Shown: piece after piece, positions 1-64,000 of the stretch | Position numbering within the stretch: position 1 is the first letter of the stretch | Layout: every line of letters starts with the position of its first letter | NCBI GenBank assembly: GCA_913057195.1 | Contig: CAJXNL010000012.1 | Location: 1-64,000 of the forward strand | Reading direction: 5' to 3' | DNA: 64,000 nt | Origin: an uncultured Wenzhouxiangella sp. | GTDB lineage: Bacteria > Pseudomonadota > Gammaproteobacteria > Xanthomonadales > Wenzhouxiangellaceae | Translations under genes and position numbers: made by a program | Notes under the pieces: generated by a model | Told to the model about the DNA's origin: nothing | The model's input: the letters and a program-made list of their open reading frames with translations, nothing else | Databases searched by the model: none

Positions 1-349
<349 letters not shown>

Positions 350-451
350 ATATAACACCAAAGCCAATTGATCTTTTATGTTGTCCAATAATCTGGACAC
401 GACACGACTAAAACAAGACGCTCTTGAACAGACTTCGATACGATTTAAGCT

Positions 452-569
452 TGCCTGGTGGCAATAGCGGTATGGAACCACCCGACCCCATGTCGAACTC
501 GGAAGTGAAACGTACCAGCGCCGATGGTAGTGCGGCACCAGCCGTGCGAGAGTAGGTCACTGCCAGGCA
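452..569 (+). rRNA. rrf: 5S ribosomal RNA
   Basis: This is a complete 5S rRNA. The ends 'tgcctggtgg' and 'actgccaggca' pair to form helix I, and the highly conserved 'cccatgtcgaactcgga' (loop C region) and 'gagagtaggtcactgcca' blocks are present. It lies 102 bases after the 23S 3' end and 10 bases before a strong terminator, the usual end of a gammaproteobacterial rrn operon. Confidence 0.96.
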
Positions 570-578
570 TTTATCCCA

Positions 579-617
579 AAAACCCCAAGACTGTCATTCA
601 GCCTTGGGGTTTTTTTA
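579..617 (+). terminator. rrn operon intrinsic terminator
   Basis: The stem arms aaccccaag and cttggggtt are separated by a short loop and followed by an uninterrupted run of T residues. It ends the rRNA operon directly after 5S. Confidence 0.9.
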
Positions 618-699
618 TGCGTTGAACTTGTTGCGACAGCGACGCTGACTCGACTTGATTCAGGTGCGGTCGTGGCCTTCAATCAGTCTGAGACGGTCT

Positions 700-1965
700 T
701 TAGCTCGATTGTGCAAAGACCTTGTGATCAAGCTCGCCTTCTGAATTGGCCACAACCGTGGTGACCATGGCGTCTCCAGTGACATTGACAGCCGTTCGCG
801 TCATATCGAGCAGTCGATCCACACCCAGAATGAGCGCAATGCCCTCTGCTGGAAGGCCCACTTGCGCCAAAACGCCGGCCAGCAATACCAACCCGACACC
901 GGGCACGCCCGCAGCACCAATTGAAGCAATGATGACCATCACCACGACCATCAGGTACTGGGCGAGTGTTAAATCAACCCCGTAATATTGTGCGATAAAA
1001 CCGGCGGCAATCCCTTGCATGATCGCGGTGCCATCCATATTGATCGTGGCGCCTAGCGGGATCGTGAATGACGACACTCGGTTATTGACCCCCAACTGTT
1101 GTTGAACGGTTCTCAGCGTGACCGGAATGGTCGCAGCACTTGAGGCCGTTGAGAACGCGAACGCCATGACACCGCGCATTTTGGCAAAGAAGGTGACCGG
1201 GCTTAACCCGGTAAACAGCTTAAAGATCAGTGAATAGCTGATAAAGGCATGAACAATCAACATCACCAGCACCAAGATGACGTACTTTAAGACACCGAGG
1301 AACGTTGACCAGCCGGTGGTGGCGGCCAAGACCGTGATCAGCGCAAAAACCCCGATTGGTGCCATTAACATCACAAACCCCACCAAACGCATCACCACCG
1401 TGTTGAAATCGCTGAAAAACTGCCCGATTCGTTTGCCGGCATCGCCCGCCAGGGCCACCGAGAGGCCGACCAGCACGGCAAAAACGATGATCGGCAGCAT
1501 GTCTCCTTCAGCCATGGCCCGCACTGGGTTTTGGGGGACCATGTCCACCAAGACCTGGAAAAACGAGGGTTGAGCAGCAATGTCTCGTTCGACCAAGACA
1601 TCGGGGCTGGCACCCACACCCGGCTGAATCACGATGGCTGAGACGAGCGCCAAGGTCACGGCCACGCCCGTGGTGAACAAATAAAGGCTCAGCGCTTTGC
1701 CGCCCACCCGTCCGAGCTTTTTCGGGTCACTCAGCGCGCTGACGCCCGTAATCAATGAGACAAACACCAAAGGCACCACCAGCATGCTCAAAAAACGCAC
1801 GAAGATCTCTCCAACGGCGGTTAACAAGCCCTCAAGAACGACCGCGTTGAACCAGTCGTTGCTTGCCAACGTCATGTTTAAGCCAATGCCAACAATCAAA
1901 CCCAGCGCCATGGACGCCAGGATGCGGTTGGAGAGTTTTTGGTGATCAAAGGGCATGTCGCTCAT
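700..1965 (-). CDS. Dicarboxylate/amino acid:cation symporter (DAACS family)
   Basis: Sodium- or proton-coupled importer of C4-dicarboxylates or acidic amino acids in the inner membrane, 421 residues with eight predicted transmembrane helices. Family hallmarks are visible: the serine-rich HP1 hairpin (SSAATIPVTL), the NMDGTA motif of TM7, the HP2 loop (GAAGVPG) and the TM8 substrate site DMTRTAVNVTGD. The arginine in that motif is the residue that favours acidic substrates in GltPh-type carriers, so aspartate, glutamate or dicarboxylate is likelier than neutral amino acids. The track start adds 23 residues; I prefer the ATG at 1965, preceded by GAGA. It is divergent from glnS and convergent with the rRNA operon. 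Confidence 0.92.
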   Translation of the reverse strand: MSDMPFDHQKLSNRILASMALGLIVGIGLNMTLASNDWFNAVVLEGLLTAVGEIFVRFLSMLVVPLVFVSLITGVSALSDPKKLGRVGGKALSLYLFTTGVAVTLALVSAIVIQPGVGASPDVLVERDIAAQPSFFQVLVDMVPQNPVRAMAEGDMLPIIVFAVLVGLSVALAGDAGKRIGQFFSDFNTVVMRLVGFVMLMAPIGVFALITVLAATTGWSTFLGVLKYVILVLVMLIVHAFISYSLIFKLFTGLSPVTFFAKMRGVMAFAFSTASSAATIPVTLRTVQQQLGVNNRVSSFTIPLGATINMDGTAIMQGIAAGFIAQYYGVDLTLAQYLMVVVMVIIASIGAAGVPGVGLVLLAGVLAQVGLPAEGIALILGVDRLLDMTRTAVNVTGDAMVTTVVANSEGELDHKVFAQSS

Positions 1966-2100
1966 GGTGTGATCTCTACCTATTTCAAAGAATGTCCGTA
2001 GTGTGCCTGGATGTCCTGACCAGCGCAAATCCATGGGATTTCAGTGGCCAGTCTCGATACAATGAGACCTTGGCAATCGTCGCTGTCCGTTGAGGCCATC

Positions 2101-3822
2101 ATGACACATTCCAACCCGACCGAGCAGGCAACACCTGAGGGCCAAGCCGCTGGCGTTCACTTTATTCACACCCGCCTCAAAAAAGAGATCGAAGCGGGCC
2201 AGGTGGACCGAGTGATCACCCGATTTCCGCCAGAGCCCAATGGATTTTTACATATCGGCCACGCCAAAGCCATTGTGTTGAACTTTTCAATGGCAGACAC
2301 CTTCGGGGGCTATACCAACCTGCGCTTTGACGACACCAACCCTGCCAAAGAAGAGCAGCGCTACATTGAGGCCATCAAAGAGGATGTTCGGTGGCTGGGC
2401 TATACCTGGCAAAACGAATGCTATGCCTCGGATTATTTTGACACGCTCTATGAATATGCCCTGCATTTGATCGATGCCGGCTTGGCTTATGTTGACGGCC
2501 AAGACGCAGAAGTCATCAAGGCCCAGCGCGGCACCCTCACCGAGCCGGGCATCCCAAGCCCTGATCGTGATCGAGCGGTCGATGAAAACCGCGCTTTGTT
2601 TGAGCGGATGCGCGCCGGAGAGTTTGAAGACGGTGCGTATGTGTTGCGGGCCAAAATCGACATGGCCGCGCCGAACATCAATTTGCGTGACCCGGTTTTG
2701 TATCGGATTCGTCGTCAGCACCATTACCGGACCGGTGACCAGTGGTGTATTTACCCCACCTATGACTTCACTCATGGGCAATCTGACGCCATCGAGCACA
2801 TCACCCACTCGCTGTGCTCTTTGGAATTTGAGGATCATCGGCCTTTGTATGATTGGTTCATCAACCATCTCCCCGTGCCTGCCCGACCACAGCAAATAGA
2901 ATTTGCACGGCTCAATATTGACTTCACCGTGCTGTCAAAACGTCGTCTGACCCGATTGGTGGATGAAGGCCATGTCGATGGCTGGGATGATCCTAGAATG
3001 CCCACCATCGCCGGGCTGCGACGGCGCGGGTTTACACCTCAATCCATCCAAAACTTCTGCCATGAGATTGGGGTGACCAAGGCTGAAAGTGTGATTCCGT
3101 TTGGCGTTTTGGAGAGAAATCTCAGAGATGACCTCAATGTGCGTGCCGAACGGCGGATGGCGGTGCTGAAGCCTTTAAAAGTGGTTCTGACCAACTTTGA
3201 TGCTGAGCAGCCCGAATACGCCACCTTGCCCAACCATCCTCAAGATCCCAGCTTGGGTGAGCGCCAAGTGCCCATCACGAAAACGCTCTACATCGAGCAA
3301 GACGATTTTATGGAGGACGCCCCGAAGAAATTTTTCCGACTCAAACCGGGGGGTGAGGTTCGGTTACGGGGCGCTTTTATTGTTCGGTGCGATGAGGTGA
3401 TCCACAACAGCGAAGGTCAAGTGGTCGAACTTCGTTGCTCGTTTGACCCAGAGTCGCGCTCCGGGCTGCCGGGGGCCGAGCGCAAAGTTAAGGGCACCAT
3501 TCACTGGGTGAGTGCTGAACACGCTGTGCCCGCAAACGTGCACTTGTACGATCGCTTATTCAATGTGCCGCACCCGGCCAAAGACAAAGCAGTGGACTTT
3601 GTGACCCACATCAATCCAGATTCTGTTGAGCATTGCGGTGGCGCCATGGTGGAGCCCAGTTTGGCTGATTGGCCGGCACAAACGCCTGTGCAATTTGAGC
3701 GTTTGGGCTATTTTATCCCTGATATCAACAGCTTACCTGGCAAGCCAGTGTTCAACCGAGCGGTGACATTGCGAGATACCTGGGCCAAGCTCGAGAAGGC
3801 GCTCAGGGCGCAGGGCACTTGA
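2101..3822 (+). CDS. glnS: Glutaminyl-tRNA synthetase
   Basis: Class I aminoacyl-tRNA synthetase that charges tRNA-Gln, 573 residues (E. coli 554). The HIGH signature appears as PPEPNGFLHIGHAK and the KMSKS-type loop as VLSKRR. The C-terminal two-barrel anticodon-binding region with GGEVRLR is present. The track ORF begins at an upstream GTG (2044). The ATG at 2101 gives the usual N-terminus, with a short hydrophilic lead before the HTRLKKEI segment typical of GlnRS. Its presence means the organism does not need to make all Gln-tRNA by transamidation. It is cytoplasmic and appears monocistronic, followed at 80 bases by the bactofilin. Confidence 0.97.
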   Translation: MTHSNPTEQATPEGQAAGVHFIHTRLKKEIEAGQVDRVITRFPPEPNGFLHIGHAKAIVLNFSMADTFGGYTNLRFDDTNPAKEEQRYIEAIKEDVRWLGYTWQNECYASDYFDTLYEYALHLIDAGLAYVDGQDAEVIKAQRGTLTEPGIPSPDRDRAVDENRALFERMRAGEFEDGAYVLRAKIDMAAPNINLRDPVLYRIRRQHHYRTGDQWCIYPTYDFTHGQSDAIEHITHSLCSLEFEDHRPLYDWFINHLPVPARPQQIEFARLNIDFTVLSKRRLTRLVDEGHVDGWDDPRMPTIAGLRRRGFTPQSIQNFCHEIGVTKAESVIPFGVLERNLRDDLNVRAERRMAVLKPLKVVLTNFDAEQPEYATLPNHPQDPSLGERQVPITKTLYIEQDDFMEDAPKKFFRLKPGGEVRLRGAFIVRCDEVIHNSEGQVVELRCSFDPESRSGLPGAERKVKGTIHWVSAEHAVPANVHLYDRLFNVPHPAKDKAVDFVTHINPDSVEHCGGAMVEPSLADWPAQTPVQFERLGYFIPDINSLPGKPVFNRAVTLRDTWAKLEKALRAQGT

Positions 3823-3903
3823 CCATCTCGGGGCAACCGGAGTACTTTAGAAAGCCTTTTTCTTGAATTTTGGCGCTGTGCCAAAGAATTTTGAGGATGT
3901 GAG

Positions 3904-4443
3904 ATGTTTAACAAACCCGTTTCAAATCAAGATGACGTCGAGCGCGAGCCGGCATCAGAGCGCCAACGGCAATCTCGTGTGTCGCCAGGCAGCGCTGCCA
4001 CGGTGGGCGCCTCTGTCCATATGGATGGCCGTCTGTCGGGTGAAGAGGACCTTTTGATCGAAGGCAAAGTCACCGGCACCATTGAATTTAAACAAAATAC
4101 CGTCACGGTCGGCTCTAAAGGCCATATTCTGGCCGATTTATATGCCAAGCACTGTGTGCTGGAGGGCAAGGTGGAGGGCAATGTGTTTGCCGCCGAATCG
4201 ATCATGGTTCGCAAAAGCGCTCATGTGACAGGCCGCTTGGTGGCGCCCGCGGTGAGCCTCGAGCAAGGCGGCTATTTCAGCGGCACCGTTGATATGGACG
4301 CAGAGACAGAGGACTTGAAAAAATCATTTGCCAGCAAGGCCGCCAGCAAGCCATCTAAACCCTCAAACGATCAAGCAACACAGAAGCAAGCAACAGACAA
4401 AGATGGCGCAGCGTCACTGCTGCAGGCGCAAAAAACCTCTTGA
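3904..4443 (+). CDS. Bactofilin (polymer-forming cytoskeletal protein)
   Basis: A 179-residue protein with a central bactofilin domain (about residues 35-140). The regular hydrophobic/glycine repeats (MDGRLSGEEDLLIEGKVTG, VLEGKVEGNVFA, SAHVTGRLVAP) build the right-handed beta-helix that polymerises into non-polar filaments. N- and C-terminal tails are disordered and polar, the tail being rich in Lys, Ser and Gln, as in other bactofilins. Family members scaffold cell-wall enzymes or chromosome-partition proteins at the membrane. No M23 peptidase, the common bactofilin partner, is adjacent, so its specific role here is unknown. A GAGG sequence precedes the ATG. Confidence 0.9.
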   Translation: MFNKPVSNQDDVEREPASERQRQSRVSPGSAATVGASVHMDGRLSGEEDLLIEGKVTGTIEFKQNTVTVGSKGHILADLYAKHCVLEGKVEGNVFAAESIMVRKSAHVTGRLVAPAVSLEQGGYFSGTVDMDAETEDLKKSFASKAASKPSKPSNDQATQKQATDKDGAASLLQAQKTS

Positions 4444-4483
4444 TGCTCGCCTCGCTCGGATTGATTGGCGCATGATTGGTTAG

Positions 4484-5107
4484 ATGATGTCGCGTTCCTC
4501 CCCATCAACCCACGGGGGGGTGCAGACGCCCCTGTTGGGGCGTCTTTTAAATGCTATGGACGAGCGTCAGCGCATCGGCGTCGTTGACTTTGGCCTCGGG
4601 TCATCTTCGGTGTTGGAGACATTCGCTCCCTATCGGGTGCGACTGGACACCTTGGATATTTTTCCTCAGCTCGAGCGTTGGGAAGCTGCAGACACCCAAG
4701 ACGAACGTCGGGCGCTGATCCAGGCGCATGTGGACGGATTTGAACTGGAGGGCATTGATTGGATCTTGAGCTGGTCATTGCTCAACTACACCGCCCCGCT
4801 GACGGCGACCTTGTTATTCGACGCCTTGAGGCCCCGTATGCGGCCCACCACGGCCGTACACGCTTTGATTGAATACTCCTCGCCTGAGATGCCGGCCTCA
4901 CCGCCGTCGTGGACCATCCGCGTTGATGAGAACGATGTGAGTCTGACGCCCCTGTCTAGCGAAGCGCGAACCGCCAGCCCGCGCCATACGCCCAAGCGAC
5001 TCGAAGGCATGCTCGGCGGCATGAAAGCCCAAAGCACCGTTTTGCTGTCGAATGGCCTGCAAGAGTATATTTTCAGACCTTCGGGCAGGTCGGACACTGA
5101 CAGCTGA
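4484..5107 (+). CDS. Uncharacterised protein, possible degenerate methyltransferase-like fold
   Basis: A 207-residue soluble protein that I do not recognise. The pattern VVDFGLGSSSVLETF, followed by LDTLDIFPQL and WILSWSLLNY, resembles motifs I, II and IV of a Rossmann-type SAM methyltransferase. The glycine loop is not canonical (GLGSSS instead of GxGxG), so cofactor binding is doubtful. The C-terminal 60 residues are low in hydrophobic content. It lies 40 bases after the bactofilin on the same strand and may share its transcript. Two adjacent ATGs (4484, 4487) are possible starts, and no clear ribosome-binding site is visible. Confidence 0.6.
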   Translation: MMSRSSPSTHGGVQTPLLGRLLNAMDERQRIGVVDFGLGSSSVLETFAPYRVRLDTLDIFPQLERWEAADTQDERRALIQAHVDGFELEGIDWILSWSLLNYTAPLTATLLFDALRPRMRPTTAVHALIEYSSPEMPASPPSWTIRVDENDVSLTPLSSEARTASPRHTPKRLEGMLGGMKAQSTVLLSNGLQEYIFRPSGRSDTDS

Positions 5108-5237
5108 CCCACCAACCGCTCTCAGCCGGCGAGTGCAAAAACGCCGACCCAGCGGTGGCGTTATCTGATTTCGCAAAACACCGTCGACACCTAATCTGAA
5201 CATCCACTTACCAATGCACAAAAAGGGGTGTTTAGAT

Positions 5238-5918
5238 ATGCAAGAGTTCAATCAACGCCGATATTGGATCAGCGGCTGGGCGGCGGTTATGGGGCTGTGC
5301 GCTTGGCTGGTTTCAGGCTCAGTGCTGGCGACCACGCTTGATCATGCTTTGACCAAGCGAATCTACCAGGCCATCGAGCATGCCCAAACCACCGATCCGG
5401 CCTCCTACATCACCACTGTCGATTACCAAGGCCCCAATGGTGAAACCTTGCGTCAGTTTCAAGAAGGCAAAGACGCGACCAGCCAAGGCCGTCAGGCGAC
5501 GGCAGAAAGCTGCTCGGGTGTGCCCATGCAAGGACGAGTTTATGGGTCTGCCGTACTCGACGGTGAGGTCTTAGAGTATGAGCTTGATTTTCAAAATCAG
5601 CTTTTGCATGCCGACTACCGCGGCGAGGCGCATGTGATCCCAGCCCAAGCCATGAAAGGCCTTCAGAGCAAGGAAGGCTGGCCTTGTGCTGTGCCGGTGG
5701 CCGCAATTGTTTGTGGTATCACAGGCGGGGCGTATTGCGGTTGGCGCGTCTCTCAGTGTTACGACGCGGCTGAGCGCTGCCCGTGTGGCGTTGAGGTTTA
5801 TAACTGCGGCGTCTGTGGTGAAGGTGGTGGCGTGGTCTGCGCCGATTGTTCGCCACCGGAGCCGGACACCTCGTGGCTTCGCCCCGGTTTCGGTGGGGGC
5901 TTTGGCTGGGGATTTTGA
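5238..5918 (+). CDS. Secreted cysteine-rich protein of unknown function
   Basis: A 226-residue predicted exported protein. The start at 5238 is preceded by AAGGGG about 10 bases upstream and gives a signal peptide ending near SVLA-TT; the track start at 5214 adds eight residues. The mature N-terminal half is an unrecognised globular segment. The C-terminal third packs about ten cysteines into roughly 60 residues (for example CPCGVEVYNCGVC and CADC). It ends in a Gly/Trp/Phe-rich tail (FGGGFGWGF). The cysteines suggest disulfide bonding in the periplasm or metal binding; neither can be decided from sequence. It is followed by a strong hairpin. Confidence 0.7.
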   Translation: MQEFNQRRYWISGWAAVMGLCAWLVSGSVLATTLDHALTKRIYQAIEHAQTTDPASYITTVDYQGPNGETLRQFQEGKDATSQGRQATAESCSGVPMQGRVYGSAVLDGEVLEYELDFQNQLLHADYRGEAHVIPAQAMKGLQSKEGWPCAVPVAAIVCGITGGAYCGWRVSQCYDAAERCPCGVEVYNCGVCGEGGGVVCADCSPPEPDTSWLRPGFGGGFGWGF

Positions 5919-5957
5919 GCCTCGCTGGACATGCTCACCCGCCAGCGTGATCTAAGA

Positions 5958-5990
5958 ACAAAGCCAGGCCTGAGCACGGCCTGGCTTTGT
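5958..5990 (+). terminator. Hairpin after the cysteine-rich protein gene
   Basis: There is a perfect 13-bp inverted repeat, acaaagccaggcc and ggcctggctttgt, with a 7-base loop. The T-tract is only CTTTGT, so termination is likely but not textbook. It separates the cysteine-rich gene from the downstream S9 peptidase gene. Confidence 0.65.
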
Positions 5991-6096
5991 GCGTCCAGGG
6001 CTGACTTCATGGCGCTGTGGGGCGGGTTTTAATTCGGTGCATGAATGGACTAACATAGATTGAGCGATTGACAAACCAACCTGGGATAACTTGATC

Positions 6097-8190
6097 ATGA
6101 CACAGCCCCATCCATCGACCATTACGCACACCATCACCCGAGTAAAGCATCCGATCTGGATGGCACTTGTTGCTTTTTTTGTGGCGTTCGGCGCGACCTC
6201 TGTCGCTGCCGATGCGCCGCGCGCGTTGAACTACGACGACGTTTTTATTTTGCAGACCGTCTCTGACCCCCAGCCGTCCAACGAGGGGGAGCACATCGCC
6301 TTTGTCCGCACTTGGATGGATCGACAAAAAGATCAAGCCCGAAACGGCATTTGGGTGATCGAGGTGGATGATGACGGGGATGTCGATGAGCTGGAGCCGT
6401 TGACGCCCCGAACCATGAACGCCACCAGCCCTCGCTGGTCCCCCGACGATGAGCGCATTGCTTTTGTCGCCGATGGTGAGATCCAAATGGCATGGCTGGA
6501 CAGTGGTCGGATGAGCACGTTGACGCAGTTGGCTGGCTCACCGGGTGATCTGAGTTGGTCGCCGGATGGTCAATGGCTGGCGTTTGTAATGCTCACCAAA
6601 GACGAGCAGGCCGCGCCTGTTCAGTTGCCTGGCCGCCCAGAGGGGGCCGAGTGGGCAGCCGCACCCATCTATATCGATCAACCCCAGTACCGTGCCGATG
6701 GCGCAGGGTATTTGCCGCGCGGTCACCGCCAGGTCTACATTGTGCCGGCCACGGGCGGCACGCCCATCCAATTGACCGACGGGCCCTATCACCACAGTCA
6801 GATTCATTGGGCGCCTGACAGCGAGTCAATTTATTTCAGTGCGAATCGATCCGAAGAGGCCTATCGTCAACCATTGCGGTCAGACATTTATCAAGTGGAC
6901 ATCGCGACCAAAGCGCTGACCCAAATCAATGATGCATCAGGCCCGCACAGCCAGCCCCAACCATCGCCAGAAGGCGATTTGGTTGCGTATTTGGGCTTTG
7001 AGGATCGCAAGCTCTCGCACCAAGGCAATCGTTTGCATGTGCTGGACCCGGCAAGCGGTGAGATCCAAAACCTCACCGAGGATTTGGATCGCAGCATTGA
7101 TGCCTATCAATGGTTGGCCGATGGAAGCGGGTTTGTGATTCAGTACGACGACCACGGCTCACCGACGCTGGCGTATCAATCACTGAATGGTGAGCGTGAG
7201 GTCATTGATGCTCAATTGGGAGGGCCTTATTTAAGTCGTCCCTACACCAGCGGTCAGTTCAAAGTCGCAAACAACGGCATGATTGCTTTCACACACCAAA
7301 CCAGCCAGCGCCCATCAGAGCTTGCAGTAATCACGTCTCAGACCGATGTCCCAGGTGGACACGTCGTCACCGACTTTAATCAGGTGTTAAGACGGGACCG
7401 TGAGGTGGGACGTGTCGAAGAGTTTCGTTATGACTCGTCCGTCGATGGTCGTGAACTTCAGGGATGGATCATGTATCCGCCAGGGTTTGATGAGTCGCAG
7501 CAATATCCGATGATTCTCGAAATTCACGGCGGGCCGTTTGCCGCCTATGGGCCAATGTTTGCCATGGAGCTTCAATTGATGGCAGCACAGGGCTATGTCG
7601 TGGTCTACACCAACCCTCGAGGCTCGACCAGTTACGGGGAGGCTTTCGCCAATTTGATTCATCACAACTACCCATCCGAAGACTTTAATGACTTGATGGA
7701 TGGCGTGGATGCGGTGATTGAGCGTGGGTTTATCAATGAAGATGAGCTGTTCATCACTGGTGGCAGCGGGGGCGGGGTACTCACCACTTGGTCGATTGGC
7801 CACACCGATCGATTTGCGGCGGCCGTGGCGGTCAATCCGGTGATCAATTGGTATAGCTTCGTCTTAAACGCTGACTTTTATTACCTGTTCAGCCAATACT
7901 GGTTTCCGGCACTGCCCTGGGAAGATCCAGACCACTATATGAGGCACTCACCGATCTCCTATGTGGGCAATGTCACCACACCAACCATGTTGTTCACCGG
8001 AGAGTCTGATTACCGGACGCCAATTTCAGAGACTGAGCAGTATTATCAAGCCTTGCAACTGAGAGGCATTGAGACGGCCATGGTTCGCGTGCCCGGTGCA
8101 TCACACGCGTTGCATCGTCGACCGAGCAATCTGATGGCCAAGCCTGCGTATGTTGTTCATTGGTTTGATCAGTACCGATCAGGTCAGTAG
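6097..8190 (+). CDS. Secreted S9 family peptidase (prolyl oligopeptidase/acylaminoacyl-peptidase type)
   Basis: A 697-residue exported serine peptidase that cleaves short peptides or dipeptides from N-termini. After a signal-like hydrophobic segment ending near SVAA-DAP comes a beta-propeller with WD40/PD40-like blades (SPRWSPDDERIAFVAD, DLSWSPDGQWLAF). A C-terminal alpha/beta-hydrolase follows. Catalytic residues are visible: Ser in GGSGGG, Asp in TGESDYRTP and His in GASHALHRRPS. The track starts at TTG 6091; the ATG at 6097 is the natural start. A second S9 peptidase lies at 15834-17906, so the organism has more than one secreted oligopeptidase. Its 3' end overlaps the convergent acyltransferase gene by 12 bases. 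Confidence 0.93.
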   Translation: MTQPHPSTITHTITRVKHPIWMALVAFFVAFGATSVAADAPRALNYDDVFILQTVSDPQPSNEGEHIAFVRTWMDRQKDQARNGIWVIEVDDDGDVDELEPLTPRTMNATSPRWSPDDERIAFVADGEIQMAWLDSGRMSTLTQLAGSPGDLSWSPDGQWLAFVMLTKDEQAAPVQLPGRPEGAEWAAAPIYIDQPQYRADGAGYLPRGHRQVYIVPATGGTPIQLTDGPYHHSQIHWAPDSESIYFSANRSEEAYRQPLRSDIYQVDIATKALTQINDASGPHSQPQPSPEGDLVAYLGFEDRKLSHQGNRLHVLDPASGEIQNLTEDLDRSIDAYQWLADGSGFVIQYDDHGSPTLAYQSLNGEREVIDAQLGGPYLSRPYTSGQFKVANNGMIAFTHQTSQRPSELAVITSQTDVPGGHVVTDFNQVLRRDREVGRVEEFRYDSSVDGRELQGWIMYPPGFDESQQYPMILEIHGGPFAAYGPMFAMELQLMAAQGYVVVYTNPRGSTSYGEAFANLIHHNYPSEDFNDLMDGVDAVIERGFINEDELFITGGSGGGVLTTWSIGHTDRFAAAVAVNPVINWYSFVLNADFYYLFSQYWFPALPWEDPDHYMRHSPISYVGNVTTPTMLFTGESDYRTPISETEQYYQALQLRGIETAMVRVPGASHALHRRPSNLMAKPAYVVHWFDQYRSGQ

Positions 8191-9069
8191 TCGGTCCAGG
8201 GTTCGGTCTTTCTCAGCCCAAAGCTGATTGAGCCAGGCTTGAAACGCCGCGCGGTATTCGGGGTCCGTGTGGTAGTTCCCGCCACGAAATTCCTTGGGAA
8301 TGGTCAGGGTGCGGATATGCACCTTGACCGTTTTAATCCGGTTGACGAACAGATCAAACAGTTCGCCGCGCCCATGCGGATAAGCGATGGTGACATCGAT
8401 TAATGTATCGAGCTGATCACCCATGGCATTCAACACAAATGCCGTGCCCCCGGCTCGGGGGTTGAGCAAGTGGCGATGGGGGGAGCGTTGTTGGGCATGT
8501 CTGTCGGGTTTATAGCGTGTGCCTTCCACAAAATTGACAATCGAGACCGGAATCTGGGCAAACTTGGCACACGCTTTTTGGGTGGTGGCCAAGTCTTTAC
8601 CGGCCAGCTTGGGGTTTTTAGCAATTTGCTCGCGGCTGTAGCGTTTCATGAATGGGAAATCCAAAGCCCACCACGCCAACCCAAGCACCGGCACCCAGAT
8701 CAACTGGCTTTTAAGAAAAAACCGAAGCATGGGCATGCGCCGGTTGAAGACTTTTTGCAACACGGGGATGTCCACCCAACTTTGGTGGTTGCTGATCACC
8801 AAAAAATGGCCTTCAGGGGCTGGGTCTGGCAGACCGGTGATCTCGATCTGGGTTTGGGTCAGGTGATCCATCATCCAGCTGTTGACATCCACCCAGCTGG
8901 CAGCCAACCCCATCAACGCTCGATCGCAGACGCGCGTGACGGGCGGGATGCGAATCAAGAACTTGACTAATGCAATGACGAGCAGTGGCCCAATGTGCGC
9001 CACTGAATTGAGGCCCACCAAAGCAGTGGCACCGAGTTGGCGCATAATGTTGAGCATCGATGAGACCAT
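8179..9069 (-). CDS. PlsC-family acyltransferase (1-acylglycerol-3-phosphate acyltransferase-like, YihG type)
   Basis: A 296-residue membrane-associated acyltransferase predicted to transfer an acyl chain to a lysophospholipid. Motif I is NHQSWVDI (NHx4D) and motif III is VEGTR, with FFLKSQLIWVPVLG between them as in the YihG/LCLAT branch. The N-terminus has a hydrophobic anchor. The track ORF starts 43 residues earlier, inside the divergent gene; the ATG at 9069 (MVSSMLN) or 9057 is more plausible. It is divergently transcribed, 33 bases from a diacylglycerol-kinase-like gene, which suggests a shared role in phosphatidic-acid and phospholipid turnover. The exact acceptor is not known. Confidence 0.88.
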   Translation of the reverse strand: MVSSMLNIMRQLGATALVGLNSVAHIGPLLVIALVKFLIRIPPVTRVCDRALMGLAASWVDVNSWMMDHLTQTQIEITGLPDPAPEGHFLVISNHQSWVDIPVLQKVFNRRMPMLRFFLKSQLIWVPVLGLAWWALDFPFMKRYSREQIAKNPKLAGKDLATTQKACAKFAQIPVSIVNFVEGTRYKPDRHAQQRSPHRHLLNPRAGGTAFVLNAMGDQLDTLIDVTIAYPHGRGELFDLFVNRIKTVKVHIRTLTIPKEFRGGNYHTDPEYRAAFQAWLNQLWAEKDRTLDRLLT

Positions 9070-9102
9070 TCCGTCATTGTCGCATGGGACCCACACAAGC
9101 AA

Positions 9103-10062
9103 ATGAATGACCCACACCCCACCCAGCGCCGCCTTTTGACGTTTATTGTGAACCCAGCCGCAGGCCATCCCTGGTCGCTGCGGCGTTATCGGGCCCACCG
9201 CGCGTTGAGCCAGCTGTCACCGAAAGAGGCCGAAGTCCTTTGGACGCAATACCCAGGTCAAGCCAGTGAGTGGGCCCGAGCACGCGCGAGTGATCATCGG
9301 CGAGTGGTGGTGGCGGTGGGGGGCGATGGGACCGTCCATGATGTCGCCTCGGGGCTCATTGGAGGGCAGGCGCACTTGGGGGTGTTGGCCGTCGGTTCGG
9401 GCAACGACTTTGCCACCATGCTGGATCAACGCCTGGACACGGCCTCACTTTGCCCGGAATCGATGGTGGCGTTTTATCAAACGGCACCCAGCAAGGCGGC
9501 GGACTTAGGGGAAGTGCGTTGGCAGTCTGGGGACGGCGGTCACCACTTGGGCCACTTCATCAACAGCATGGGTCTGGGCTTGGAGGGCGCGGTTGCTCAA
9601 ACCGTCCAAACACTCAAAATGGTTAAAGGATTGAGCCGCTATATGGTGGCGGCTTTGTGGCAAATGGTTCGCTACCAACCCATTGCCATGGCGCTAGGCA
9701 GCGCCTGCGAAACCATCAGTGAGTCCCGGCCCTCACCCAAACTGTTGGTCGCGATTGGCAATGGCCGGCGTGCAGGCGGTGGGTTTGTGTTGCAGCCCGA
9801 TGCCCGCGTTGATGATGGTCGTTTAGACGTGTGTTGGGCGCCCGATTTGCCTGTCTGGCGGCAGGCAATGATTTTGCCGACGGTGTTTTGGGGCAAGCAC
9901 GGCCAGTTTAAGGCGGTGGCACAAGCCCAAGTCGAAGCGCTGAACATTGATTGCGCTCAGGGCACCCCGGTGCATTTGGATGGTGAATGGGTGGCGAGCG
10001 ATGCTCGCCGACTGTCGGTGCGAGTGCGGCCAAACGCCATTCGCGTGGTGGGGTTAGGCTAG
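9103..10062 (+). CDS. Diacylglycerol/lipid kinase family protein (YegS/DagK-like)
   Basis: A 319-residue soluble lipid kinase that phosphorylates diacylglycerol or a related lipid. The N-terminal DAGK catalytic domain shows NPAAGHPWSLRRYRA, the nucleotide loop VAVGGDGTVHDVASGL and LGVLAVGSGNDFA. The C-terminal beta-rich YegS/sphingosine-kinase-like domain follows, with the late DGRLDVCW and LDGEW strands. The ATG at 9103 lies just after the divergent PlsC-like gene. Its TAG stop overlaps the pyrC stop on the other strand within the tetranucleotide CTAG. Substrate could be diacylglycerol, phosphatidylglycerol or another lipid. Confidence 0.9.
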   Translation: MNDPHPTQRRLLTFIVNPAAGHPWSLRRYRAHRALSQLSPKEAEVLWTQYPGQASEWARARASDHRRVVVAVGGDGTVHDVASGLIGGQAHLGVLAVGSGNDFATMLDQRLDTASLCPESMVAFYQTAPSKAADLGEVRWQSGDGGHHLGHFINSMGLGLEGAVAQTVQTLKMVKGLSRYMVAALWQMVRYQPIAMALGSACETISESRPSPKLLVAIGNGRRAGGGFVLQPDARVDDGRLDVCWAPDLPVWRQAMILPTVFWGKHGQFKAVAQAQVEALNIDCAQGTPVHLDGEWVASDARRLSVRVRPNAIRVVGLG

Positions 10063-11090
10063 GACACAGACCACGCCACCTGTCCACCGGCGCGAAGCGG
10101 CACCCCAGCCACACCTCCGAAATCGACGGTCTCAGGGACATCAACGACTTGGCGGTGGAGTGTGACGCTGTCTTCGTTGCGCGGTAAGCCATAAAAATCA
10201 GCGCCATAAAACGACGCGAAACCCTCGAACTGAGCCAACGCGTCAGCGCGATCAAACACCTCAGCATAAAACGCCAATGCATGTCGGGCGGTATAAATAC
10301 CGGCGCATCCGCATTCGGCCTCTTTGGCGCCTTTGGGATGGGGAGCGCTGTCGGTGCCTAGAAAGAATTTTGGGTTGCCGCTGGTGGCGGCCTTGACCAA
10401 TGCATGGCGGTGACGTTCACGTTTGATGAGGGGCAGACAATAGTGGTGAGGCCGCAAACCCCCCTCAAACATGGCATTTCGATTAAGCAACAAGTGATGC
10501 GCGGTGATTGTGGCAGCGAGATTGTTTGGTTGCTCGGTTACAAATGTCACTGCGTTTTCAGTGGTGATGTGTTCCATCACCATCCGAAGTTTTGGGAAGT
10601 GATGGATTAAAGGGCTAAGATGTCGGTCAATGAACACGGCCTCTCGATCAAAAATGTCGATTTCACTGTCTACCACCTCGCCGTGCATCAGCAACGGGAG
10701 ATCGTATTTTTCCATCGCCTCGATCACCGGATAGACCTTTTTGATGTCACGCACCCCGCTGGCGGCATTGGTGGTGGCGCCGGCCGGATAAAGCTTCACC
10801 GCGTGAACGTGCGGGCACTCGGCTGCTTTTTGGATTTCGTTGGGCGGGGTGTCTTCGGTCAGATACAGCGTCATCAGCGGCTCAAACGTTGCCCCTGGTG
10901 GTACCGCGGCCAGGATCTCATCTCGATAAGCCAAAGCCCGGTCCACGGTGACGACCGGTGGAGTGAGGTTGGGCATGATGATGGCGCGGGCAAACTGCCC
11001 AGCGGTGTCTGGGACAACACTTTTTAAAAGCGCGCCCTCTCTCACATGCAGGTGCCAATCGTCGGGACGAGCAATGGTTAAGGTGTCCAT
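10059..11090 (-). CDS. pyrC: Dihydroorotase
   Basis: Zinc amidohydrolase of de novo pyrimidine synthesis that interconverts carbamoyl-aspartate and dihydroorotate. It has 343 residues, matching the homodimeric E. coli-type PyrC (348). Visible motifs are the metal-binding DDWHLHVREG, MPNLTPP, KLYPAGATTNA with the lysine to be carboxylated, LMHGEV, the ligand histidines in EHITT and ITAHHLL, and GTDSAPH. The C-terminal FYGLPRNED is also typical. The ATG is at 11090, with a 100-base divergent intergenic region shared with the SCCPDH-like gene. Confidence 0.96.
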   Translation of the reverse strand: MDTLTIARPDDWHLHVREGALLKSVVPDTAGQFARAIIMPNLTPPVVTVDRALAYRDEILAAVPPGATFEPLMTLYLTEDTPPNEIQKAAECPHVHAVKLYPAGATTNAASGVRDIKKVYPVIEAMEKYDLPLLMHGEVVDSEIDIFDREAVFIDRHLSPLIHHFPKLRMVMEHITTENAVTFVTEQPNNLAATITAHHLLLNRNAMFEGGLRPHHYCLPLIKRERHRHALVKAATSGNPKFFLGTDSAPHPKGAKEAECGCAGIYTARHALAFYAEVFDRADALAQFEGFASFYGADFYGLPRNEDSVTLHRQVVDVPETVDFGGVAGVPLRAGGQVAWSVS

Positions 11091-11190
11091 GCCATCTATT
11101 ATCCAACCTTTCTCTTGTCAATGCACGAATGGCGTGCCTGGGGTGGTCTGATAAGATGTTCGATGGAATTTGTATTGGGAGTTGTGGTTC

Positions 11191-12417
11191 ATGTCTAAGA
11201 CCTATGATCTGGTCATTATGGGCGCGACAGGCTTCACCGGCCGGCTGGTCGTTGAGTACCTGCTCGAGCGCTATGGCATTGATGGTGAGCTGTCCTGGGC
11301 GATTGCCGGGCGCAGTGAGGACAAGCTCAGAAACCTCCTGACGGCATTGGGCGCTGAGGGCCTGCCCCTGATTCAAGCCGACAGCTGTGAGCGCGCCTCG
11401 CTCGATCAGCTGGTTGAACAAACCCACGTGGTGTGCTCGACGGTGGGGCCGTATGCCCTCTACGGTGATGAGCTGGTGGCCGCTTGTGTGGCGTCAGGCA
11501 CAGATTATTGTGATTTGACCGGTGAGGTGCCCTGGATGCGGCGGATGTTGGATCAGCACGCCGAAAAAGCCAAAGACACTGGCGCGCGCATCGTTCATTG
11601 CTGCGGGTTCGACTCAGTGCCCTCTGATATGGGCGTGAGATTCGCCCAAACTGAAGCCATGGAGCGCCTCGGCGAGCCCTTGACCCAAATTCGTTTGGGC
11701 GTTGAGGCCATGCGCGGCAAGATGAGCGGGGGAACGGCGGCCAGCATGATGAACATCATTCAAGAGAGCCAAAAAGACCCCAATGTGGCGCGCGTGCTGA
11801 AAAATCCCTATGCGCTCTGTCCTGAGGGCATGCGGTCAGGGGTGAAACAACCATATGTTAAAGGGCCTCAGTTTGATTCTATGCTGAAGGCATGGCTGGC
11901 GCCTTTTGTGATGGCCGCAATCAATACCCGGGTGGTGCATAAAAGCCATGCCCTCCGTGACCGCGCTTGGGGTGAGGCGTTCACCTACGATGAGGCGATG
12001 ATGACCGGCCGAGGATTCAAAGGTCGGCGCGCGGCGTGGGTATGGTCGCTGATGTTGGGTGGATTTGCGTTGGGGGCCAGTGTTAAACCGCTCCGTGCAC
12101 TGATGAAAAAAACGGTGCTCCCCGACCCAGGCGAGGGGCCGAGTTCTGAGCAGCAGGCACGCGGGTTTTATAAGCTGCGCCTGACGGGCCAGACCGCGAG
12201 CGGGCGTTCGCTGTCGGTGCGCGTCACCGGTGATCGCGATCCTGGCTATGGATCCACCGCGAAGATGCTTGGCGAGGCCGCGGTGTGTTTGGCCACCCAA
12301 ACCCCACAAAGCGCCGTGGCAGGGGGCTTTTGGACACCTTCCACCGCTCTGGGCCACGCATTTCATGAGCGTTTGGTGGCCAATGCAGGCTTGACGTTCG
12401 AAGTCATCGAGCCTTGA
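11191..12417 (+). CDS. Saccharopine dehydrogenase-like NAD(P)-binding oxidoreductase (SCCPDH / trans-enoyl reductase type)
   Basis: A 408-residue protein of the SCCPDH family. The Rossmann N-terminus VIMGATGFTGRLVVEYL carries the GxxGxxG dinucleotide site, followed by the conserved AGRSEDKL and CGFDSVPSD blocks. Family members include human SCCPDH and mycobacterial trans-acting enoyl reductase, which acts in lipid (DIM/phenolic glycolipid) synthesis. True saccharopine dehydrogenase activity is unlikely. The substrate is unknown, although a lipid is a reasonable guess. The ATG at 11191 replaces the track's upstream TTG. It appears monocistronic. Confidence 0.85.
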   Translation: MSKTYDLVIMGATGFTGRLVVEYLLERYGIDGELSWAIAGRSEDKLRNLLTALGAEGLPLIQADSCERASLDQLVEQTHVVCSTVGPYALYGDELVAACVASGTDYCDLTGEVPWMRRMLDQHAEKAKDTGARIVHCCGFDSVPSDMGVRFAQTEAMERLGEPLTQIRLGVEAMRGKMSGGTAASMMNIIQESQKDPNVARVLKNPYALCPEGMRSGVKQPYVKGPQFDSMLKAWLAPFVMAAINTRVVHKSHALRDRAWGEAFTYDEAMMTGRGFKGRRAAWVWSLMLGGFALGASVKPLRALMKKTVLPDPGEGPSSEQQARGFYKLRLTGQTASGRSLSVRVTGDRDPGYGSTAKMLGEAAVCLATQTPQSAVAGGFWTPSTALGHAFHERLVANAGLTFEVIEP

Positions 12418-12572
12418 GCCGACGCCAAGCCCTGGGACGCCGGGCCCGCCTGCCTTAACAAGACATTTACATTTCCAAAACGCTGTGATAACTTTCAAAA
12501 GTTGGGGCCTTCGTTCACACCGGCGGGGGCCTAACAAAGCGCTTTTCAGCCCAGAACATTTGGAGAAGACTG

Positions 12573-15494
12573 ATGGAAATCACGTACCGCCGAACGCTCC
12601 TGTACTCAGCCATTGCCGCATGCCTGAGTTTCAGTCTGGCCGCTGCCCCGCTGTGGGCCCAGGACCAGGTTGAGGAGGAAGAAGACACCACCGAGGTCGA
12701 AGAGGCCGAGCAAACCGAAGACCGAGTCACGGTCACCGGCTCCCTTCTTCGCCGCGATGAGTTCAACTCCGCATCGCCCATTCAGGTGATCAGCGCCGAA
12801 ACCCAGGTTCAATTGGGTCAGGTGGATACCGCAGAATTTTTGCAAAGATCCAGCATTGCCGCTGGTTCGACGCAGATCAACAACCAGTTCGGCGGGTTTG
12901 TGGTTGAGGGCGGTACCGGCGTGAACACCGTCTCTTTGCGTGGATTGGGTGCACAGCGCACGCTGGTGCTGCTCAATGGCCGTCGCCCGGGTGCGGCGGG
13001 CACGCGTGGTCAGGTCGGCGGGTTTGATTTGAACGTCATTCCCTCATCGATCATTCAGCGAGTGGAAATTCTTAAAGACGGCGCGTCTTCGATCTATGGG
13101 TCGGACGCCGTGGCCGGTGTGGCGAACATCATCACCCGCCGCTCCGTTGATCGTCCCGAAATCAACGTGCGCGCTGCTGTGCCCTTTGAGTCAGGGGGCG
13201 AGACATATGACATCTCCGGTGCCTATGGATGGAACTTTGATCAAGGCAGCGTCGTGGTGGCTGGTGAGTATCAGCTCCGTGAGGCTTTGATGACCAACGA
13301 CCGCGACTTCCTCTCATGTCAGCAAGACTTGATTCGGGATCGAAACGGCAACCTTATCGACCGAGAAGATCGGTCGATCACCGCAGGCACGTCCCTAAGC
13401 GGCTGCTCAAACCTGTATGCCAATACGGTGATTGATCCCATTTTTGGCGACCGATATATCCCGGCGCCTGATGGTGTGACCATTGGCGGCATTGAGGGGT
13501 ATCGCCCCAGAGCCAATGGCCGCTACGACGATCCCGGTGGGCAAGCGTTTTATGAGGATGTGTTGAACTTCGACTTCTACAACGAGTCAGCCATCAACCG
13601 CCAAGAGCGCACCAGCGTCTATGCGTCGTCTGATTTTTCGCTGGATTTGTTTGGCGGGACGCAGTGGAGCACCGAGTGGCTGTACACCAAACGCGAAACA
13701 GAGTCTCGCGGATGGCGTCAGTTCTTCCCATTGACAGGTGGCGCGACTTCGCTGTTTGCACCCGTCTACACCTATCCCAACAGCCCAGACTATGTGACAC
13801 CCACGGCCTCTGGGTTGGCGCAGCCTGTTATGCCGTATCCATCCAACAGCGACATTGCGGTGGACTATTACTACGTGGCAACTGCGTTGGAGGGTGATTT
13901 GGGTTTTGGTGACAACTGGACGTGGTCACTGAACAGCTCGTACTCTTACTCAGACGGTGACTACACCCGCAACTCGATTGTGGCATCACAGTCGGGTGAT
14001 GCTCGGTTTGATGATACGGCGCCCCGCATTGATTACTTCAGCCCCGGCATTCTAAGCGGCGCCAACATGGACCAGCTGGTGAACACTGTGGGTGTCAACC
14101 ACACTGGCAACACGATCTATGATCAGTTTGTGATCACCGGCGTGGCGACTGGCAACGTGTTTGATATGCCTGCAGGCCCCGTCGGTTTGGCGGTCGGGGC
14201 AGAGTACCGTTGGTTTAGCATTGACGATCAGCCCAGCGAATTCTCAACCGGCGGCGATCTCTGGGGCGAGTCTTCAGCCCTGGTCACCAAGGGCAGTGAT
14301 GATGTGACTGAGGTCTTTGCTGAGATTGAAATTCCTTTGATTGCGGGCATCCCGTTTGCTGAGTCCATTACTTTTAACGGCTCGGCTCGGGCCTTTGATT
14401 ACAAATCAGCAGGCTCGGATCACGTGTGGAAAGCGGGTTTGAACTGGCAGGTGAATCCGTCTTTCCGCATTCGCGGCGCCAAAGGCACCTCTTACCGAGC
14501 CCCTGCGCTGTATGAGCTGTTCTTGGGTGATCAAACCTCGTTTGTTGGTCAGACGGCCATTGATCCCTGTATCGATTGGGGTCAAAGCTCGAATGAGAAT
14601 ATCCGGGCCAACTGTGCCGCCGATGGCATTCCAGCCGATTTCACTGGGGGCGCATCATCTGCGACCATCGTGTCAGGCGGCGGTGCCGGGGTGCTTGAGC
14701 CTGAGACCTCTGAGGCCACCACGGCTGGGTTTGTGTTCACGCCCACCTTCGTCAACGCCAGCTTGGCCATTGATTACTTCGAGATTGAAGTTGAAGACCA
14801 AATCGCACAGCTTTCAGGCGGCGCGATCTTGGGTGGCTGCTACGGCGCGCCCGTGTTCCCCAACGCGTTTTGTGATCTGTTCACCCGGTCTCCGGCGGAT
14901 GCAGCATCGAATGCCTTGGCCGTGGACACTGTGCAAGCGTCTTATTTGAACGTTGATCTCCAGACCACGCAGGGCATTGACGCAACCGTGCGTTACGATC
15001 GCGACTTCAGCTTCGGTAGCTTGGTGTTTGAGTCCAACGCCACTTGGGTGTTTGAAGACATCCAGCGGCTGTTCGATCCCTCACTGGCTTCTGGATTTGA
15101 GTCCAATGATCTAAACACCACCATCGGACGGCCCAAAATGGTGGCCAATGGCCGGTTGGCGTTCACTTCAGGCGATTTGACCTACACCTGGGGCACAAAC
15201 TACGTGCGCCGTTCGTCAAACTTGCCCAATGCCAATGATGTGATCACCTACTTCGGCTTCCCGAACGCCCAGCGCGATGTGGTGGCGGAGCGTCGCTTCT
15301 TCCACTCGTTCTCGGTGTTCTATGACCAGGCCGATTGGTCCGTGTTGGTGGGCATCGACAATGTCTTCGATGCGGAACCACCCACGGTGTCAAGCGGTGC
15401 CGGCACCAGCCGTCGAGGCAACATCTCGGTGTCCGCCACGCAATACCCACTGCGTGGTCGCACCGGCTTTGCGCGGTTCAACTATCGTTTCTAA
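12573..15494 (+). CDS. TonB-dependent outer-membrane receptor
   Basis: A 973-residue receptor that imports a ligand across the outer membrane using TonB/ExbBD energy. The signal peptide ends at LWAQ. It is followed by an acidic linker, the TonB box-like RVTVTGSLL segment and the plug domain (SPIQVISAE, VSLRGLGAQRTLVLLNGRR, VEILKDGASSIYGSDAVAGVANIITR). The 22-strand barrel ends with FARFNYRF, the terminal aromatic BAM signal. The subfamily resembles large alteromonad/xanthomonad receptors for peptides, siderophores or glycans; the ligand cannot be read. A strong terminator follows. The convergent neighbour is a secreted S9 peptidase, consistent with peptide scavenging. Confidence 0.93.
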   Translation: MEITYRRTLLYSAIAACLSFSLAAAPLWAQDQVEEEEDTTEVEEAEQTEDRVTVTGSLLRRDEFNSASPIQVISAETQVQLGQVDTAEFLQRSSIAAGSTQINNQFGGFVVEGGTGVNTVSLRGLGAQRTLVLLNGRRPGAAGTRGQVGGFDLNVIPSSIIQRVEILKDGASSIYGSDAVAGVANIITRRSVDRPEINVRAAVPFESGGETYDISGAYGWNFDQGSVVVAGEYQLREALMTNDRDFLSCQQDLIRDRNGNLIDREDRSITAGTSLSGCSNLYANTVIDPIFGDRYIPAPDGVTIGGIEGYRPRANGRYDDPGGQAFYEDVLNFDFYNESAINRQERTSVYASSDFSLDLFGGTQWSTEWLYTKRETESRGWRQFFPLTGGATSLFAPVYTYPNSPDYVTPTASGLAQPVMPYPSNSDIAVDYYYVATALEGDLGFGDNWTWSLNSSYSYSDGDYTRNSIVASQSGDARFDDTAPRIDYFSPGILSGANMDQLVNTVGVNHTGNTIYDQFVITGVATGNVFDMPAGPVGLAVGAEYRWFSIDDQPSEFSTGGDLWGESSALVTKGSDDVTEVFAEIEIPLIAGIPFAESITFNGSARAFDYKSAGSDHVWKAGLNWQVNPSFRIRGAKGTSYRAPALYELFLGDQTSFVGQTAIDPCIDWGQSSNENIRANCAADGIPADFTGGASSATIVSGGGAGVLEPETSEATTAGFVFTPTFVNASLAIDYFEIEVEDQIAQLSGGAILGGCYGAPVFPNAFCDLFTRSPADAASNALAVDTVQASYLNVDLQTTQGIDATVRYDRDFSFGSLVFESNATWVFEDIQRLFDPSLASGFESNDLNTTIGRPKMVANGRLAFTSGDLTYTWGTNYVRRSSNLPNANDVITYFGFPNAQRDVVAERRFFHSFSVFYDQADWSVLVGIDNVFDAEPPTVSSGAGTSRRGNISVSATQYPLRGRTGFARFNYRF

Positions 15495-15523
15495 ACGGTC
15501 AGCGAACCAAGCAGCTTGTATAG

Positions 15524-15555
15524 ACAGCGGCGCCTTTGGCGCCGCTGTTTTTTTA
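15524..15555 (+). terminator. Intrinsic terminator of the TonB receptor gene
   Basis: A perfect 11-bp stem (acagcggcgcc/ggcgccgctgt) with a TTT loop is followed by a run of eight T residues. It starts 30 bases after the receptor stop codon. Confidence 0.95.
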
Positions 15556-15763
15556 TAGGCCAGGCTTAATCTGCCTTTGAGTTTGTTTCGGGTTTAAACG
15601 CGCCAGTGTCCCCCATCTCAACCCTGCACGCCTGTCGCAAAGTGAGCCTGTGAGGCTTGGGTGTGCTTGAGTGACGCTGTCGGCGTTGTCGGGAAGAAAC
15701 CGGAGTGGCGTGGTGTCCATGACGATGGCGTTGCCTGCGGTTCAGCGGAGGCTGTCTGGGCCA
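15556..15763. other. Intergenic stretch between two facing terminators
   Basis: Together with the flanking terminators this makes a 339-base non-coding gap between the TonB receptor and the convergent S9 peptidase. I see no convincing coding frame, repeat or structured RNA between the two hairpins. The track ORFs here lack a ribosome-binding site and recognisable content. Confidence 0.6.
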
Positions 15764-15796
15764 TAAAAAAACCGGCTCAGGATCCCCTGAGCCGGC
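15764..15796 (-). terminator. Intrinsic terminator of the minus-strand S9 peptidase gene
   Basis: On the minus strand, gccggctcag pairs with ctgagccggt across a short loop and is followed by a T-run (AAAAAA on the plus strand). It lies about 38 bases after the stop codon of the S9 peptidase gene. Confidence 0.9.
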
Positions 15797-15833
15797 CCAA
15801 TGAATGGATGAACAATCGTGTGCTTGTGCTCGA

Positions 15834-17906
15834 CTACTGCGCCGATGTGCCCTGTGCGTCATTGTTGGCGCGGGATTGGGCCAGGCCACAGGTCTGTCCC
15901 AGATAACGATCAATTAAGCCCAGCGTGGTTCTATGATGACGCGGGTACCATGGCAGGCTGTGGGGCATGTCTTCGACAATCACCAATTCAGAGCGAACTT
16001 CATTTTGGATGGCTTTGTGGAAATTGCTTGCATGCCATGACGGCGTTCTGACATCGCGATCACCGACGTAGAGCATGATCGGAATATTGGCCTTGTCAGT
16101 GGCGGTCATTGGGTCAAGGCCGGTGACTGTTTGACCTTGCAGGATCCGCTGCAGGCGATTTTCACTCCAAGTGTTGCCCAAACGGCCAAGGTCGGCCACC
16201 GGGGCGCCCGCAATCGCGCACTGATAAGGGCTGTCCTCGCGAACGGTGGCTGCCACAGCCGCGAATCCACCGTATGAGTACCCAAAGATGGCCAAGCGTT
16301 CGGGGTCTGCAATGCCTTGGTCAACAAGCCAAGCTGCGCCGTCGTCTTTGTCATCTTGCATGGCCTGGCCCCATTCTCTGTCGCCTGCCAGCCAAAGTTC
16401 GCGGCCCAAGCCCGCTGAGCCCCGGTATTGTGGTCGCAGCACCGCGTAGCCTCGAGAAGTCAAAAATGGCACCCACCCTGAAGCATCCCAGCCTTGGGTG
16501 TCACGCGCCCAAGGGCCTCCATGGGGATGAATGATGGCCGGCAGGGGCCCGTCGTCCTTGCTCCAGCCTGCAGGCAGGTCCAAAATGGCGGGAATCTCGA
16601 GACCATCACGCGCCTCGTAGGTGATCCAACGCTGCTCGCCAATATTGTTTGGATCGATCCATGGTCGCTGCTTGCCCAGCGTCATCACGCGCGATTGGTC
16701 AATCAACAGGTGATAGCTCGGTGGATGGCGATGACTGCTGGTGGTGAACAGCACGCGTGACATGTCGTCGTTGTAATCATTGATGGCCACCCCTTGATTG
16801 GGGAACGCCTGTTTGAGGCCCTCATGGATGCTTTTCATTTGAGGGTCGACATAGGTGGTCTCGGTCCGGCCGCCTGAGACCGTAAAGCCCAAGACTTTGT
16901 TGAAGTTGCTGGGCTGCCGGCCCAGGATGATGCGCCCGATGGAGTACTGTGGGTGGGCCACCAGAGGCTGGTCATCAAACTGGCGGGTTGCGGGGTCGTA
17001 CATCCAAGCCTGCACCTGGTCTGAGAATAGATCGGTCAAGACATAGAACTTGCCTGTCTCCTCATCCCGCCCCGAGACGGTGAAGCTGTAGCGCTCGCTT
17101 AAGGGGCGACTTAAGTTCTCATGGACCTCAAACTCGCCGGTGTCGGTGTTTTTGAAAAGAATGCGCTGCTCATACTCATTGGCGCCGCTGGCCTCAATCT
17201 CGGTCCGAATCAACAGCTCGCCGGTGCGTGAGTCAAATAGGCTGGGCGTGGTGCGACCACCTGCTCTGAGCAAAAGCTCGGTCTCACCCGTTTTCAGGTT
17301 ATAAAGAAAGAAGTTGGATTGAAACGTGAGCTCGTTGAGCTGGCTGATAATGACGCGCTCGGGGTCCAAAGGCAGCGTATTGACCAGTGAAGCTGAGCCG
17401 GCAATTTCCAGACACCGTTGCGTGGCCTCACTCACACCCAAGCGGCGTGTGTTATCGGCAAAGGCCTCCTCAAACCCCTCATGCTTAGAGTCGGTCAAGT
17501 AGAGTTTATTGACAAAGGTCTTCGTCGCCCCTGTGCTTTTGCCTTCACCGCAACCGCCCAAGCGGCCGGTCCACTCTTGGCGGGCAAACACCAGCAGCCG
17601 ATCGGCCTTGAGGGCTGAGGCGGCAATGAACTTCATTCGATCGCCCGAGGGGGTGATCACGGGGCCACTGTCGAGGTCATTGAGATCCCATGTGGCCAGT
17701 GCCGTGTCCTCATTGCCCGAGCCCGGGGCTGCGATCAGCGCCACCAGCATCTTGCCATCGGCGCTCATGGACACCGATTGGATATTGGGGACTTTGGCAA
17801 AGCTCTCGGCGGGGATGGGTTCGGGCTGAGCCAGCGTTGGGCTGGAGAGCATCAAAAGCCCCGCTTGAGCGGCGATAAGAACAGACCGGGTGAATGAAAA
17901 AGTCAT
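15834..17906 (-). CDS. Secreted S9 family peptidase (prolyl oligopeptidase-like)
   Basis: A 690-residue exported serine peptidase. The signal peptide ends at PTLAQ. The N-terminal half is a beta-propeller. The C-terminal hydrolase domain has the nucleophile elbow FGYSYGGFAA (GxSxGG), an Asp in VGDRDVRTP and a His in DMPHSLPW. The motif HPHGGPWARD contributes the oxyanion region. It differs from the 6097-8190 peptidase in both propeller and active-site sequence, so the two are not recent duplicates. The ATG at 17906 is preceded by a sigma-70-like promoter about 40 bases upstream, and an intrinsic terminator follows. Located convergent to a TonB receptor, it probably degrades peptides in the periplasm. 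Confidence 0.93.
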   Translation of the reverse strand: MTFSFTRSVLIAAQAGLLMLSSPTLAQPEPIPAESFAKVPNIQSVSMSADGKMLVALIAAPGSGNEDTALATWDLNDLDSGPVITPSGDRMKFIAASALKADRLLVFARQEWTGRLGGCGEGKSTGATKTFVNKLYLTDSKHEGFEEAFADNTRRLGVSEATQRCLEIAGSASLVNTLPLDPERVIISQLNELTFQSNFFLYNLKTGETELLLRAGGRTTPSLFDSRTGELLIRTEIEASGANEYEQRILFKNTDTGEFEVHENLSRPLSERYSFTVSGRDEETGKFYVLTDLFSDQVQAWMYDPATRQFDDQPLVAHPQYSIGRIILGRQPSNFNKVLGFTVSGGRTETTYVDPQMKSIHEGLKQAFPNQGVAINDYNDDMSRVLFTTSSHRHPPSYHLLIDQSRVMTLGKQRPWIDPNNIGEQRWITYEARDGLEIPAILDLPAGWSKDDGPLPAIIHPHGGPWARDTQGWDASGWVPFLTSRGYAVLRPQYRGSAGLGRELWLAGDREWGQAMQDDKDDGAAWLVDQGIADPERLAIFGYSYGGFAAVAATVREDSPYQCAIAGAPVADLGRLGNTWSENRLQRILQGQTVTGLDPMTATDKANIPIMLYVGDRDVRTPSWHASNFHKAIQNEVRSELVIVEDMPHSLPWYPRHHRTTLGLIDRYLGQTCGLAQSRANNDAQGTSAQ

Positions 17907-17948
17907 AAGGCATCCTGAGTTTAGGGGTTAACAATGGTGAACATCACG

Positions 17949-17978
17949 AGTATACGAGGCCAGTCACGGGCAGATCAA
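17949..17978 (-). promoter_or_regulatory. Sigma-70-like promoter for the S9 peptidase gene
   Basis: On the minus strand, TTGATC and TATACT are separated by 18 bases. Transcription would start about 36 bases before the ATG at 17906. Both boxes match consensus well, but expression has not been tested. Confidence 0.6.
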
Positions 17979-18139
17979 TATGACTTCTAGGGGGGGCGAG
18001 GCAGCTGACTGTGCCCGCCCGTCGATTGCCGGCCGCATTCGCCTTCGCTTTTGTGACAAAATGATGACTGCCCTGGATGGCGTTGATAAACGCAAGGCCA
18101 CCTCGGGGCAGTCTTGACTGATAGAGGGGATAACACCAA

Positions 18140-20359
18140 ATGGGGGATGCCAACACACCCGTTTCGACAGGTCGGCTCGGCGGACACCTGATTTTATATG
18201 CGTTGATCGCTTGGGCGGGCTTGTCGCTTCCTGCTGTGTTGGCCTTGAATCTGGTGGCTGCGCCTTGGCCGGTGTTGACACAGGCCGTGTTGGCCAGCGG
18301 TGGGCTGTTGTTGCTCGCCATCGGACTTTTCGGGCTGGTTGGGCGCCGTCACGCCCTTTGGGGACTTTGGCTGCTGCTGGGTCTGTTGATGGCGGTTCGC
18401 CTGACCCACTACGGGGTGGTGGACTTTAGCGGCTTCGGGTTCACCGATGAGTTTTTCTTGCATTGGGGGATGGCTTCGGCGCGCGTTGCGATCATGGAAT
18501 ATGATCGCGAGCTGATCGTCGCCGGCTTTTTATTGGGCGTCATTGGGGCGGCGTTGCGCCCCATTGCCCGCCTTGGCCTGAAACAGCCACCCAGGGCTTT
18601 GGCCGGATTATGTGTGCTGGGCGTGGCCTTGGCGGGGATGGGCCGTGATGCGTTGCCCGAGTGGCGGCTGTGGCAGGCCTACAGCGACTGGCGCAATCCG
18701 TTGGCGGTTTTGGAAGGCACCGACCGCGTGACACGGAATCAACTGATTGAGCTTGGGCTGCTGGAGGTTGAGCTGCCTTACAAGCATCAGGTGACGGCCA
18801 CGCCACCAAGCCAGCCGAAAAATTTGATTGTTTTGTATTTGGAATCGGTCGGGGTGAATCTGGCTGATCATCCCAGGTGGCCAGATTTAATGCCGAACCT
18901 TCAACAGCTCCTCGAAGAACATGCCTGGGTCGATCACCTGTGGGCCAGTGGCTATATCACCATTGAGGGCTTGACCAACACCCAGTGCGGCACGTTGGTC
19001 CCCTTCAATCGTGGCAGTGAATCGATCGCCGATGGCGAGGGCTTGGTTGATTCTCTGCCTTGCTTGGGCGATGTGCTTCATAAGGCGGGATATCGCCAGA
19101 CTTTCTTAGGTGGTGCGGAGACCACGTTTGCCGGCAAAGGCGAGTTCTTGTCCCGCCACGGTTTCGATGACGTGGTGGGCTTAGAGCATTGGCGCGAGCG
19201 TGGCTTGAACTCACGGCCCAACACCTGGGGGCTTTCAGACCCTGATTTGTTTGATGAATCATTGAGCGTCATCGAGCAGCTGTCTGATCAAGACGCGCCT
19301 TGGCATTTGGCGATGTTGACGATCGGCACGCATCTGCCAGGTTACTTATACGAGGAGTGCCAGCCGTATTCAGGCGGGGACGAGCGGTTCTTGGACGCGC
19401 TCCACTGTACTGATCAGCTCATGGGGCAGTGGATCCAGACCCTTGAGGACAATGGCACTTTAGACGACACGGTGCTTGTGATCACGTCCGACCATCAGGT
19501 GTTTCCCAACGCCGAAATGCGGGGGTTGTTCGGTGATGGCGTCTCTGACCGGCGACTGCCAATGATTGTTCTTGGACCAGCCGATGCTGAGGCGTCTTTG
19601 GATGAAGGGGCTGGCTATGACTTTGCCCCTTCTGTGTTGGATATTTTAGGCATTGATCACAATGCTCGCTTTGTCTTGGGGCGTTCGCTGTCGAGACCAA
19701 TCACTCGGCCCGATTACTTCTTGACGCGTTATGGCGATATTTTTCAGGGTGCGCGTGTCACCAATGCCTCAGAATGTGACGATCAAAAGGCTTCGTCACT
19801 GCCCCTGAATGCGTGTCAAAAAGGCGAATTTCTGTCGATCTTGGGCCTGATCTCGGAGCGCTTTTCCAACCCCATATCGCGACTGGCCTGCGGGCTGGAC
19901 CACATTCGAATACAGCCGACAGACATCACCGCGCTGGAGATCATTGTGGGTGGTGAGGATCAAACTGATCGTTTTATTCGCTCAGGGCGCCCCATCGATA
20001 TTGCGCAAGGGGGCTGGGCCATGCTGTTTTTAGATCAGCGCGGCGAGGTGATCAATCGAGCGTTTATTGCCCACGATGAGGTGGCCATGGAGTCATCGGC
20101 CATTTTGGATGAGCATTTCAACCAGTCTCACAGCCAAGTGTTGATTTGGACAGGCGAGGATCAAGCGCCCTCGTTGCCTGGGCTGTCTATGCTGGCAACA
20201 AAGGGCCCCCATGCTTGGTGGTTGGCTGGCAAGCAGCGAGTCCTCGCCGAGTCGAGGGCATCGAGCCCGACCCAAAGTGCCCACAAGACCTTGGCGTTTG
20301 ATCAGAGCGCGTGTCGACGGGCAATTGAAGTCTCGGCATTGCAGGGGAATTTGCTCTAA
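18140..20359 (+). CDS. LtaS-like sulfatase/phosphoglycerol transferase membrane protein
   Basis: A 739-residue protein with about five N-terminal transmembrane helices (residues 1-170) and a large periplasmic alkaline-phosphatase-superfamily domain. Family catalytic residues can be traced: Glu in LYLESVG, the nucleophile Thr in GLTNTQCGTL, and Asp-His in ITSDHQ. In Firmicutes LtaS builds lipoteichoic acid; Gram-negative relatives such as MdoB/OpgB transfer phosphoglycerol to periplasmic glucans, which is the likelier role here. Roughly 200 extra residues follow the sulfatase domain and have no obvious match. It is divergent from the S9 peptidase and 87 bases upstream of the 5-oxoprolinase gene. 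Confidence 0.87.
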   Translation: MGDANTPVSTGRLGGHLILYALIAWAGLSLPAVLALNLVAAPWPVLTQAVLASGGLLLLAIGLFGLVGRRHALWGLWLLLGLLMAVRLTHYGVVDFSGFGFTDEFFLHWGMASARVAIMEYDRELIVAGFLLGVIGAALRPIARLGLKQPPRALAGLCVLGVALAGMGRDALPEWRLWQAYSDWRNPLAVLEGTDRVTRNQLIELGLLEVELPYKHQVTATPPSQPKNLIVLYLESVGVNLADHPRWPDLMPNLQQLLEEHAWVDHLWASGYITIEGLTNTQCGTLVPFNRGSESIADGEGLVDSLPCLGDVLHKAGYRQTFLGGAETTFAGKGEFLSRHGFDDVVGLEHWRERGLNSRPNTWGLSDPDLFDESLSVIEQLSDQDAPWHLAMLTIGTHLPGYLYEECQPYSGGDERFLDALHCTDQLMGQWIQTLEDNGTLDDTVLVITSDHQVFPNAEMRGLFGDGVSDRRLPMIVLGPADAEASLDEGAGYDFAPSVLDILGIDHNARFVLGRSLSRPITRPDYFLTRYGDIFQGARVTNASECDDQKASSLPLNACQKGEFLSILGLISERFSNPISRLACGLDHIRIQPTDITALEIIVGGEDQTDRFIRSGRPIDIAQGGWAMLFLDQRGEVINRAFIAHDEVAMESSAILDEHFNQSHSQVLIWTGEDQAPSLPGLSMLATKGPHAWWLAGKQRVLAESRASSPTQSAHKTLAFDQSACRRAIEVSALQGNLL

Positions 20360-20446
20360 GACTCAAACCCATCGGTCATTCGCTCAGCGCCATCCCCATG
20401 AGCCAATCGCTTACCATGATGGCTTTCATGTGGATGAACTTTTGGC

Positions 20447-23400
20447 ATGCACTCAAAGCAATGGCAGTTTTGGATCGACCGCGGTGGCACGTTCACAGAC
20501 GTGGTGGGTCGCGATCCCACTGGCCAGTTGCACCGTCACAAATTACTGTCTGAAGACCCTGCTCGCTACGACGATGCCGCTTTGGCCGGGATACGCCGCT
20601 GTTTGGGCGTGGCCAACCACGGTGCCATTCCCAGTGACCGCATTGCCGATGTGCGAATGGGCACCACGGTCGCCACCAATGCACTGCTCGAGCGGGCGGG
20701 CGAGCCTGTTGGGCTGTTGATCACACAGGGCCATGCCGATACGCTGCGCATCGGCTACCAAACGCGCCCTAAATTGTTTGAGCTCAATATCCAGCGACCC
20801 GCGATGTTGGCGCAGACCGTGATTGAGGTCGATGAGCGGCGGGGCGCCCACGGTGAAGTGGTTCGGCCTTTGGACCTTGATCAACTGCGTGCGCGTTTAA
20901 AGGCCTTACGGGCGCAAGGCATTCATGCCTTAGCGGTGGCGCTCATTCATGCCGATCGGTATCCCGATCACGAGCTAAAGATTGGGGAACTGGCCAAAGC
21001 ATTGGGCTTCAGCCAAGTGAGCTTATCGCATCAAGTCAGCCCCGTGGCAGGTCTCATTGGTCGTGCCGACACCACCGTGGTCGATGCCTATTTGTCGCCT
21101 TTGATTCGTCGTCATGTCGAAAAACTCGCTCAAGCCTTGGGGCCTGTGCCCTTGTGGTTTATGAAATCCGATGGCGGCCTCACCCCGGCCGATGCCTTCA
21201 CAGGCAAAGACGCCATTTTGTCTGGACCTGCTGGGGGCGTTGTGGGCGCGGTCGCCACCGCTCAAGCCATCGACATCAATGCCTTGATTGGGTTTGACAT
21301 GGGGGGCACTTCGACCGATGTGTTTCATTATCGTGGTGAACTCGAGCGACGCTTTGAGACCGAAGTTGACGGCGTTCGTCTGCGCGCGCCGATGTTGGAT
21401 ATCCACACCGTTGCCGCAGGCGGTGGCTCTACGTTGCGCATTGAAGGTGGGCGCTACCAAGTGGGGCCCAGCTCGGCGGGGGCCGATCCGGGACCTTGCT
21501 GCTATGGGCGAGGCGGCCCCCTGACCGTGACCGATTGTCAGGTGATGTTGGGGCGCATTCAAAAGCGATGGTTCCCGGCGGTGTTGGGTCATGACGGTGA
21601 CCAGCCCTTGGACGTCACTGCGGTTCAAGCGGCGTTTAAACATCTGCATGCTGCCACCCATCGCTCATCCACGCCCGCGACGATGGATGATTTGGCGGCC
21701 ATGGCCGAAGGGTTCATGGCGGTGGCGGTTCACAACATGGCCAATGCCATCAAACAAATATCTGTTCGGCGGGGTCGGGACATCCGTGATTATGCCCTGC
21801 AGTGTTTTGGAGGCGCAGGAGCTCAACATGCCTGTGAAGTGGCCGACACCTTGGGCATGTCGACCATTATCTTGCACCCCTTGGGCGGCCTGCTGTCGGC
21901 GTATGGCATGGGATTGGCCGAGGTGACCCAACGGCATGAGCTCAGCTTGGAATGTCCCCTGGATGAGGCCGCACTGTCGAAAGTCGCCATGCATCCAGCC
22001 GCTCAGTGTCCTGCCAGTGCGCGCATGACCTTGCGCATCCGTTATGCCGGCACGTCCACAGCATTGCCCATCGCCTGGGCCCCGACAGAGACTCTGGATG
22101 ATGTGATCAGCCGTTTTTCTTGCGTGCATAAACGCCAGTTCGGGTTTGTTTTTTCAGGTCGCAAACTGGAGCTTGCGACGGCCATGATTGAGACCATCAA
22201 GGCTCCGGCGCATCGGCCCGAGGCCATTGCCCCTGAGGGTGATTGGGTGGGAGCGCCCTGTGATCAAGTTGATGTGTGGCTGGACGGGTGCTGGCAGCGC
22301 GTGCCGGTCTGGGCGCGCCCCAACTTGGTCGCCGGGCAGGTGATCGAGGGGCCAGCGCTGATCATTGACCCGCACGCCACCATTGTGGTCAGCCCGGGCT
22401 GGAAAGCAACCCAGTCGCCTTGTGGATCGCTACAGCTGACGCGTGATGTGGCCACAACGCCGCTGCTGCCGCAGCGATTCTGTGCCCCGCATTCTCGGGC
22501 TGAACCGGATCCTGTACATCTGGAAATTTTCAACAACCTTTTCATGGCGATTGCCGAGCAGATGGGTGAGGTTTTACGACAGACCGCATGGTCTGCCAAC
22601 ATTAAAGAGCGTTTAGATTATTCATGCGCGCTGTTCGACGCCCGTGGCGCTTTGGTGGCCAATGCCCCACATGTGCCGGTTCATTTGGGGTCCATGGGCG
22701 AAAGCGTTCGCGCGGTCATCGATGCCTTTGCCGATGATGTCGAGCCGGGCCAAGCGTTTGTACTCAATAATCCGTATCAAGGCGGAACCCATTTGCCCGA
22801 TCTCACGGTGGTCAGTCCCTTTTTTGATGGCGATCATGCGCCTTTGTTTTGGGTGGCCAGCCGAGCACATCACGCCGACATCGGTGGTTTGACGCCAGGC
22901 TCGATGCCACCGGACAGCCAGCACATTGACCAAGAGGGCGTATTGATTGATCCGCTTCGCATCATGGCGTCCAATCAGTTGGATCAAGCGGCGGTGGTTG
23001 GGGTGTTGACTGCGGGGCCGGCCCCTGCTCGACAGGTGACACAGAACTTGGCCGATTTGTCTGCTCAATTGGCGGCCAACCAGCGAGGGCTCAACGAGAT
23101 TGCCCGCGCGCTGGAGCAGTTTGGACGCGAGCGCGTGCTGGCAGCCACCGATGAGGTCCAAGCCAACGCCGCCGAGCATGTCCGACAGGTGATCGATCAT
23201 TTAAAAGATGGCTGCGGTCAAAAAACCCTAGACAATGGCGCGTGCATCCAAGTCACCGTTAAAGTGGATCACCATCGACGGCGCGCTTGCATTGATTTTA
23301 GTGGCAGCAGCGCGCAGTTGGCCGATAACTTCAACGCGCCTGCCGCCATCACACGCGCTTGCGTGCTTTACGTATTGCGATGTTTGGTCCAAGCAGACAT

Positions 23401-24040
23401 TCCCCTCAACGAGGGGTGTCTGGCGCCGATTGATTTGGTGATTCCTGATGGAAGTCTGCTCAATCCCCGTCCCCCCGCGGCCGTGGTCGCGGGCAATGTT
23501 GAAACCAGCCAAGCGTTGACCGACGCTTTGTTGGCCGCCATGGGCGCACAAGCCAACAGTCAGGGGACGATGAACAACCTGACTTTTGGCAACGATGAAC
23601 ATCAGCACTATGAAACCATTTGTGGGGGCAGCGGCGCGGGGCCGGGCTTTGACGGTTGCGACGCGGTGCAGGTGCATATGACCAACAGCCGGCTGACCGA
23701 TCCTGAGGTGCTGGAGATGCGATTCCCAGTGCGTTTGGAAACCTTCGGTGTGCGCTCAGGCTCGGGGGGGCAGGGCAAGTGGCAAGGCGGCAGCGGCGTT
23801 CTGCGTCGGCTGCGTTTTTTGGAGCCGATGACCGTGGCAGTATTGGCCACATCCCGGGTGGTCGCCCCAGCCGGGATGTGTGGCGGGGGCGATGGCATGA
23901 CCGGCCGCGCTTGGATTGAGCGAGCAGACGGAGGTCACAAGCTGCTGTCTGGTTGTGATCAAGTGGGCGTGAATGCGGGCGATGCGGTGGTCATTGAGAC
24001 GCCCGGGGGCGGCGGTTGGGGTCATGCTGATAAGGCTTAG
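20447..24040 (+). CDS. 5-Oxoprolinase (fused hydantoinase A/B type)
   Basis: A 1197-residue ATP-dependent enzyme that opens 5-oxoproline (pyroglutamate) to glutamate. The HyuA half begins with WIDRGGTFTDVVG, contains the actin-like ATPase motifs GFDMGGTSTDVF and TVAAGGGS, and has GADPGPCCYGRGG. The HyuB half (from about residue 690) starts EIFNNLFMAIAEQMG and carries NDPYQGGTH-like NNPYQGGTHLPD and TPGGGGWG near the end. The two-in-one architecture and length match eukaryotic and bacterial 5-oxoprolinases, not the separate hydantoinase subunits. It converges on a proline-type sodium symporter gene with a 4-base stop overlap. Pyroglutamate from peptide breakdown fits the peptide-use theme. Confidence 0.92.
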   Translation: MHSKQWQFWIDRGGTFTDVVGRDPTGQLHRHKLLSEDPARYDDAALAGIRRCLGVANHGAIPSDRIADVRMGTTVATNALLERAGEPVGLLITQGHADTLRIGYQTRPKLFELNIQRPAMLAQTVIEVDERRGAHGEVVRPLDLDQLRARLKALRAQGIHALAVALIHADRYPDHELKIGELAKALGFSQVSLSHQVSPVAGLIGRADTTVVDAYLSPLIRRHVEKLAQALGPVPLWFMKSDGGLTPADAFTGKDAILSGPAGGVVGAVATAQAIDINALIGFDMGGTSTDVFHYRGELERRFETEVDGVRLRAPMLDIHTVAAGGGSTLRIEGGRYQVGPSSAGADPGPCCYGRGGPLTVTDCQVMLGRIQKRWFPAVLGHDGDQPLDVTAVQAAFKHLHAATHRSSTPATMDDLAAMAEGFMAVAVHNMANAIKQISVRRGRDIRDYALQCFGGAGAQHACEVADTLGMSTIILHPLGGLLSAYGMGLAEVTQRHELSLECPLDEAALSKVAMHPAAQCPASARMTLRIRYAGTSTALPIAWAPTETLDDVISRFSCVHKRQFGFVFSGRKLELATAMIETIKAPAHRPEAIAPEGDWVGAPCDQVDVWLDGCWQRVPVWARPNLVAGQVIEGPALIIDPHATIVVSPGWKATQSPCGSLQLTRDVATTPLLPQRFCAPHSRAEPDPVHLEIFNNLFMAIAEQMGEVLRQTAWSANIKERLDYSCALFDARGALVANAPHVPVHLGSMGESVRAVIDAFADDVEPGQAFVLNNPYQGGTHLPDLTVVSPFFDGDHAPLFWVASRAHHADIGGLTPGSMPPDSQHIDQEGVLIDPLRIMASNQLDQAAVVGVLTAGPAPARQVTQNLADLSAQLAANQRGLNEIARALEQFGRERVLAATDEVQANAAEHVRQVIDHLKDGCGQKTLDNGACIQVTVKVDHHRRRACIDFSGSSAQLADNFNAPAAITRACVLYVLRCLVQADIPLNEGCLAPIDLVIPDGSLLNPRPPAAVVAGNVETSQALTDALLAAMGAQANSQGTMNNLTFGNDEHQHYETICGGSGAGPGFDGCDAVQVHMTNSRLTDPEVLEMRFPVRLETFGVRSGSGGQGKWQGGSGVLRRLRFLEPMTVAVLATSRVVAPAGMCGGGDGMTGRAWIERADGGHKLLSGCDQVGVNAGDAVVIETPGGGGWGHADKA

Positions 24041-25440
24041 TCTCGCTTGTGTGGCACTCGCCGTAAGCGCTTGGCGCCGGTCCAAGCCAGGACGAGCGCG
24101 ACAGCAAACGGCAGCAACCGCTCGATCGCATTGCCAGGCGCTTGTGGGAAGAAGCTGATGGCAATGGTCAGCATTGCGCCGGTCACCATGGCCGCCAAAC
24201 GGTGGCCTGGGTGGACAGGTCCAACAAACAGCAGAACAATCAACAGTGGGCCAAACGCATTGCCCAAGACCTGCCAGGCAAACAGCACGCGATCAAATAT
24301 TGACGCTGGGAAATAGACCGCCAACAAAACAGCGGCCAGCCCCAAGATGATGATGGCCGCGCGATCGGCATATAACGATTTTTTTTGTGGCACCAGATCG
24401 TGGCTGACCGCGCCACCGGCCACCAGCAGTTGGCTGTCAGCCGTTGACATGATGGCGGCCAAGACACCGCCTGTGATCACGCCCCCAATCACCGCTGGCA
24501 GCAGGTCGACGGCCAGCTCAAGCAACACGGACTCGCCATTGGCCAGCTCGGGCATCAGCACGCGTCCAGACCAGCCCAGCACCACCATTCCACAGTAGAT
24601 GCATGCGGCCCAGCTTAAACTGATCAGGCGTGCTCGCGGGACTTCATCGGCCGAAGAGAGGGCCATGAAACGGTTGACCACGTGGGGTTGTCCGGGATAG
24701 CCCAGCCCGATGCCGAACAAGCCCACCACAAAGACAATGGCCAATGCCAAACTGGGTTGGTCAACCACTCGCATGAGCGCGGGCTGCTCCAAGGCCAGCA
24801 ACCCAGACCATAAGCCCGTGGGGCCGCCCACATGCACCAAAGCGACCACGGGCAAAACGATGGCCACCGTCAGCATCATCAAACCTTGTAAGGCATCCGT
24901 CACGCTGGCGGCCCAAAATCCCCCCATGAAGACATAGAAGATCACAATCGCCGCCCCAATCAGCATGGCGAGGGTGGCTTGGATTGGCAGCGCGGTCGAT
25001 ATGGCTGTGCCGGCTGCTTGAAACTGCGCAGCAACGTAGAAAGTAAAACAAAACAGAATAATCACGGCGCCGAAGCGTCGAAGTTGACGGTTGGTACGGG
25101 CAGGGGTGCCTTGGGCAAGAAACTCCACCAATGTCAGTGCCTGCGAGGTTTGGCTTGCCTGTTGAAGGCGGGGGGCGATGAACACCCAGTTGATGACAAA
25201 GCCAGAGACCACTGCGGGAATCAGCCACATGGCTTGTAGACCCCATGCATACGCGGCCCCACTGGTGCCTAACAAAGTCCACGCCGATGAGGAACTTGCA
25301 GACGCAGACAGTGCGGCCACCACCGGGCCCATGCGTCGCCCGGCCAAGTGGAAATCAGCGGTATCTCCGACGCGGTTCTGTGCCCAAAAGCCGATTGCGA
25401 GAAGGACAAGTAGATAAACAATCAGCGTTACCGCCACCAT
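24037..25440 (-). CDS. Sodium:solute symporter, PutP/proline-like (SSS family)
   Basis: A 467-residue inner-membrane Na+-coupled importer with about 12-13 transmembrane helices. The early block FHLAGRRMGPVVAALSASASSSSAWTLLG aligns with the PutP signature for the sodium and substrate site. WLIPAVVSGFVINW and GYPGQPHVVNRFMA are further PutP-like segments. Proline is the leading guess; a related amino acid such as pyroglutamate is possible given the facing oxoprolinase gene. A good AGGAGA site precedes the ATG at 25440. No regulator is adjacent. Confidence 0.88.
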   Translation of the reverse strand: MVAVTLIVYLLVLLAIGFWAQNRVGDTADFHLAGRRMGPVVAALSASASSSSAWTLLGTSGAAYAWGLQAMWLIPAVVSGFVINWVFIAPRLQQASQTSQALTLVEFLAQGTPARTNRQLRRFGAVIILFCFTFYVAAQFQAAGTAISTALPIQATLAMLIGAAIVIFYVFMGGFWAASVTDALQGLMMLTVAIVLPVVALVHVGGPTGLWSGLLALEQPALMRVVDQPSLALAIVFVVGLFGIGLGYPGQPHVVNRFMALSSADEVPRARLISLSWAACIYCGMVVLGWSGRVLMPELANGESVLLELAVDLLPAVIGGVITGGVLAAIMSTADSQLLVAGGAVSHDLVPQKKSLYADRAAIIILGLAAVLLAVYFPASIFDRVLFAWQVLGNAFGPLLIVLLFVGPVHPGHRLAAMVTGAMLTIAISFFPQAPGNAIERLLPFAVALVLAWTGAKRLRRVPHKRD

Positions 25441-25782
25441 GGTGTCTCTCCTGATTGAGGATGCGGACGTTCTGGCCCCAAGCTTACCTGATATGTCCAG
25501 TCCACCGTTTGCATGGTTTGAAGGGAAGATCGCTGAGTGTTTTAAAGCGTTCAGTGTGGCACCGATGTATCGGCGTCAACAGCCCGGATCCGCTGTAACG
25601 CTGAATCTGCCGTTGTGACCAGACAGAGCTAACGTGGGGCATGCCTTATTTTGAGCTATCGCTGATGCTTTTTGATTTGTGTTGGGAATGGGCGTGTTGA
25701 ATTTTTCTAATGCCCTTAAAAGAAACGGACATATGCAAGGCCCGACCATCAATATAGTGCGCGGTGCAGAATTCGCCGATTT
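25441..25782. other. Intergenic stretch upstream of the symporter and after the metal cluster
   Basis: About 340 bases without a supportable gene. Track ORFs on the minus strand (25576-25785, 25646-26179) have no ribosome-binding site or recognisable motif. It presumably holds the promoter of the minus-strand SSS symporter, but no clear boxes were identified. Confidence 0.5.
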
Positions 25783-25817
25783 CAATTAAAGCTGGGGCAG
25801 CCCTAGGCTGCCCCAGC
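25783..25817 (-). terminator. Terminator of the metal-handling cluster
   Basis: A perfect 12-bp inverted repeat (gctggggcagcc/ggctgccccagc) with a 3-base loop is followed on the minus strand by TTTAATT. It lies 5 bases beyond the stop of the MerT-like gene and ends the four-gene cluster. Confidence 0.85.
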
Positions 25818-25821
25818 AACG

Positions 25822-26217
25822 CTAGGCCATCAGGGCGGGCAGCACAAACGCAAACAGTGCGCTTAGGGTGGTCACCCCGACGGCGGTCCAATACAACCTG
25901 GCCGACCAACGTCTCAGCCTTTGACAGGTGTTGGCCAGCTGGGGATCTGCCGGGCATGGCGCAAACCGCGCTCGGTGCAACAGCACCCCCGAGATTACGA
26001 GCATCACCACTGCGATGCCGAAGACCCAGCCTTTGTGTTGTGACAGCCAGATCAGCTGGGGGAAAACCCCAAGCAGTGACACCAAGCTGGCGCCTGCCCC
26101 CAGACTGACCATGGCCGCTGGAAGCACGCAGCAGACCAGAGTGCCCGAGCTGACCACGAGTGCACCCATAGCCCCCCAATAGCCCTGCTTGTCTGGGCCG
26201 AGGGACATATTACTCAT
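25822..26217 (-). CDS. MerT-like metal transport membrane protein
   Basis: A 131-residue inner-membrane protein with three predicted helices. The first helix carries a Cys-Cys pair (TLVCCVLPAAMVSLGAG), the vicinal metal-binding motif of MerT-type mercuric transporters. SLLGVFPQLIWLSQHKGWVF continues the match. A second cysteine pair (APCP..NTC) lies in the loop after helix 2. The gene overlaps the upstream MerP-like gene by 8 bases, the classic MerT/MerP pairing in reverse order. No merA reductase or merR is nearby, so copper or another soft metal is as likely as mercury. A strong terminator follows. Confidence 0.8.
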   Translation of the reverse strand: MSNMSLGPDKQGYWGAMGALVVSSGTLVCCVLPAAMVSLGAGASLVSLLGVFPQLIWLSQHKGWVFGIAVVMLVISGVLLHRARFAPCPADPQLANTCQRLRRWSARLYWTAVGVTTLSALFAFVLPALMA

Positions 26218-26590
26218 GATGTGGTTCGTGGGCGTGGTTCATCATGGCGTCAGATTCTCCGTCCATGCCTTGTCGAATCATTGCCAACGAACGCTGGGTC
26301 CGCTCAATGCCCACCACATCATAACCAGCGTCCACCAATACTTGATTGACTCGGTCATTGGCCATGTCTGTGCCGGGCTTGAGTTCGATGGCCACCAGCC
26401 TGTGTTCCAGGCTAACCAATACATCGTGTGTTTGCGGTTCTTTCGAAAAAGCACTGGTGATGCCTTGTGCACAAAAGGCACAGACCAGACCATTGACTTC
26501 CACTTCAATGCTGTTGATGTCTTCTGCTTTTGCGCAGACGGCAAAGAGCAAAGCCAGCGTCATAACAAAAATTTTGATTTGATGGTTCAT
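26210..26590 (-). CDS. Secreted heavy-metal-associated (HMA/MerP-like) protein
   Basis: A 126-residue periplasmic metal-binding protein. A signal peptide ends near AKAED. The HMA domain follows, with the metal loop GLVCAFCAQGI in place of the usual GMTCxxC. A histidine-rich C-terminal tail (MNHAHEPHHE) adds further ligands. I prefer the ATG at 26590, which has GGAG six bases upstream, over the track start at 26602. It overlaps the MerT-like gene and probably hands metal to it. Copper is plausible given the adjacent copper-receptor relic. Confidence 0.82.
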   Translation of the reverse strand: MNHQIKIFVMTLALLFAVCAKAEDINSIEVEVNGLVCAFCAQGITSAFSKEPQTHDVLVSLEHRLVAIELKPGTDMANDRVNQVLVDAGYDVVGIERTQRSLAMIRQGMDGESDAMMNHAHEPHHE

Positions 26591-26627
26591 GTTCTTCTCC
26601 ATTAATTGATTGTGTTGATTGATGCAG

Positions 26628-27296
26628 CTAAAAATTAAACATCACGTTTCCAAGTAAATCGCCGTTGTCCTGGACACCCACTTCAAGCCACCACTTGGGA
26701 TTGAAAAAACGAAGCATTACAGCTGATTTGGGTTCATCGTCCCGGGTGTGGGTCGAACGCATGCCTTTCAGCACCACCCATAGGGCCGTTTTCTCAAAGT
26801 CATGCTCGTAAGGTGCCAACCCTAAAGCCACCGTATCGGTGCGATAACGCCAATTTGGGCCTTCGTGGTGTTCACTGACCAAAGAGGTGTAAATGCGTCG
26901 CGTCTCAAAATCAGCCTGGAAGCCGGCATGGGCTGACACATCCGATTGGGAGGCGACTCTGGCATGGCCGGCGCCGCCCCAGACGAAGACATTCGCCTGA
27001 GCGGTGGGCCAGTTCCAGCGTTTTAAAAGCCGGGCACCCCTGACATAGTGAATGTCCAGTGTCTTTTGGCCCTCAAAACCATCAACATATAACCCGCCCA
27101 CAGATGCCGACCACCGAAAGCTGCCCGAGTAGCCATAACGCCACGCCAGTGAGTCAGGGTACGCTTCTGCCACCAGCACTCGGCCTCCGGTGTAAGTCAC
27201 TGGCCGGGCGTCGGCGGTTACAGCGATGGACGACAATGCCAATGCCAATGCACACGCGGCACCACTTGCTCGTCCAAGCAAACTTAATCGATTCAT
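26628..27296 (-). CDS. Predicted outer-membrane or periplasmic beta-rich protein in the metal cluster
   Basis: A 222-residue exported protein. The signal peptide ends near TADA-RPV. The mature part is rich in alternating polar/aromatic strands (YGYSGSFRWSASVGGLYV, RRIYTSLVSEHHEG, KWWLEVGVQ) and ends VMFNF, a terminal Phe as in barrel proteins. This suggests a small outer-membrane barrel. I do not recognise a named family. The ATG at 27296 has GGAG with 6-base spacing, while the track used an upstream GTG. It sits 37 bases upstream of the HMA gene on the same strand, so it is probably co-transcribed with the metal proteins. Confidence 0.7.
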   Translation of the reverse strand: MNRLSLLGRASGAACALALALSSIAVTADARPVTYTGGRVLVAEAYPDSLAWRYGYSGSFRWSASVGGLYVDGFEGQKTLDIHYVRGARLLKRWNWPTAQANVFVWGGAGHARVASQSDVSAHAGFQADFETRRIYTSLVSEHHEGPNWRYRTDTVALGLAPYEHDFEKTALWVVLKGMRSTHTRDDEPKSAVMLRFFNPKWWLEVGVQDNGDLLGNVMFNF

Positions 27297-27364
27297 TGTG
27301 TTCTCCACGGTTGATGCGAGCCTTGTTCAAGGACAAGGCCAAAACTCGATCAGTTGGTGTGGAG

Positions 27365-27718
27365 TCAGACGATCGGAGGTGGGTTGGGGACTTTAAAAAA
27401 TGACGGGGTTAGAAATGTGGATTGAGCATCCACAGCCGTTGAGCTCGCGGTCAAAATGGTGATGGCAGGGAGCACAGGCGCCCACATCACCAATCCGCAC
27501 GCGCGTTCACAGGTGTCTGAAAAAGCATCCGCACCCGGAGAGGGTTCGGGGTGATCGCCGTGATGGCCTGATTCTTGGGAAGGGCAATGCGACTGGGTGA
27601 GCGCATTGCCGGCATCGGCGTCTACCATGCCCAAATGCAAGGCCTGCCACGGTGTCATGAGCTGTACGATCAGTGCAAGCACTCCAAAATGAGACAGCAT
27701 GACTTTGAACGCCTTCAT
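27365..27718 (-). CDS. Small secreted His/Cys-rich protein, CopL/DUF2946-like
   Basis: A 117-residue protein with a signal-like hydrophobic N-terminus followed by a histidine- and cysteine-containing stretch (HCPSQESGHHGDHPEP, CERACG). It ends in a proline-rich tail (VPNPPPIV). This layout resembles DUF2946/CopL-type proteins found beside copper-resistance and TonB copper-receptor genes; the match is by pattern only. It is the first gene of the minus-strand metal cluster. The track start (27787) is not credible. ATG 27718 or ATG 27700 (MLSHF, with AAGG upstream) are the candidates. A TATACT box lies 7 bases before the ATG at 27718. Confidence 0.62.
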   Translation of the reverse strand: MKAFKVMLSHFGVLALIVQLMTPWQALHLGMVDADAGNALTQSHCPSQESGHHGDHPEPSPGADAFSDTCERACGLVMWAPVLPAITILTASSTAVDAQSTFLTPSFFKVPNPPPIV

Positions 27719-27787
27719 GAATGTCAGTATAGCAGTTTTTTTTAAAGTGACATACGGCCACGTGTCGCCGGAAGCACTCGCTGGCAT

Positions 27788-28205
27788 AAAAACGTGGCAA
27801 TGGCTGCACTGAATTCAGTGCTGTGCTGTGGCCTGATGTCACCATCGAACGTGCCGGTGTCTTCGCTCAGTGGTCACACAGATTACCCCACGATGCATCT
27901 TTCATCACAGGATGGCGCGTGGATCAAACCCGATCCGAGGCCGATGATGTTGATCAAATGCCGCCTGGCATGGCTTTAAGCCCCAACCAGCTGTATCAAC
28001 GCTACAACAGGCTTGTGGCCGATAAGAGACAGACACTCACTTGAGTTTTCTGGCGCGAGGGGAGTTGGGCATTGAGCTGGCCGGTGTTCCCAACATAAGG
28101 CTTTACGGGGCGTTCTCACAAACTTCGCGCGCTGCCGATGCCACAGAGCGGTTTCTTGCGTCCAATGGCATGATGCCGAGCCGCCGATGGGTCGGCAAGC
28201 CAGGG
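27788..28205 (+). pseudogene. Relic of a TonB-dependent copper receptor
   Basis: Two reading frames together spell part of a TonB copper receptor (OprC/NosA-like, TIGR01778 type). Frame 1 (to 28044) reads WPDVTIERAGVFAQWSHRL and ALSPNQLYQRYN. Frame 3 (from 28041) continues ARGELGIEL, LYGAFSQTSRAADATERF and MPSRRWVGKPGL. The phrase 'ADATERF..N..MPS.RWVGNP' is characteristic of the family. The first two thirds of the gene and the end are missing, and a frameshift near 28040 joins the halves, so it is non-functional. It lies upstream of, and opposite to, the metal cluster, suggesting that the locus once included copper uptake. Confidence 0.78.
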
Positions 28206-28321
28206 TTGCGTGCTGAGCGAGGCCGTCACTGAATACCGGGTGTGTCAGCAGCTTGACCTGTCATTGGGGTCAGAGCAATCCTTGGTTAAGACCCGTGGAT
28301 GATGGGAGCACGGGGACCCCC
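28206..28321 (+). pseudogene. Degenerate partial copy of the adjacent antitoxin gene
   Basis: Frame 1 reads VLSEAVTEYRVCQQLDLSLG followed by SEQSLVKTRG and a stop. It aligns with the intact antitoxin segment LVSEAVAEYRVRQQRKLAMG followed by LEQCLAETSG. Nucleotide similarity continues past the stop to about 28321, immediately before the intact module's promoter. The N-terminal DNA-binding half and any toxin part are missing. It is a fragment left by duplication, or by replacement of an older toxin-antitoxin module. Confidence 0.75.
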
Positions 28322-28327
28322 GATCTA

Positions 28328-28357
28328 TTGATATCAAAATAACAAAAATGTGATATC
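28328..28357 (+). promoter_or_regulatory. Promoter and putative operator of the VapBC-type module
   Basis: TTGATA and TGATAT are separated by 17 bases. Each box contains the palindrome GATATC (28330-28335 and 28352-28357), spaced 22 bases apart, about two helical turns. A ribbon-helix-helix antitoxin bound there would block RNA polymerase, so this is a probable autoregulatory operator. The predicted start of transcription is about 3 bases before the ATG at 28366, implying a nearly leaderless mRNA. Confidence 0.65.
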
Positions 28358-28365
28358 GTACTTAC

Positions 28366-28635
28366 ATGCCTAGAACGATCATAAGCTTGTTGGATGCGGA
28401 AAAAGCCTGGTTGGATGCTGAAGCCAAGCGTCGAGGCCAGTCTATGACCAGCCTGGTGAGCGAAGCCGTCGCCGAATATCGGGTGCGCCAACAACGCAAG
28501 CTGGCAATGGGGCTCGAGCAATGCTTGGCCGAGACCAGCGGATTGTGGCAGCGAGGGGATGGCCTTTTTTGGCAGGAGGGATTGAGGCGCGAATGGGCAA
28601 GTACGGTCGACGCAGACGCTGATGAGCGAAGCTGA
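28366..28635 (+). CDS. Ribbon-helix-helix antitoxin (VapB/CopG-like)
   Basis: An 89-residue antitoxin. The N-terminal 45 residues (RTIISLLDAEKAWLDAEAKRRGQSMTSLVSEAV) form the beta-strand and two helices of a ribbon-helix-helix DNA-binding domain. The C-terminal half, acidic and tryptophan-containing, would wrap the toxin. Its last 14 bases overlap the PIN-toxin gene, the usual translational coupling of such pairs. The promoter contains paired GATATC sites suitable for autorepression. A broken copy of the same gene lies just upstream. Confidence 0.87.
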   Translation: MPRTIISLLDAEKAWLDAEAKRRGQSMTSLVSEAVAEYRVRQQRKLAMGLEQCLAETSGLWQRGDGLFWQEGLRREWASTVDADADERS

Positions 28636-29014
28636 CTTACCCCAACTTCAGTACCTGATCGATTCCGTTATTGTCATCGACCATTTGAATGGGCAGCAAT
28701 GGGCAACCGAGTTTATTCTGTCTTACGGCCACGTGAGCGCGTTGTCAGTCATCACGCGTGCAGAAGTATTGGCGGGGACGGCATTAGACGCTGAACAACA
28801 AGTGCTGCAGCTACTCAATCAATTTTCAACTTTGCCCATCACGCTCTCAGTGGCGGACGCTGCGGCCAGACTCCGTCGAACAGAGCGTTGGAAACTCCCT
28901 GATGCGATTCAGGCCGCCATTGCCATTGATCAAAACTTGGTTCTGGTCACTCGCAACACAAAAGATTTTAAGGACGGGCAACCAGTCAAAGTGCTTATTC
29001 CCTATCGAGCTTAG
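28622..29014 (+). CDS. PIN-domain ribonuclease toxin (VapC-like)
   Basis: A 130-residue toxin predicted to cleave RNA, in known family members often tRNA or rRNA. The PIN acidic residues are visible: Asp in YLIDSVIVIDHL, Glu in ITRAEVLAG, Asp in KLPDAIQAAIA and Asp in TRNTKDF. The start ATG lies inside the antitoxin gene. It is complete, with all four acidic positions retained, so probably active. The pair sits about 130 bases from a tRNA-Ile gene, a common location for accessory insertions. Confidence 0.88.
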   Translation: MSEADLPQLQYLIDSVIVIDHLNGQQWATEFILSYGHVSALSVITRAEVLAGTALDAEQQVLQLLNQFSTLPITLSVADAAARLRRTERWKLPDAIQAAIAIDQNLVLVTRNTKDFKDGQPVKVLIPYRA

Positions 29015-29146
29015 CTTCATGCTGTCATTGGGAAATGCACCCGATCTGCGGGGATCGCAACGCGGCGAACATCCGAGCGCAAGGTTTATTAAAAAGGCGA
29101 CAATTGCCGTGAAAATTTTTACGCAGGAGCGTGCAGAGTTTTAAGT

Positions 29147-29223
29147 TGGTGGGCCCTGCAGGACTTGAACCTGCGACCTACCGATTATGAGTCGGCTGCT
29201 CTAACCAACTGAGCTAAGGGCCC
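29147..29223 (-). tRNA. tRNA-Ile(CAU), lysidine-modified type
   Basis: A 77-base cloverleaf with encoded CCA. The anticodon CAT occupies 29189-29187. The acceptor GGGCCCT, the D-arm TAGCTCAGTTGGTTAGAGC and the anticodon arm CCGACTCATAATCGG resemble E. coli tRNA-Ile2, not elongator tRNA-Met (whose acceptor is GGCTACG). It would therefore be modified by TilS to read AUA. It lies only 17 bases downstream of the DUF3144 gene and may be co-transcribed with it. Confidence 0.88.
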
Positions 29224-29240
29224 TCTGTTTGATAGCAAGC

Positions 29241-29600
29241 TTAAGATTGCTCAGCCACGGGTTTGACTTCAATCCCTTTGGCCTCAAGTTCCTCTTTCTT
29301 TCGCTTTTGAATGTAGGCCAGGTTATTTTTATATGTCTCTGCAACGGTATTGACCCCATTGGGCGCCAAAAACCCTTCGTTGCCGGCAGCCACAAAAGTG
29401 GCATAGACCCCAGATGCAGCCATCAAGGCAGCTGAGACCAGGTTGTGATCGTAGCCTTTTTCATTGACCATCTCATTGGCCAACACAATGAACTGTTCGG
29501 TGGCTTGGTTGTGCGCATCGATTTGTGTTTGCCGATCCGGGCCTGAGCCGTTGCTGGCGCCATTGCCTTGAGGGCTGTTGGATTGATCTTCGTTGGACAT
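29241..29600 (-). CDS. DUF3144 family protein
   Basis: A 119-residue soluble protein of the DUF3144 family. The core NQATEQFIVLANEMVNEKGYDHNLVSAALMAASGVYATFVAAGNEG is the recognisable conserved block, preceded by a 25-residue Asn/Ser/Gly-rich disordered lead. The family is common in gammaproteobacteria and has no established function that I know of. The ATG at 29600 is clear. The tRNA-Ile gene follows by 17 bases on the same strand. Confidence 0.8.
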   Translation of the reverse strand: MSNEDQSNSPQGNGASNGSGPDRQTQIDAHNQATEQFIVLANEMVNEKGYDHNLVSAALMAASGVYATFVAAGNEGFLAPNGVNTVAETYKNNLAYIQKRKKEELEAKGIEVKPVAEQS

Positions 29601-29750
29601 GACTTAAGCGCTTTAGACCTGATGTTGAGTGAAGTCCGATTATAGCATCGCCATTGATCTGCCCCAGAAATCAAGCAAAGACCTGACGGTCGTTGATCGC
29701 GCTTGTTCAATGTTAAGGTGTTTGGGGATGATCAGTTAAGGAGAGTCTCA

Positions 29751-30287
29751 ATGACCCGATTTCAATGTCTACTCCCAGCCGTGACGCTATGCATTGCGCT
29801 GGTGTATCCCACCACCAGCACAGCTGTCGATGCTCAAGCGGCCATGAGCGATACAAACGGCCAGCCTTTGGGCACCATCGATTTGATTGCCGCGCCCACA
29901 GGAACCTTGCTTCGTATCGAACTGAACGGTTTGGCACCTGGGCCGAAGGCGATTCATATCCACTCGGTGGGTGATTGCACCGATCCGAGCGAAGGATTTG
30001 TGGCTTCGGGTGGCCACGTCAATCCCAATGACCGGGCGCATGGCTTGCTCAATCCCGATGGACCAGACGCGGGCGACCTGACCAACTTCTACGTTCACGA
30101 CAATGGCTATGCTTGGGCCGAAATCTTCACCCCCCTCGCGAGCGTAAATGGCCGTGTGGGGGCGACCATTTTGGACGAAGATGGCGCCGCGTTGGTCGTG
30201 CACACGCGCTCAGACGATCACAGCAGCCAGCCGATTGGCGGCGCCGGCGCGCGTGTCGCCTGCGGGCTCATTGAGTCCGTTCGGTAA
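29751..30287 (+). CDS. Periplasmic Cu-Zn superoxide dismutase-like protein with altered zinc ligand
   Basis: A 178-residue exported Cu-Zn SOD homologue that would dismutate superoxide. The signal peptide ends near STAVDA. Copper ligands are present (IHIHS, GGHVNP, VVHT), as are the disulfide cysteines (GDC and VACG) and the catalytic arginine (GAGARVACG). Of the zinc ligands, the bridging His, the AHG His and the final Asp (AGDL) are there. The third zinc histidine (normally H-x-GDL) is replaced by Asp in GPDAGDL. The start at 29751 has AAGGAGAG upstream; the track began 16 codons earlier. Confidence 0.85.
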   Translation: MTRFQCLLPAVTLCIALVYPTTSTAVDAQAAMSDTNGQPLGTIDLIAAPTGTLLRIELNGLAPGPKAIHIHSVGDCTDPSEGFVASGGHVNPNDRAHGLLNPDGPDAGDLTNFYVHDNGYAWAEIFTPLASVNGRVGATILDEDGAALVVHTRSDDHSSQPIGGAGARVACGLIESVR

Positions 30288-30314
30288 AGAGGTTGGATTC
30301 GCCGCCACACATGC

Positions 30315-31169
30315 TCAGCGGCGTTTTCGAATCCCGATCTGATCCAGGGGGACACTCGCGATCGCACCGCCTTCGTCGGTGAGGGTTTGACCCGCGTCGG
30401 GCGCGAAGGCAGACGCATAAACGCCCTCAAAGGTGACCGCTCCAAGGGCGGGTTCATCTGACGGGGCTGCCGGGACATCAGCCTTCGGATCCAACCCTGC
30501 AACGCCGCCAACGCGCCAGCCCATCTCATCGAGGTCTTGGTGCAAGCGCTCGAGCGTGTCGTAGTGGACCGTCAGCCAGTCGGTGTCCAACACCGGCTCA
30601 TTGAATCCTGCCTGGGTCAAGGTGGATCCCAGCTGCTGGACATCCATCAACGACGATGGGCCCGCACCAAGGAAGTCGCGCTGTTGGCGCAATGTGTCTG
30701 GCCCGAACGTGGATAAGAGAAGGAATCCCCCGGGTTTGAGGAGCGCGCGCATCGTTCGCATCCAATCTCCAGGGTCATCGGCATAGACCATACACGCGTT
30801 GGCAAACAACAAATCGATGCTGCCGGCTTGAATGGGTGGTGCTGTCATGTCACCGCGGATCACCTCAAAGCGCCGCCGCCACCATCCTCGCCGCTTTTTG
30901 GCATGGGCGAGCATCTTCTGGGACCAATCGAGTGCCATGACCTGGGCCTCAGGGAACGCTTCGTGCAGTGCCAAGGCATGGACCCCAAAACCAGCCCCGA
31001 CATCTAGGATGGTCTCCGGGGCCAAACGGAGCCCCTCAAGGCGATCGAGGAGACGCTCCCCCATCAAGGCATGGATGGGCGGAGGCTGGGTGGTGCGGGT
31101 GGCCACACGCTCAAAGTGCTCGCGCAAGGGCCGCGCTGAAACGGCGTGTCTGTCAACAAGTTTGGACAT
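30315..31169 (-). CDS. bioC: Malonyl-ACP O-methyltransferase BioC (SAM-dependent)
   Basis: A 284-residue methyltransferase that methylates malonyl-ACP to start pimelate synthesis for biotin. Motif I is ILDVGAGFGVHAL, motif II VMALDWSQKML, and the motif IV/post region is FANACMVYADD. The BioC-type STFGPDTLRQ and the SLMDVQQLGSTLTQAGFNEPVLDTDWLTV segment are present. NDUFAF5-like methyltransferases share some of these. Divergent neighbouring comF is a frequent partner of bio genes in gammaproteobacteria, which supports the assignment. The C-terminus is about 30 residues longer than E. coli BioC. Confidence 0.8.
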   Translation of the reverse strand: MSKLVDRHAVSARPLREHFERVATRTTQPPPIHALMGERLLDRLEGLRLAPETILDVGAGFGVHALALHEAFPEAQVMALDWSQKMLAHAKKRRGWWRRRFEVIRGDMTAPPIQAGSIDLLFANACMVYADDPGDWMRTMRALLKPGGFLLLSTFGPDTLRQQRDFLGAGPSSLMDVQQLGSTLTQAGFNEPVLDTDWLTVHYDTLERLHQDLDEMGWRVGGVAGLDPKADVPAAPSDEPALGAVTFEGVYASAFAPDAGQTLTDEGGAIASVPLDQIGIRKRR

Positions 31170-31231
31170 GAGAAGAACGGCCTGTATGGGTCTTTATTGT
31201 AAACGCTGTCTCATTGTAAGGAGCGTGAGCG

Positions 31232-31927
31232 ATGCCCAGGATTGGTTGGTTGTCTTGGCCCAGAGTGTGCGTGGTGTGCGGTCGCTACACCCGTGCGTCT
31301 GTCGATTGTTGCCCCGATTGCGAGGCGAGTTTGCCCACCATTGATCAGGCTTGCCAGCGCTGTGCTCGCCCGTTGTCCCAACCACAGCGATTGTGTGATC
31401 GCTGCATCATGGCGCTGCCTGCCTTTGATGCGGCTTGGGCGGCATTTCGATGGGAAGGGGTGATCGCCAAGCTGTTGGATCGGTTTAAAAATCGCGCTGA
31501 TCTGTCGGCGGGTCGCGTTTTGGCGGCGTTGATGGCGCGACAATGGCTGGCTCAAGAACGCCGGGCGCCCGATATCTTGGTGCCGATACCCATGCACTGG
31601 ACACGTTTTTGGGTGCGGGGGTTTCAGCCCACCCACCGACTGACTCAAGACTTGAGTCGTGACATCGGGGGCATGTCTTGGCGATCGGCCCTTAGGCTGC
31701 GCCACCGCGTGCCGCCTCAGTCCTCCTCCAATCCAGATGCCCGCTGGGTCGACACGCACAATGCCTTCGCTTTGCGTTCGACGCCTCATGACCTCGATGG
31801 GGTTTCCGTGGCACTGATTGACGATGTCATGGTCAGCGGCGCCACCGCCCATGCCGCCGCCCGAGTGCTGAAAGATCATGGGGCAAAGACCGTCACCGTC
31901 TGGTTGGTGGCGCGGGGCGGCGGCTGA
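31232..31927 (+). CDS. comF: ComF family phosphoribosyltransferase-like protein
   Basis: A 231-residue cytoplasmic protein of the ComF/GntX family, linked to DNA uptake and use. The N-terminus holds a zinc ribbon (CVVCGRY, CCPDC, CQRCARP, CDRC). The C-terminus is a type I phosphoribosyltransferase fold with the PRPP loop VALIDDVMVSGATAHA. AAGGAG precedes the ATG at 31232 with good spacing. It is divergent from bioC by 62 bases and convergent with ubiA, 18 bases apart. Confidence 0.9.
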   Translation: MPRIGWLSWPRVCVVCGRYTRASVDCCPDCEASLPTIDQACQRCARPLSQPQRLCDRCIMALPAFDAAWAAFRWEGVIAKLLDRFKNRADLSAGRVLAALMARQWLAQERRAPDILVPIPMHWTRFWVRGFQPTHRLTQDLSRDIGGMSWRSALRLRHRVPPQSSSNPDARWVDTHNAFALRSTPHDLDGVSVALIDDVMVSGATAHAAARVLKDHGAKTVTVWLVARGGG

Positions 31928-31945
31928 CTCTTAGGGCGATCCACC

Positions 31946-32833
31946 CTAAAAAGAGACCAGCTGTGACGCCACGCCCAAAAAAATCACCAGCCCCACCCAA
32001 TGGTTGAATAAAAAGGCTTGAAAGCACGCCTGGGGATCGCGCGATCGGATCATACCGATCTGGCGAGCAAACAGCCCCCCCACCGTGGCCAAGCTCAGCC
32101 ACCACAGCCCGTCGGCGCCTCCCATCATCCCGGCCACAGCCAATAAAAGCAGCATGGTGACCATCAGCGCGATGATGGCTGCAATGTCCCAGCGGCCCAA
32201 CCACAGTGCGGTGGACTTGACCCCGACGCGCTGATCGTCGTGGCGATCGGCCATGGCGTATTCGGTGTCATAGATCAGCACCCAAACCACGTTGATCGTC
32301 ATCCACAACACCACATCAAGATGCAATGGCTCATTGAGGGCGGTGAACGCCATGGGAATCGCCCAGCTGAACGCCAGTCCCAATACCGCTTGTGGGCCAT
32401 GCGTTAGGCGCTTAAACAGTGGATAGGTCGTTGCCAGCGCCGCACCAATGACCGCCAGAGCGATTGTGGTGGGGTTGGTCATGGCCACCAGCCCCAGCGC
32501 CACCGCCATGAGTCCGGCAAACAAGCCCAAGGCTTGATTCGGTGAGAGCTCGCCGCTGGCCAACGGCCGCGACCGCGTGCGCGCAACATGTGGGTCAATG
32601 TCACGGTCAAAGTAGTCGTTGATGACGCAACCGGCTGATCGCATCACCCCCACGCCTAAGACAAAGATGATCAAAACTCTAAGATCCGGCCAGCCGCCCG
32701 CGGCAATAAATAAGCCCCAAAGTGTCGGCCACAGCAACAACACCAAACCGATGGGCCGATCGAGCCGCATGAGACGAAGCCACGGGCCAAGGGGCGATGA
32801 AAAAAGGCGATGTTTGATCGAAAACTCTTGCAT
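31946..32833 (-). CDS. ubiA: 4-Hydroxybenzoate octaprenyltransferase
   Basis: A 295-residue inner-membrane prenyltransferase that attaches the polyprenyl tail to 4-hydroxybenzoate in ubiquinone synthesis. Both Asp-rich Mg2+/diphosphate motifs are clear: NDYFDRDID and DTEYAMADRHDD. About eight transmembrane helices are predicted. The track ORF runs 63 residues further upstream into birA; the ATG at 32833 gives the standard N-terminus MQEFSIKHRL. It is the last gene of the grx-fakAB-plsY-birA-ubiA run, 28 bases after birA. Confidence 0.93.
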   Translation of the reverse strand: MQEFSIKHRLFSSPLGPWLRLMRLDRPIGLVLLLWPTLWGLFIAAGGWPDLRVLIIFVLGVGVMRSAGCVINDYFDRDIDPHVARTRSRPLASGELSPNQALGLFAGLMAVALGLVAMTNPTTIALAVIGAALATTYPLFKRLTHGPQAVLGLAFSWAIPMAFTALNEPLHLDVVLWMTINVVWVLIYDTEYAMADRHDDQRVGVKSTALWLGRWDIAAIIALMVTMLLLLAVAGMMGGADGLWWLSLATVGGLFARQIGMIRSRDPQACFQAFLFNHWVGLVIFLGVASQLVSF

Positions 32834-32861
32834 CAGCCCATTGTACCGACCCGCTGGCGCA

Positions 32862-33653
32862 TCACGGTCGAGGCCGAATGGAGATGTCCCCGTGGCTGAG
32901 CCATGTCGTGTCGCCATCGCACGCCACCCCCAGCTGGCCTTGGTTATTGATACCGACAGCCATGCCCTCAATTGAGGGTTGGTCTTGTTCATGGACAACG
33001 ATGGGGTGGCCTTTGAGGGCATCGAGCGCGTCCCAGCGAGCGAGGAAGGGGGTCAACCCCGTGGCTTCAAAAGCGCTCAGGTCATCATCAATCTGATCTA
33101 TGAGGGCCAGCGCCAGCGTGTTGCGGTCAGTGACATCGACCAAGTCGGCCCAGGGTTGGTCGGGCGGGGTGTGCCGTGTTGAGCTTAATTGCGCTTGTAA
33201 AGCCAGATTCAGGCCCACACCGAGAATCAACCCAGTCGCAGCGCCGGGCTTGATGTTGACATCAATTAAACACCCACCCACTTTGGCCAAGCCTGAATCT
33301 TGTCGAATCACAATGTCATTGGGCCACTTCACCCAGACCGGATCGGGCACGGCTTGGGCGACTGCCAGCGCCAACACCAGGCTGAACGCGGGCAGCGTTT
33401 CTGGCGGATGGTGGGTCCAAAAGGGCATCGACAGATAAAGCCCCCCGCCGGGCGGCGACAGCCAAGACCGCCCGCGTCGACCCCGACCTTGAGTTTGTTC
33501 ATTGGCCAACCAGATGTTGCCAGGCTCATTGTTCGCCCATTGGGCTTTGATCGCATCGTTGGTTGAGGGCAGTGATGGCGAGACCACCACGGGCGGCAGG
33601 TGGCCTCGGCGGCGTTGGTTCAGCCAGTCGGCATCCAACGCTGACGGATTCAT
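32862..33653 (-). CDS. birA: Biotin-[acetyl-CoA-carboxylase] ligase (BirA-type)
   Basis: A 263-residue biotin protein ligase. It shows the nucleotide loop GRGRRGRSW, KWPNDIVI and the later VGGCLIDV and LGVGLNLA blocks. The N-terminus begins directly with the catalytic domain and lacks the helix-turn-helix of E. coli BirA, so it should biotinylate but not repress bio genes. The start at 33653 overlaps the plsY stop by ATGA; the track start lies eight codons upstream. Placed in the same operon as lipid-synthesis genes, it serves acetyl-CoA carboxylase. Confidence 0.88.
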   Translation of the reverse strand: MNPSALDADWLNQRRRGHLPPVVVSPSLPSTNDAIKAQWANNEPGNIWLANEQTQGRGRRGRSWLSPPGGGLYLSMPFWTHHPPETLPAFSLVLALAVAQAVPDPVWVKWPNDIVIRQDSGLAKVGGCLIDVNIKPGAATGLILGVGLNLALQAQLSSTRHTPPDQPWADLVDVTDRNTLALALIDQIDDDLSAFEATGLTPFLARWDALDALKGHPIVVHEQDQPSIEGMAVGINNQGQLGVACDGDTTWLSHGDISIRPRP

Positions 33654-34324
33654 GACGATCGGTCGCGACGGCGCCACAGTTTATGCGTGTCGAAGCGGTT
33701 TTCGTTTCCTTTAATAAGGCGCTGAATGTTGCCTCGGTGCGTGAGGACAATGATGGTGGCCACCGCAATTGCAAAGCTCATCAAGGCCGGCGGCACAGGG
33801 TCTGGCCCCAGCCACCAGACCGCCGGAATCAGCACCAACCCGGCCAAAATGGTCGCCAAGCCGACATAGCCGGTGATCAGCAGTGTGACCAGCCACACCA
33901 GAAACATCGGTCCAATGGAGGCCGGTGCCAACACCGCCACCGCGCCCACCGCGGTCCCGGCGCCTTTGCCGCCGCGAAAGCCGAAATACACCGGCCAGAT
34001 GTGACCCACAATGGCCGCCAAGCCCCCGACGGCGCCTAAGGCCAGCCACGTGGCACGGGTGGCCGTGACGGCCTCAAGGGCGGCAGGGACCGCACCGGCG
34101 GCGAGTGCGCCTTTGCCAATGTCAATCACGACCACGGCCAATGCAAAGCGCCAGCCTCGAGTCCGAAGCGCATTGGTGCCGCCGGCATTGCCCGAGCCCA
34201 CAGCGCGGATGTCGATCGATTGCAACCGGCCCAGGACCAACGACCCCGACACTGAGCCCAACAGGTAGCCCAGCACGGCCACCGTCAGCCCATGCGGCCA
34301 CAGGTTGACCCACACACCGGTCAA
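33650..34324 (-). CDS. plsY: Acyl-phosphate:glycerol-3-phosphate acyltransferase
   Basis: A 224-residue inner-membrane enzyme that makes lysophosphatidic acid from acyl-phosphate and glycerol-3-phosphate. Conserved motifs are GSGNAGGTNALR, GHIWPVYFGFRGGKGAGT and HRGNIQRLIKGNENRF, with about five to six helices between. The start is a TTG overlapping the stop of the upstream kinase fusion gene (TTGA), which implies tight translational coupling; a GTG three codons later is the alternative. Because PlsY uses acyl-phosphate, its coupling to a FakA/FakB-like acyl-phosphate-producing protein is meaningful. It overlaps birA by 4 bases. Confidence 0.94.
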   Translation of the reverse strand: MTGVWVNLWPHGLTVAVLGYLLGSVSGSLVLGRLQSIDIRAVGSGNAGGTNALRTRGWRFALAVVVIDIGKGALAAGAVPAALEAVTATRATWLALGAVGGLAAIVGHIWPVYFGFRGGKGAGTAVGAVAVLAPASIGPMFLVWLVTLLITGYVGLATILAGLVLIPAVWWLGPDPVPPALMSFAIAVATIIVLTHRGNIQRLIKGNENRFDTHKLWRRRDRSS

Positions 34325-36135
34325 TGGCGGTCCTCAGGGGGTTGCCAGCGCTGCAGCCCGACCACCAGGCACCCTGGCCCGGCGTGCGCGCCCACGGCGG
34401 GGCTGGCCTCTTCGATCCAGCAGGCATCGACGTTCGGGTGGCCCCGCAGCAATAAATCCCGAAGGGCCTTTGCATCGGCTTTGGCGTTGTTGTGGCTGAT
34501 GATGACGCGGTAGGTGTGGTCTTGGACCATCTTTTTAAGCAAGAACGCCGCATAGCGTTTGACGGCCCGCTCGCCTGAGCGCACCACGGAACTGGGCTTG
34601 AGCACCCCGTCTTTGGTGGTGAGGATCAGATGCAGGTTCAATCGTTTGGAGAGCGTATCCATCCAAGGCTTGACCCGTCCCCCGCGCACGCCCCAGCTGA
34701 GATCGCGCACCAAAGCAAAGGTTTGGATGCTTTGTCTGAGTTCTTTGAGCTTCGAGACGATGGCCATCACCTCCCAGCCTTTGGCCGCGGCTTCGGCTGC
34801 GTATAGAACCATCAAAGCCTGTCCGCAGGCCGCTGAGGCGGTGTCAAAGATTTCGATGTGTTCGGGATCGTGGCGCGCTGCGGTTTGGGCCGCTTGCAAG
34901 GTGCCGCTGAGTTGACCCGACACCGGCATCGCCAGAACGTGGAGCCCATGCGAGGTCAGCAGCTCGAACTGTCGGGTGAAGGCACTGGGGGGCGGTTGAG
35001 ATGTTTGCGGTTGAAGTGTGGAGTGAGCCACCTGGTCATAGAACTCTGCTGGGGTGATGGTGAGTTTGTCTAAAAACTCCTCATCGCCGAAATTTAGACG
35101 CAGCGCCACGACATGGATGCCCAACCGATCAATCTCGTCAGTGGGCAGGTCCGCGGCCGAGTCGGTGACCACGGCGACCTGACCTTGCTGGTTCATCAAG
35201 GCATGCTGTTTGGTCATGTCGTCGGCTTTTTGTTGGCGAAGCTCGCCAAAGTTTGCGCAGATCCGAAACACCTCCCCAGGCGAGTCCGTGTGGATGTGCA
35301 CCCGAGCCCGTTCAACGCTGCCGGCCACCACCAGCGAGCTGGCATCCAAGGCTTCGAGCTCTCCTCTGAGGGCAGGGATGTCCATGCCCTCGCCATCAAT
35401 TAAGCACTCGGTGCAAAACCGGTGAATGTCGGGGGCTGTGCCATGTGCCCCAGTTGCGGCGGGCGAAGGCTCAGAGGACGCGAACTTAGGCAGGTGGGGC
35501 ACTTTGCCCGAGCGGGTGAATTGCCACACCCCCTCCAAAAAGTCCACAAAGCCCTGGCCACCAGCATCCACCACGCCGGCGTCTTTGAGCGCGGCCAATT
35601 TCTTGGGCGTGTCTGCCAGCGATTTCTTGGCCCGCTTTAAACCACGCTCCATGAGTGTTCGGATGTCCTCGATGCCCTCATCTGCGGCCTGGCTTAATGC
35701 TTTGGCAAAGTCCTCCAACACCGTCGGTAGGGTGCCGGGCACCGGTTCGGTCATCGCCCCCCACGCAGATTCGGCCGCTGCGGTCGAGACGTGCGCCAGG
35801 CGCTTGGCATCAAGGACTTGATACTCCCGGCTGGACTCGCTCAGCCCTTGAAAATACTGGGCCATGATGGCGCCGGAATTGCCGCGCGCGCCATCCAGTG
35901 CGGCGTTGGCCATCTGATCGAGCAAGGCAGGCAGGCTCTTGGGCACATCGGTTAACGCGGCGCGGATCTCGGACAGCGTAAACGCCAAATTGGTGCCGGT
36001 GTCGCCATCGGGAACCGGGAAGACGTTGATTTTGTTGATGTGATCGCGGTGCTTAAGCACGTTGGCAATGCCCGCCAGCACGGCGTTTCTCAGCCGCGGG
36101 GCGTCAATGTGAGTGATGGGATTATGTTGGGGCAT
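34321..36135 (-). CDS. Fused fatty-acid kinase: DAK2/FakA-like domain plus DegV/FakB-like acyl-binding domain
   Basis: A 604-residue cytoplasmic protein. Residues 1-200 form a DhaL/DAK2 kinase domain with the Mg-ATP motif NVFPVPDGDTGTNL and GARGNSG. Residues about 200-310 match the FakA linker/middle domain (CTECLIDGEGMD, VHIHTDSPGEVF). From about residue 315 a complete DegV/FakB lipid-binding domain follows (VTDSAADLP, TSQPPPSAF, SGQLSGTL, RGGRVKPWMD). In Firmicutes, separate FakA and FakB phosphorylate exogenous fatty acids to acyl-phosphate. Here both parts are one chain, and the gene overlaps plsY, whose enzyme consumes acyl-phosphate. The ATG at 36135 follows a TTG; the Shine-Dalgarno is weak. 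Confidence 0.85.
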   Translation of the reverse strand: MPQHNPITHIDAPRLRNAVLAGIANVLKHRDHINKINVFPVPDGDTGTNLAFTLSEIRAALTDVPKSLPALLDQMANAALDGARGNSGAIMAQYFQGLSESSREYQVLDAKRLAHVSTAAAESAWGAMTEPVPGTLPTVLEDFAKALSQAADEGIEDIRTLMERGLKRAKKSLADTPKKLAALKDAGVVDAGGQGFVDFLEGVWQFTRSGKVPHLPKFASSEPSPAATGAHGTAPDIHRFCTECLIDGEGMDIPALRGELEALDASSLVVAGSVERARVHIHTDSPGEVFRICANFGELRQQKADDMTKQHALMNQQGQVAVVTDSAADLPTDEIDRLGIHVVALRLNFGDEEFLDKLTITPAEFYDQVAHSTLQPQTSQPPPSAFTRQFELLTSHGLHVLAMPVSGQLSGTLQAAQTAARHDPEHIEIFDTASAACGQALMVLYAAEAAAKGWEVMAIVSKLKELRQSIQTFALVRDLSWGVRGGRVKPWMDTLSKRLNLHLILTTKDGVLKPSSVVRSGERAVKRYAAFLLKKMVQDHTYRVIISHNNAKADAKALRDLLLRGHPNVDACWIEEASPAVGAHAGPGCLVVGLQRWQPPEDRH

Positions 36136-36153
36136 CAAATTCGGCTTTTTGTG

Positions 36154-36393
36154 TCAGTGATGCTCGCGCCCGGACTGGTCGGCCGCTTGCAGTGTCTGCT
36201 CGTTGAACGGCCAGTCCCAAACGCGTCCAGTGGTGGTCTCGACAAGCACAGGAATGCGCGTGCCAAAGCGCTGAATGAGGTCCAAGTCTGTATCAATGTT
36301 GACGGTATCATAGCGCCAGCCGCCCGCCTTGAGAAGGTTTTGGGCCACATCGCACAGGGGGCAGTCGTGGCGGGTGTAGAGAATCAAAGCCAT
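36154..36393 (-). CDS. Glutaredoxin family protein (DUF836-like)
   Basis: A 79-residue small thiol-redox protein. The active-site motif CPLC (YTRHDCPLCDVAQ) lies at the N-terminus and the cis-proline signature appears as TRIPVLV. The size and sequence match the short glutaredoxin-like/DUF836 group rather than classical GrxA or GrxC. It is the first gene of the minus-strand run, 18 bases before the kinase fusion gene. Its partner is unknown. Confidence 0.83.
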   Translation of the reverse strand: MALILYTRHDCPLCDVAQNLLKAGGWRYDTVNIDTDLDLIQRFGTRIPVLVETTTGRVWDWPFNEQTLQAADQSGREHH

Positions 36394-36547
36394 CGGCAGT
36401 CGTCTCAGCGCAGTCTAAAGAAGGCCAAATTGTGCCAACTTAAGGGGTGGGGCGCAAATTATTCAGTCCTAATATCAAAAAAATCCCCCAACCAATTGAG
36501 CCTGAAGACAAAACAATTTTATTCAGTGAAAAATCGTCGTTGAGGGG

Positions 36548-36576
36548 TTAAATTTCTGTAATAAAAGGCTGATAAT
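36548..36576 (+). promoter_or_regulatory. Possible promoter of the Oar-like receptor gene
   Basis: TTAAAT and GATAAT are separated by 17 bases in an AT-rich stretch upstream of the receptor gene. The -35 box is weak. Upstream, TTATTCAGT occurs twice (near 36458 and 36519), which may be a regulator site or chance. Confidence 0.35.
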
Positions 36577-36656
36577 ATGCTCAAGCTTTCGGTGTGAATG
36601 GACCACGTTCAATGGTGCATTCACGTTTTGTTGTGTTCCATTTTCTGGAGTCTGAA

Positions 36657-39600
36657 ATGTTAAAACTACGCAGTTTCCTGGTGATGCTCGCGCTTTCTGC
36701 GGTCCTCGCCAGTCAGGCCATGGCGCAAACCACGTCCTCAAACCTTCGCGGTCAGGTCGTGGGTGCAGACGGGTCGCCCGTTGCAGATGCGTCCGTTGAG
36801 ATTCTTCACGTCCCCTCCAGCACCGTGGCTCGGACTTCATCGGGTGCCTCGGGTCGCTTTTTCCAAAGCGGTTTGCGCGTGGGTGGACCTTATCAGTTGA
36901 CTGTCTCAGGCAACGGGTTTGAGACCACCGTGTTTGAAGGCTTGTTCCTTGAGCCTGGCAGCCAGGATCCGGTTCGGATTGAACTGGCTGAGATGGGTGC
37001 GGTCACAGACCGGCTCATGGTCACCGGCACACGGATGGTTGAAGCCTCTGAGCTCAACAGCGGCGTGGGCTCGGTCTACAGCGAGCAAGACATCAGAAAC
37101 TCCACCGGTGGCGATCGCGACCTGATCAACACCATTTTGCAAGATCCCCTGGCCACCTCAGATGGCGTGGGCAATTTGTCGGTGGCGGGCGTGAACCCCC
37201 GCTTCAACGGCCTGTCGATCGATGGCTCGCTGCAGCAAGACGACTTTGGCTTGGGCTCCAACACCTACGCCACAGAACGCTCACCCATTAACATCGACGC
37301 GGTGGAATCGGTCTCGTTGGTCGCTTCTGACTACTCTGTGCAAGCCTCAGGCTTCACCGGCGGCTTGGTGAACGTGGTGACCCGCTCGGGCACGAACGAC
37401 TTTGAAGGCAACTTCTACTACGCTTTCAAAAATGACTCCATGTTTGGCGATGAGTATGCCGATCGCACTTTTGATCCTGGTGAAGTCGACGAGAAAGAAT
37501 ACGGCTTCGTTGCATCAGGTCCCGTGATCAAAGACAAGCTCTTTTTCTTGCTGTCTTATGACGAATTTGAGAGTGGTCGTCCCTATGACTACTCCAACGC
37601 TGACCGATTCGACGGTCGTCAAGCTGGCATCTTTGATGCGCTGAGAACGGTGGTCCAAGACACCTACGGCTACGATCCGTTGAGCCGTCCGCTGTCGGGC
37701 AACATCCCGATCACCTCGGAGCGTGTCTTGGCCAAGGTGGATTGGAACATTAACGACAGCCACCGGTTGTCAGCGACCTATCAGACCACTGAAGAGACCG
37801 ACACCAGTGACGACTCTGATGAGTTTGAGTCGGCGTGGTACGACACACCGGTCGATCTTGAGTCTTACACGTTGCAGCTGTTTTCAGATTGGACGCCCAA
37901 TCTGTCGACCACTTTCCGCTACAACTACAAAGAGTTTGTCCGTGGCCAAATCTGCCGCGGCGGTCCAGAAGTGGGCCAGCTGGCGTTTGAACTGACAGCC
38001 GACAGCGTGGCGGGCAGCCCGCTGGACGGTTTGATCGGTGATGAGCCGCTTGATGTCATCGCAGGCTGTGACGTGTTCCGTCATGCCAACGAGTTCAACG
38101 ATGACCGTTCGCAGTTTTTCGCATCCGCCGACTACTTTGCTGGCGATCATGTGATCACTGTTGGTGCCGAGTACGAAGAGTACAACCTGTTTAACTTGTT
38201 TGTTCCGTTCTCACGAGGTGCATTCACCTTTGAGAGCTACGATCAGATTGTTAACCGCGCACCGGCTGACGTGTTCTATGTCAACGTGCCCTCAAACAAC
38301 GCTCGCGACGGCGCGGCCGCTTGGGGCTATGACAAAACCACGTTCTTTGTGTCGGATGAGTGGTCTGTCAACGCTGACCTCCAGCTGAACCTTGGCGTCC
38401 GATATGAGCGCTTCGGGCAAGACGATCGGCCGACCTTCAGCCAAGAGCGTTTTGACACCTATGGCGTGAACACCGCCAACAACTTAGACGGCAAAGACTT
38501 GATCATGCCGCGTTTGGGCTTCTTGTTCACCGGGTGGGATCGCACCACCGTCAGCGGTGGCGTGGGTCTGTTCGCCGGCGGCAGCCCGCAGGTGTGGGTC
38601 TCTAATGCCTTTCAGGCGCCGACCAATTCGGCGTTCGTGCCGGGCGTGACCGACGCAGACATCTTCAATGTGCCACAAGCCAACCGCGACATTGTGGCGG
38701 CCGGGGGTGCAGGTCTGCCGATCGACTACATCGATAAGGACTTCAACATCCCATCGGATTGGAAAGCCTCTTTGCGCTACGAGCGGGCGTTTGATCTGCC
38801 GGGCATTGGTGAGAACTTCCGTTTCACGGCTCAGTATCTCTACACCCGGACCAACGATGGCTTCTTGTGGCGCAACTTGGCGCAGCTCCAGCGCGCAGAA
38901 AGCCTGCCCGTTGGGGAAGCCCCCGATGGTCGTCCCATTTATGCTGACTTGGAGGCGCTGGGCCTTCGTAACCTGACGCAGTTGACCAACTTCGGCAACG
39001 GCGACAGCCACGTGTTCACGTTGGGCTTGGGCAAAGTCTTTGAAAACGGCTTTGACTTTAACCTGGCCTACGCCTATCAAGACACCACCATCGTCTCTGA
39101 GGGCACCTCGTCGCGCGGGATTTCAAGCTGGCGCAGTCAGTATGACCAAGACCGCAACTTCCCAAGCCCACGCATCTCACCTTTCCAGGTCGACCATGCG
39201 TTCAAGATCAACTTGGGCTACGAGCGGCGCTTCTTTGGTGACCTGTTGACGCGTGTCGATGCCTTTGGCCAAATCACCACGGGCGATACCTATGGCTTGA
39301 CGTTCAACATCGACGATGACAACCACTTGTTTGGTCGTGCCGGCGATGGCGAAGACCCCTATGACAACAACCCGCTCTACATCCCGGATCCAGCAGGTGA
39401 TGCAGCGGTGGTGTATGCCTCTGGCTTCGACCAGGCTGGGTTCTTTGCTTTCGTCGACGACAAGAACTTGCCCACCGGCGAGATCATGGATCCGTACTCA
39501 CGGACGTCATCGAAGTGGAACAACATCTGGGATCTTCGGATTCAGCAAGAATTGCCGGGCATCCCTGGGTTGGATCGGTTTGCCAAAGACAACAAGTTCA

Positions 39601-39902
39601 GCGTGGTGTTGGACATCGACAACTTCCTGAACATGTTGAACAAAGACTGGGGCAACTATTACAACGGCCCTCGGTTTGGTCAAGCGGCATTCGTTCGCGC
39701 GGATCTGGTCTCAGCGGCCGATGTTGATGCCAATGGTGTTGACGGGGCAACAGCGCTGACCGACGATGCCGCACGGACCACGTGTCAAGCGGCCAGCGAT
39801 TGCGTTTACCGTTTCAACAGCTTCCGGGATCGTGGCACCAACTTCTTGAGTGCCTCACGGTCAATCTGGCAAGCACGTGTGACGCTTCGCTACGACTTCT
39901 AA
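36657..39902 (+). CDS. Oar-like TonB-dependent receptor with carboxypeptidase-regulatory-like N-terminal domain
   Basis: A 1081-residue outer-membrane transporter. After a signal peptide (ending AMAQ) comes a carboxypeptidase-regulatory-like beta-sandwich (LRGQVVGADGSPVADASVEI ... YQLTVSGNGFE). A TonB plug and a large barrel follow. GFTGGLVNVVTRSGTNDFEG is the diagnostic Oar/OmpA-like plug end, and RVTLRYDF closes the barrel. Oar proteins are tied to export or uptake of peptides and proteins. The start at 36657 has TGGAG six bases upstream; the track began 21 codons earlier. A strong terminator follows. Confidence 0.92.
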   Translation: MLKLRSFLVMLALSAVLASQAMAQTTSSNLRGQVVGADGSPVADASVEILHVPSSTVARTSSGASGRFFQSGLRVGGPYQLTVSGNGFETTVFEGLFLEPGSQDPVRIELAEMGAVTDRLMVTGTRMVEASELNSGVGSVYSEQDIRNSTGGDRDLINTILQDPLATSDGVGNLSVAGVNPRFNGLSIDGSLQQDDFGLGSNTYATERSPINIDAVESVSLVASDYSVQASGFTGGLVNVVTRSGTNDFEGNFYYAFKNDSMFGDEYADRTFDPGEVDEKEYGFVASGPVIKDKLFFLLSYDEFESGRPYDYSNADRFDGRQAGIFDALRTVVQDTYGYDPLSRPLSGNIPITSERVLAKVDWNINDSHRLSATYQTTEETDTSDDSDEFESAWYDTPVDLESYTLQLFSDWTPNLSTTFRYNYKEFVRGQICRGGPEVGQLAFELTADSVAGSPLDGLIGDEPLDVIAGCDVFRHANEFNDDRSQFFASADYFAGDHVITVGAEYEEYNLFNLFVPFSRGAFTFESYDQIVNRAPADVFYVNVPSNNARDGAAAWGYDKTTFFVSDEWSVNADLQLNLGVRYERFGQDDRPTFSQERFDTYGVNTANNLDGKDLIMPRLGFLFTGWDRTTVSGGVGLFAGGSPQVWVSNAFQAPTNSAFVPGVTDADIFNVPQANRDIVAAGGAGLPIDYIDKDFNIPSDWKASLRYERAFDLPGIGENFRFTAQYLYTRTNDGFLWRNLAQLQRAESLPVGEAPDGRPIYADLEALGLRNLTQLTNFGNGDSHVFTLGLGKVFENGFDFNLAYAYQDTTIVSEGTSSRGISSWRSQYDQDRNFPSPRISPFQVDHAFKINLGYERRFFGDLLTRVDAFGQITTGDTYGLTFNIDDDNHLFGRAGDGEDPYDNNPLYIPDPAGDAAVVYASGFDQAGFFAFVDDKNLPTGEIMDPYSRTSSKWNNIWDLRIQQELPGIPGLDRFAKDNKFSVVLDIDNFLNMLNKDWGNYYNGPRFGQAAFVRADLVSAADVDANGVDGATALTDDAARTTCQAASDCVYRFNSFRDRGTNFLSASRSIWQARVTLRYDF

Positions 39903-39947
39903 GTCGAGCACGCTAAAAGACTCAGTTTGACTGGGTCACTTGCACGC

Positions 39948-39984
39948 CCAAAAGGCCAGCCTCAGCGCTGGCCTTTTGGTTTTT
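39948..39984 (+). terminator. Intrinsic terminator of the Oar-like receptor gene
   Basis: A perfect 13-bp stem (ccaaaaggccagc/gctggccttttgg) with a 6-base loop and a T-run. It lies 45 bases after the stop and about 37 bases before the sdaA start. Confidence 0.93.
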
Positions 39985-40020
39985 GGGCGAAAATAAAAAA
40001 GACACGTTAAACTACGCCCC

Positions 40021-41391
40021 ATGGCAGTGAGTCTCTTTGATTTATTTAAGATTGGGGTGGGGCCATCGAGCTCACACACCGTGGGGCCGATGCGCGCGGC
40101 CAGCATTTTTGCGCTTCGCGTGGAACAAGCCGGCGTTTTGGAACACATCAAGCGCATCCAGGTTGAGCTGTTTGGCTCTTTGGGGCACACCGGCCGCGGC
40201 CACGGCACCGATCGAGCCGTGCTGTTGGGATTGGAAGGTGAGGTGCCCGATCAAGTCGACCCGGACCACATTGGCCGCCGGATGGCGGCGCTGGAGGCGG
40301 GTGATGCGCTGAACGTCGGGGGCCAACACCCCATCGCGGTGGACCTCAAAAAAGATTTGATTTTTCATAAGCGCCAAACCTTGCCGTATCACCCCAACGG
40401 CATGCGCTTTCAGGCGTTGGATTCAGCCGGCGAGTGTTTGCTGAAAAAAGAGTACTACTCGGTTGGGGGTGGCTTTGTCATTAACCAAGACGAGGCCGCA
40501 TCGGATCGGATTGTGGCCGACACCAGTCAGGTGAAGTACCCATTCGCAAGCTGTGATGAGCTGGTCGGCATTTGTCAGCGAGAGCAGCTGACCATCGCCG
40601 AATTGATGCTGGCCAATGAGCAGACATGGCGAAGTGAGGCCAGTATTCGCTCAGGGGTTTTGGCACTTTGGGCAGCGATGCAGTCGTGCATCGAGCGAGG
40701 CATTGCCACCGAAGGGGTGCTGCCGGGCACTCTGAAGGTGACGCGGCGCGCGCCCAAGCTCTACGCCAAACTCAAAGCGCAGGCCAAGCGCGATGACTTA
40801 GACCCGCTCGATTGGCTGAATCTCTATGCGCTGGCCGTGAATGAGGAAAACGCCGCCGGTGGGCGGGTGGTCACCGCACCGACCAACGGCGCGGCAGGGA
40901 TCATTCCTTCGGTGCTCCACTACTACCGACGGTTTATTCCCGGCGCAGACGAGCAAGGGGTGATCAACTTTTTGCTCACCGCCGGCGCCATCGGGATTTT
41001 GTATAAAGAAAATGCCTCAATTTCAGGGGCTGAGGTGGGCTGCCAAGGCGAGGTGGGGGTGGCCTGCTCCATGGCAGCCGGCGGGCTCACCGCGGCTTTG
41101 GGGGGCAGCTTGGCTCAAATTGAAAACGCCGCCGAAATTGGCATGGAGCATAACCTGGGCCTCACTTGCGACCCGGTCGCCGGGTTGGTGCAAATCCCTT
41201 GCATCGAGCGAAACGCGATGGGATCGGTCAAAGCCGTCAACGCCATGCGCATGGCGATGTCAGGCGATGGCAAATACCATGTCAGTCTCGATAAGGTCAT
41301 CAAAACCATGCGCGATACTGGCCGAGACATGAAAAGCCAGTACAAAGAGACTTCGCGCGGGGGATTGGCGGTGAATGTCATTGAGTGTTGA
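40021..41391 (+). CDS. sdaA: L-serine ammonia-lyase (iron-sulfur, single chain)
   Basis: A 456-residue enzyme that deaminates L-serine to pyruvate and ammonia with a 4Fe-4S cluster. The N-terminal beta domain starts [23 protein letters not shown]. The alpha domain has the cluster cysteines in [18 protein letters not shown] and QIPCIERN, plus [12 protein letters not shown]. Length and single-chain architecture match SdaA/SdaB of E. coli. Serine deamination fits growth on peptide-derived amino acids. It lies directly after the Oar receptor terminator, so it needs its own promoter in the short gap or within the hairpin region. Confidence 0.96.
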
Positions 41392-41529
41392 GTGGGCGCC
41401 GATGACTCGCTGACAGCGACCTTGCAACCCCTGGCTTATGAGGCCGCTTACAAAGCGTCAGATCAAACCGTTTTCTTATCCCATTAGACGATCTGTTCGA
41501 AAGATCAGGCACATCAGGAATTTGAACGC

Positions 41530-43128
41530 ATGGCAAACGCCGATTTTCTCAATGAAGTGAACAAGCGAAGAACATTCGCCATCATCTCGCACCCCGATGC
41601 GGGTAAGACGACGCTGACCGAGAAGTTTTTGCTTTTCGGCGGCGCCATTCAGCTGGCGGGGTCGGTCAAGTCCAGGAAAGCAGCGCGCCATGCCACGTCC
41701 GATTGGATGGAGATGGAAAAAGAGCGCGGCATCTCCATCACCTCATCGGTGATGCAGTTTCCCTATAAAGATCGCATCGTCAACCTTTTAGATACCCCCG
41801 GCCACGCCGACTTTTCAGAAGACACCTACCGCGTCCTGACCGCTGTCGACTCGGCTTTGATGGTCATTGACTGTGCCAAAGGCGTCGAGGAAAGAACCAT
41901 CAAGCTGATGGAGGTCTGCCGATTGCGCGACACCCCCATTTTTACGTTTATCAACAAACTGGATCGTGAGGGCCGGGAGCCCATCGAGCTGTTGGACGAG
42001 GTTGAAGAAGTGCTGGGCATTGCGTGCGCCCCCATCACCTGGCCGATTGGGATGGGTCGCCGCCTTAGAGGGATTTATCACATGCTCGATGATGCCATTC
42101 ACCTCTATGAGGCGGGCCAAAATTACACCCGCCAATCGCCCACGATCATTCAAGGCATCGACAGCGTTGAGGCCGATGAGGCCTTGGGCAACATGGCCCA
42201 AGAGCTTAGAGACGAGATTGAGTTGGTCAAAGGCGCCAGTCATGCGTTTGACCCTGATGCCTACCTCAAAGGCCAGCAAACTCCGGTGTTTTTTGGCTCG
42301 GCCTTGAATAACTTCGGCGTCACGCCGCTTCTGGATGCGTTTACCGAACACGCGCCCAAGCCCGAAGCGCGGCCCACTTTGGGGCGGATGGTTGAGCCCA
42401 CCGAGACCAAGGTGACAGGGTTTGTGTTTAAAGTCCAAGCCAATATGGACCCCGCCCACCGTGATCGAATGGCCTTTATGCGGGTGTGTTCTGGGGTCTT
42501 TGAAAAAGGCATGAAGCTCCACCACGTGCGCATCAATAAAGAGCAGCGCACCCATGGGGCCTTGACGTTCATGGCCGATGAGCGCGCCGCCGCCGAGCGC
42601 GCTTACCCTGGAGACATTGTTGGTCTCCACAACCACGGCACCATTTCGATTGGAGACACCTTTACAGAAGGTGAAGCGCTTCAATTTTCGGGGATCCCAA
42701 GCTTCGCCCCTGAGCTGTTTCGTCGGGTCCAACTCCGCGATCCGTTGAAGTTGAAAGCCCTAACCAAGGGATTGACCCAGCTCTCCGAGGAGGGCGCGAC
42801 CCAATTTTTTAAGCCGTTGGTCGGCAACGACTTGGTGCTCGGGGCGGTGGGGCTTTTGCAGTTTGATGTTGTCGCGTATCGGTTGATGGCCGAATACGGT
42901 GTCGAAGCGCGGTTTGAGGCCGTCAATGTGGTCACCTGTCGCTGGGTGGACGCCGACGATGACAAGGCGTTGCAAGCGTTTCGAGACAAAAATGAAAGCC
43001 ATTTGGCTGAAGATGGTGGCGGGCGTTTGGTGTATCTGGCCCCCACCCGGGTCAATCTTCAACTCGCTCAAGAACGCCATCCTGAGATCACTTTTCGCGC
43101 GACCAGAGAGGTCACGGTCTACGTCTAG
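41530..43128 (+). CDS. prfC: Peptide chain release factor 3
   Basis: A 532-residue GTPase that recycles RF1/RF2 from the ribosome. G1 is [14 protein letters not shown]3 is [14 protein letters not shown] and G4 is NKLDREG. The RF3-specific [18 protein letters not shown] segment (here [19 protein letters not shown]) covers switch I. Length matches E. coli RF3 (529). The ATG is at 41530. No operon partner is evident. Confidence 0.97.
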
Positions 43129-43226
43129 GCAACGCCTGGTAAGAGCGATCCGCATGCCCTGTGCTTGAAGCCGCCAAATCAGGTACGCTGAGCACTCAAA
43201 AGTCAACGGCTGGAGGAGCACCGCCC

Positions 43227-44489
43227 TTGTTTGCACAATTACATGGTCTTTTGGGGGTGGTCTTTATCTTGGGCCTGGCCTGGGGCTTGTCTGAACGGCG
43301 TGATCTGATCACCTGGCGCACCGCCACAGTCGGCATTGGGTTGCAGCTGGCCTTGGCCATTTTGGTGCTGTGGGTGCCGGCAGGCCAAGCCATTTTTGAT
43401 GCGCTTGCCCAGGGGTTTGTGACGTTGATTGGCTTTACCAGCGCAGGTTCAGAGTTTGTCTTTGGTGCCATGGTCGATACCGACCGGTTTGGGTTTATCT
43501 TTGCCTTCCAGGTGCTGCCCACCATCATCTTTTTTTCGGCGTTGATGTCATGCCTTTATCACCTGGGCATCATGCAGCGCATCGTTGAGGGCATGGCCTT
43601 TGTCATGGCGCGCCTGATGCGGCTTTCGGGCAGCGAGTCATTGGCCACCGCAGCAAACGTGTTTGTTGGACAAACCGAGGCGCCGCTGGTGGTCAAGCCA
43701 TTCATCATGGGGATGACCCGATCGGAGCTGTTTGCCTTGATGACCGGCGGCATGGCCACCATCGCCGGGGGCGTGTTGGCCGCATACGTCCTGTTGCTCG
43801 GCGGCAGTGAGCCCGCTCAGCAGGCTTTTTATGCCAAACACCTCATTTCGGCATCGATCATGGCCGCGCCTGCGGCGTTGGTGATGGCCAAACTGCTCAT
43901 CCCAGAAAGCGAAGACTCAGAAACCTTGGGTCGAGTGAAAACACCCGTTGAAAAAACACACGTCAACGTGATCGAGGCGGCCGCGGCGGGGGCGAGCGAT
44001 GGCTTAAAGCTCGCACTCAATGTCGGTGCGATGCTGCTGGCATTTTTGGCATTGATTGCGTTGTTGAACTGGCCGCTGGAATGGCTGGGTTCGGTCACTG
44101 GCCTCGAGGCGGTGCTGGGTGAGCCTTTATCCCTGTCGCTGATTTTGGGATGGCTGATGGCGCCGCTGGCCTTTTTGATTGGGGTGCCTTGGGATGAGGT
44201 GGTCGCGGTGGGCGGCTTAATTGGCACCAAAATTGTCGCCAACGAATTTGTGGCCTACGTGGCGCTGACTGATTTGCAAAGCCAACTCAGCGAGCGGTCT
44301 GTCCTGATTGCAACCTACGCGCTGTGCGGGTTTGCCAATTTTGCCTCCATTGCCATTCAGCTGGGCGGCATTGGCGGGATTGCGCCTGTGCGCCGACCTG
44401 ATCTGGCCAAACTGGGTCTCAAGGCGGTGATGGCCGGGGCGCTGGTCTCACTTTTGAACGCTGCCTGGGCGGGGATCTTGGTCGGCTAG
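43227..44489 (+). CDS. Concentrative nucleoside transporter (NupC/CNT family)
   Basis: A 420-residue inner-membrane nucleoside importer (CNT family) with about eight to ten helices. Family blocks are [43 protein letters not shown] (nucleoside/Na site), [26 protein letters not shown] and the later EFVAYVAL region. The track start at 43161 is a GTG without a ribosome-binding site. A strong GGAGGAG eight bases before the TTG at 43227 points to TTG as the real start. Gene order: after prfC, convergent with msrB by one base. Confidence 0.9.
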
Positions 44490-44490
44490 C

Positions 44491-44874
44491 TCAGCGTGGT
44501 TTGAACACCAGCGCGGCAGAGTTGATGCAGTAGCGTAGCCCCGTGGGTGGGGGACCATCATCAAAAATGTGGCCCAGGTGGGCATCACATTGACTGCACA
44601 ACAGCTCGGTTCGGCGCATGCCTAAACTGTCATCAAAGCGTTGGGTGATGTTGGCCTCATCGAGCTCATCGAAATAGCTTGGCCAACCGCAGCCTGAGTG
44701 GAACTTAGACGCCGAGTCAAACAGCGGTTGATCACAACACACGCAGTGATAAATCCCGGCATCGTCGTGGTCATTGTATTGGCCTGAAAATGGGGCCTCG
44801 GTCCCGGCTTGGCGGGTGATGCGGTATTGCTCAGGCGTGAGCATTTGACGCCACTCATCGTCTGATTTTTTCAT
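44491..44874 (-). CDS. msrB: Peptide-methionine (R)-S-oxide reductase
   Basis: A 127-residue repair enzyme for methionine-R-sulfoxide. Zinc-binding pairs CVCC and CSQC, the GCGWPSYFDEL block and the catalytic cysteine in GLRYCINSAAL are present. It is stand-alone (no MsrA fusion). Its start overlaps the stop of the upstream methyltransferase gene by 4 bases (ATGA), so the two are co-translated. Confidence 0.95.
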   Translation of the reverse strand: MKKSDDEWRQMLTPEQYRITRQAGTEAPFSGQYNDHDDAGIYHCVCCDQPLFDSASKFHSGCGWPSYFDELDEANITQRFDDSLGMRRTELLCSQCDAHLGHIFDDGPPPTGLRYCINSAALVFKPR

Positions 44875-45677
44875 GCCAAGTCCTCGCGTTCGGCGACAGC
44901 GACCATCCGCTGCGACGACATATCGTAAGGCGTGCCCGTGTAGTCACCGTAAACACCGACCACCCGAAACCCGTGCTGAGCCAGCAAGCGGGTCAGCTCA
45001 CCGCCTGACCACACTCGATGTGAGAACGTTGCTCGGGCAACGGATTCGCCCTCAATCAGCAGCCATTCGTTGTCCAAGCGGGTCATGTCATCGACCAGCA
45101 CCGGGCGCTCAACCAGCAATCGGCCGTCCTCAAACTCAGTCAGATGCACCGGCTCTAAGGTTCGACACAGATACTCCAAGCCCACCAAGTCCAGCACCAA
45201 AGTGCCGTTTGCTCGAAGGCTTTGGTAGAGATTGTCCAACACCCGCCCATGGTCGGCTTCATCTTCAAAATAGCCAAACGTTGACCACATCACCAGGGCC
45301 CAATCAAAGGACTCAGGCCGGGCAAACTCACGCATGTCCGCCCGGACCGGTTCAATGCGCTTGCGGCTGTTGACATCCAAATCGGCTCGACGGTTTTCGA
45401 GCTGATCTAAAAGCGTTGGGCTGGTGTCCACGGCGCATACCGAAAAACCTGCCTCGGCCAACGGCAGGGCGAAGCGGCCGGGCCCGCAGCCCAGATCCAA
45501 CACATCGCCCGAAAAACGGCCGGTGAGCGCCATCAGCTCGGCAAGGTGGTCTTTGGCCGCCGCAAACTGCGGCTCGTCAAACATCACCTCGCCAAACGTC
45601 TTCCAAAAGGGCTCATCGAGATACCAGTTGCGACTCAAAGCAGTTCCTCTATCATGTAGGGCTCGAATGTGGGCCAT
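44871..45677 (-). CDS. Class I SAM-dependent methyltransferase, substrate unknown
   Basis: A 268-residue methyltransferase. Motif I is VLDLGCGPGRFALPLAEAG and motif II VCAVDTSPTLLDQ. RADMREF and WALVMWSTFGYFED form the motif III/IV region, and LRANGTLVLDLVGLEYL follows. The RNWYLDEPFWKTFGEVMFDE lead is typical of small-molecule methyltransferases with a helical cap. The target is not predictable. The gene is translationally coupled to msrB downstream. Upstream it is divergent from lptD, sharing a short intergenic region; the start may be slightly downstream of the track's ATG. Confidence 0.82.
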   Translation of the reverse strand: MAHIRALHDRGTALSRNWYLDEPFWKTFGEVMFDEPQFAAAKDHLAELMALTGRFSGDVLDLGCGPGRFALPLAEAGFSVCAVDTSPTLLDQLENRRADLDVNSRKRIEPVRADMREFARPESFDWALVMWSTFGYFEDEADHGRVLDNLYQSLRANGTLVLDLVGLEYLCRTLEPVHLTEFEDGRLLVERPVLVDDMTRLDNEWLLIEGESVARATFSHRVWSGGELTRLLAQHGFRVVGVYGDYTGTPYDMSSQRMVAVAEREDLA

Positions 45678-45721
45678 ACTGGCACAGTTTGTGGCCCTGT
45701 GGTGATCCAGTGGAGTTGGGA

Positions 45722-47890
45722 TTGACTAAATCGTACCTGATTGTCGTGGCAGGGATGGCGTGGGCGGCAATGGTGGGGCTGACCCCTGCCCATGCGCAAT
45801 GGCTGGGCCAAAGCGAGCGATCGCTCACCCAGTGTGTGCCCGCCGATGACTTGATGCGCCGCGGCCAGATCAACCGTGATCCCAGTCTGCCGCTGTCCAT
45901 TCGTGCGGCGGATCTCAACGCCACCCCCGATCAGCCCATCGAAGCCCACACCGACGTTGTGGTGGTGCGTGGTGATCAGCAATTGAATACCGAATCGATG
46001 GTCTATGACCCCACCACCGGGTTGCTCACTTTGCCCGGCGTGTTGGTCTACACCGATGCCTTCATCGCCATCGAAGCCCAGCGCGCCGAGGTCAACCTCG
46101 ACCAATCCACCGGCTCTTTTGAGACCGTTGACTATCGCATCAACGGCGCCCAAGGCTCGGGGCATGCACGCACCGTTGAGTTGATCAATGAGCGCCAAGC
46201 CGAGCTGTCGGTGTTTGATTTCACGACCTGTGACCCCACCCAACCTGACTGGCAGCTGTTGGCCGATGACGTGGTCCTGGATCTGGACAAATCGGTGGGC
46301 ACGGCCAAAGGCGCCCGCTTAAAGTTCAAGGGCATTCCGCTTTTTTATTTGCCGTATTTCACGTTTCCTTTGAGCGATGAGCGAAAGTCAGGTTTCCTCT
46401 ACCCACGCTTTGGGCTGTCGAGCTCGGATGGTTTGGATCTGAGCATTCCTTGGTATTGGAACATCGCACCAAATATGGATGCCACCCTCACCCCACGTTG
46501 GATCCAAGACCGCGGCGTGATGCTTGGCAACGAATTTCGGTTCCTCAAACGCAATCAATCTGGGGAGGTGTCGCTGGATGCCTTAATCGGTGACGACAAA
46601 ACCAAAGACGATCGGTATTTTGCCCAGGTCGACTACCGACTGAGACCGGCACGCAACTGGGCGTTCAACGCCCGACTTCGGCGGGTGAGTGATGCCCAGT
46701 ATTTTTTGGATCTGGGGGGTGGATTGGATGCGACCGCGATTCAATATATGCGCTCAAGCGCGGCGCTTCGCGGGCGAGGGCAGTATTGGTCGATGCGGGT
46801 GGGCACCGACTTTTTTCAAGTGTTGGATGACCGCATCGCCCCCAGAAATGAGCCCTATCGACGCCTGCCGCGGGTGTTGTTGGACATCGATCGACCCTTG
46901 AGTGAGCGCGTTCGGTTTGAAATGGACAATGAGCTGGTGTATTTCCATCGCGATCAAGGCACCCGCGGCGCGCGCGTTGATCTTTGGCCGCGTCTGACGG
47001 CCAGTCACAGCGCCCCTGCGGGATTTGTTCGGGCCCAAGCCGGCGTGCGCACCACCCGCTATGCGCTGGACAACGCCTCAGTCGAGTCGGCCTCGCGAAC
47101 CACGCCGATTGTCGCTTTGGACGGCGGTTTGGTTTTTGAGCGTCTGGCCGGTCAGGGCCAGGTCCAGACTTTGGAGCCGCGGCTGTATTACCTCTATGTC
47201 CCGACCAAAAACCAAGATGCGTTGCCCATCTTTGACACCTCAGCACTGACCTTTGGGTTCACGCAGCTGTTCCACACCAACCGCTTTTCTGGGGCGGATC
47301 GTCAGTCGGGGGCCAACCAGGTGACCTGGGCGCTGACATCGAGGTGGCTCGATGCGGCCTCCGGGCGAAGTCGCGCCGACATCAATGTCGGTCAGGTGAT
47401 TTATTTTCAAGATCGGACCGTGCGACTGCCGGGCCAGCCCATCGATGCCACGAACCGCTCGGATCTCATTGCCGAGGCGAACTGGTCGCTGGCCCGATCG
47501 ATCGCTTTGAAAGCGGGCTTGCAGTGGGACCCCGAGGCACGCGCGCTGTCGGTGGCCTACACCCGTCTGGCCTACCGCGGCGATGGCGGTCTGCAGGGTG
47601 CGCTATCCTATCGGTATAGAGACGATGTGCTCGATCAGGTTGATGCGCGGGTGCGCATTCCGTTGACCGGTCAGCTGAATTTGATTGGCCGCAGCGTGTA
47701 CTCCTTAAAAGACAACGATTCCCTGGAACTATTGGCTGGAATTGAGTACGAAAGTTGTTGTTGGGCGGTGAGACTGACCGCGCGCGAGTACATCCGCGAC
47801 CGCGAGATCACCAAGCAAACCGCCGTGTTTTTTGAGTTGCACCTCAAAGGACTGGGGAGCCTGGGTCGACAACCCTATCCATTATTTTAA
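45722..47890 (+). CDS. lptD: LPS-assembly protein LptD
   Basis: A 722-residue outer-membrane barrel that inserts lipopolysaccharide in the outer leaflet with LptE. The signal peptide ends at PAHAQ. The OstA/LptA-like jellyroll (VVVRGDQQLNTESMVYDPTTGLLTLPGV, SGHARTVELINERQAELSVFDFTTCDP) precedes the barrel (LFYLPYFTFPLSDERKSGFLYPRFG). Cysteines for the shuffled disulfides are conserved: CVPADD, FTTCDP and the adjacent pair ESCCW near the C-terminus. The TTG at 45722, with GGAG six bases upstream, gives a clean signal peptide; the track start is 11 codons earlier. surA follows after 20 bases, the canonical order. Confidence 0.95.
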   Translation: MTKSYLIVVAGMAWAAMVGLTPAHAQWLGQSERSLTQCVPADDLMRRGQINRDPSLPLSIRAADLNATPDQPIEAHTDVVVVRGDQQLNTESMVYDPTTGLLTLPGVLVYTDAFIAIEAQRAEVNLDQSTGSFETVDYRINGAQGSGHARTVELINERQAELSVFDFTTCDPTQPDWQLLADDVVLDLDKSVGTAKGARLKFKGIPLFYLPYFTFPLSDERKSGFLYPRFGLSSSDGLDLSIPWYWNIAPNMDATLTPRWIQDRGVMLGNEFRFLKRNQSGEVSLDALIGDDKTKDDRYFAQVDYRLRPARNWAFNARLRRVSDAQYFLDLGGGLDATAIQYMRSSAALRGRGQYWSMRVGTDFFQVLDDRIAPRNEPYRRLPRVLLDIDRPLSERVRFEMDNELVYFHRDQGTRGARVDLWPRLTASHSAPAGFVRAQAGVRTTRYALDNASVESASRTTPIVALDGGLVFERLAGQGQVQTLEPRLYYLYVPTKNQDALPIFDTSALTFGFTQLFHTNRFSGADRQSGANQVTWALTSRWLDAASGRSRADINVGQVIYFQDRTVRLPGQPIDATNRSDLIAEANWSLARSIALKAGLQWDPEARALSVAYTRLAYRGDGGLQGALSYRYRDDVLDQVDARVRIPLTGQLNLIGRSVYSLKDNDSLELLAGIEYESCCWAVRLTAREYIRDREITKQTAVFFELHLKGLGSLGRQPYPLF

Positions 47891-47910
47891 ATTGAGCTTA
47901 GTGAGAACCT

Positions 47911-49209
47911 ATGTATTCGATGAAACGATTGATTCTGTCTGGCGTGTGGCTGATGTTGTTTGGCGGGTTAAGTGCCGCACCGCTTTCAGCGCAGCAACCC
48001 TTAGATGGCATTGTGGCGCTGGTTGAAGAAGATGTGATTTTGCAAAGCGAGTTGGATCAGGCCATCGACATGATTCTGGTGGAGCTTGAGACACGTGGCC
48101 AAGCCACGCCCCCGCGCAATGTGCTCGAAGAGCAGGTCTTGGAGCGTTTGATTCGCACGCGTCTACAGGTGCTGCGCGCTGAGGCCACCGGCATCCGCGC
48201 GTCCGATGCCGACGTTGATCGGGCGTTGGAGCGCATGGCTTCCCAAAATCAAATGAGCCTGACCCAGCTTCGCCGTGCGATGGAGGCCGACGGTTTGGAC
48301 TTTGATGAATTTCGAAACCAGATTCGAGATGAGATCGTCGCCGATGAGCTCAGGCGTCGCGTGGGCAGCAGCATTGACGATGTCTCGGATACCGACATTG
48401 AGATTTTGTTGGCCTCCGATCAATTCGGTGGACAAGAATATCGTCTCTCGCAGATTGCCCTGGCCATTTCAGAAACCGCCACGCCACAAGAGGTTCAAGA
48501 AGTGGAGGCCGAGGCCGAACAGGTGCTGGCTCAGTTGGAAGAGGGCATGGATTTTTCATCTGCCGCAATCACCTATTCGCAGGCGGCCGACGCGTTGGAA
48601 GGGGGCGATGTGGGCTGGCGAAGCTTGAGTCAGATGCCGCCGGTGTTCGCCGATGCGGTGGCCGATTTGTCGCCGGGCGAGATCAGTGACTTGATCCGCA
48701 CCCCCAACGGTTACATCATCTTAAAAGTCACCGATGTTCGAGATCCGCCACCGGTGATCGTCAAGGAATACCGCACCCGCCACATCATGGTCGAGCCCAA
48801 TGAGTTGACCAGTTTGTCTGAGGCCAGACAGCGGGTGGCGTCGCTGCGCGAGCGGATTATCAACGGCGAGGACTTTGCAGACTTGGCGAGACGGTTTTCC
48901 ACCGATGAGTCCAGCGCGAACATCGGGGGCGATCTGGGCTGGGCGCCGGCCGATGGCTTGGGACCGGCGTTTGAGCAGCAGGTCAACCAGCTGGTGGTCG
49001 GCGATGTGGAGGTGGCCCTGAGCCAGCCGTTCCGAACCCAGATGGGGTGGCATTTGTTGCTGCTTGAGGATGTTCGCGAAGTTGACCGCACCGAAGAGGC
49101 GACCCGTGAGCAAGCCCGCAACATCTTGTTCAACCGTCGGGCTGAAGAAGAAGTTGAGTCCTTTCTTCGTCAAATGCGCTCTGAGGCGTTTGTCGAAATT
49201 CGGCTTTAG
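47911..49209 (+). CDS. surA: Periplasmic chaperone and peptidyl-prolyl isomerase SurA
   Basis: A 432-residue periplasmic chaperone for outer-membrane barrels, including LptD. The signal peptide ends near LSAQ. The N-terminal SurA domain (LDGIVALVEEDVILQSELDQAI) is followed by two parvulin domains, beginning EYRLSQIALAI and KEYRTRHIMVEP. The C-terminal helix is also present. An ATG at 47920 is an alternative start. It lies between lptD and pdxA; pdxA starts only 3 bases after its stop. Confidence 0.96.
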   Translation: MYSMKRLILSGVWLMLFGGLSAAPLSAQQPLDGIVALVEEDVILQSELDQAIDMILVELETRGQATPPRNVLEEQVLERLIRTRLQVLRAEATGIRASDADVDRALERMASQNQMSLTQLRRAMEADGLDFDEFRNQIRDEIVADELRRRVGSSIDDVSDTDIEILLASDQFGGQEYRLSQIALAISETATPQEVQEVEAEAEQVLAQLEEGMDFSSAAITYSQAADALEGGDVGWRSLSQMPPVFADAVADLSPGEISDLIRTPNGYIILKVTDVRDPPPVIVKEYRTRHIMVEPNELTSLSEARQRVASLRERIINGEDFADLARRFSTDESSANIGGDLGWAPADGLGPAFEQQVNQLVVGDVEVALSQPFRTQMGWHLLLLEDVREVDRTEEATREQARNILFNRRAEEEVESFLRQMRSEAFVEIRL

Positions 49210-49212
49210 GCG

Positions 49213-50223
49213 GTGGGGACACACGCCCGTCAGTCCACGGCCGTTCTCACCCCAGGTGAGCCTGCCGGCATTGGTCCTGACATGGTCTGCCAGTGGGCCG
49301 CCGAGGCCCCGTTGGATGTTGTGGTGGTGGCCGATCCAGGGTTGTTGCGGGACCGCGCGCAAGCCTTGAGGCTCCCCGTCGATGTGGTCGAGGTCGATGT
49401 CCTCCAAGCCACCGATTCGTTTCAGCGAGGCGAAATCCACTGCTGGCCGGTGTCGATGGCGGTGCCCAGCCAGCCGGGGACATTGGCGGTGGAGAACGCC
49501 CCTTACGTGCTCGCCTGCTTAGAGCGCGCCGGGCGTGCGTGCCTGGACGGCGAGGCGGGCGCGCTGATCACCGGTCCCATTCACAAAGGCATCATCAACG
49601 ATGCGGGCGTCCCGTTCAGCGGCCACACTGAGTTTTTACAAGCATTGAGCGGTGTGCCTTCGGTGGTGATGATGCTCGCCTGTGAGCGGCCTGGTCAGGC
49701 CGATCTGAGGGTGGCGTTGGTCACCACCCACATGCCGTTGGCCTCAGTGGCCGCCCGAATCACCTCCGATGCACTCACTGAGACGCTGGAAATCGTTGAG
49801 CATGACCTTCGCACGCGGTTTGGCATTGACCGTCCTCGCCTGCACGTGTTGGGGCTCAATCCGCATGCCGGCGAAGGCGGTCACCTGGGCGCTGAAGAGC
49901 AAGAGATCATCGAGCCGGTGATCGATGCCATGTGCGCGCGGGGGATGGCTGTCAGTGGCCCGTGGCCGGCGGACACCGCGTTTGTTCCCGCCCGCCTGAA
50001 CCAAGCCGACTGCGTGGTGGCGATGTATCACGATCAAGGTCTGCCGGTGCTCAAGCACATCGGATTTGGGCATGCGGTCAACATCACCTTGGGTCTGCCG
50101 TTTATTCGGACATCGGTCGATCACGGCACCGCGCTGGATCGGGCCGGTGAGGGCCGGGCGGACTTGGGCAGTTTGCGCGCCGCGGTGGCAGAAGCCAAGC
50201 GGCTGATGCACCGCGCACCATGA
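49213..50223 (+). CDS. pdxA: 4-Hydroxythreonine-4-phosphate dehydrogenase
   Basis: A 336-residue NAD-dependent enzyme of pyridoxal-phosphate synthesis. Motifs seen are TPGEPAGIGPDM, TGPIHKGIINDAG, FSGHTEFL, LNPHAGEGGHLG, YHDQGLPVLK and TSVDHGTALD, with the metal histidines in place. The start is GTG at 49213. The stop overlaps the rsmA start in ATGA. The run lptD-surA-pdxA-rsmA is a conserved gammaproteobacterial cluster. Confidence 0.96.
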   Translation: MGTHARQSTAVLTPGEPAGIGPDMVCQWAAEAPLDVVVVADPGLLRDRAQALRLPVDVVEVDVLQATDSFQRGEIHCWPVSMAVPSQPGTLAVENAPYVLACLERAGRACLDGEAGALITGPIHKGIINDAGVPFSGHTEFLQALSGVPSVVMMLACERPGQADLRVALVTTHMPLASVAARITSDALTETLEIVEHDLRTRFGIDRPRLHVLGLNPHAGEGGHLGAEEQEIIEPVIDAMCARGMAVSGPWPADTAFVPARLNQADCVVAMYHDQGLPVLKHIGFGHAVNITLGLPFIRTSVDHGTALDRAGEGRADLGSLRAAVAEAKRLMHRAP

Positions 50224-51014
50224 GCGCATCGAGCACGCCACACCGCACCAAAAAACGGTTTGGGCAGCACTTTTTAATCGACGATGGGGTGGTGGATGCG
50301 ATGGTGCGCGCGATTGCGCCGGGGCGCGATGACCGATTGGTTGAAATTGGTCCCGGGCTGGGGGTGTTAACGCAGCCCTTGCTCGAGCGCGTGGACACAA
50401 TGCGCGTCATCGAGATTGACCGCGATCTGGCCGCCACCTTGAAATCGCGTTTGCCCGTATCGGGTGAGCGCATTGAGATCATCAATGAGGATGTGCTCCG
50501 GTACGACTTCCCAGACCCGGGTCAACGCGTGGTCGGCAACTTGCCTTACAACATCTCCACCCCGCTGCTGTTTCATTTGTTTGCCTGTGCCGATCGTGTG
50601 GTGGATATGCACTTTATGTTGCAAAAAGAGGTTGTGGATCGGCTCGTGGCCACGCCGGGCAGCAAGACCTATGGTCGGCTGTCGGTGATGGCTCAGTACC
50701 ACGCCAAGATGTGGCCGCTGTTTGATGTGCCGCCGGCGGCCTTTGATCCCCCGCCAAAGGTGGACTCATCGGTGATCCGATTGGTGCCGCGTGCCTTACC
50801 GCCGACGGCCCAAGCGTTGGCCGGCGCGCTGGAGCGGGTGGTTCGCGCGGCATTTGCGCAGCGACGAAAAACGCTTCGAAATAACCTCGCCGGGATCATC
50901 GAGCCCCACAGGATCGAAGCGGCGGGCATTGACCCTGGGTCACGCGCCGAGACGCTGTCGGGGGAGGCCTTTTTGCGACTGGCTGAGGTTTACCAGTCGA
51001 ACAATCGCCAGTAA
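50220..51014 (+). CDS. rsmA: 16S rRNA (adenine1518/1519-N6)-dimethyltransferase
   Basis: A 264-residue rRNA dimethyltransferase (KsgA). It begins RTKKRFGQHFLIDDGVV. Motif I is LVEIGPGLGVLTQPLLE and motif IV is VGNLPYNISTPLL. The C-terminal RRKTLRNNL is conserved. It acts on helix 45 of 16S rRNA during small-subunit maturation. Neighbouring apaG/apaH, usual in E. coli, are absent. The 3' end overlaps the convergent DUF2782-like gene by 25 bases. Confidence 0.96.
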   Translation: MSASSTPHRTKKRFGQHFLIDDGVVDAMVRAIAPGRDDRLVEIGPGLGVLTQPLLERVDTMRVIEIDRDLAATLKSRLPVSGERIEIINEDVLRYDFPDPGQRVVGNLPYNISTPLLFHLFACADRVVDMHFMLQKEVVDRLVATPGSKTYGRLSVMAQYHAKMWPLFDVPPAAFDPPPKVDSSVIRLVPRALPPTAQALAGALERVVRAAFAQRRKTLRNNLAGIIEPHRIEAAGIDPGSRAETLSGEAFLRLAEVYQSNNRQ

Positions 51015-51418
51015 GCCGGTTTGACCGGTGCCATGTGATCGTGGCGCTCATTGAGCTCACCATCGCCGGTGGTGTCGATCAGATAATACGCCGGGCCCAC
51101 GGCAGGAATGATCTTAACCATGTAGACCTGCCCACCCGCGCTGTATTCGTGCACCATCCGATCGTCTTCTTGGCGGATGTTGACTTGGGGCTGGATTTGC
51201 TCGTCGGGATCTTGGACCTTGGGCGGCAGGGGCGCATCCGCACTGGGCGGGGCATCCGCCGTTTGCGCGGCCAGCGGGGCGCTGGCGATCAAGAAAGCCG
51301 CCATGAACGCACTGCGCCCCCAGCCTCGGCGTGTCAGTGGCATTGGCCGGCGTCGGTGATGGCCTGGTGCCGGGGTGGCATCGGGTTGTTTGAGGATGTC
51401 TTTAAGTGACCGCATCAT
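50990..51418 (-). CDS. DUF2782-like exported protein
   Basis: A 142-residue protein with a hydrophobic signal-like segment (residues 37-51, AFMAAFLIASAPLAAQ). After a proline-rich linker comes a small conserved domain (EDDRMVHEYSAGGQVYMVKIIPAVGPAYYLID) matching DUF2782, which is often encoded next to polA in gammaproteobacteria. The function is unknown. Two ATGs at 51418 and 51415 follow GAAGG; an internal ATG at 51343 would give a shorter signal peptide. It is divergent from polA by 79 bases. Confidence 0.72.
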   Translation of the reverse strand: MMRSLKDILKQPDATPAPGHHRRRPMPLTRRGWGRSAFMAAFLIASAPLAAQTADAPPSADAPLPPKVQDPDEQIQPQVNIRQEDDRMVHEYSAGGQVYMVKIIPAVGPAYYLIDTTGDGELNERHDHMAPVKPAYWRLFDW

Positions 51419-51497
51419 GCCTTCAGTTTACCAGAGCCCAAGCGCGCTTGAATTGGGTTTATGATGATCCAAGACCGAAGCGATAGACCCCAAGGCC

Positions 51498-54200
51498 ATG
51501 ACCCAACACCCCAAGCTGTGCCTCATCGATGGCTCGTCATATTTGTATCGGGCGTTCCATGCGCTGCCGAGCTTAAGCAACGCCGAAGGCCAACACACCG
51601 GCGCGATTTTTGGCGTGGCCAATATGCTCAAGCGCCTGCTGGAGCAACACCAGCCCGAGCGGGTGGCGGTGGTGTTCGATGCCCCCGGCAAAAACTTTCG
51701 TCACGAACTGTTTGCAGACTACAAGGCCAACCGTCCACCCATGCCCGATGAGCTCCGCTCGCAGATTGAGCCGCTGTATGCCTTAATCGACGCGATGGGG
51801 CTCAAGCGCGTGATCGTTGACGATGTGGAAGCCGATGATGTCATTGCGACATTGGTCACGCTTGCACGCGCAAGCGATGTCAGCGTGTTGGTCTCGTCGG
51901 GGGATAAAGACCTCGCCCAGCTGGTCGAAGATGGGGTGGTCGTCGAAGATTCGATGCAAAACAAAGCCTTCACGCCTGAGCGCGTGGAGGAGAAGTTTGG
52001 TGTCCCGCCTCACCTGGTCGGTGATCTTTTGGCGTTGACCGGCGACAGTTCAGACAACATCCCAGGCGTCGACAAAGTCGGCCCAAAGACCGCCGCCAAA
52101 TGGCTGAACCAATACGGCGGATTGTCCGAGGTCATCGCCCACGCCAACGACATTGGGGGCAAGGTGGGTGAACGGCTGCGGGACGCCTTGGACACCTTGC
52201 CACTGTCCCGGTCGCTGGTGGCTTTAAAAACCGACGTGGCCCTCCCGGTCGGCTTGGACGACCTCACACCGAAAGACCCGGATGAGGCGGACTTGGTGGC
52301 ATTGCTCAAAAAATTTGGGTTTGCGACCTGGTTAAAGCAGCATCAGTCCAGTGACTCGCCGGCCAATGACGCTGGGCCATCGCCCACCGACGCCGCTGCC
52401 GTTGAGGTCACCACCGTCACCCAAGCCAGCCAGCTCAAAGCGTTGGTCGATGCCATTGAAGCCGCAGCACTGGTGGCTTTGGATACCGAGACCACCAGCC
52501 TTGAGGCGCTGCAGGCTGATTTGGTGGGCATGTCCTTTGCCACTGAACCGGGCCGGGCGTGGTATGTGCCCATTCGGCATCAGGACCAAACCACCGAACT
52601 CAGCCCAGATGAAATCTTGGCTGCACTGCAACCGCTGCTCGAAAACCCCGACATCCGCAAAGTGGGCCAAAACCTGAAATACGATCTGAACGTGCTCCAC
52701 CGCGCGGGCATCGCGCTGGCGGGCATCGCGCACGACACCATGCTCGCCTCGTATGTCTACAACTCCACCGGCACCCGCCACGACATGGACACTTTGGCCG
52801 GACACTACTTGGGCCGATCCACCACGTCGTTCGAAGCCATCGCGGGCAAGGGCAAAAACCAGCTGACCTTTGATCAGGTCAGTGTCGACGTGGCGGCGGC
52901 GTACGCCGGCGAAGACGCCGAGGTCACGCTGGCCTTACAGGCCCACCTGTGGCCGATGCTGGAGGCCTTGCCCAAACCGGCCGAGGTGTATCAGAGCATT
53001 GAGCTTCCGCTGATTGACGTGTTGGCGCGCATGGAGCGGGTGGGGGTGGCGCTGGACTGTGACAAGCTCCGCGCACAAAGCGATGAGCTGGCCCGTGAGC
53101 TGACCGCGCTTGAGGCCCAAGCCCACGAGGTGGCCGGTCGGGCGTTTAACTTGGGCTCGCCCAAGCAGCTCCAGGCCATCTTGTTCGAAGAGCAGGGCCT
53201 GCCGGTGGTTCGAAAAACGCCCAAGGGCCAGCCGTCGACCGCTGAAGACGTGCTCCAAGAGTTGGCCGGTGAGTATGAGCTGCCGGATCTGATCTTGAAA
53301 CACCGAAGCGTGTCCAAGCTTAAAAGCACCTACACCGACCGATTGCCTGAAAAAATCAATCCCGACACCGGGCGCGTGCACACCCACTATCACCAGGCCG
53401 TCACGGCCACCGGTCGGTTGTCATCGCAAGACCCCAACCTCCAAAACATCCCCATCCGAAGCCCGGCGGGGCGACGGGTGCGGCAGGCCTTTATCGCACC
53501 CCCAGGGCGGGTGATGGTGGCGTGCGATTACTCCCAAATTGAGCTTCGCATCATGGCGCACCTGTCAGAAGACGAGCGGCTGCTGGCGGCGTTTGCGGCC
53601 GGTGAAGACGTTCACCGTGCCACCGCCGCGGAAGTGTTTGACTGTGCGCTCGATGAGGTCAGCGCCGATCAGCGCCGAGCAGCCAAGGCGATCAACTTTG
53701 GCTTGATGTATGGGATGAGCGGCTTTGGCTTGGCCAAGCAGCTGGACCTCACCCGCACGGAGGCCAGCGAGTACATCGACAAATACTTTGAGCGCTATCC
53801 CGGGGTGGCCAAGCTGATGGAGGCGGTGCGCACCCAAGCCCGCGAGCAGGGCTATGTCGAGACCTTGATGGGGCGGCGGCTGTGGACACCCGACATTAAA
53901 GCGCGCAACCCGCAGCGACGGCAAGCCGCCGAGCGCGCGGCGATCAATGCGCCGATGCAAGGCTCAGCCGCGGACATCATCAAGCGAGCAATGATTGAGG
54001 TGGATCGGTGGATCGAGCACGCTCAGGTGCCGGCGATGCTGGTGATGCAGGTCCACGATGAGCTGGTGTTGGAGGTGGAAGCCAACGCCGTCGACGAGGT
54101 GGCGGCGGGCGTGGTTGAGCGGATGGCGGGGGCCGCGGAGCTCAAAGTGCCGCTGGTGGTGGACACCGGGCAAGGCCCCGACTGGGACAGTGCCCACTGA
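51498..54200 (+). CDS. polA: DNA polymerase I
   Basis: A 900-residue repair and replication polymerase with all three domains. The 5'-3' exonuclease domain (about 1-290) has LIDGSSYLYRAFHA and GDSSDNIPGV. The 3'-5' proofreading domain (about 310-510) keeps its acidic residues in LDTETTSLE, NLKYDLNVL and YAGEDAEVTL. The polymerase domain carries DYSQIELRIMAHLS, the O-helix RRAAKAINFGLMYGMS and the catalytic VHDELV. Length is close to E. coli Pol I (928). A predicted sRNA gene follows on the same strand, as in other gammaproteobacteria. Confidence 0.97.
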   Translation: MTQHPKLCLIDGSSYLYRAFHALPSLSNAEGQHTGAIFGVANMLKRLLEQHQPERVAVVFDAPGKNFRHELFADYKANRPPMPDELRSQIEPLYALIDAMGLKRVIVDDVEADDVIATLVTLARASDVSVLVSSGDKDLAQLVEDGVVVEDSMQNKAFTPERVEEKFGVPPHLVGDLLALTGDSSDNIPGVDKVGPKTAAKWLNQYGGLSEVIAHANDIGGKVGERLRDALDTLPLSRSLVALKTDVALPVGLDDLTPKDPDEADLVALLKKFGFATWLKQHQSSDSPANDAGPSPTDAAAVEVTTVTQASQLKALVDAIEAAALVALDTETTSLEALQADLVGMSFATEPGRAWYVPIRHQDQTTELSPDEILAALQPLLENPDIRKVGQNLKYDLNVLHRAGIALAGIAHDTMLASYVYNSTGTRHDMDTLAGHYLGRSTTSFEAIAGKGKNQLTFDQVSVDVAAAYAGEDAEVTLALQAHLWPMLEALPKPAEVYQSIELPLIDVLARMERVGVALDCDKLRAQSDELARELTALEAQAHEVAGRAFNLGSPKQLQAILFEEQGLPVVRKTPKGQPSTAEDVLQELAGEYELPDLILKHRSVSKLKSTYTDRLPEKINPDTGRVHTHYHQAVTATGRLSSQDPNLQNIPIRSPAGRRVRQAFIAPPGRVMVACDYSQIELRIMAHLSEDERLLAAFAAGEDVHRATAAEVFDCALDEVSADQRRAAKAINFGLMYGMSGFGLAKQLDLTRTEASEYIDKYFERYPGVAKLMEAVRTQAREQGYVETLMGRRLWTPDIKARNPQRRQAAERAAINAPMQGSAADIIKRAMIEVDRWIEHAQVPAMLVMQVHDELVLEVEANAVDEVAAGVVERMAGAAELKVPLVVDTGQGPDWDSAH

Positions 54201-54259
54201 GCGTGACGCGCGGTGGTGGCCATTGACAGCCGTTAACAGCGATCATGGTCAATCGTTGT

Positions 54260-54286
54260 GAACTTCAAAGCCGGTCATCAGTCTTA
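54260..54286 (+). promoter_or_regulatory. Sigma-E (RpoE/AlgU)-like promoter upstream of the sRNA candidate
   Basis: GAACTT and TCTTA are separated by 16 bases, close to the extracytoplasmic-stress sigma consensus (GAACTT-N16/17-TCTGA or TCAAA). Start of transcription would be near 54293, just before the first hairpin of the candidate sRNA. In Pseudomonas the sRNA at this same locus (ErsA) is driven by the RpoE homologue AlgU, which is consistent. Confidence 0.5.
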
Positions 54287-54292
54287 AGTTTT

Positions 54293-54416
54293 ACCATGTG
54301 CATGGCGTGATCGCATCCTCCTCCCTAGGGTGCATCACAACAGGCTTGATGTTTCGTCCCCGAACCTTAAGCCTGCCTTGAAGGCCCCAGGTCCTCCCTC
54401 ACCTGGGGCCTTTTTT
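54293..54416 (+). ncRNA. Predicted small regulatory RNA downstream of polA (Spot 42/ErsA position)
   Basis: About 124 bases with three consecutive hairpins that can be drawn by eye. SL1 is gtgat(c)gca/tgcatcac (54307-54338); its loop contains CCTCCTCCCT, complementary to Shine-Dalgarno sequences. SL2 is caggctt/aagcctg (54341-54375) with an inner gtttcg/cgaac pairing that exposes TCCC. SL3 is the 12-bp terminator aaggccccaggt/acctggggcctt followed by T6. No ORF explains the region. The location directly after polA is the home of Spot 42 in enterics and ErsA in Pseudomonas. The assignment is by structure and synteny; sequence homology was not tested. Confidence 0.68.
54381..54416 (+). terminator. 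Intrinsic terminator of the predicted sRNA
   Basis: Perfect 12-bp stem aaggccccaggt/acctggggcctt, 8-base C/T loop, then TTTTTT. This is the strongest terminator between polA and glmU. Confidence 0.93.
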
Positions 54417-54471
54417 ATGGGCATGACCGCTATACTGTCGATCAAAGCCATCGAGACAATAGGGGCAAAAG

Positions 54472-55830
54472 ATGATGTTGCATGTCGTAGTTTTGGCCGC
54501 TGGCGAGGGCAAGCGCATGCGCTCGCGCCACCCGAAGGTCCTTCAGCCGGTGGGCGGGCAGGCCATGCTTGGGCATTTGCTCGACACCGCTCAAGCATTG
54601 GCGCCCGATCAGATCCACGTGGTCGTTGGGCAAGGCGCGGCGGCGGTTCAAGACCAGTTTCCGGCGTTTTCGGGGGTGTGGGTCCATCAACGCGAGCGCT
54701 TGGGCACCGGGCACGCCACGCTGCAGGCGCTGCCGGGGATCCCAGACGAGGCCCGCGTGCTGGTGCTGCCGGGCGATATGCCCCTGGTGCGCGCTGAGAC
54801 CTTAACCCGTTTGGTCCAATCGAGCGCGGATCTGTCGGTGCTGAGCTTTGTGGCGGATGACCCCACTGGCTATGGTCGGGTGCTGCGAGATGCCGATGAT
54901 CAGGTCAGCGCGATTGTCGAGCAGGCCGATGCCTCACCAGAGCAAGCCCAGGTGCGTGAGGTCAATGCCGGTGTGATGGTGGCCAAAGGCCAGGCGCTGA
55001 AAGACTGGTTGGCGCGGCTTGAGCCGAAAAACGCACAAGGCGAGTACTACCTGACCGACGCGGTGGCCCTGGCGGTGGGGCGGTGTCAGCGGGTGGAGGC
55101 GGTGATCGCCGCCGATGGACAAGAGTGCATGGGCGCCAATGATCGGGCGGGGTTGGCCGAGTTGGAACGCGTCTGGCAGTGGCGACAGCGCCATGCGCTG
55201 ATGGCGGCTGGGGCAATGTTGGAAGACCCCGCCACGGTGTGGGTCAAAGGCTCGGTGGAGGTGGGTCAAGATGTGCGCATTGGCCCCAACGTGACCTTCC
55301 AAGGTCAGGTGGCTTTGGGCGATGGCGTGGTGGTCGAGACCGGCTGTGTGATCGATGACTGCCGGCTGGCGGCGGACACCCATTTGGCGCCGTATTCGGT
55401 GTTGGCGGGGGTGGAAACCACCGGGGCGTGTCAGGTCGGGCCCTTTGCCCGCTTGCGGCAGGGCACGGTCTTGGCCGATCAGGTCAAAATCGGCAACTTC
55501 GTTGAGGTCAAACAGGCGAGCTTGGCCGCGGGGGCGAAAGCCAGTCACCTGAGCTACATCGGGGATGCCGCGATTGGTGAAGGCGTCAATATCGGCGCGG
55601 GCACCATCACGTGCAACTATGACGGGGTGGCCAAGCACACCACCACCATTGAGCCCGGTGCCTTTATCGGCTCCAACACCGCGCTTGTTGCCCCGGTCAC
55701 CATTGGCTCGGACGCGGTGATTGGCGCGGGGAGTGTGATCTCCAAAGACGCCCCCCGCGATCAGTTGAGCCTCACCCGCGCACCCCAGCGGTCCATCGAA
55801 GGTTGGGTGCGCCCGAAAAAAACACGGTGA
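54472..55830 (+). CDS. glmU: Bifunctional N-acetylglucosamine-1-phosphate uridyltransferase / glucosamine-1-phosphate acetyltransferase
   Basis: A 452-residue enzyme that makes UDP-GlcNAc for peptidoglycan and LPS. The N-terminal pyrophosphorylase has LAAGEGKRMRSRHPKVLQPVGG, GTGHATLQA and EYYLTDAVALA. The C-terminal hexapeptide beta-helix has VEVKQASLAAGAKASHLSYIGDA and NIGAGTITCNYDGVAKHTT, with the acetyltransferase residues. Length is standard (E. coli 456). ATG 54472 is followed at once by a second ATG; AGGGG lies 7-10 bases upstream. It is not next to glmS or the atp operon here. Confidence 0.96.
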   Translation: MMLHVVVLAAGEGKRMRSRHPKVLQPVGGQAMLGHLLDTAQALAPDQIHVVVGQGAAAVQDQFPAFSGVWVHQRERLGTGHATLQALPGIPDEARVLVLPGDMPLVRAETLTRLVQSSADLSVLSFVADDPTGYGRVLRDADDQVSAIVEQADASPEQAQVREVNAGVMVAKGQALKDWLARLEPKNAQGEYYLTDAVALAVGRCQRVEAVIAADGQECMGANDRAGLAELERVWQWRQRHALMAAGAMLEDPATVWVKGSVEVGQDVRIGPNVTFQGQVALGDGVVVETGCVIDDCRLAADTHLAPYSVLAGVETTGACQVGPFARLRQGTVLADQVKIGNFVEVKQASLAAGAKASHLSYIGDAAIGEGVNIGAGTITCNYDGVAKHTTTIEPGAFIGSNTALVAPVTIGSDAVIGAGSVISKDAPRDQLSLTRAPQRSIEGWVRPKKTR

Positions 55831-56095
55831 GCGGGCAGTGGTGCGTCGCACGGGGCGTCATGTGGCAGGCGATTCATCGATGCGGTATGCTTAAAAAGCC
55901 CGTTGAACGTGGGCCGATTGGCCTCGGCCAGCCAGACGCCCAGGCCGGCACCACGACCGCCACCACGACCGCCACGGACGGTCGGTGACGGTTTTATTAA
56001 GGCGATGAGGGCTTTTTGAATTGCCATTGTTGTTAGCATTGTGGCAGCGGCTTTTATCACCATTTAAGACGCACTGACCCAGATGAGACCACCTC
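55831..56095. other. Intergenic stretch between glmU and the DUF4870 gene
   Basis: 265 bases with no supportable gene. It contains a short perfect tandem repeat, accacgaccgcc twice (55950-55973), in a GC-rich stretch. A minus-strand ORF across it is Gly/Arg-rich only because of that repeat. No terminator with a T-run was seen for glmU. Confidence 0.5.
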
Positions 56096-56497
56096 ATGAA
56101 TGAATCGCCACCACTGCACGCCGCGCCCACTGAACAGCAAAAGCAGACCCAAAACTGGGCGCTGGCCATGCACCTGTCGCTGTTGGCGGGGTTTGTGGTG
56201 CCGCTGGCGGGCTTGATTGCCCCGATTGTGATCTACCTGCTCAAAAAAGATTCTCTGCCGGGGCTGGTCGATCACGGTCACGTGGTGTTTAACTGGCTTG
56301 TCAGCGTGATCGTGTATGGTTTGATCGGTGCCCTGTTGACGGTGGTGGTGATTGGGATTCCGATTTTGCTGGCGCTGGGGTTGGTCAGCTTGATTTTTCC
56401 GATCATCGGCGCGATCAAGGCTTCCGATGGGGTGGTGTGGCGCTATCCGCTATCAATACAGGTGTTTCGACCCACACCCCAGTCAAGTGCCCCATGA
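56096..56497 (+). CDS. DUF4870 family small membrane protein
   Basis: A 133-residue inner-membrane protein with about three to four helices. The pattern NWALAMHLSLLAGFVVPLAGLIAPIVIYLLKKDSLPGLVDHGHVVFNWLVSVIVY matches DUF4870 (Tic20-like) proteins. The conserved polar residues lie in the LKKDS and DHGHVVFNW segments. Function is not established. A second ATG lies four bases downstream but in another frame. It is 109 bases upstream of the desaturase gene on the same strand. Confidence 0.82.
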   Translation: MNESPPLHAAPTEQQKQTQNWALAMHLSLLAGFVVPLAGLIAPIVIYLLKKDSLPGLVDHGHVVFNWLVSVIVYGLIGALLTVVVIGIPILLALGLVSLIFPIIGAIKASDGVVWRYPLSIQVFRPTPQSSAP

Positions 56498-56606
56498 AAG
56501 TCCGTCATCAGCCGGCATCAACAGGGCAGTGCATCGCCCATCGACGCACCATGGTGGCCGTCATCAAGCCATGGCCGTTTCATCTCAACCAAAGGTATAT
56601 GTGTTT

Positions 56607-57743
56607 ATGAGTCAAGACCAAAAGCCACCTCTGGTGGTGTCCAATGTCGTCTTTTTTATCGTCATCAACCTGCTGGGTTTGGTTGTCGCCCCCCTGTATG
56701 GTCTGTATGTCGGCTTCAGCGGCTGGACTTGGGCGTTTGCCGCCACCGTATGGATCTTAAGCGGACTGTCCATCACCATGGGCTACCACCGACTGTGGTC
56801 GCATCGGACCTATCAGGCGAGGTGGCCGCTTCGCCTGGCGTTGGCCATCTTTGGGACGTTTTCTTTGCAAAACTCCATTTATGTGTGGGCCGCGCGCCAC
56901 CGGATTCATCACCGTCACACGGATGATGTCGATCATGACCCGCACTCAATCAAGTCGGGGTTTTGGCATGCGCACATCGGCTGGATGCTGCGGCATTGGA
57001 AAACCTCAGAGGTGGACTTCAACCAGGTCAAAGACTTAGAAAAAGACCCCATCGTGATGTGGCAACACCGCCACTACTGGACTTTGGTGTGGGCCTTTAA
57101 TTTGGGTCTTCCAATCGCTTTGGGTCTCATGGTGGGGGATGTGTTGGGCATGCTTCTTTTGGCCAGCGCCTTTCGTTTGGCGTTTTCTCAGCACTGCACG
57201 TTCTTTATCAACTCTTTGGCCCACACCTGGGGCAAGCGCACCTACAGCGATGAGGACTCGTCAAGAGACAACGGGGTGATTGCGCTGCTGACCTGGGGCG
57301 AGGGTTATCACAACTATCACCACAGCTTTCAAGCCGACTATCGAAACGGTCTTCGCTGGTGGCAGTTTGATCCAGGCAAGTGGCTGATTGCCGCCGCGGC
57401 GTGGTGCGGGTTGGCCCACGGTTTGAAGCGAACGCCGAAGTTCAAAGTCTTGCGCGCCCGACTGCAGATGCAGTTTAAGGAGTTGGAGGCTCGACTGAAT
57501 GAGCACGCCGACGATGAAACCTGGCGCGCGACCTTAGAGCATGAGTACCAGCAGTTCAAAGACACGGTCGCGCAGTGGCAGGCGGTGCAGGCCGAGCGCG
57601 TCCAAGCGGGTGCTGACGCCTTGAAAGATCGCTGGGCCAAGACTCATTTTCGGACGCGGTATAAAGAGCTGGAGTATCGAATGAAGATGCAGGCGGCACG
57701 GTTGGCGAGCCTGCAGCGCATCACCCAATCGGCGACCGCGTAA
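56607..57743 (+). CDS. Fatty acyl-CoA/phospholipid desaturase (delta-9 type)
   Basis: A 378-residue membrane di-iron desaturase. The three histidine boxes are HRLWSH, HRIHHRH and HNYHH, with four transmembrane helices around them. It introduces a cis double bond, most likely at delta-9, into saturated acyl chains. The last 100 residues are highly charged and predicted coiled coil, as in some proteobacterial desaturases. The track start (56427) overlaps the preceding gene and is not credible; the ATG at 56607 gives the usual lead. An internal ATG at 56571 is less likely. It is followed 9 bases later by an SGNH hydrolase gene. Confidence 0.92.
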   Translation: MSQDQKPPLVVSNVVFFIVINLLGLVVAPLYGLYVGFSGWTWAFAATVWILSGLSITMGYHRLWSHRTYQARWPLRLALAIFGTFSLQNSIYVWAARHRIHHRHTDDVDHDPHSIKSGFWHAHIGWMLRHWKTSEVDFNQVKDLEKDPIVMWQHRHYWTLVWAFNLGLPIALGLMVGDVLGMLLLASAFRLAFSQHCTFFINSLAHTWGKRTYSDEDSSRDNGVIALLTWGEGYHNYHHSFQADYRNGLRWWQFDPGKWLIAAAAWCGLAHGLKRTPKFKVLRARLQMQFKELEARLNEHADDETWRATLEHEYQQFKDTVAQWQAVQAERVQAGADALKDRWAKTHFRTRYKELEYRMKMQAARLASLQRITQSATA

Positions 57744-57752
57744 GCTCAGTCG

Positions 57753-58514
57753 ATGCGCGGGGCATGGTTTTGGGTGGGGTTTGTTGCCCTGCTGCCCCAG
57801 GCCCTGTGGGTCCGAAAAACCACACCGCGATTCTCCAAAGCCTCGGGTGAGCCTCGAGGCTTGGTTGTGGGTTCGCCAGATGATCCCCACAAAGCCCCCA
57901 TCCAACTTGTGGGTCTGGGTGACTCAATTATTGCGGGGGTGGGGGCGCCCACCCACGCACAGGCGCTAATCGCTCAGGTGGCCCATGCGTTGAGTCAGCG
58001 GCTGTCGCGCTCGGTGGCGTGGCAGGCGGATGGCAAGATTGGGGCCGATGCGGTGGCCATTGCCGATCGTGCAAGCGGTGTGTTGGCAAAGCGCTGTCCT
58101 GATGTGGTGATCATCTCAACGGGGGTGAACGATCTGTTGGGCTTGGTCAAAATCCGCGACTGGCGGTCCAGGCTTGAGGCCTTGATTGCGGTGGTTCAGG
58201 ATGCAGCGCCCGAGGCGATGATTGTGCTGTCTGGATTGCCCCCGATGGGGTGTTTTCCGAGTCTGCCTCGTCCGCTTCGTTGGCTGCTCGGGGCGCGGGC
58301 CCGCCACCTTAATGAGGTGCTGATGGCGACCGCGGCGAGTGTGGAGCGAGTTGAGGTGGTCTCGATTGACGCTGATGTCGCACCTGAGGCATTTTCTGGC
58401 GACGGGTTCCACCCAGGTGTGGTGGGCTATCGCCAGTTTGGCGAAAAAATGGCCCTGCAAGTGGCCGCGGGCTTAGAAGCTCAGCGCAATGCGGATGGGG
58501 TTAGCGCAGATTGA
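57753..58514 (+). CDS. SGNH/GDSL family hydrolase
   Basis: A 253-residue esterase/lipase. The SGNH blocks are visible: block I LVGLGDSIIAGVG, block III STGVNDLLGL (Asn) and block V SGDGFHPGVVGY (Asp and His). A short hydrophobic N-terminus (residues 5-19) could be a signal or anchor. TesA-like lysophospholipase or another carbohydrate/lipid esterase is possible. It is probably co-transcribed with the desaturase 9 bases upstream. Its 3' end overlaps convergent tatD by 14 bases. Confidence 0.86.
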   Translation: MRGAWFWVGFVALLPQALWVRKTTPRFSKASGEPRGLVVGSPDDPHKAPIQLVGLGDSIIAGVGAPTHAQALIAQVAHALSQRLSRSVAWQADGKIGADAVAIADRASGVLAKRCPDVVIISTGVNDLLGLVKIRDWRSRLEALIAVVQDAAPEAMIVLSGLPPMGCFPSLPRPLRWLLGARARHLNEVLMATAASVERVEVVSIDADVAPEAFSGDGFHPGVVGYRQFGEKMALQVAAGLEAQRNADGVSAD

Positions 58515-59298
58515 AAAAGGCACGGGCGGTGCGGGTGGTCTCTTCAATCAGTTGCGGGGTCGGGACGCCACGGGCTGAGGCCACCGTTTGGGCAATCCAG
58601 GGCAGCCATTGGGGCTCGTTGCGGTGGGTTTTCACTTTGGGGCGCAAATCCCGGGGCTTGAGATAGGGTGCATCGGTTTCGATCATCAGTCGATCGCTGG
58701 GGATCTCATGGACAAATTCTTTGAGATGGACACCCCGGCGCTCATCACAAATCCAGCCGGTGATGCCAATGTGGCAGTCCAGTTCAAGGTAATCGAGCAG
58801 GGCTTGATGGCCATCGGTGAAGCAGTGGACGACCGCGCCCACGAGCTCGCTTCGGTGGGCTTTGAGGATGGCGAGAAAGTCTTCGTGCGCCTCCCGCTGA
58901 TGTAAAAAAACGGGTTTTTGGCACGCAATGGCCAGTTCGAGCTGACGCTCGAAGGCTTTGTATTGGGCCGGCCGCGGCGAAATGTCGCGGAAATAATCAA
59001 GCCCACACTCGCCCACGGCGACGACGTTTGGGTCGTGATGGAGTTCTTCAAGCACGCTTTCGGTGTCGTGGGTGAAGTCGACCGCGTGGTGGGGGTGAAC
59101 CCCGGCTGTGGCGGTGAGGGTGCCGGGCCAGTCGTGAGCCAATTGAGCGGCCGCCAGGCTGCCGGCTTCGGTGGCGCCGGTGACCACCATGTGGCCCACG
59201 CCCGCGGCTTTCGCCGCCTCGATAACGTCGGGGCGGTCGGCATCGAAGCTGTCGTGGGTGAGGTTGCACCCAATGTCAATCAGTTCGCGGGTATTCAT
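58501..59298 (-). CDS. tatD: TatD family metal-dependent DNase
   Basis: A 265-residue TIM-barrel nuclease (3'-5' exodeoxyribonuclease/RNase). Metal ligands and family motifs are LIDIGCNLTHDSFD, AGVHPHHAVD, VGECGLDYFRD, PVFLHQREAHEDF, HCFTDG, GITGWICDERRG and ETDAPYL. GITGWICDERRG is the segment that marks TatD proper, against YcfH or YjjV. The ATG at 59298 (MNTRELIDIG) is preferred over the track start 16 codons upstream. The tRNA-Thr gene lies divergently 48 bases away. Confidence 0.93.
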   Translation of the reverse strand: MNTRELIDIGCNLTHDSFDADRPDVIEAAKAAGVGHMVVTGATEAGSLAAAQLAHDWPGTLTATAGVHPHHAVDFTHDTESVLEELHHDPNVVAVGECGLDYFRDISPRPAQYKAFERQLELAIACQKPVFLHQREAHEDFLAILKAHRSELVGAVVHCFTDGHQALLDYLELDCHIGITGWICDERRGVHLKEFVHEIPSDRLMIETDAPYLKPRDLRPKVKTHRNEPQWLPWIAQTVASARGVPTPQLIEETTRTARAFFNLR

Positions 59299-59346
59299 GG
59301 TGTCATTGCCAAAAAGATGGGGTAGAATATCAGATCTTATTGACAT

Positions 59347-59422
59347 GCCGGCTTAGCTCAGTTGGTAGAGCAACTGATTTGTAATCAGTGGGTCGGGAGT
59401 TCGAATCTCTCAGCCGGCACCA
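59347..59422 (+). tRNA. tRNA-Thr(UGU)
   Basis: A 76-base cloverleaf with encoded CCA. The acceptor GCCGGCT pairs with AGCCGGC, the D-arm is GCTCAGTTGGTAGAGC, the anticodon arm ACTGATTTGTAATCAGT shows anticodon TGT, and the T-arm is GGGAGTTCGAATCTCTC. It is followed by the hipBA module. Confidence 0.97.
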
Positions 59423-59595
59423 TCTCCCCGCGGGGGTGCATTCCGGACACATGGTTAACACTTTGTCCGAGGCGAACGGATTGGGGCTAGGTTTTACTCA
59501 GCCCTTTCATGATCAATGTAAACCCATACGGCGGCTTTCATACGGCAATTTGTCGCTATGACGGCGGTTTGCTGTCGAAAAATGAAGCATTTTCA

Positions 59596-59624
59596 TTGAA
59601 ATAATGTCCACCAAATCATACACT
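59596..59624 (+). promoter_or_regulatory. Promoter of the hipBA module
   Basis: TTGAAA and TACACT are separated by 17 bases. The -10 box lies inside the left arm of a nested palindrome (59603-59655), so a repressor bound there would block transcription. Confidence 0.6.
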
Positions 59625-59655
59625 AAATATCCTAGTGTATTTTATAGTGGACATT
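59603..59655. promoter_or_regulatory. Nested palindromic operator upstream of hipB
   Basis: Two perfect inverted repeats share one axis. The outer pair is AATGTCCAC (59603-59611) and GTGGACATT (59647-59655). The inner pair is ATACACTA (59618-59625) and TAGTGTAT (59633-59640). The 53-bp element ends exactly at the hipB ATG (59656) and covers the -10 box. It is a strong candidate for HipB autorepression. The E. coli HipB box TATCC-N8-GGATA is not present as such. Confidence 0.7.
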
Positions 59656-60000
59656 ATGAGTGATAGAGTTAAAGTCAATCTTCCGATCCCGGTGCGCCGT
59701 GCACTAATAAAGCTGGGTACTGACATCCGCGATGCGCGCCGCCGTCGCCGTATCCCGACGACCGTTATGGCCCAGCGGGCGATGATCAGCCGCATGACGC
59801 TCAACAAGATTGAAAAGGGTGAGCCCAGTGTTGGCCTGGGCATGTATGCCACGGTCCTTTTTGTTCTCGGGATGACCGATCGTCTGGCTGATTTGGCTGA
59901 CCCAAAACATGACGCCATTGGCTTGAGCCTAGAAGACGAGCTTCTGCCACAGCGCATTCGTAAGCCCAAAAAACCAACGACGACCAGAGAAGACAGCTGA
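59656..60000 (+). CDS. HipB-like helix-turn-helix antitoxin
   Basis: A 114-residue XRE-family repressor/antitoxin. Residues about 20-75 form the helix-turn-helix (LGTDIRDARRRRRIPTTVMAQRAMISRMTLNKIEKGEPSVGLGMYATVLFVLG). The C-terminal tail is basic and disordered. The ATG at 59656 directly follows the palindromic operator; the track start (59635) is inside it. Its stop codon overlaps the hipA ATG (TGATG), coupling translation. Confidence 0.87.
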   Translation: MSDRVKVNLPIPVRRALIKLGTDIRDARRRRRIPTTVMAQRAMISRMTLNKIEKGEPSVGLGMYATVLFVLGMTDRLADLADPKHDAIGLSLEDELLPQRIRKPKKPTTTREDS

Positions 60001-61250
60001 TGGACCGTGAGATTTTTGTCTATATTGATCTACACGGAACACCGCATTCGGTCGGTCGGCTTTGGTCACGTATTCGCAAGGGTCGCGAGAGTGCGTCCTT
60101 CGAGTATGATCCCTCCTGGTTGGAACATCCCGAACGTTTTGCGCTTGAGCCTGCTTTGGCGCTTGCGCCAGGGCCGTTCCACACGCCACCGGCAAAGGCA
60201 CTGTTTGGGGCCATAGGGGATTCCGCACCGGACCGTTGGGGTCGCGTGCTGATGCGCCGAGCAGAGCGCCGCCGCGCAGAAAGTGAAAACAAGACTCCGC
60301 GCACGCTTTTTGAAACCGACTTTCTGCTTTCTGTTGATGATGAGGCGCGGCAAGGCGCCTTGCGTTTTAAAACTGCGCTGGACGGTCCTTTTTTGGCACC
60401 TGCCAATTCTATGCGTATTCCGCCGTTGGTTGAGTTGCCTCGCCTGTTGACAGCTGCTGAACGGATGGCCAATCAACAAGAGGACGATGAGGACTTGAAA
60501 CTGCTTATTGTTCCGGGTTCATCACTGGGTGGGGCGCGGCCCAAGGCATCAATTCGCGATCATGACGGCCAGCTCGCCTTGGCCAAGTTCCCCCACAAGG
60601 AAGACGATATTAATGTGGTCCTGTGGGAGGGTGTTGCGCTGACACTTGCCGAGAAAGCGGGGGTCGCTGTGCCTGTTTGGCGTATTGAGCAGATCAGCGG
60701 CAAGCCCGTCATTATTATCCGCCGCTTTGACCGTTTCGGCGGTGAACGCATCCCGTTTTTATCGGCCATGAGTATGCTTGGCGCGAATGACAATGAAGTG
60801 CATTCCTACCTTGAGATTGCCGATGCGCTTCGACAATATGGCGCTTCTACCAAAGAAGACTTGAGCCAGCTTTGGCGGCGGATTGTGTTCAGCATTCTAA
60901 TTTCCAACACGGATGATCATCTCAGAAACCATGGGTTCCTGTACGGCAGTCATGAAGGGTGGCGTTTGTCACCCGCCTATGACCTGAACCCGGTGCCGGT
61001 GGACATCCATCCGCGCGTGCTGTCTACGGCCATTGATCTGGATGACCCGACCGCTTCGATTGATCTGGCGTTTCAGACGGCTGAATATTACGGCCTGAAA
61101 AAAGAAGATGCCCGAACCATTATCAGTGAAGTTGGTCGTGCGGTGGCCACATGGCGCGAAGAGGCCGCAAGGCTTGGCTTATTGCCCAAGGACATCGCCC
61201 GTATGCGGTCTGCTTTTGAGCATGCCGACGCTGATCCAGCGAAGTTTTAA
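60000..61250 (+). CDS. HipA-like serine/threonine kinase toxin
   Basis: A 416-residue toxin kinase; E. coli HipA (440 residues) inactivates glutamyl-tRNA synthetase by phosphorylation. The N-terminal subdomain shows GDSAPDRWGRVLMRRAE. The Gly-rich loop with the autophosphorylation-type serine reads GSSLGGARPKA, the catalytic loop NTDDHLRNHGF and the Mg-binding segment LSPAYDLNP. All catalytic positions are kept, so it is probably active. The target may differ from GltX. With hipB it forms a module placed beside tRNA-Thr, a typical mobile-gene site. Confidence 0.9.
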   Translation: MDREIFVYIDLHGTPHSVGRLWSRIRKGRESASFEYDPSWLEHPERFALEPALALAPGPFHTPPAKALFGAIGDSAPDRWGRVLMRRAERRRAESENKTPRTLFETDFLLSVDDEARQGALRFKTALDGPFLAPANSMRIPPLVELPRLLTAAERMANQQEDDEDLKLLIVPGSSLGGARPKASIRDHDGQLALAKFPHKEDDINVVLWEGVALTLAEKAGVAVPVWRIEQISGKPVIIIRRFDRFGGERIPFLSAMSMLGANDNEVHSYLEIADALRQYGASTKEDLSQLWRRIVFSILISNTDDHLRNHGFLYGSHEGWRLSPAYDLNPVPVDIHPRVLSTAIDLDDPTASIDLAFQTAEYYGLKKEDARTIISEVGRAVATWREEAARLGLLPKDIARMRSAFEHADADPAKF

Positions 61251-61450
61251 AAAGCAATGTCCCTGAGATGAGCCGCTCACTCAAAGAAGGCCGTTTGGAC
61301 ATTTAAGGGGTGCGCTGTTGCCAGCCGACTGGACAGTGTCATGCTTTATGATGGGCGGGGCGTCAGGCATGGTTAAAGTTGCTTTTTTGCATCAGCTGAG
61401 CCAAGCTTTTCCAAGTCGGCAGAAAATCACAATCAACCAAGGGTGGTCGT

Positions 61451-62332
61451 GTGGAAAGTACACTTGTCTCGGCAGTCATCCTGCCCCTTTCACTTTTCAT
61501 TGTTATGGCCGGGATTGGCTTAAGCCTCACCCTGGACGATTTTGCCAACGTCATCAAATACCCAAGAACCGTGATTGTTGGTCTATGTGGTCAGCTGATC
61601 TTGCTTCCCCTGATCGCCATGGCCATGATCTGGCTCATTCCATTCGCCACACCGTTGGTGGCCGCCGGATTTTTGATCATTGCATTGGCCCCGGGTGGAG
61701 CCACGTCCAACTTGTTCACCTTTTTGGCCAAGGGTGAGGTGGCCGCCAGCATCGCTTTGACCGCGGTGATCAGTCTCATCACCCCCTTTACCATTCCCAC
61801 TCTTGCTTCTTGGTTTCTAAATGTCATTGAACCCGGGCAGATTCAGATCCCCATCGGTCAGACCATTGTTCAACTGTTCGCCATTACCTTTGTGCCTGTC
61901 ACTCTGGGCATGGTTGTTCGCCGCTTCGCCGAACGCGTGGCGCATCAGATGCAAACGCCTGTCCAGATCTTTAGTCTCGTGACCTTGTTTTTGATCATCA
62001 TCGCACTCATGGTCGAGAACTGGACGGTGTTTATCAGCAACTTCGCCATGATGGCCCCCTGGGTGACCCTGCTGGTGATCATGGCCTTTGCCGGTGGCTA
62101 TGCACTCGCCCGTATTGCCGGTGTTACCGAGGCAGGACAACGGACTTTAAGCTTCGAGATTGGTCTGCAAAACGGCACCGCTGCGCTGTTGGTGACCGCG
62201 ACCATTTTGAAAATTCCAGAGACCACCATCGCGCCGATGTTCTATTCCATCTTGATGTTTGTCTTTGCCGGACTGGCGTTGCTGATATTCAAGCGGATGG
62301 GCACACCAGCAGCCCGTGAGGCCACCGAATAA
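61451..62332 (+). CDS. Bile acid:sodium symporter (BASS) family transporter
   Basis: A 293-residue inner-membrane Na+-coupled carrier with nine to ten helices. The BASS signatures are LAPGGATSNLFTFLAKGEVAASI near TM4 and GVTEAGQRTLSFEIGLQNGTAALL near TM9, which together form the crossover sodium site. Bacterial members carry organic anions such as pantoate, 2-keto acids or sulfonates; the substrate cannot be read here. The start is GTG at 61451, with AGGGTGG upstream. The 200 bases between it and hipA hold an inverted pair AATGTCC/GGACATT. Confidence 0.87.
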   Translation: MESTLVSAVILPLSLFIVMAGIGLSLTLDDFANVIKYPRTVIVGLCGQLILLPLIAMAMIWLIPFATPLVAAGFLIIALAPGGATSNLFTFLAKGEVAASIALTAVISLITPFTIPTLASWFLNVIEPGQIQIPIGQTIVQLFAITFVPVTLGMVVRRFAERVAHQMQTPVQIFSLVTLFLIIIALMVENWTVFISNFAMMAPWVTLLVIMAFAGGYALARIAGVTEAGQRTLSFEIGLQNGTAALLVTATILKIPETTIAPMFYSILMFVFAGLALLIFKRMGTPAAREATE

Positions 62333-62479
62333 TTGGTGAGGTAGGGTGAGGCTTAGCCTTCACTCAGAGGGTTGCACAATACCCCACACGCGTTGGTATC
62401 ACTTTTTATTGCCAGCCATTGAGCCCAAACGAACAGACACTGCTCGAATGTGAGTGGTTGCGATGAGGTGTTTTGTCAC

Positions 62480-63301
62480 ATGCCAGAAGGACCCGAGATT
62501 CGACGCGCCGCCGATCAGATTGAGCGGGTACTTAAAGGACATGTTGCCCAGGACGTTCAATTTGGGTTGCCTCCACTGAAGCAATACGAAAAATCACTCA
62601 CGGGTCAAAGCGTGCTGGGCATCGAAACCCGGGGCAAGGCCATGCTGACCCATTTCGATCATGGTGTGAGCATTTATTCTCACAACCAGCTCTATGGCGT
62701 GTGGCGCGTCGTCAAACGAGGCCATTTGCCCAACACCCGTCGCCAGCTGAGGCTCGCCATCCACACCGAAGAACACAGTGCCTTGCTCTACAGCGCCTCA
62801 GACATCAGCGTGTGGCAGACCACCGAAATTGATCAGCACCCGTTTTTGGCCAGAATCGGCCCCGACATTTTAAGTCTCGACCTCACTTGGCGGGAAGTGG
62901 CCAGCAGGCTTCAGAGCAAGAGATTTTGTAATCGAGCTTTAAGTTCGGTGTATCTCGACCAAGCCTTCTTGGCGGGCCTAGGCAACTATCTGCGAAGTGA
63001 GATTCTTTTTATCGCGGGCACACATCCAGCCAAAAAAGCGCGCGAGTTGACACGTGGCGAGCTTGGGAAGCTGGCCCGAACCACCCTCGATGTCGCGCAT
63101 CGCAGCTATCAATTGGGGGGCGTTACTTTGCCTGAGCGTCAATATAAGGCGTTGAGACAAACCGGACTGACTCATGGCAAAGCCCGCTTTTTTGTCTTTG
63201 CCAGGGCCAGCCAGCGTTGTCGAGTGTGCAAGGCCAAAATCCAAAGAGAATCGGCCAATTCACGACGGATTTATATCTGTCCTCGTTGCCAGCCGGTTTA
63301 G
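62480..63301 (+). CDS. nei: Endonuclease VIII (Nei-type DNA glycosylase)
   Basis: A 273-residue base-excision enzyme for oxidised pyrimidines. The catalytic N-terminus MPEGPEIRRAADQIE supplies Pro2/Glu3. The helix-two-turn-helix region is DQAFLAGLGNYLRSEILF. The C-terminal zinc finger is CRVCKAKI...YICPRC. Cleavage of the initiator Met at ATG 62480 is needed for activity, so the track start 10 codons upstream is wrong. It stands alone between the BASS transporter and the channel gene. Confidence 0.93.
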   Translation: MPEGPEIRRAADQIERVLKGHVAQDVQFGLPPLKQYEKSLTGQSVLGIETRGKAMLTHFDHGVSIYSHNQLYGVWRVVKRGHLPNTRRQLRLAIHTEEHSALLYSASDISVWQTTEIDQHPFLARIGPDILSLDLTWREVASRLQSKRFCNRALSSVYLDQAFLAGLGNYLRSEILFIAGTHPAKKARELTRGELGKLARTTLDVAHRSYQLGGVTLPERQYKALRQTGLTHGKARFFVFARASQRCRVCKAKIQRESANSRRIYICPRCQPV

Positions 63302-63431
63302 CAGATGGCCGCGGTATTAAAAACGAGATGGTTGATGCCAAAACGCGCGCCGAGGCGGATTTAAGAAATATACTAAGCGCTGGTCTCCCAGTATGACGGT
63401 CATCTGGGCCAGCAACACGAACGGATAAACG

Positions 63432-63908
63432 ATGCAGATTGGTCAACCAGAATGGATTGCCGTGATCACCACAATGATCGTTGTGTTGGCGGCGGTATTT
63501 TTTCATTTCGAAGCCATGGCGGCATTGAACCGCTGGACCAAACGTCAGCCCGTTGTTCAACGTCTCGATTACCATCACCGACCCACCTTGCTCAAAGTGG
63601 TGTTTGTTCTGTTGATGGTTCACATCATCGAAATTTGGTGGTTTGGCGCTGCTTTTTGGTGGTTGGATGGCCAGCCTGGCTTGGGCGAGATCACTGGCTA
63701 TGATGAGATGAACTTTATGGAGTATGTCTATCTCTCAGCCACCACGTATACCACCGTCGGCTTTGGCGATCTCTTTGTCACCGGGCCCATGCGCTTTTTG
63801 GCGGGCACTGAAGCGCTGGTGGGATTTTTATTGATCACTTGGTCGGCGTCGTTTACTTATTTGGTGATGGTGCGGACTTGGGGCGAGGGCACAGACTCGC
63901 CGCTCTAG
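63432..63908 (+). CDS. Two-transmembrane potassium channel-like protein
   Basis: A 158-residue membrane protein with the K+ selectivity filter TTYTTVGFGDL between predicted helices. An additional N-terminal helix (residues 8-25) precedes the pore pair, and there is no regulatory RCK domain. It fits the ion-channel (PF07885) group of small KcsA-like or orphan channel proteins. Gating and physiological role are unknown. ATG 63432 is a clear start. Confidence 0.85.
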   Translation: MQIGQPEWIAVITTMIVVLAAVFFHFEAMAALNRWTKRQPVVQRLDYHHRPTLLKVVFVLLMVHIIEIWWFGAAFWWLDGQPGLGEITGYDEMNFMEYVYLSATTYTTVGFGDLFVTGPMRFLAGTEALVGFLLITWSASFTYLVMVRTWGEGTDSPL

Positions 63909-63929
63909 ATGTGGCTAGGATGTAGATGA

Positions 63930-64000
63930 CTAGATCGCTGGATTCATCAGCAGGAAGGCGATGCCAATGGCGCCGATCAGTAGCAAGATGCCCAAGCACC
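63930..64000 (-). CDS. 3' end of a minus-strand gene (partial, hydrophobic C-terminus)
   Basis: The minus strand reads LGILLLIGAIGIAFLLMNPAI and stops at 63930. The frame is open to the window edge, and the peptide looks like a transmembrane helix at the end of a membrane protein. Only about 22 codons are visible, so the family cannot be named. Confidence 0.4.
   Translation of the reverse strand, partial: CLGILLLIGAIGIAFLLMNPAI

Follow-up and report, generated by a model that had tools for sequence, protein, structure and literature searches.

Organization of the locus

The window, the whole stretch of 64,000 nucleotides analysed here from an uncultured Wenzhouxiangella sp., carries on its minus strand a gene whose product joins a Dak2 kinase domain, a FakA middle domain and a DegV/FakB domain in one polypeptide (Table 1). 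Its open reading frame begins with an ATG, or with a TTG if it is extended to 34321-36138, and it is followed by plsY.

Table 1. Predicted features of the fusion gene and its operon
Feature	Position	Strand	Remarks
Glutaredoxin-like (DUF836) gene	36154..36393	-	directly upstream of the fusion gene; also upstream in most Wenzhouxiangella loci
Predicted fused fatty-acid kinase gene (FakA_N + FakA_L/M + FakB)	34321..36135	-	604 aa, ATG start
Dak2 (FakA_N) ATP-binding kinase domain	35527..36018	-	residues 40-203; N37 lies just before the domain
Linker between kinase and middle domains	35449..35481	-	residues 219-229; low confidence in the predicted model
FakA middle (L/M) domain	35200..35421	-	residues 239-312; zinc/catalytic triad C241, H280, H282
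DegV/FakB acyl-binding domain (predicted)	34357..35178	-	residues 320-593; T378, S410, R487, H584 conserved
TTGA shared by the fusion stop and the predicted plsY start	34321..34324	-	
plsY, acyl-phosphate:glycerol-3-phosphate acyltransferase	33650..34324	-	224 aa
birA-like biotin protein ligase gene	32862..33653	-	follows plsY in the operon, with its ATG overlapping the stop codon of plsY

The initial annotation had described a DAK2 kinase and linker fused to a full DegV/FakB domain, and a Pfam and NCBIfam domain search bears out this order. The Pfam matches are Dak2 (PF02734, 116.9 bits), FakA-like_M (PF21645, 61 bits) and DegV (PF02645, 206.6 bits across 274 residues), and the NCBIfam DegV model TIGR00762 scores 237.8 bits against a cut-off of 99.7. 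The motifs quoted in that annotation (GDTGTNL, GARGNSG, TDSAADLP, TSQPPPSAF and SGQLSGTL) all occur in the translation. The FakA C-terminal domain (FakA_C, PF13684) reaches 19.2 bits in the fusion, below its 23-bit cut-off, with the match confined to the DegV region; a complete DegV domain occupies its place, as had been proposed. The models TIGR03599 (YloV) and NF038248 (FakA) also score below their cut-offs, matching the N-terminal part only or spilling into the DegV region. The DegV part aligns almost without gaps to Staphylococcus aureus FakB1, and each of the 19 proteins in a diverse alignment has the Dak2, FakA middle and DegV domains. Elsewhere in the same genome, we found no other DegV match and no second FakA-like match.

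The PlsY assignment is based on the equivalog model TIGR00023 (160.2 bits, cut-off 137.2 bits) and on a full-length match to PF02660 (positions 1-164 of 164). The TTGA at which the fusion stop was said to overlap the plsY start is present, but the start itself is soft: TTG is the longest option and another candidate, GTG, follows after 9 nt, which makes the precise overlap a predicted one here. Many relatives have a fusion/plsY overlap of the ATGA or ATGnTTGA type. Because plsY overlaps the fusion gene, the birA-like gene overlaps plsY and the glutaredoxin-like gene is separated from the fusion gene by a gap of 18 nt, the locus reads as a tight operon. Promoter and terminator scans returned no more than chance. 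Divergent from the operon, the plus strand of the window encodes at 36594-39902 a large outer-membrane beta-barrel protein whose N-terminal domain is carboxypeptidase-regulatory-like.

Catalytic residues and predicted structure

Catalysis by S. aureus FakA requires N32, D38 and D40 (Mg-ATP) and, in the zinc-bearing middle domain, C240, H282 and H284 (PMC9136124, PMC11617999). By alignment, these residues correspond to N37, D43 and D45 and to C241, H280 and H282 of the fusion. Across 68 homologues, N37 and D43 are conserved in 68/68 and D45 in 67/68, the remaining sequence having an unknown residue at that position, while the C/H/H triad is invariant (68/68). The initial annotation had left the DAK2 active site to a full alignment, in which its residues prove to be present and nearly invariant. 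The DegV part is similarly constrained: S410, R487 and H584 are invariant or found in 67/68 homologues, and T378 in 67/68. We take these four to be the carboxylate-site residues of FakB. The column aligned with Arg205 of S. aureus FakB1, a residue of the docking surface and membrane wedge, falls short of strict conservation; because the alignment is loose there, we give this no weight.

The AlphaFold model of the fusion (pLDDT 91.8, pTM 0.83) matches S. aureus FakA_N (TM 0.97, rmsd 1.2), FakB1 structures (TM 0.83-0.88) and Thermus thermophilus DegV (TM 0.92). The best structural match for the whole chain is Streptococcus suis FakA from the FakA-FakB2 complex, though with the domains arranged differently (rmsd 24.9). 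A disordered linker separates the kinase and middle domains of the model, whereas a short joint, residues 316-320, connects the middle domain to FakB. In the S. aureus system, FakA_N and FakA_L are enough for catalysis with FakB (PMC9136124), and FakA_C, a FakB-like fold without a tunnel, has the sole role of docking FakB (PMC9136124, PMC11617999). Consequently, FakA_NL joined to FakB is plausible as a one-chain enzyme.

Distribution and gene neighbours

The fusion is found in 51 of the 61 genomes searched as relatives (this one included), in many other gammaproteobacteria, in Neomarinimicrobiota and in one Caldithrix; Firmicutes copies form a distant clade. Where a genome of the order has both genes, plsY follows the fusion gene on the same strand in 92 of 96 cases, and the same succession holds at 14/14 Neomarinimicrobiota and Caldithrix loci with room downstream. 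The adjacency, which might have been a peculiarity of this genome, is therefore conserved throughout the order and recurs in a second phylum. At the other loci with room, plsY comes directly after the fusion in only 32 of 62; the remaining 30, in many other gammaproteobacteria, have the fusion away from plsY, so that the coupling is not obligatory. Woeseiaceae and similar groups have the fusion behind gspA/gspB-like genes instead. Neighbours of the fusion loci were clustered from genes predicted with a codon-usage gene caller on this high-GC DNA.

Several loci depart from the intact arrangement. At locus L168 (G154:C9:47038-48734), the fusion lies in two frames, split between profile positions 419 and 444, beside an intact plsY; the cause may be a frameshift, an error in sequencing or a gene that is truly split. 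At locus L065 (4001-5806), in a draft genome, an otherwise full-length fusion gene has a single internal stop codon. Genome G037 (locus L172, 3077-4018) and other genomes of family f2 encode similar stand-alone DegV proteins of about 330 aa and have neither the fusion nor PlsY. The one such protein that was read is without the TSQPPP and SGxxSGT motifs, so a role as FakB is unlikely.

Co-occurrence with PlsY and loss of PlsX

We counted the relevant genes in 259 genomes of the order that are at least 90% complete. The fusion is present in 99, PlsY in 100 and PlsX in 70. Fusion and PlsY occur together in 96 genomes, with 3 having the fusion only, 4 PlsY only and 156 neither, counts that ignore phylogeny; the overall Fisher test (p = 7.7e-62) ignores it as well and is descriptive only. 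In the three fusion-only cases (G006, G031 and G151), the gene is cut by a contig end. Among the four with PlsY only, a PlsX match is present in G093, G155 and G054, and two of these, G093 and G155, retain PlsX and have no fusion gene beside plsY; the fourth, G042, is a fragmented draft.

Of the 96 genomes with both fusion and PlsY, 57 have no PlsX, this genome among them. Across the 189 genomes without PlsX, 57 have both genes, 1 the fusion only, 1 PlsY only and 130 neither, an agreement of 187/189. In this genome, a search for PlsX gave no PF02504 match. Its DUF177-rpmF-fabH-fabD-fabG-acpP operon is intact and has no plsX between rpmF and fabH; as these two genes are contiguous, an assembly gap is ruled out as the cause. 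The gene is likewise missing from this position in G021, G041, G039, G237, G200 and G032; it is kept there in G026 and lies before fabH in G007. PlsB is present in 39 of the 40 genomes tested, including this one. With the de novo synthesis genes and PlsB retained, the PlsX step alone is missing.

For the 34 sampled members of the order, the tree of the fusion requires PlsX to have changed state at least four times; outside the order, PlsX is usually present too (29/32 genomes). The genome itself (1.78 Mb, 98.9% complete) is roughly half as large as those of most congeners. Its loss of plsX is shared with G021 and not with its nearest relative, G007.

Two further observations concern PlsX. In 26 genomes, mostly of family f9 (e.g. 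G044, locus L174, 2957-6147), PlsX occurs with neither PlsY nor the fusion; in G044 it sits at the usual rpmF-plsX-fabH place, and we know of no obvious use for PlsX without PlsY. In the two-contig genome G054, plsX is in three pieces with a stop (G054:C1:2288920-2289889, locus L171); this genome has a high-scoring PlsY and no PlsB match, and the broken plsX is possibly an assembly error.

Proposed function and alternatives

We propose, with a probability of roughly 80%, that the fusion is a single-chain fatty-acid kinase that supplies acyl-phosphate to PlsY and stands in for PlsX in many lineages, a reading built on sequence comparison, the predicted fold and gene content. The FakB (DegV) domain would take a free fatty acid, whether recycled or exogenous, from the membrane, and the Dak2 and zinc-bearing middle domains would phosphorylate its carboxylate with ATP. 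The acyl-phosphate would then pass to PlsY, the product of the next, overlapping gene, which would acylate glycerol-3-phosphate to lysophosphatidate. PlsB would serve the acyl chains from de novo synthesis. With FakB itself in the position of its Firmicute dock, docking would become covalent, and a FakB fixed to the kinase would make FakA_C redundant.

Because plsX is lost in much of the order and in this genome, the fusion is the only recognisable source of acyl-phosphate for PlsY there, and it is probably PlsY's only substrate source wherever PlsX is gone. To our knowledge, a PlsY without PlsX has no other source of acyl-phosphate. It is also likely, if less so than the kinase assignment, that the fusion has displaced PlsX in a large part of the order, leaving PlsY to work only on acyl-phosphate from free fatty acids and PlsB alone to handle de novo acyl-ACP.

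The co-occurrence could instead reflect the joint deletion of two neighbours in PlsB-reliant lineages, with no functional dependence between them: where the fusion and plsY are adjacent, as in 92 of the 96 genomes, a single deletion removes both. We consider this unlikely. Genus g18 (G047 and G257) retains both genes even though they are unlinked there, genera g28 and g29 are variable for both, and PlsY without the fusion is found almost only in the genomes named above that have a PlsX match.

Slightly less probable still, the protein may be a fatty-acid kinase whose acyl-phosphate serves mainly to make acyl-ACP via PlsX or to control the pool of free fatty acids; its linkage to plsY would then be incidental operon structure. 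The many gammaproteobacteria in which the fusion lies away from plsY, beside gspA/gspB-like genes, would fit this idea, as would the presence of PlsX in most genomes outside the order. However, the 57 genomes with fusion and PlsY but no PlsX have no acyl-ACP route through PlsX available to them, a fusion without PlsY hardly ever occurs within the order, and the adjacency recurs in another phylum. Finally, it is very improbable that the protein is a Dak2-family kinase acting on some other small carbonyl or carboxylate compound, its DegV domain being regulatory: Dak2 domains do also occur in dihydroxyacetone kinases, to which the fusion has weak NCBIfam matches (PRK14479, dak_ATP and DhaL), but the FakA-specific middle domain is present with an invariant C/H/H triad, the DegV domain has kept both the FakB fold and the residues T378, S410, R487 and H584, and the chain as a whole is structurally closest to a FakA, that of S. 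suis. A role of the fusion locus as a defence system was also considered and rejected, there being no match.

The single-chain kinase feeding PlsY thus remains the preferred reading. Reviews and recent papers assign FakAB to Gram-positives and acyl-CoA or acyl-ACP synthetases to Gram-negatives (PMC10146087, PMC12594616). A single chain in Gram-negatives, tied to plsY and surrounded by PlsX loss, is new with respect to this literature; our search of the open-licence literature, which extended to Fak in Gram-negatives and gammaproteobacteria, found no description of the fusion. A conserved single-chain Fak that is coupled to plsY in gammaproteobacteria and Neomarinimicrobiota, often without PlsX, would widen the view of Fak. 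If PlsX has indeed been displaced, these bacteria would have a split phospholipid-initiation system and would be a clear exception to the activation of fatty acids as thioesters in Gram-negatives. The fusion makes it testable why some bacteria retain PlsY without PlsX. As a covalent FakA_NL-FakB construct, it could also help to decide between the two competing models of how the lipid in FakB reaches the kinase site (PMC11617999).

Comparison with known systems

The protein shares with Firmicute FakA and FakB (S. aureus, Enterococcus faecalis and S. suis) the kinase domain, the Cys-His-His zinc site of the middle domain, the FakB fold with its conserved residues, and the expected product, an acyl-phosphate used by PlsY. 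It differs in being one polypeptide instead of two, in having only one FakB, in the replacement of the tunnel-less docking domain by FakB itself, and in its Gram-negative host, which often has no PlsX. With no FakA_C, the protein would be FakA-like in its working and not a canonical FakA.

Closer in architecture are the Dak2-FakA_M-DegV fusions of Listeria innocua, Enterococcus raffinosus and Acetoanaerobium, which have the same domain order and 30-32% identity over nearly the whole length; they nevertheless form a separate, strongly supported clade, and the literature searched contains no account of them either. That the fusion might already be listed in databases was foreseen, and Firmicute copies are indeed carried there as 'DegV family protein', the annotation of L. 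innocua WP_207577344.1. The L. innocua gene, on a large plasmid (locus L175, 4013-6516), directly abuts a DUF1295 gene and not plsY.

The proposed route has PlsY as the acceptor enzyme and acyl-phosphate as the intermediate in common with the PlsX/PlsY pathway, although plsX is missing here from the rpmF-fabH operon. The two would differ in the origin of that intermediate: acyl-ACP in the PlsX/PlsY pathway, and free fatty acid and ATP in the route proposed here.
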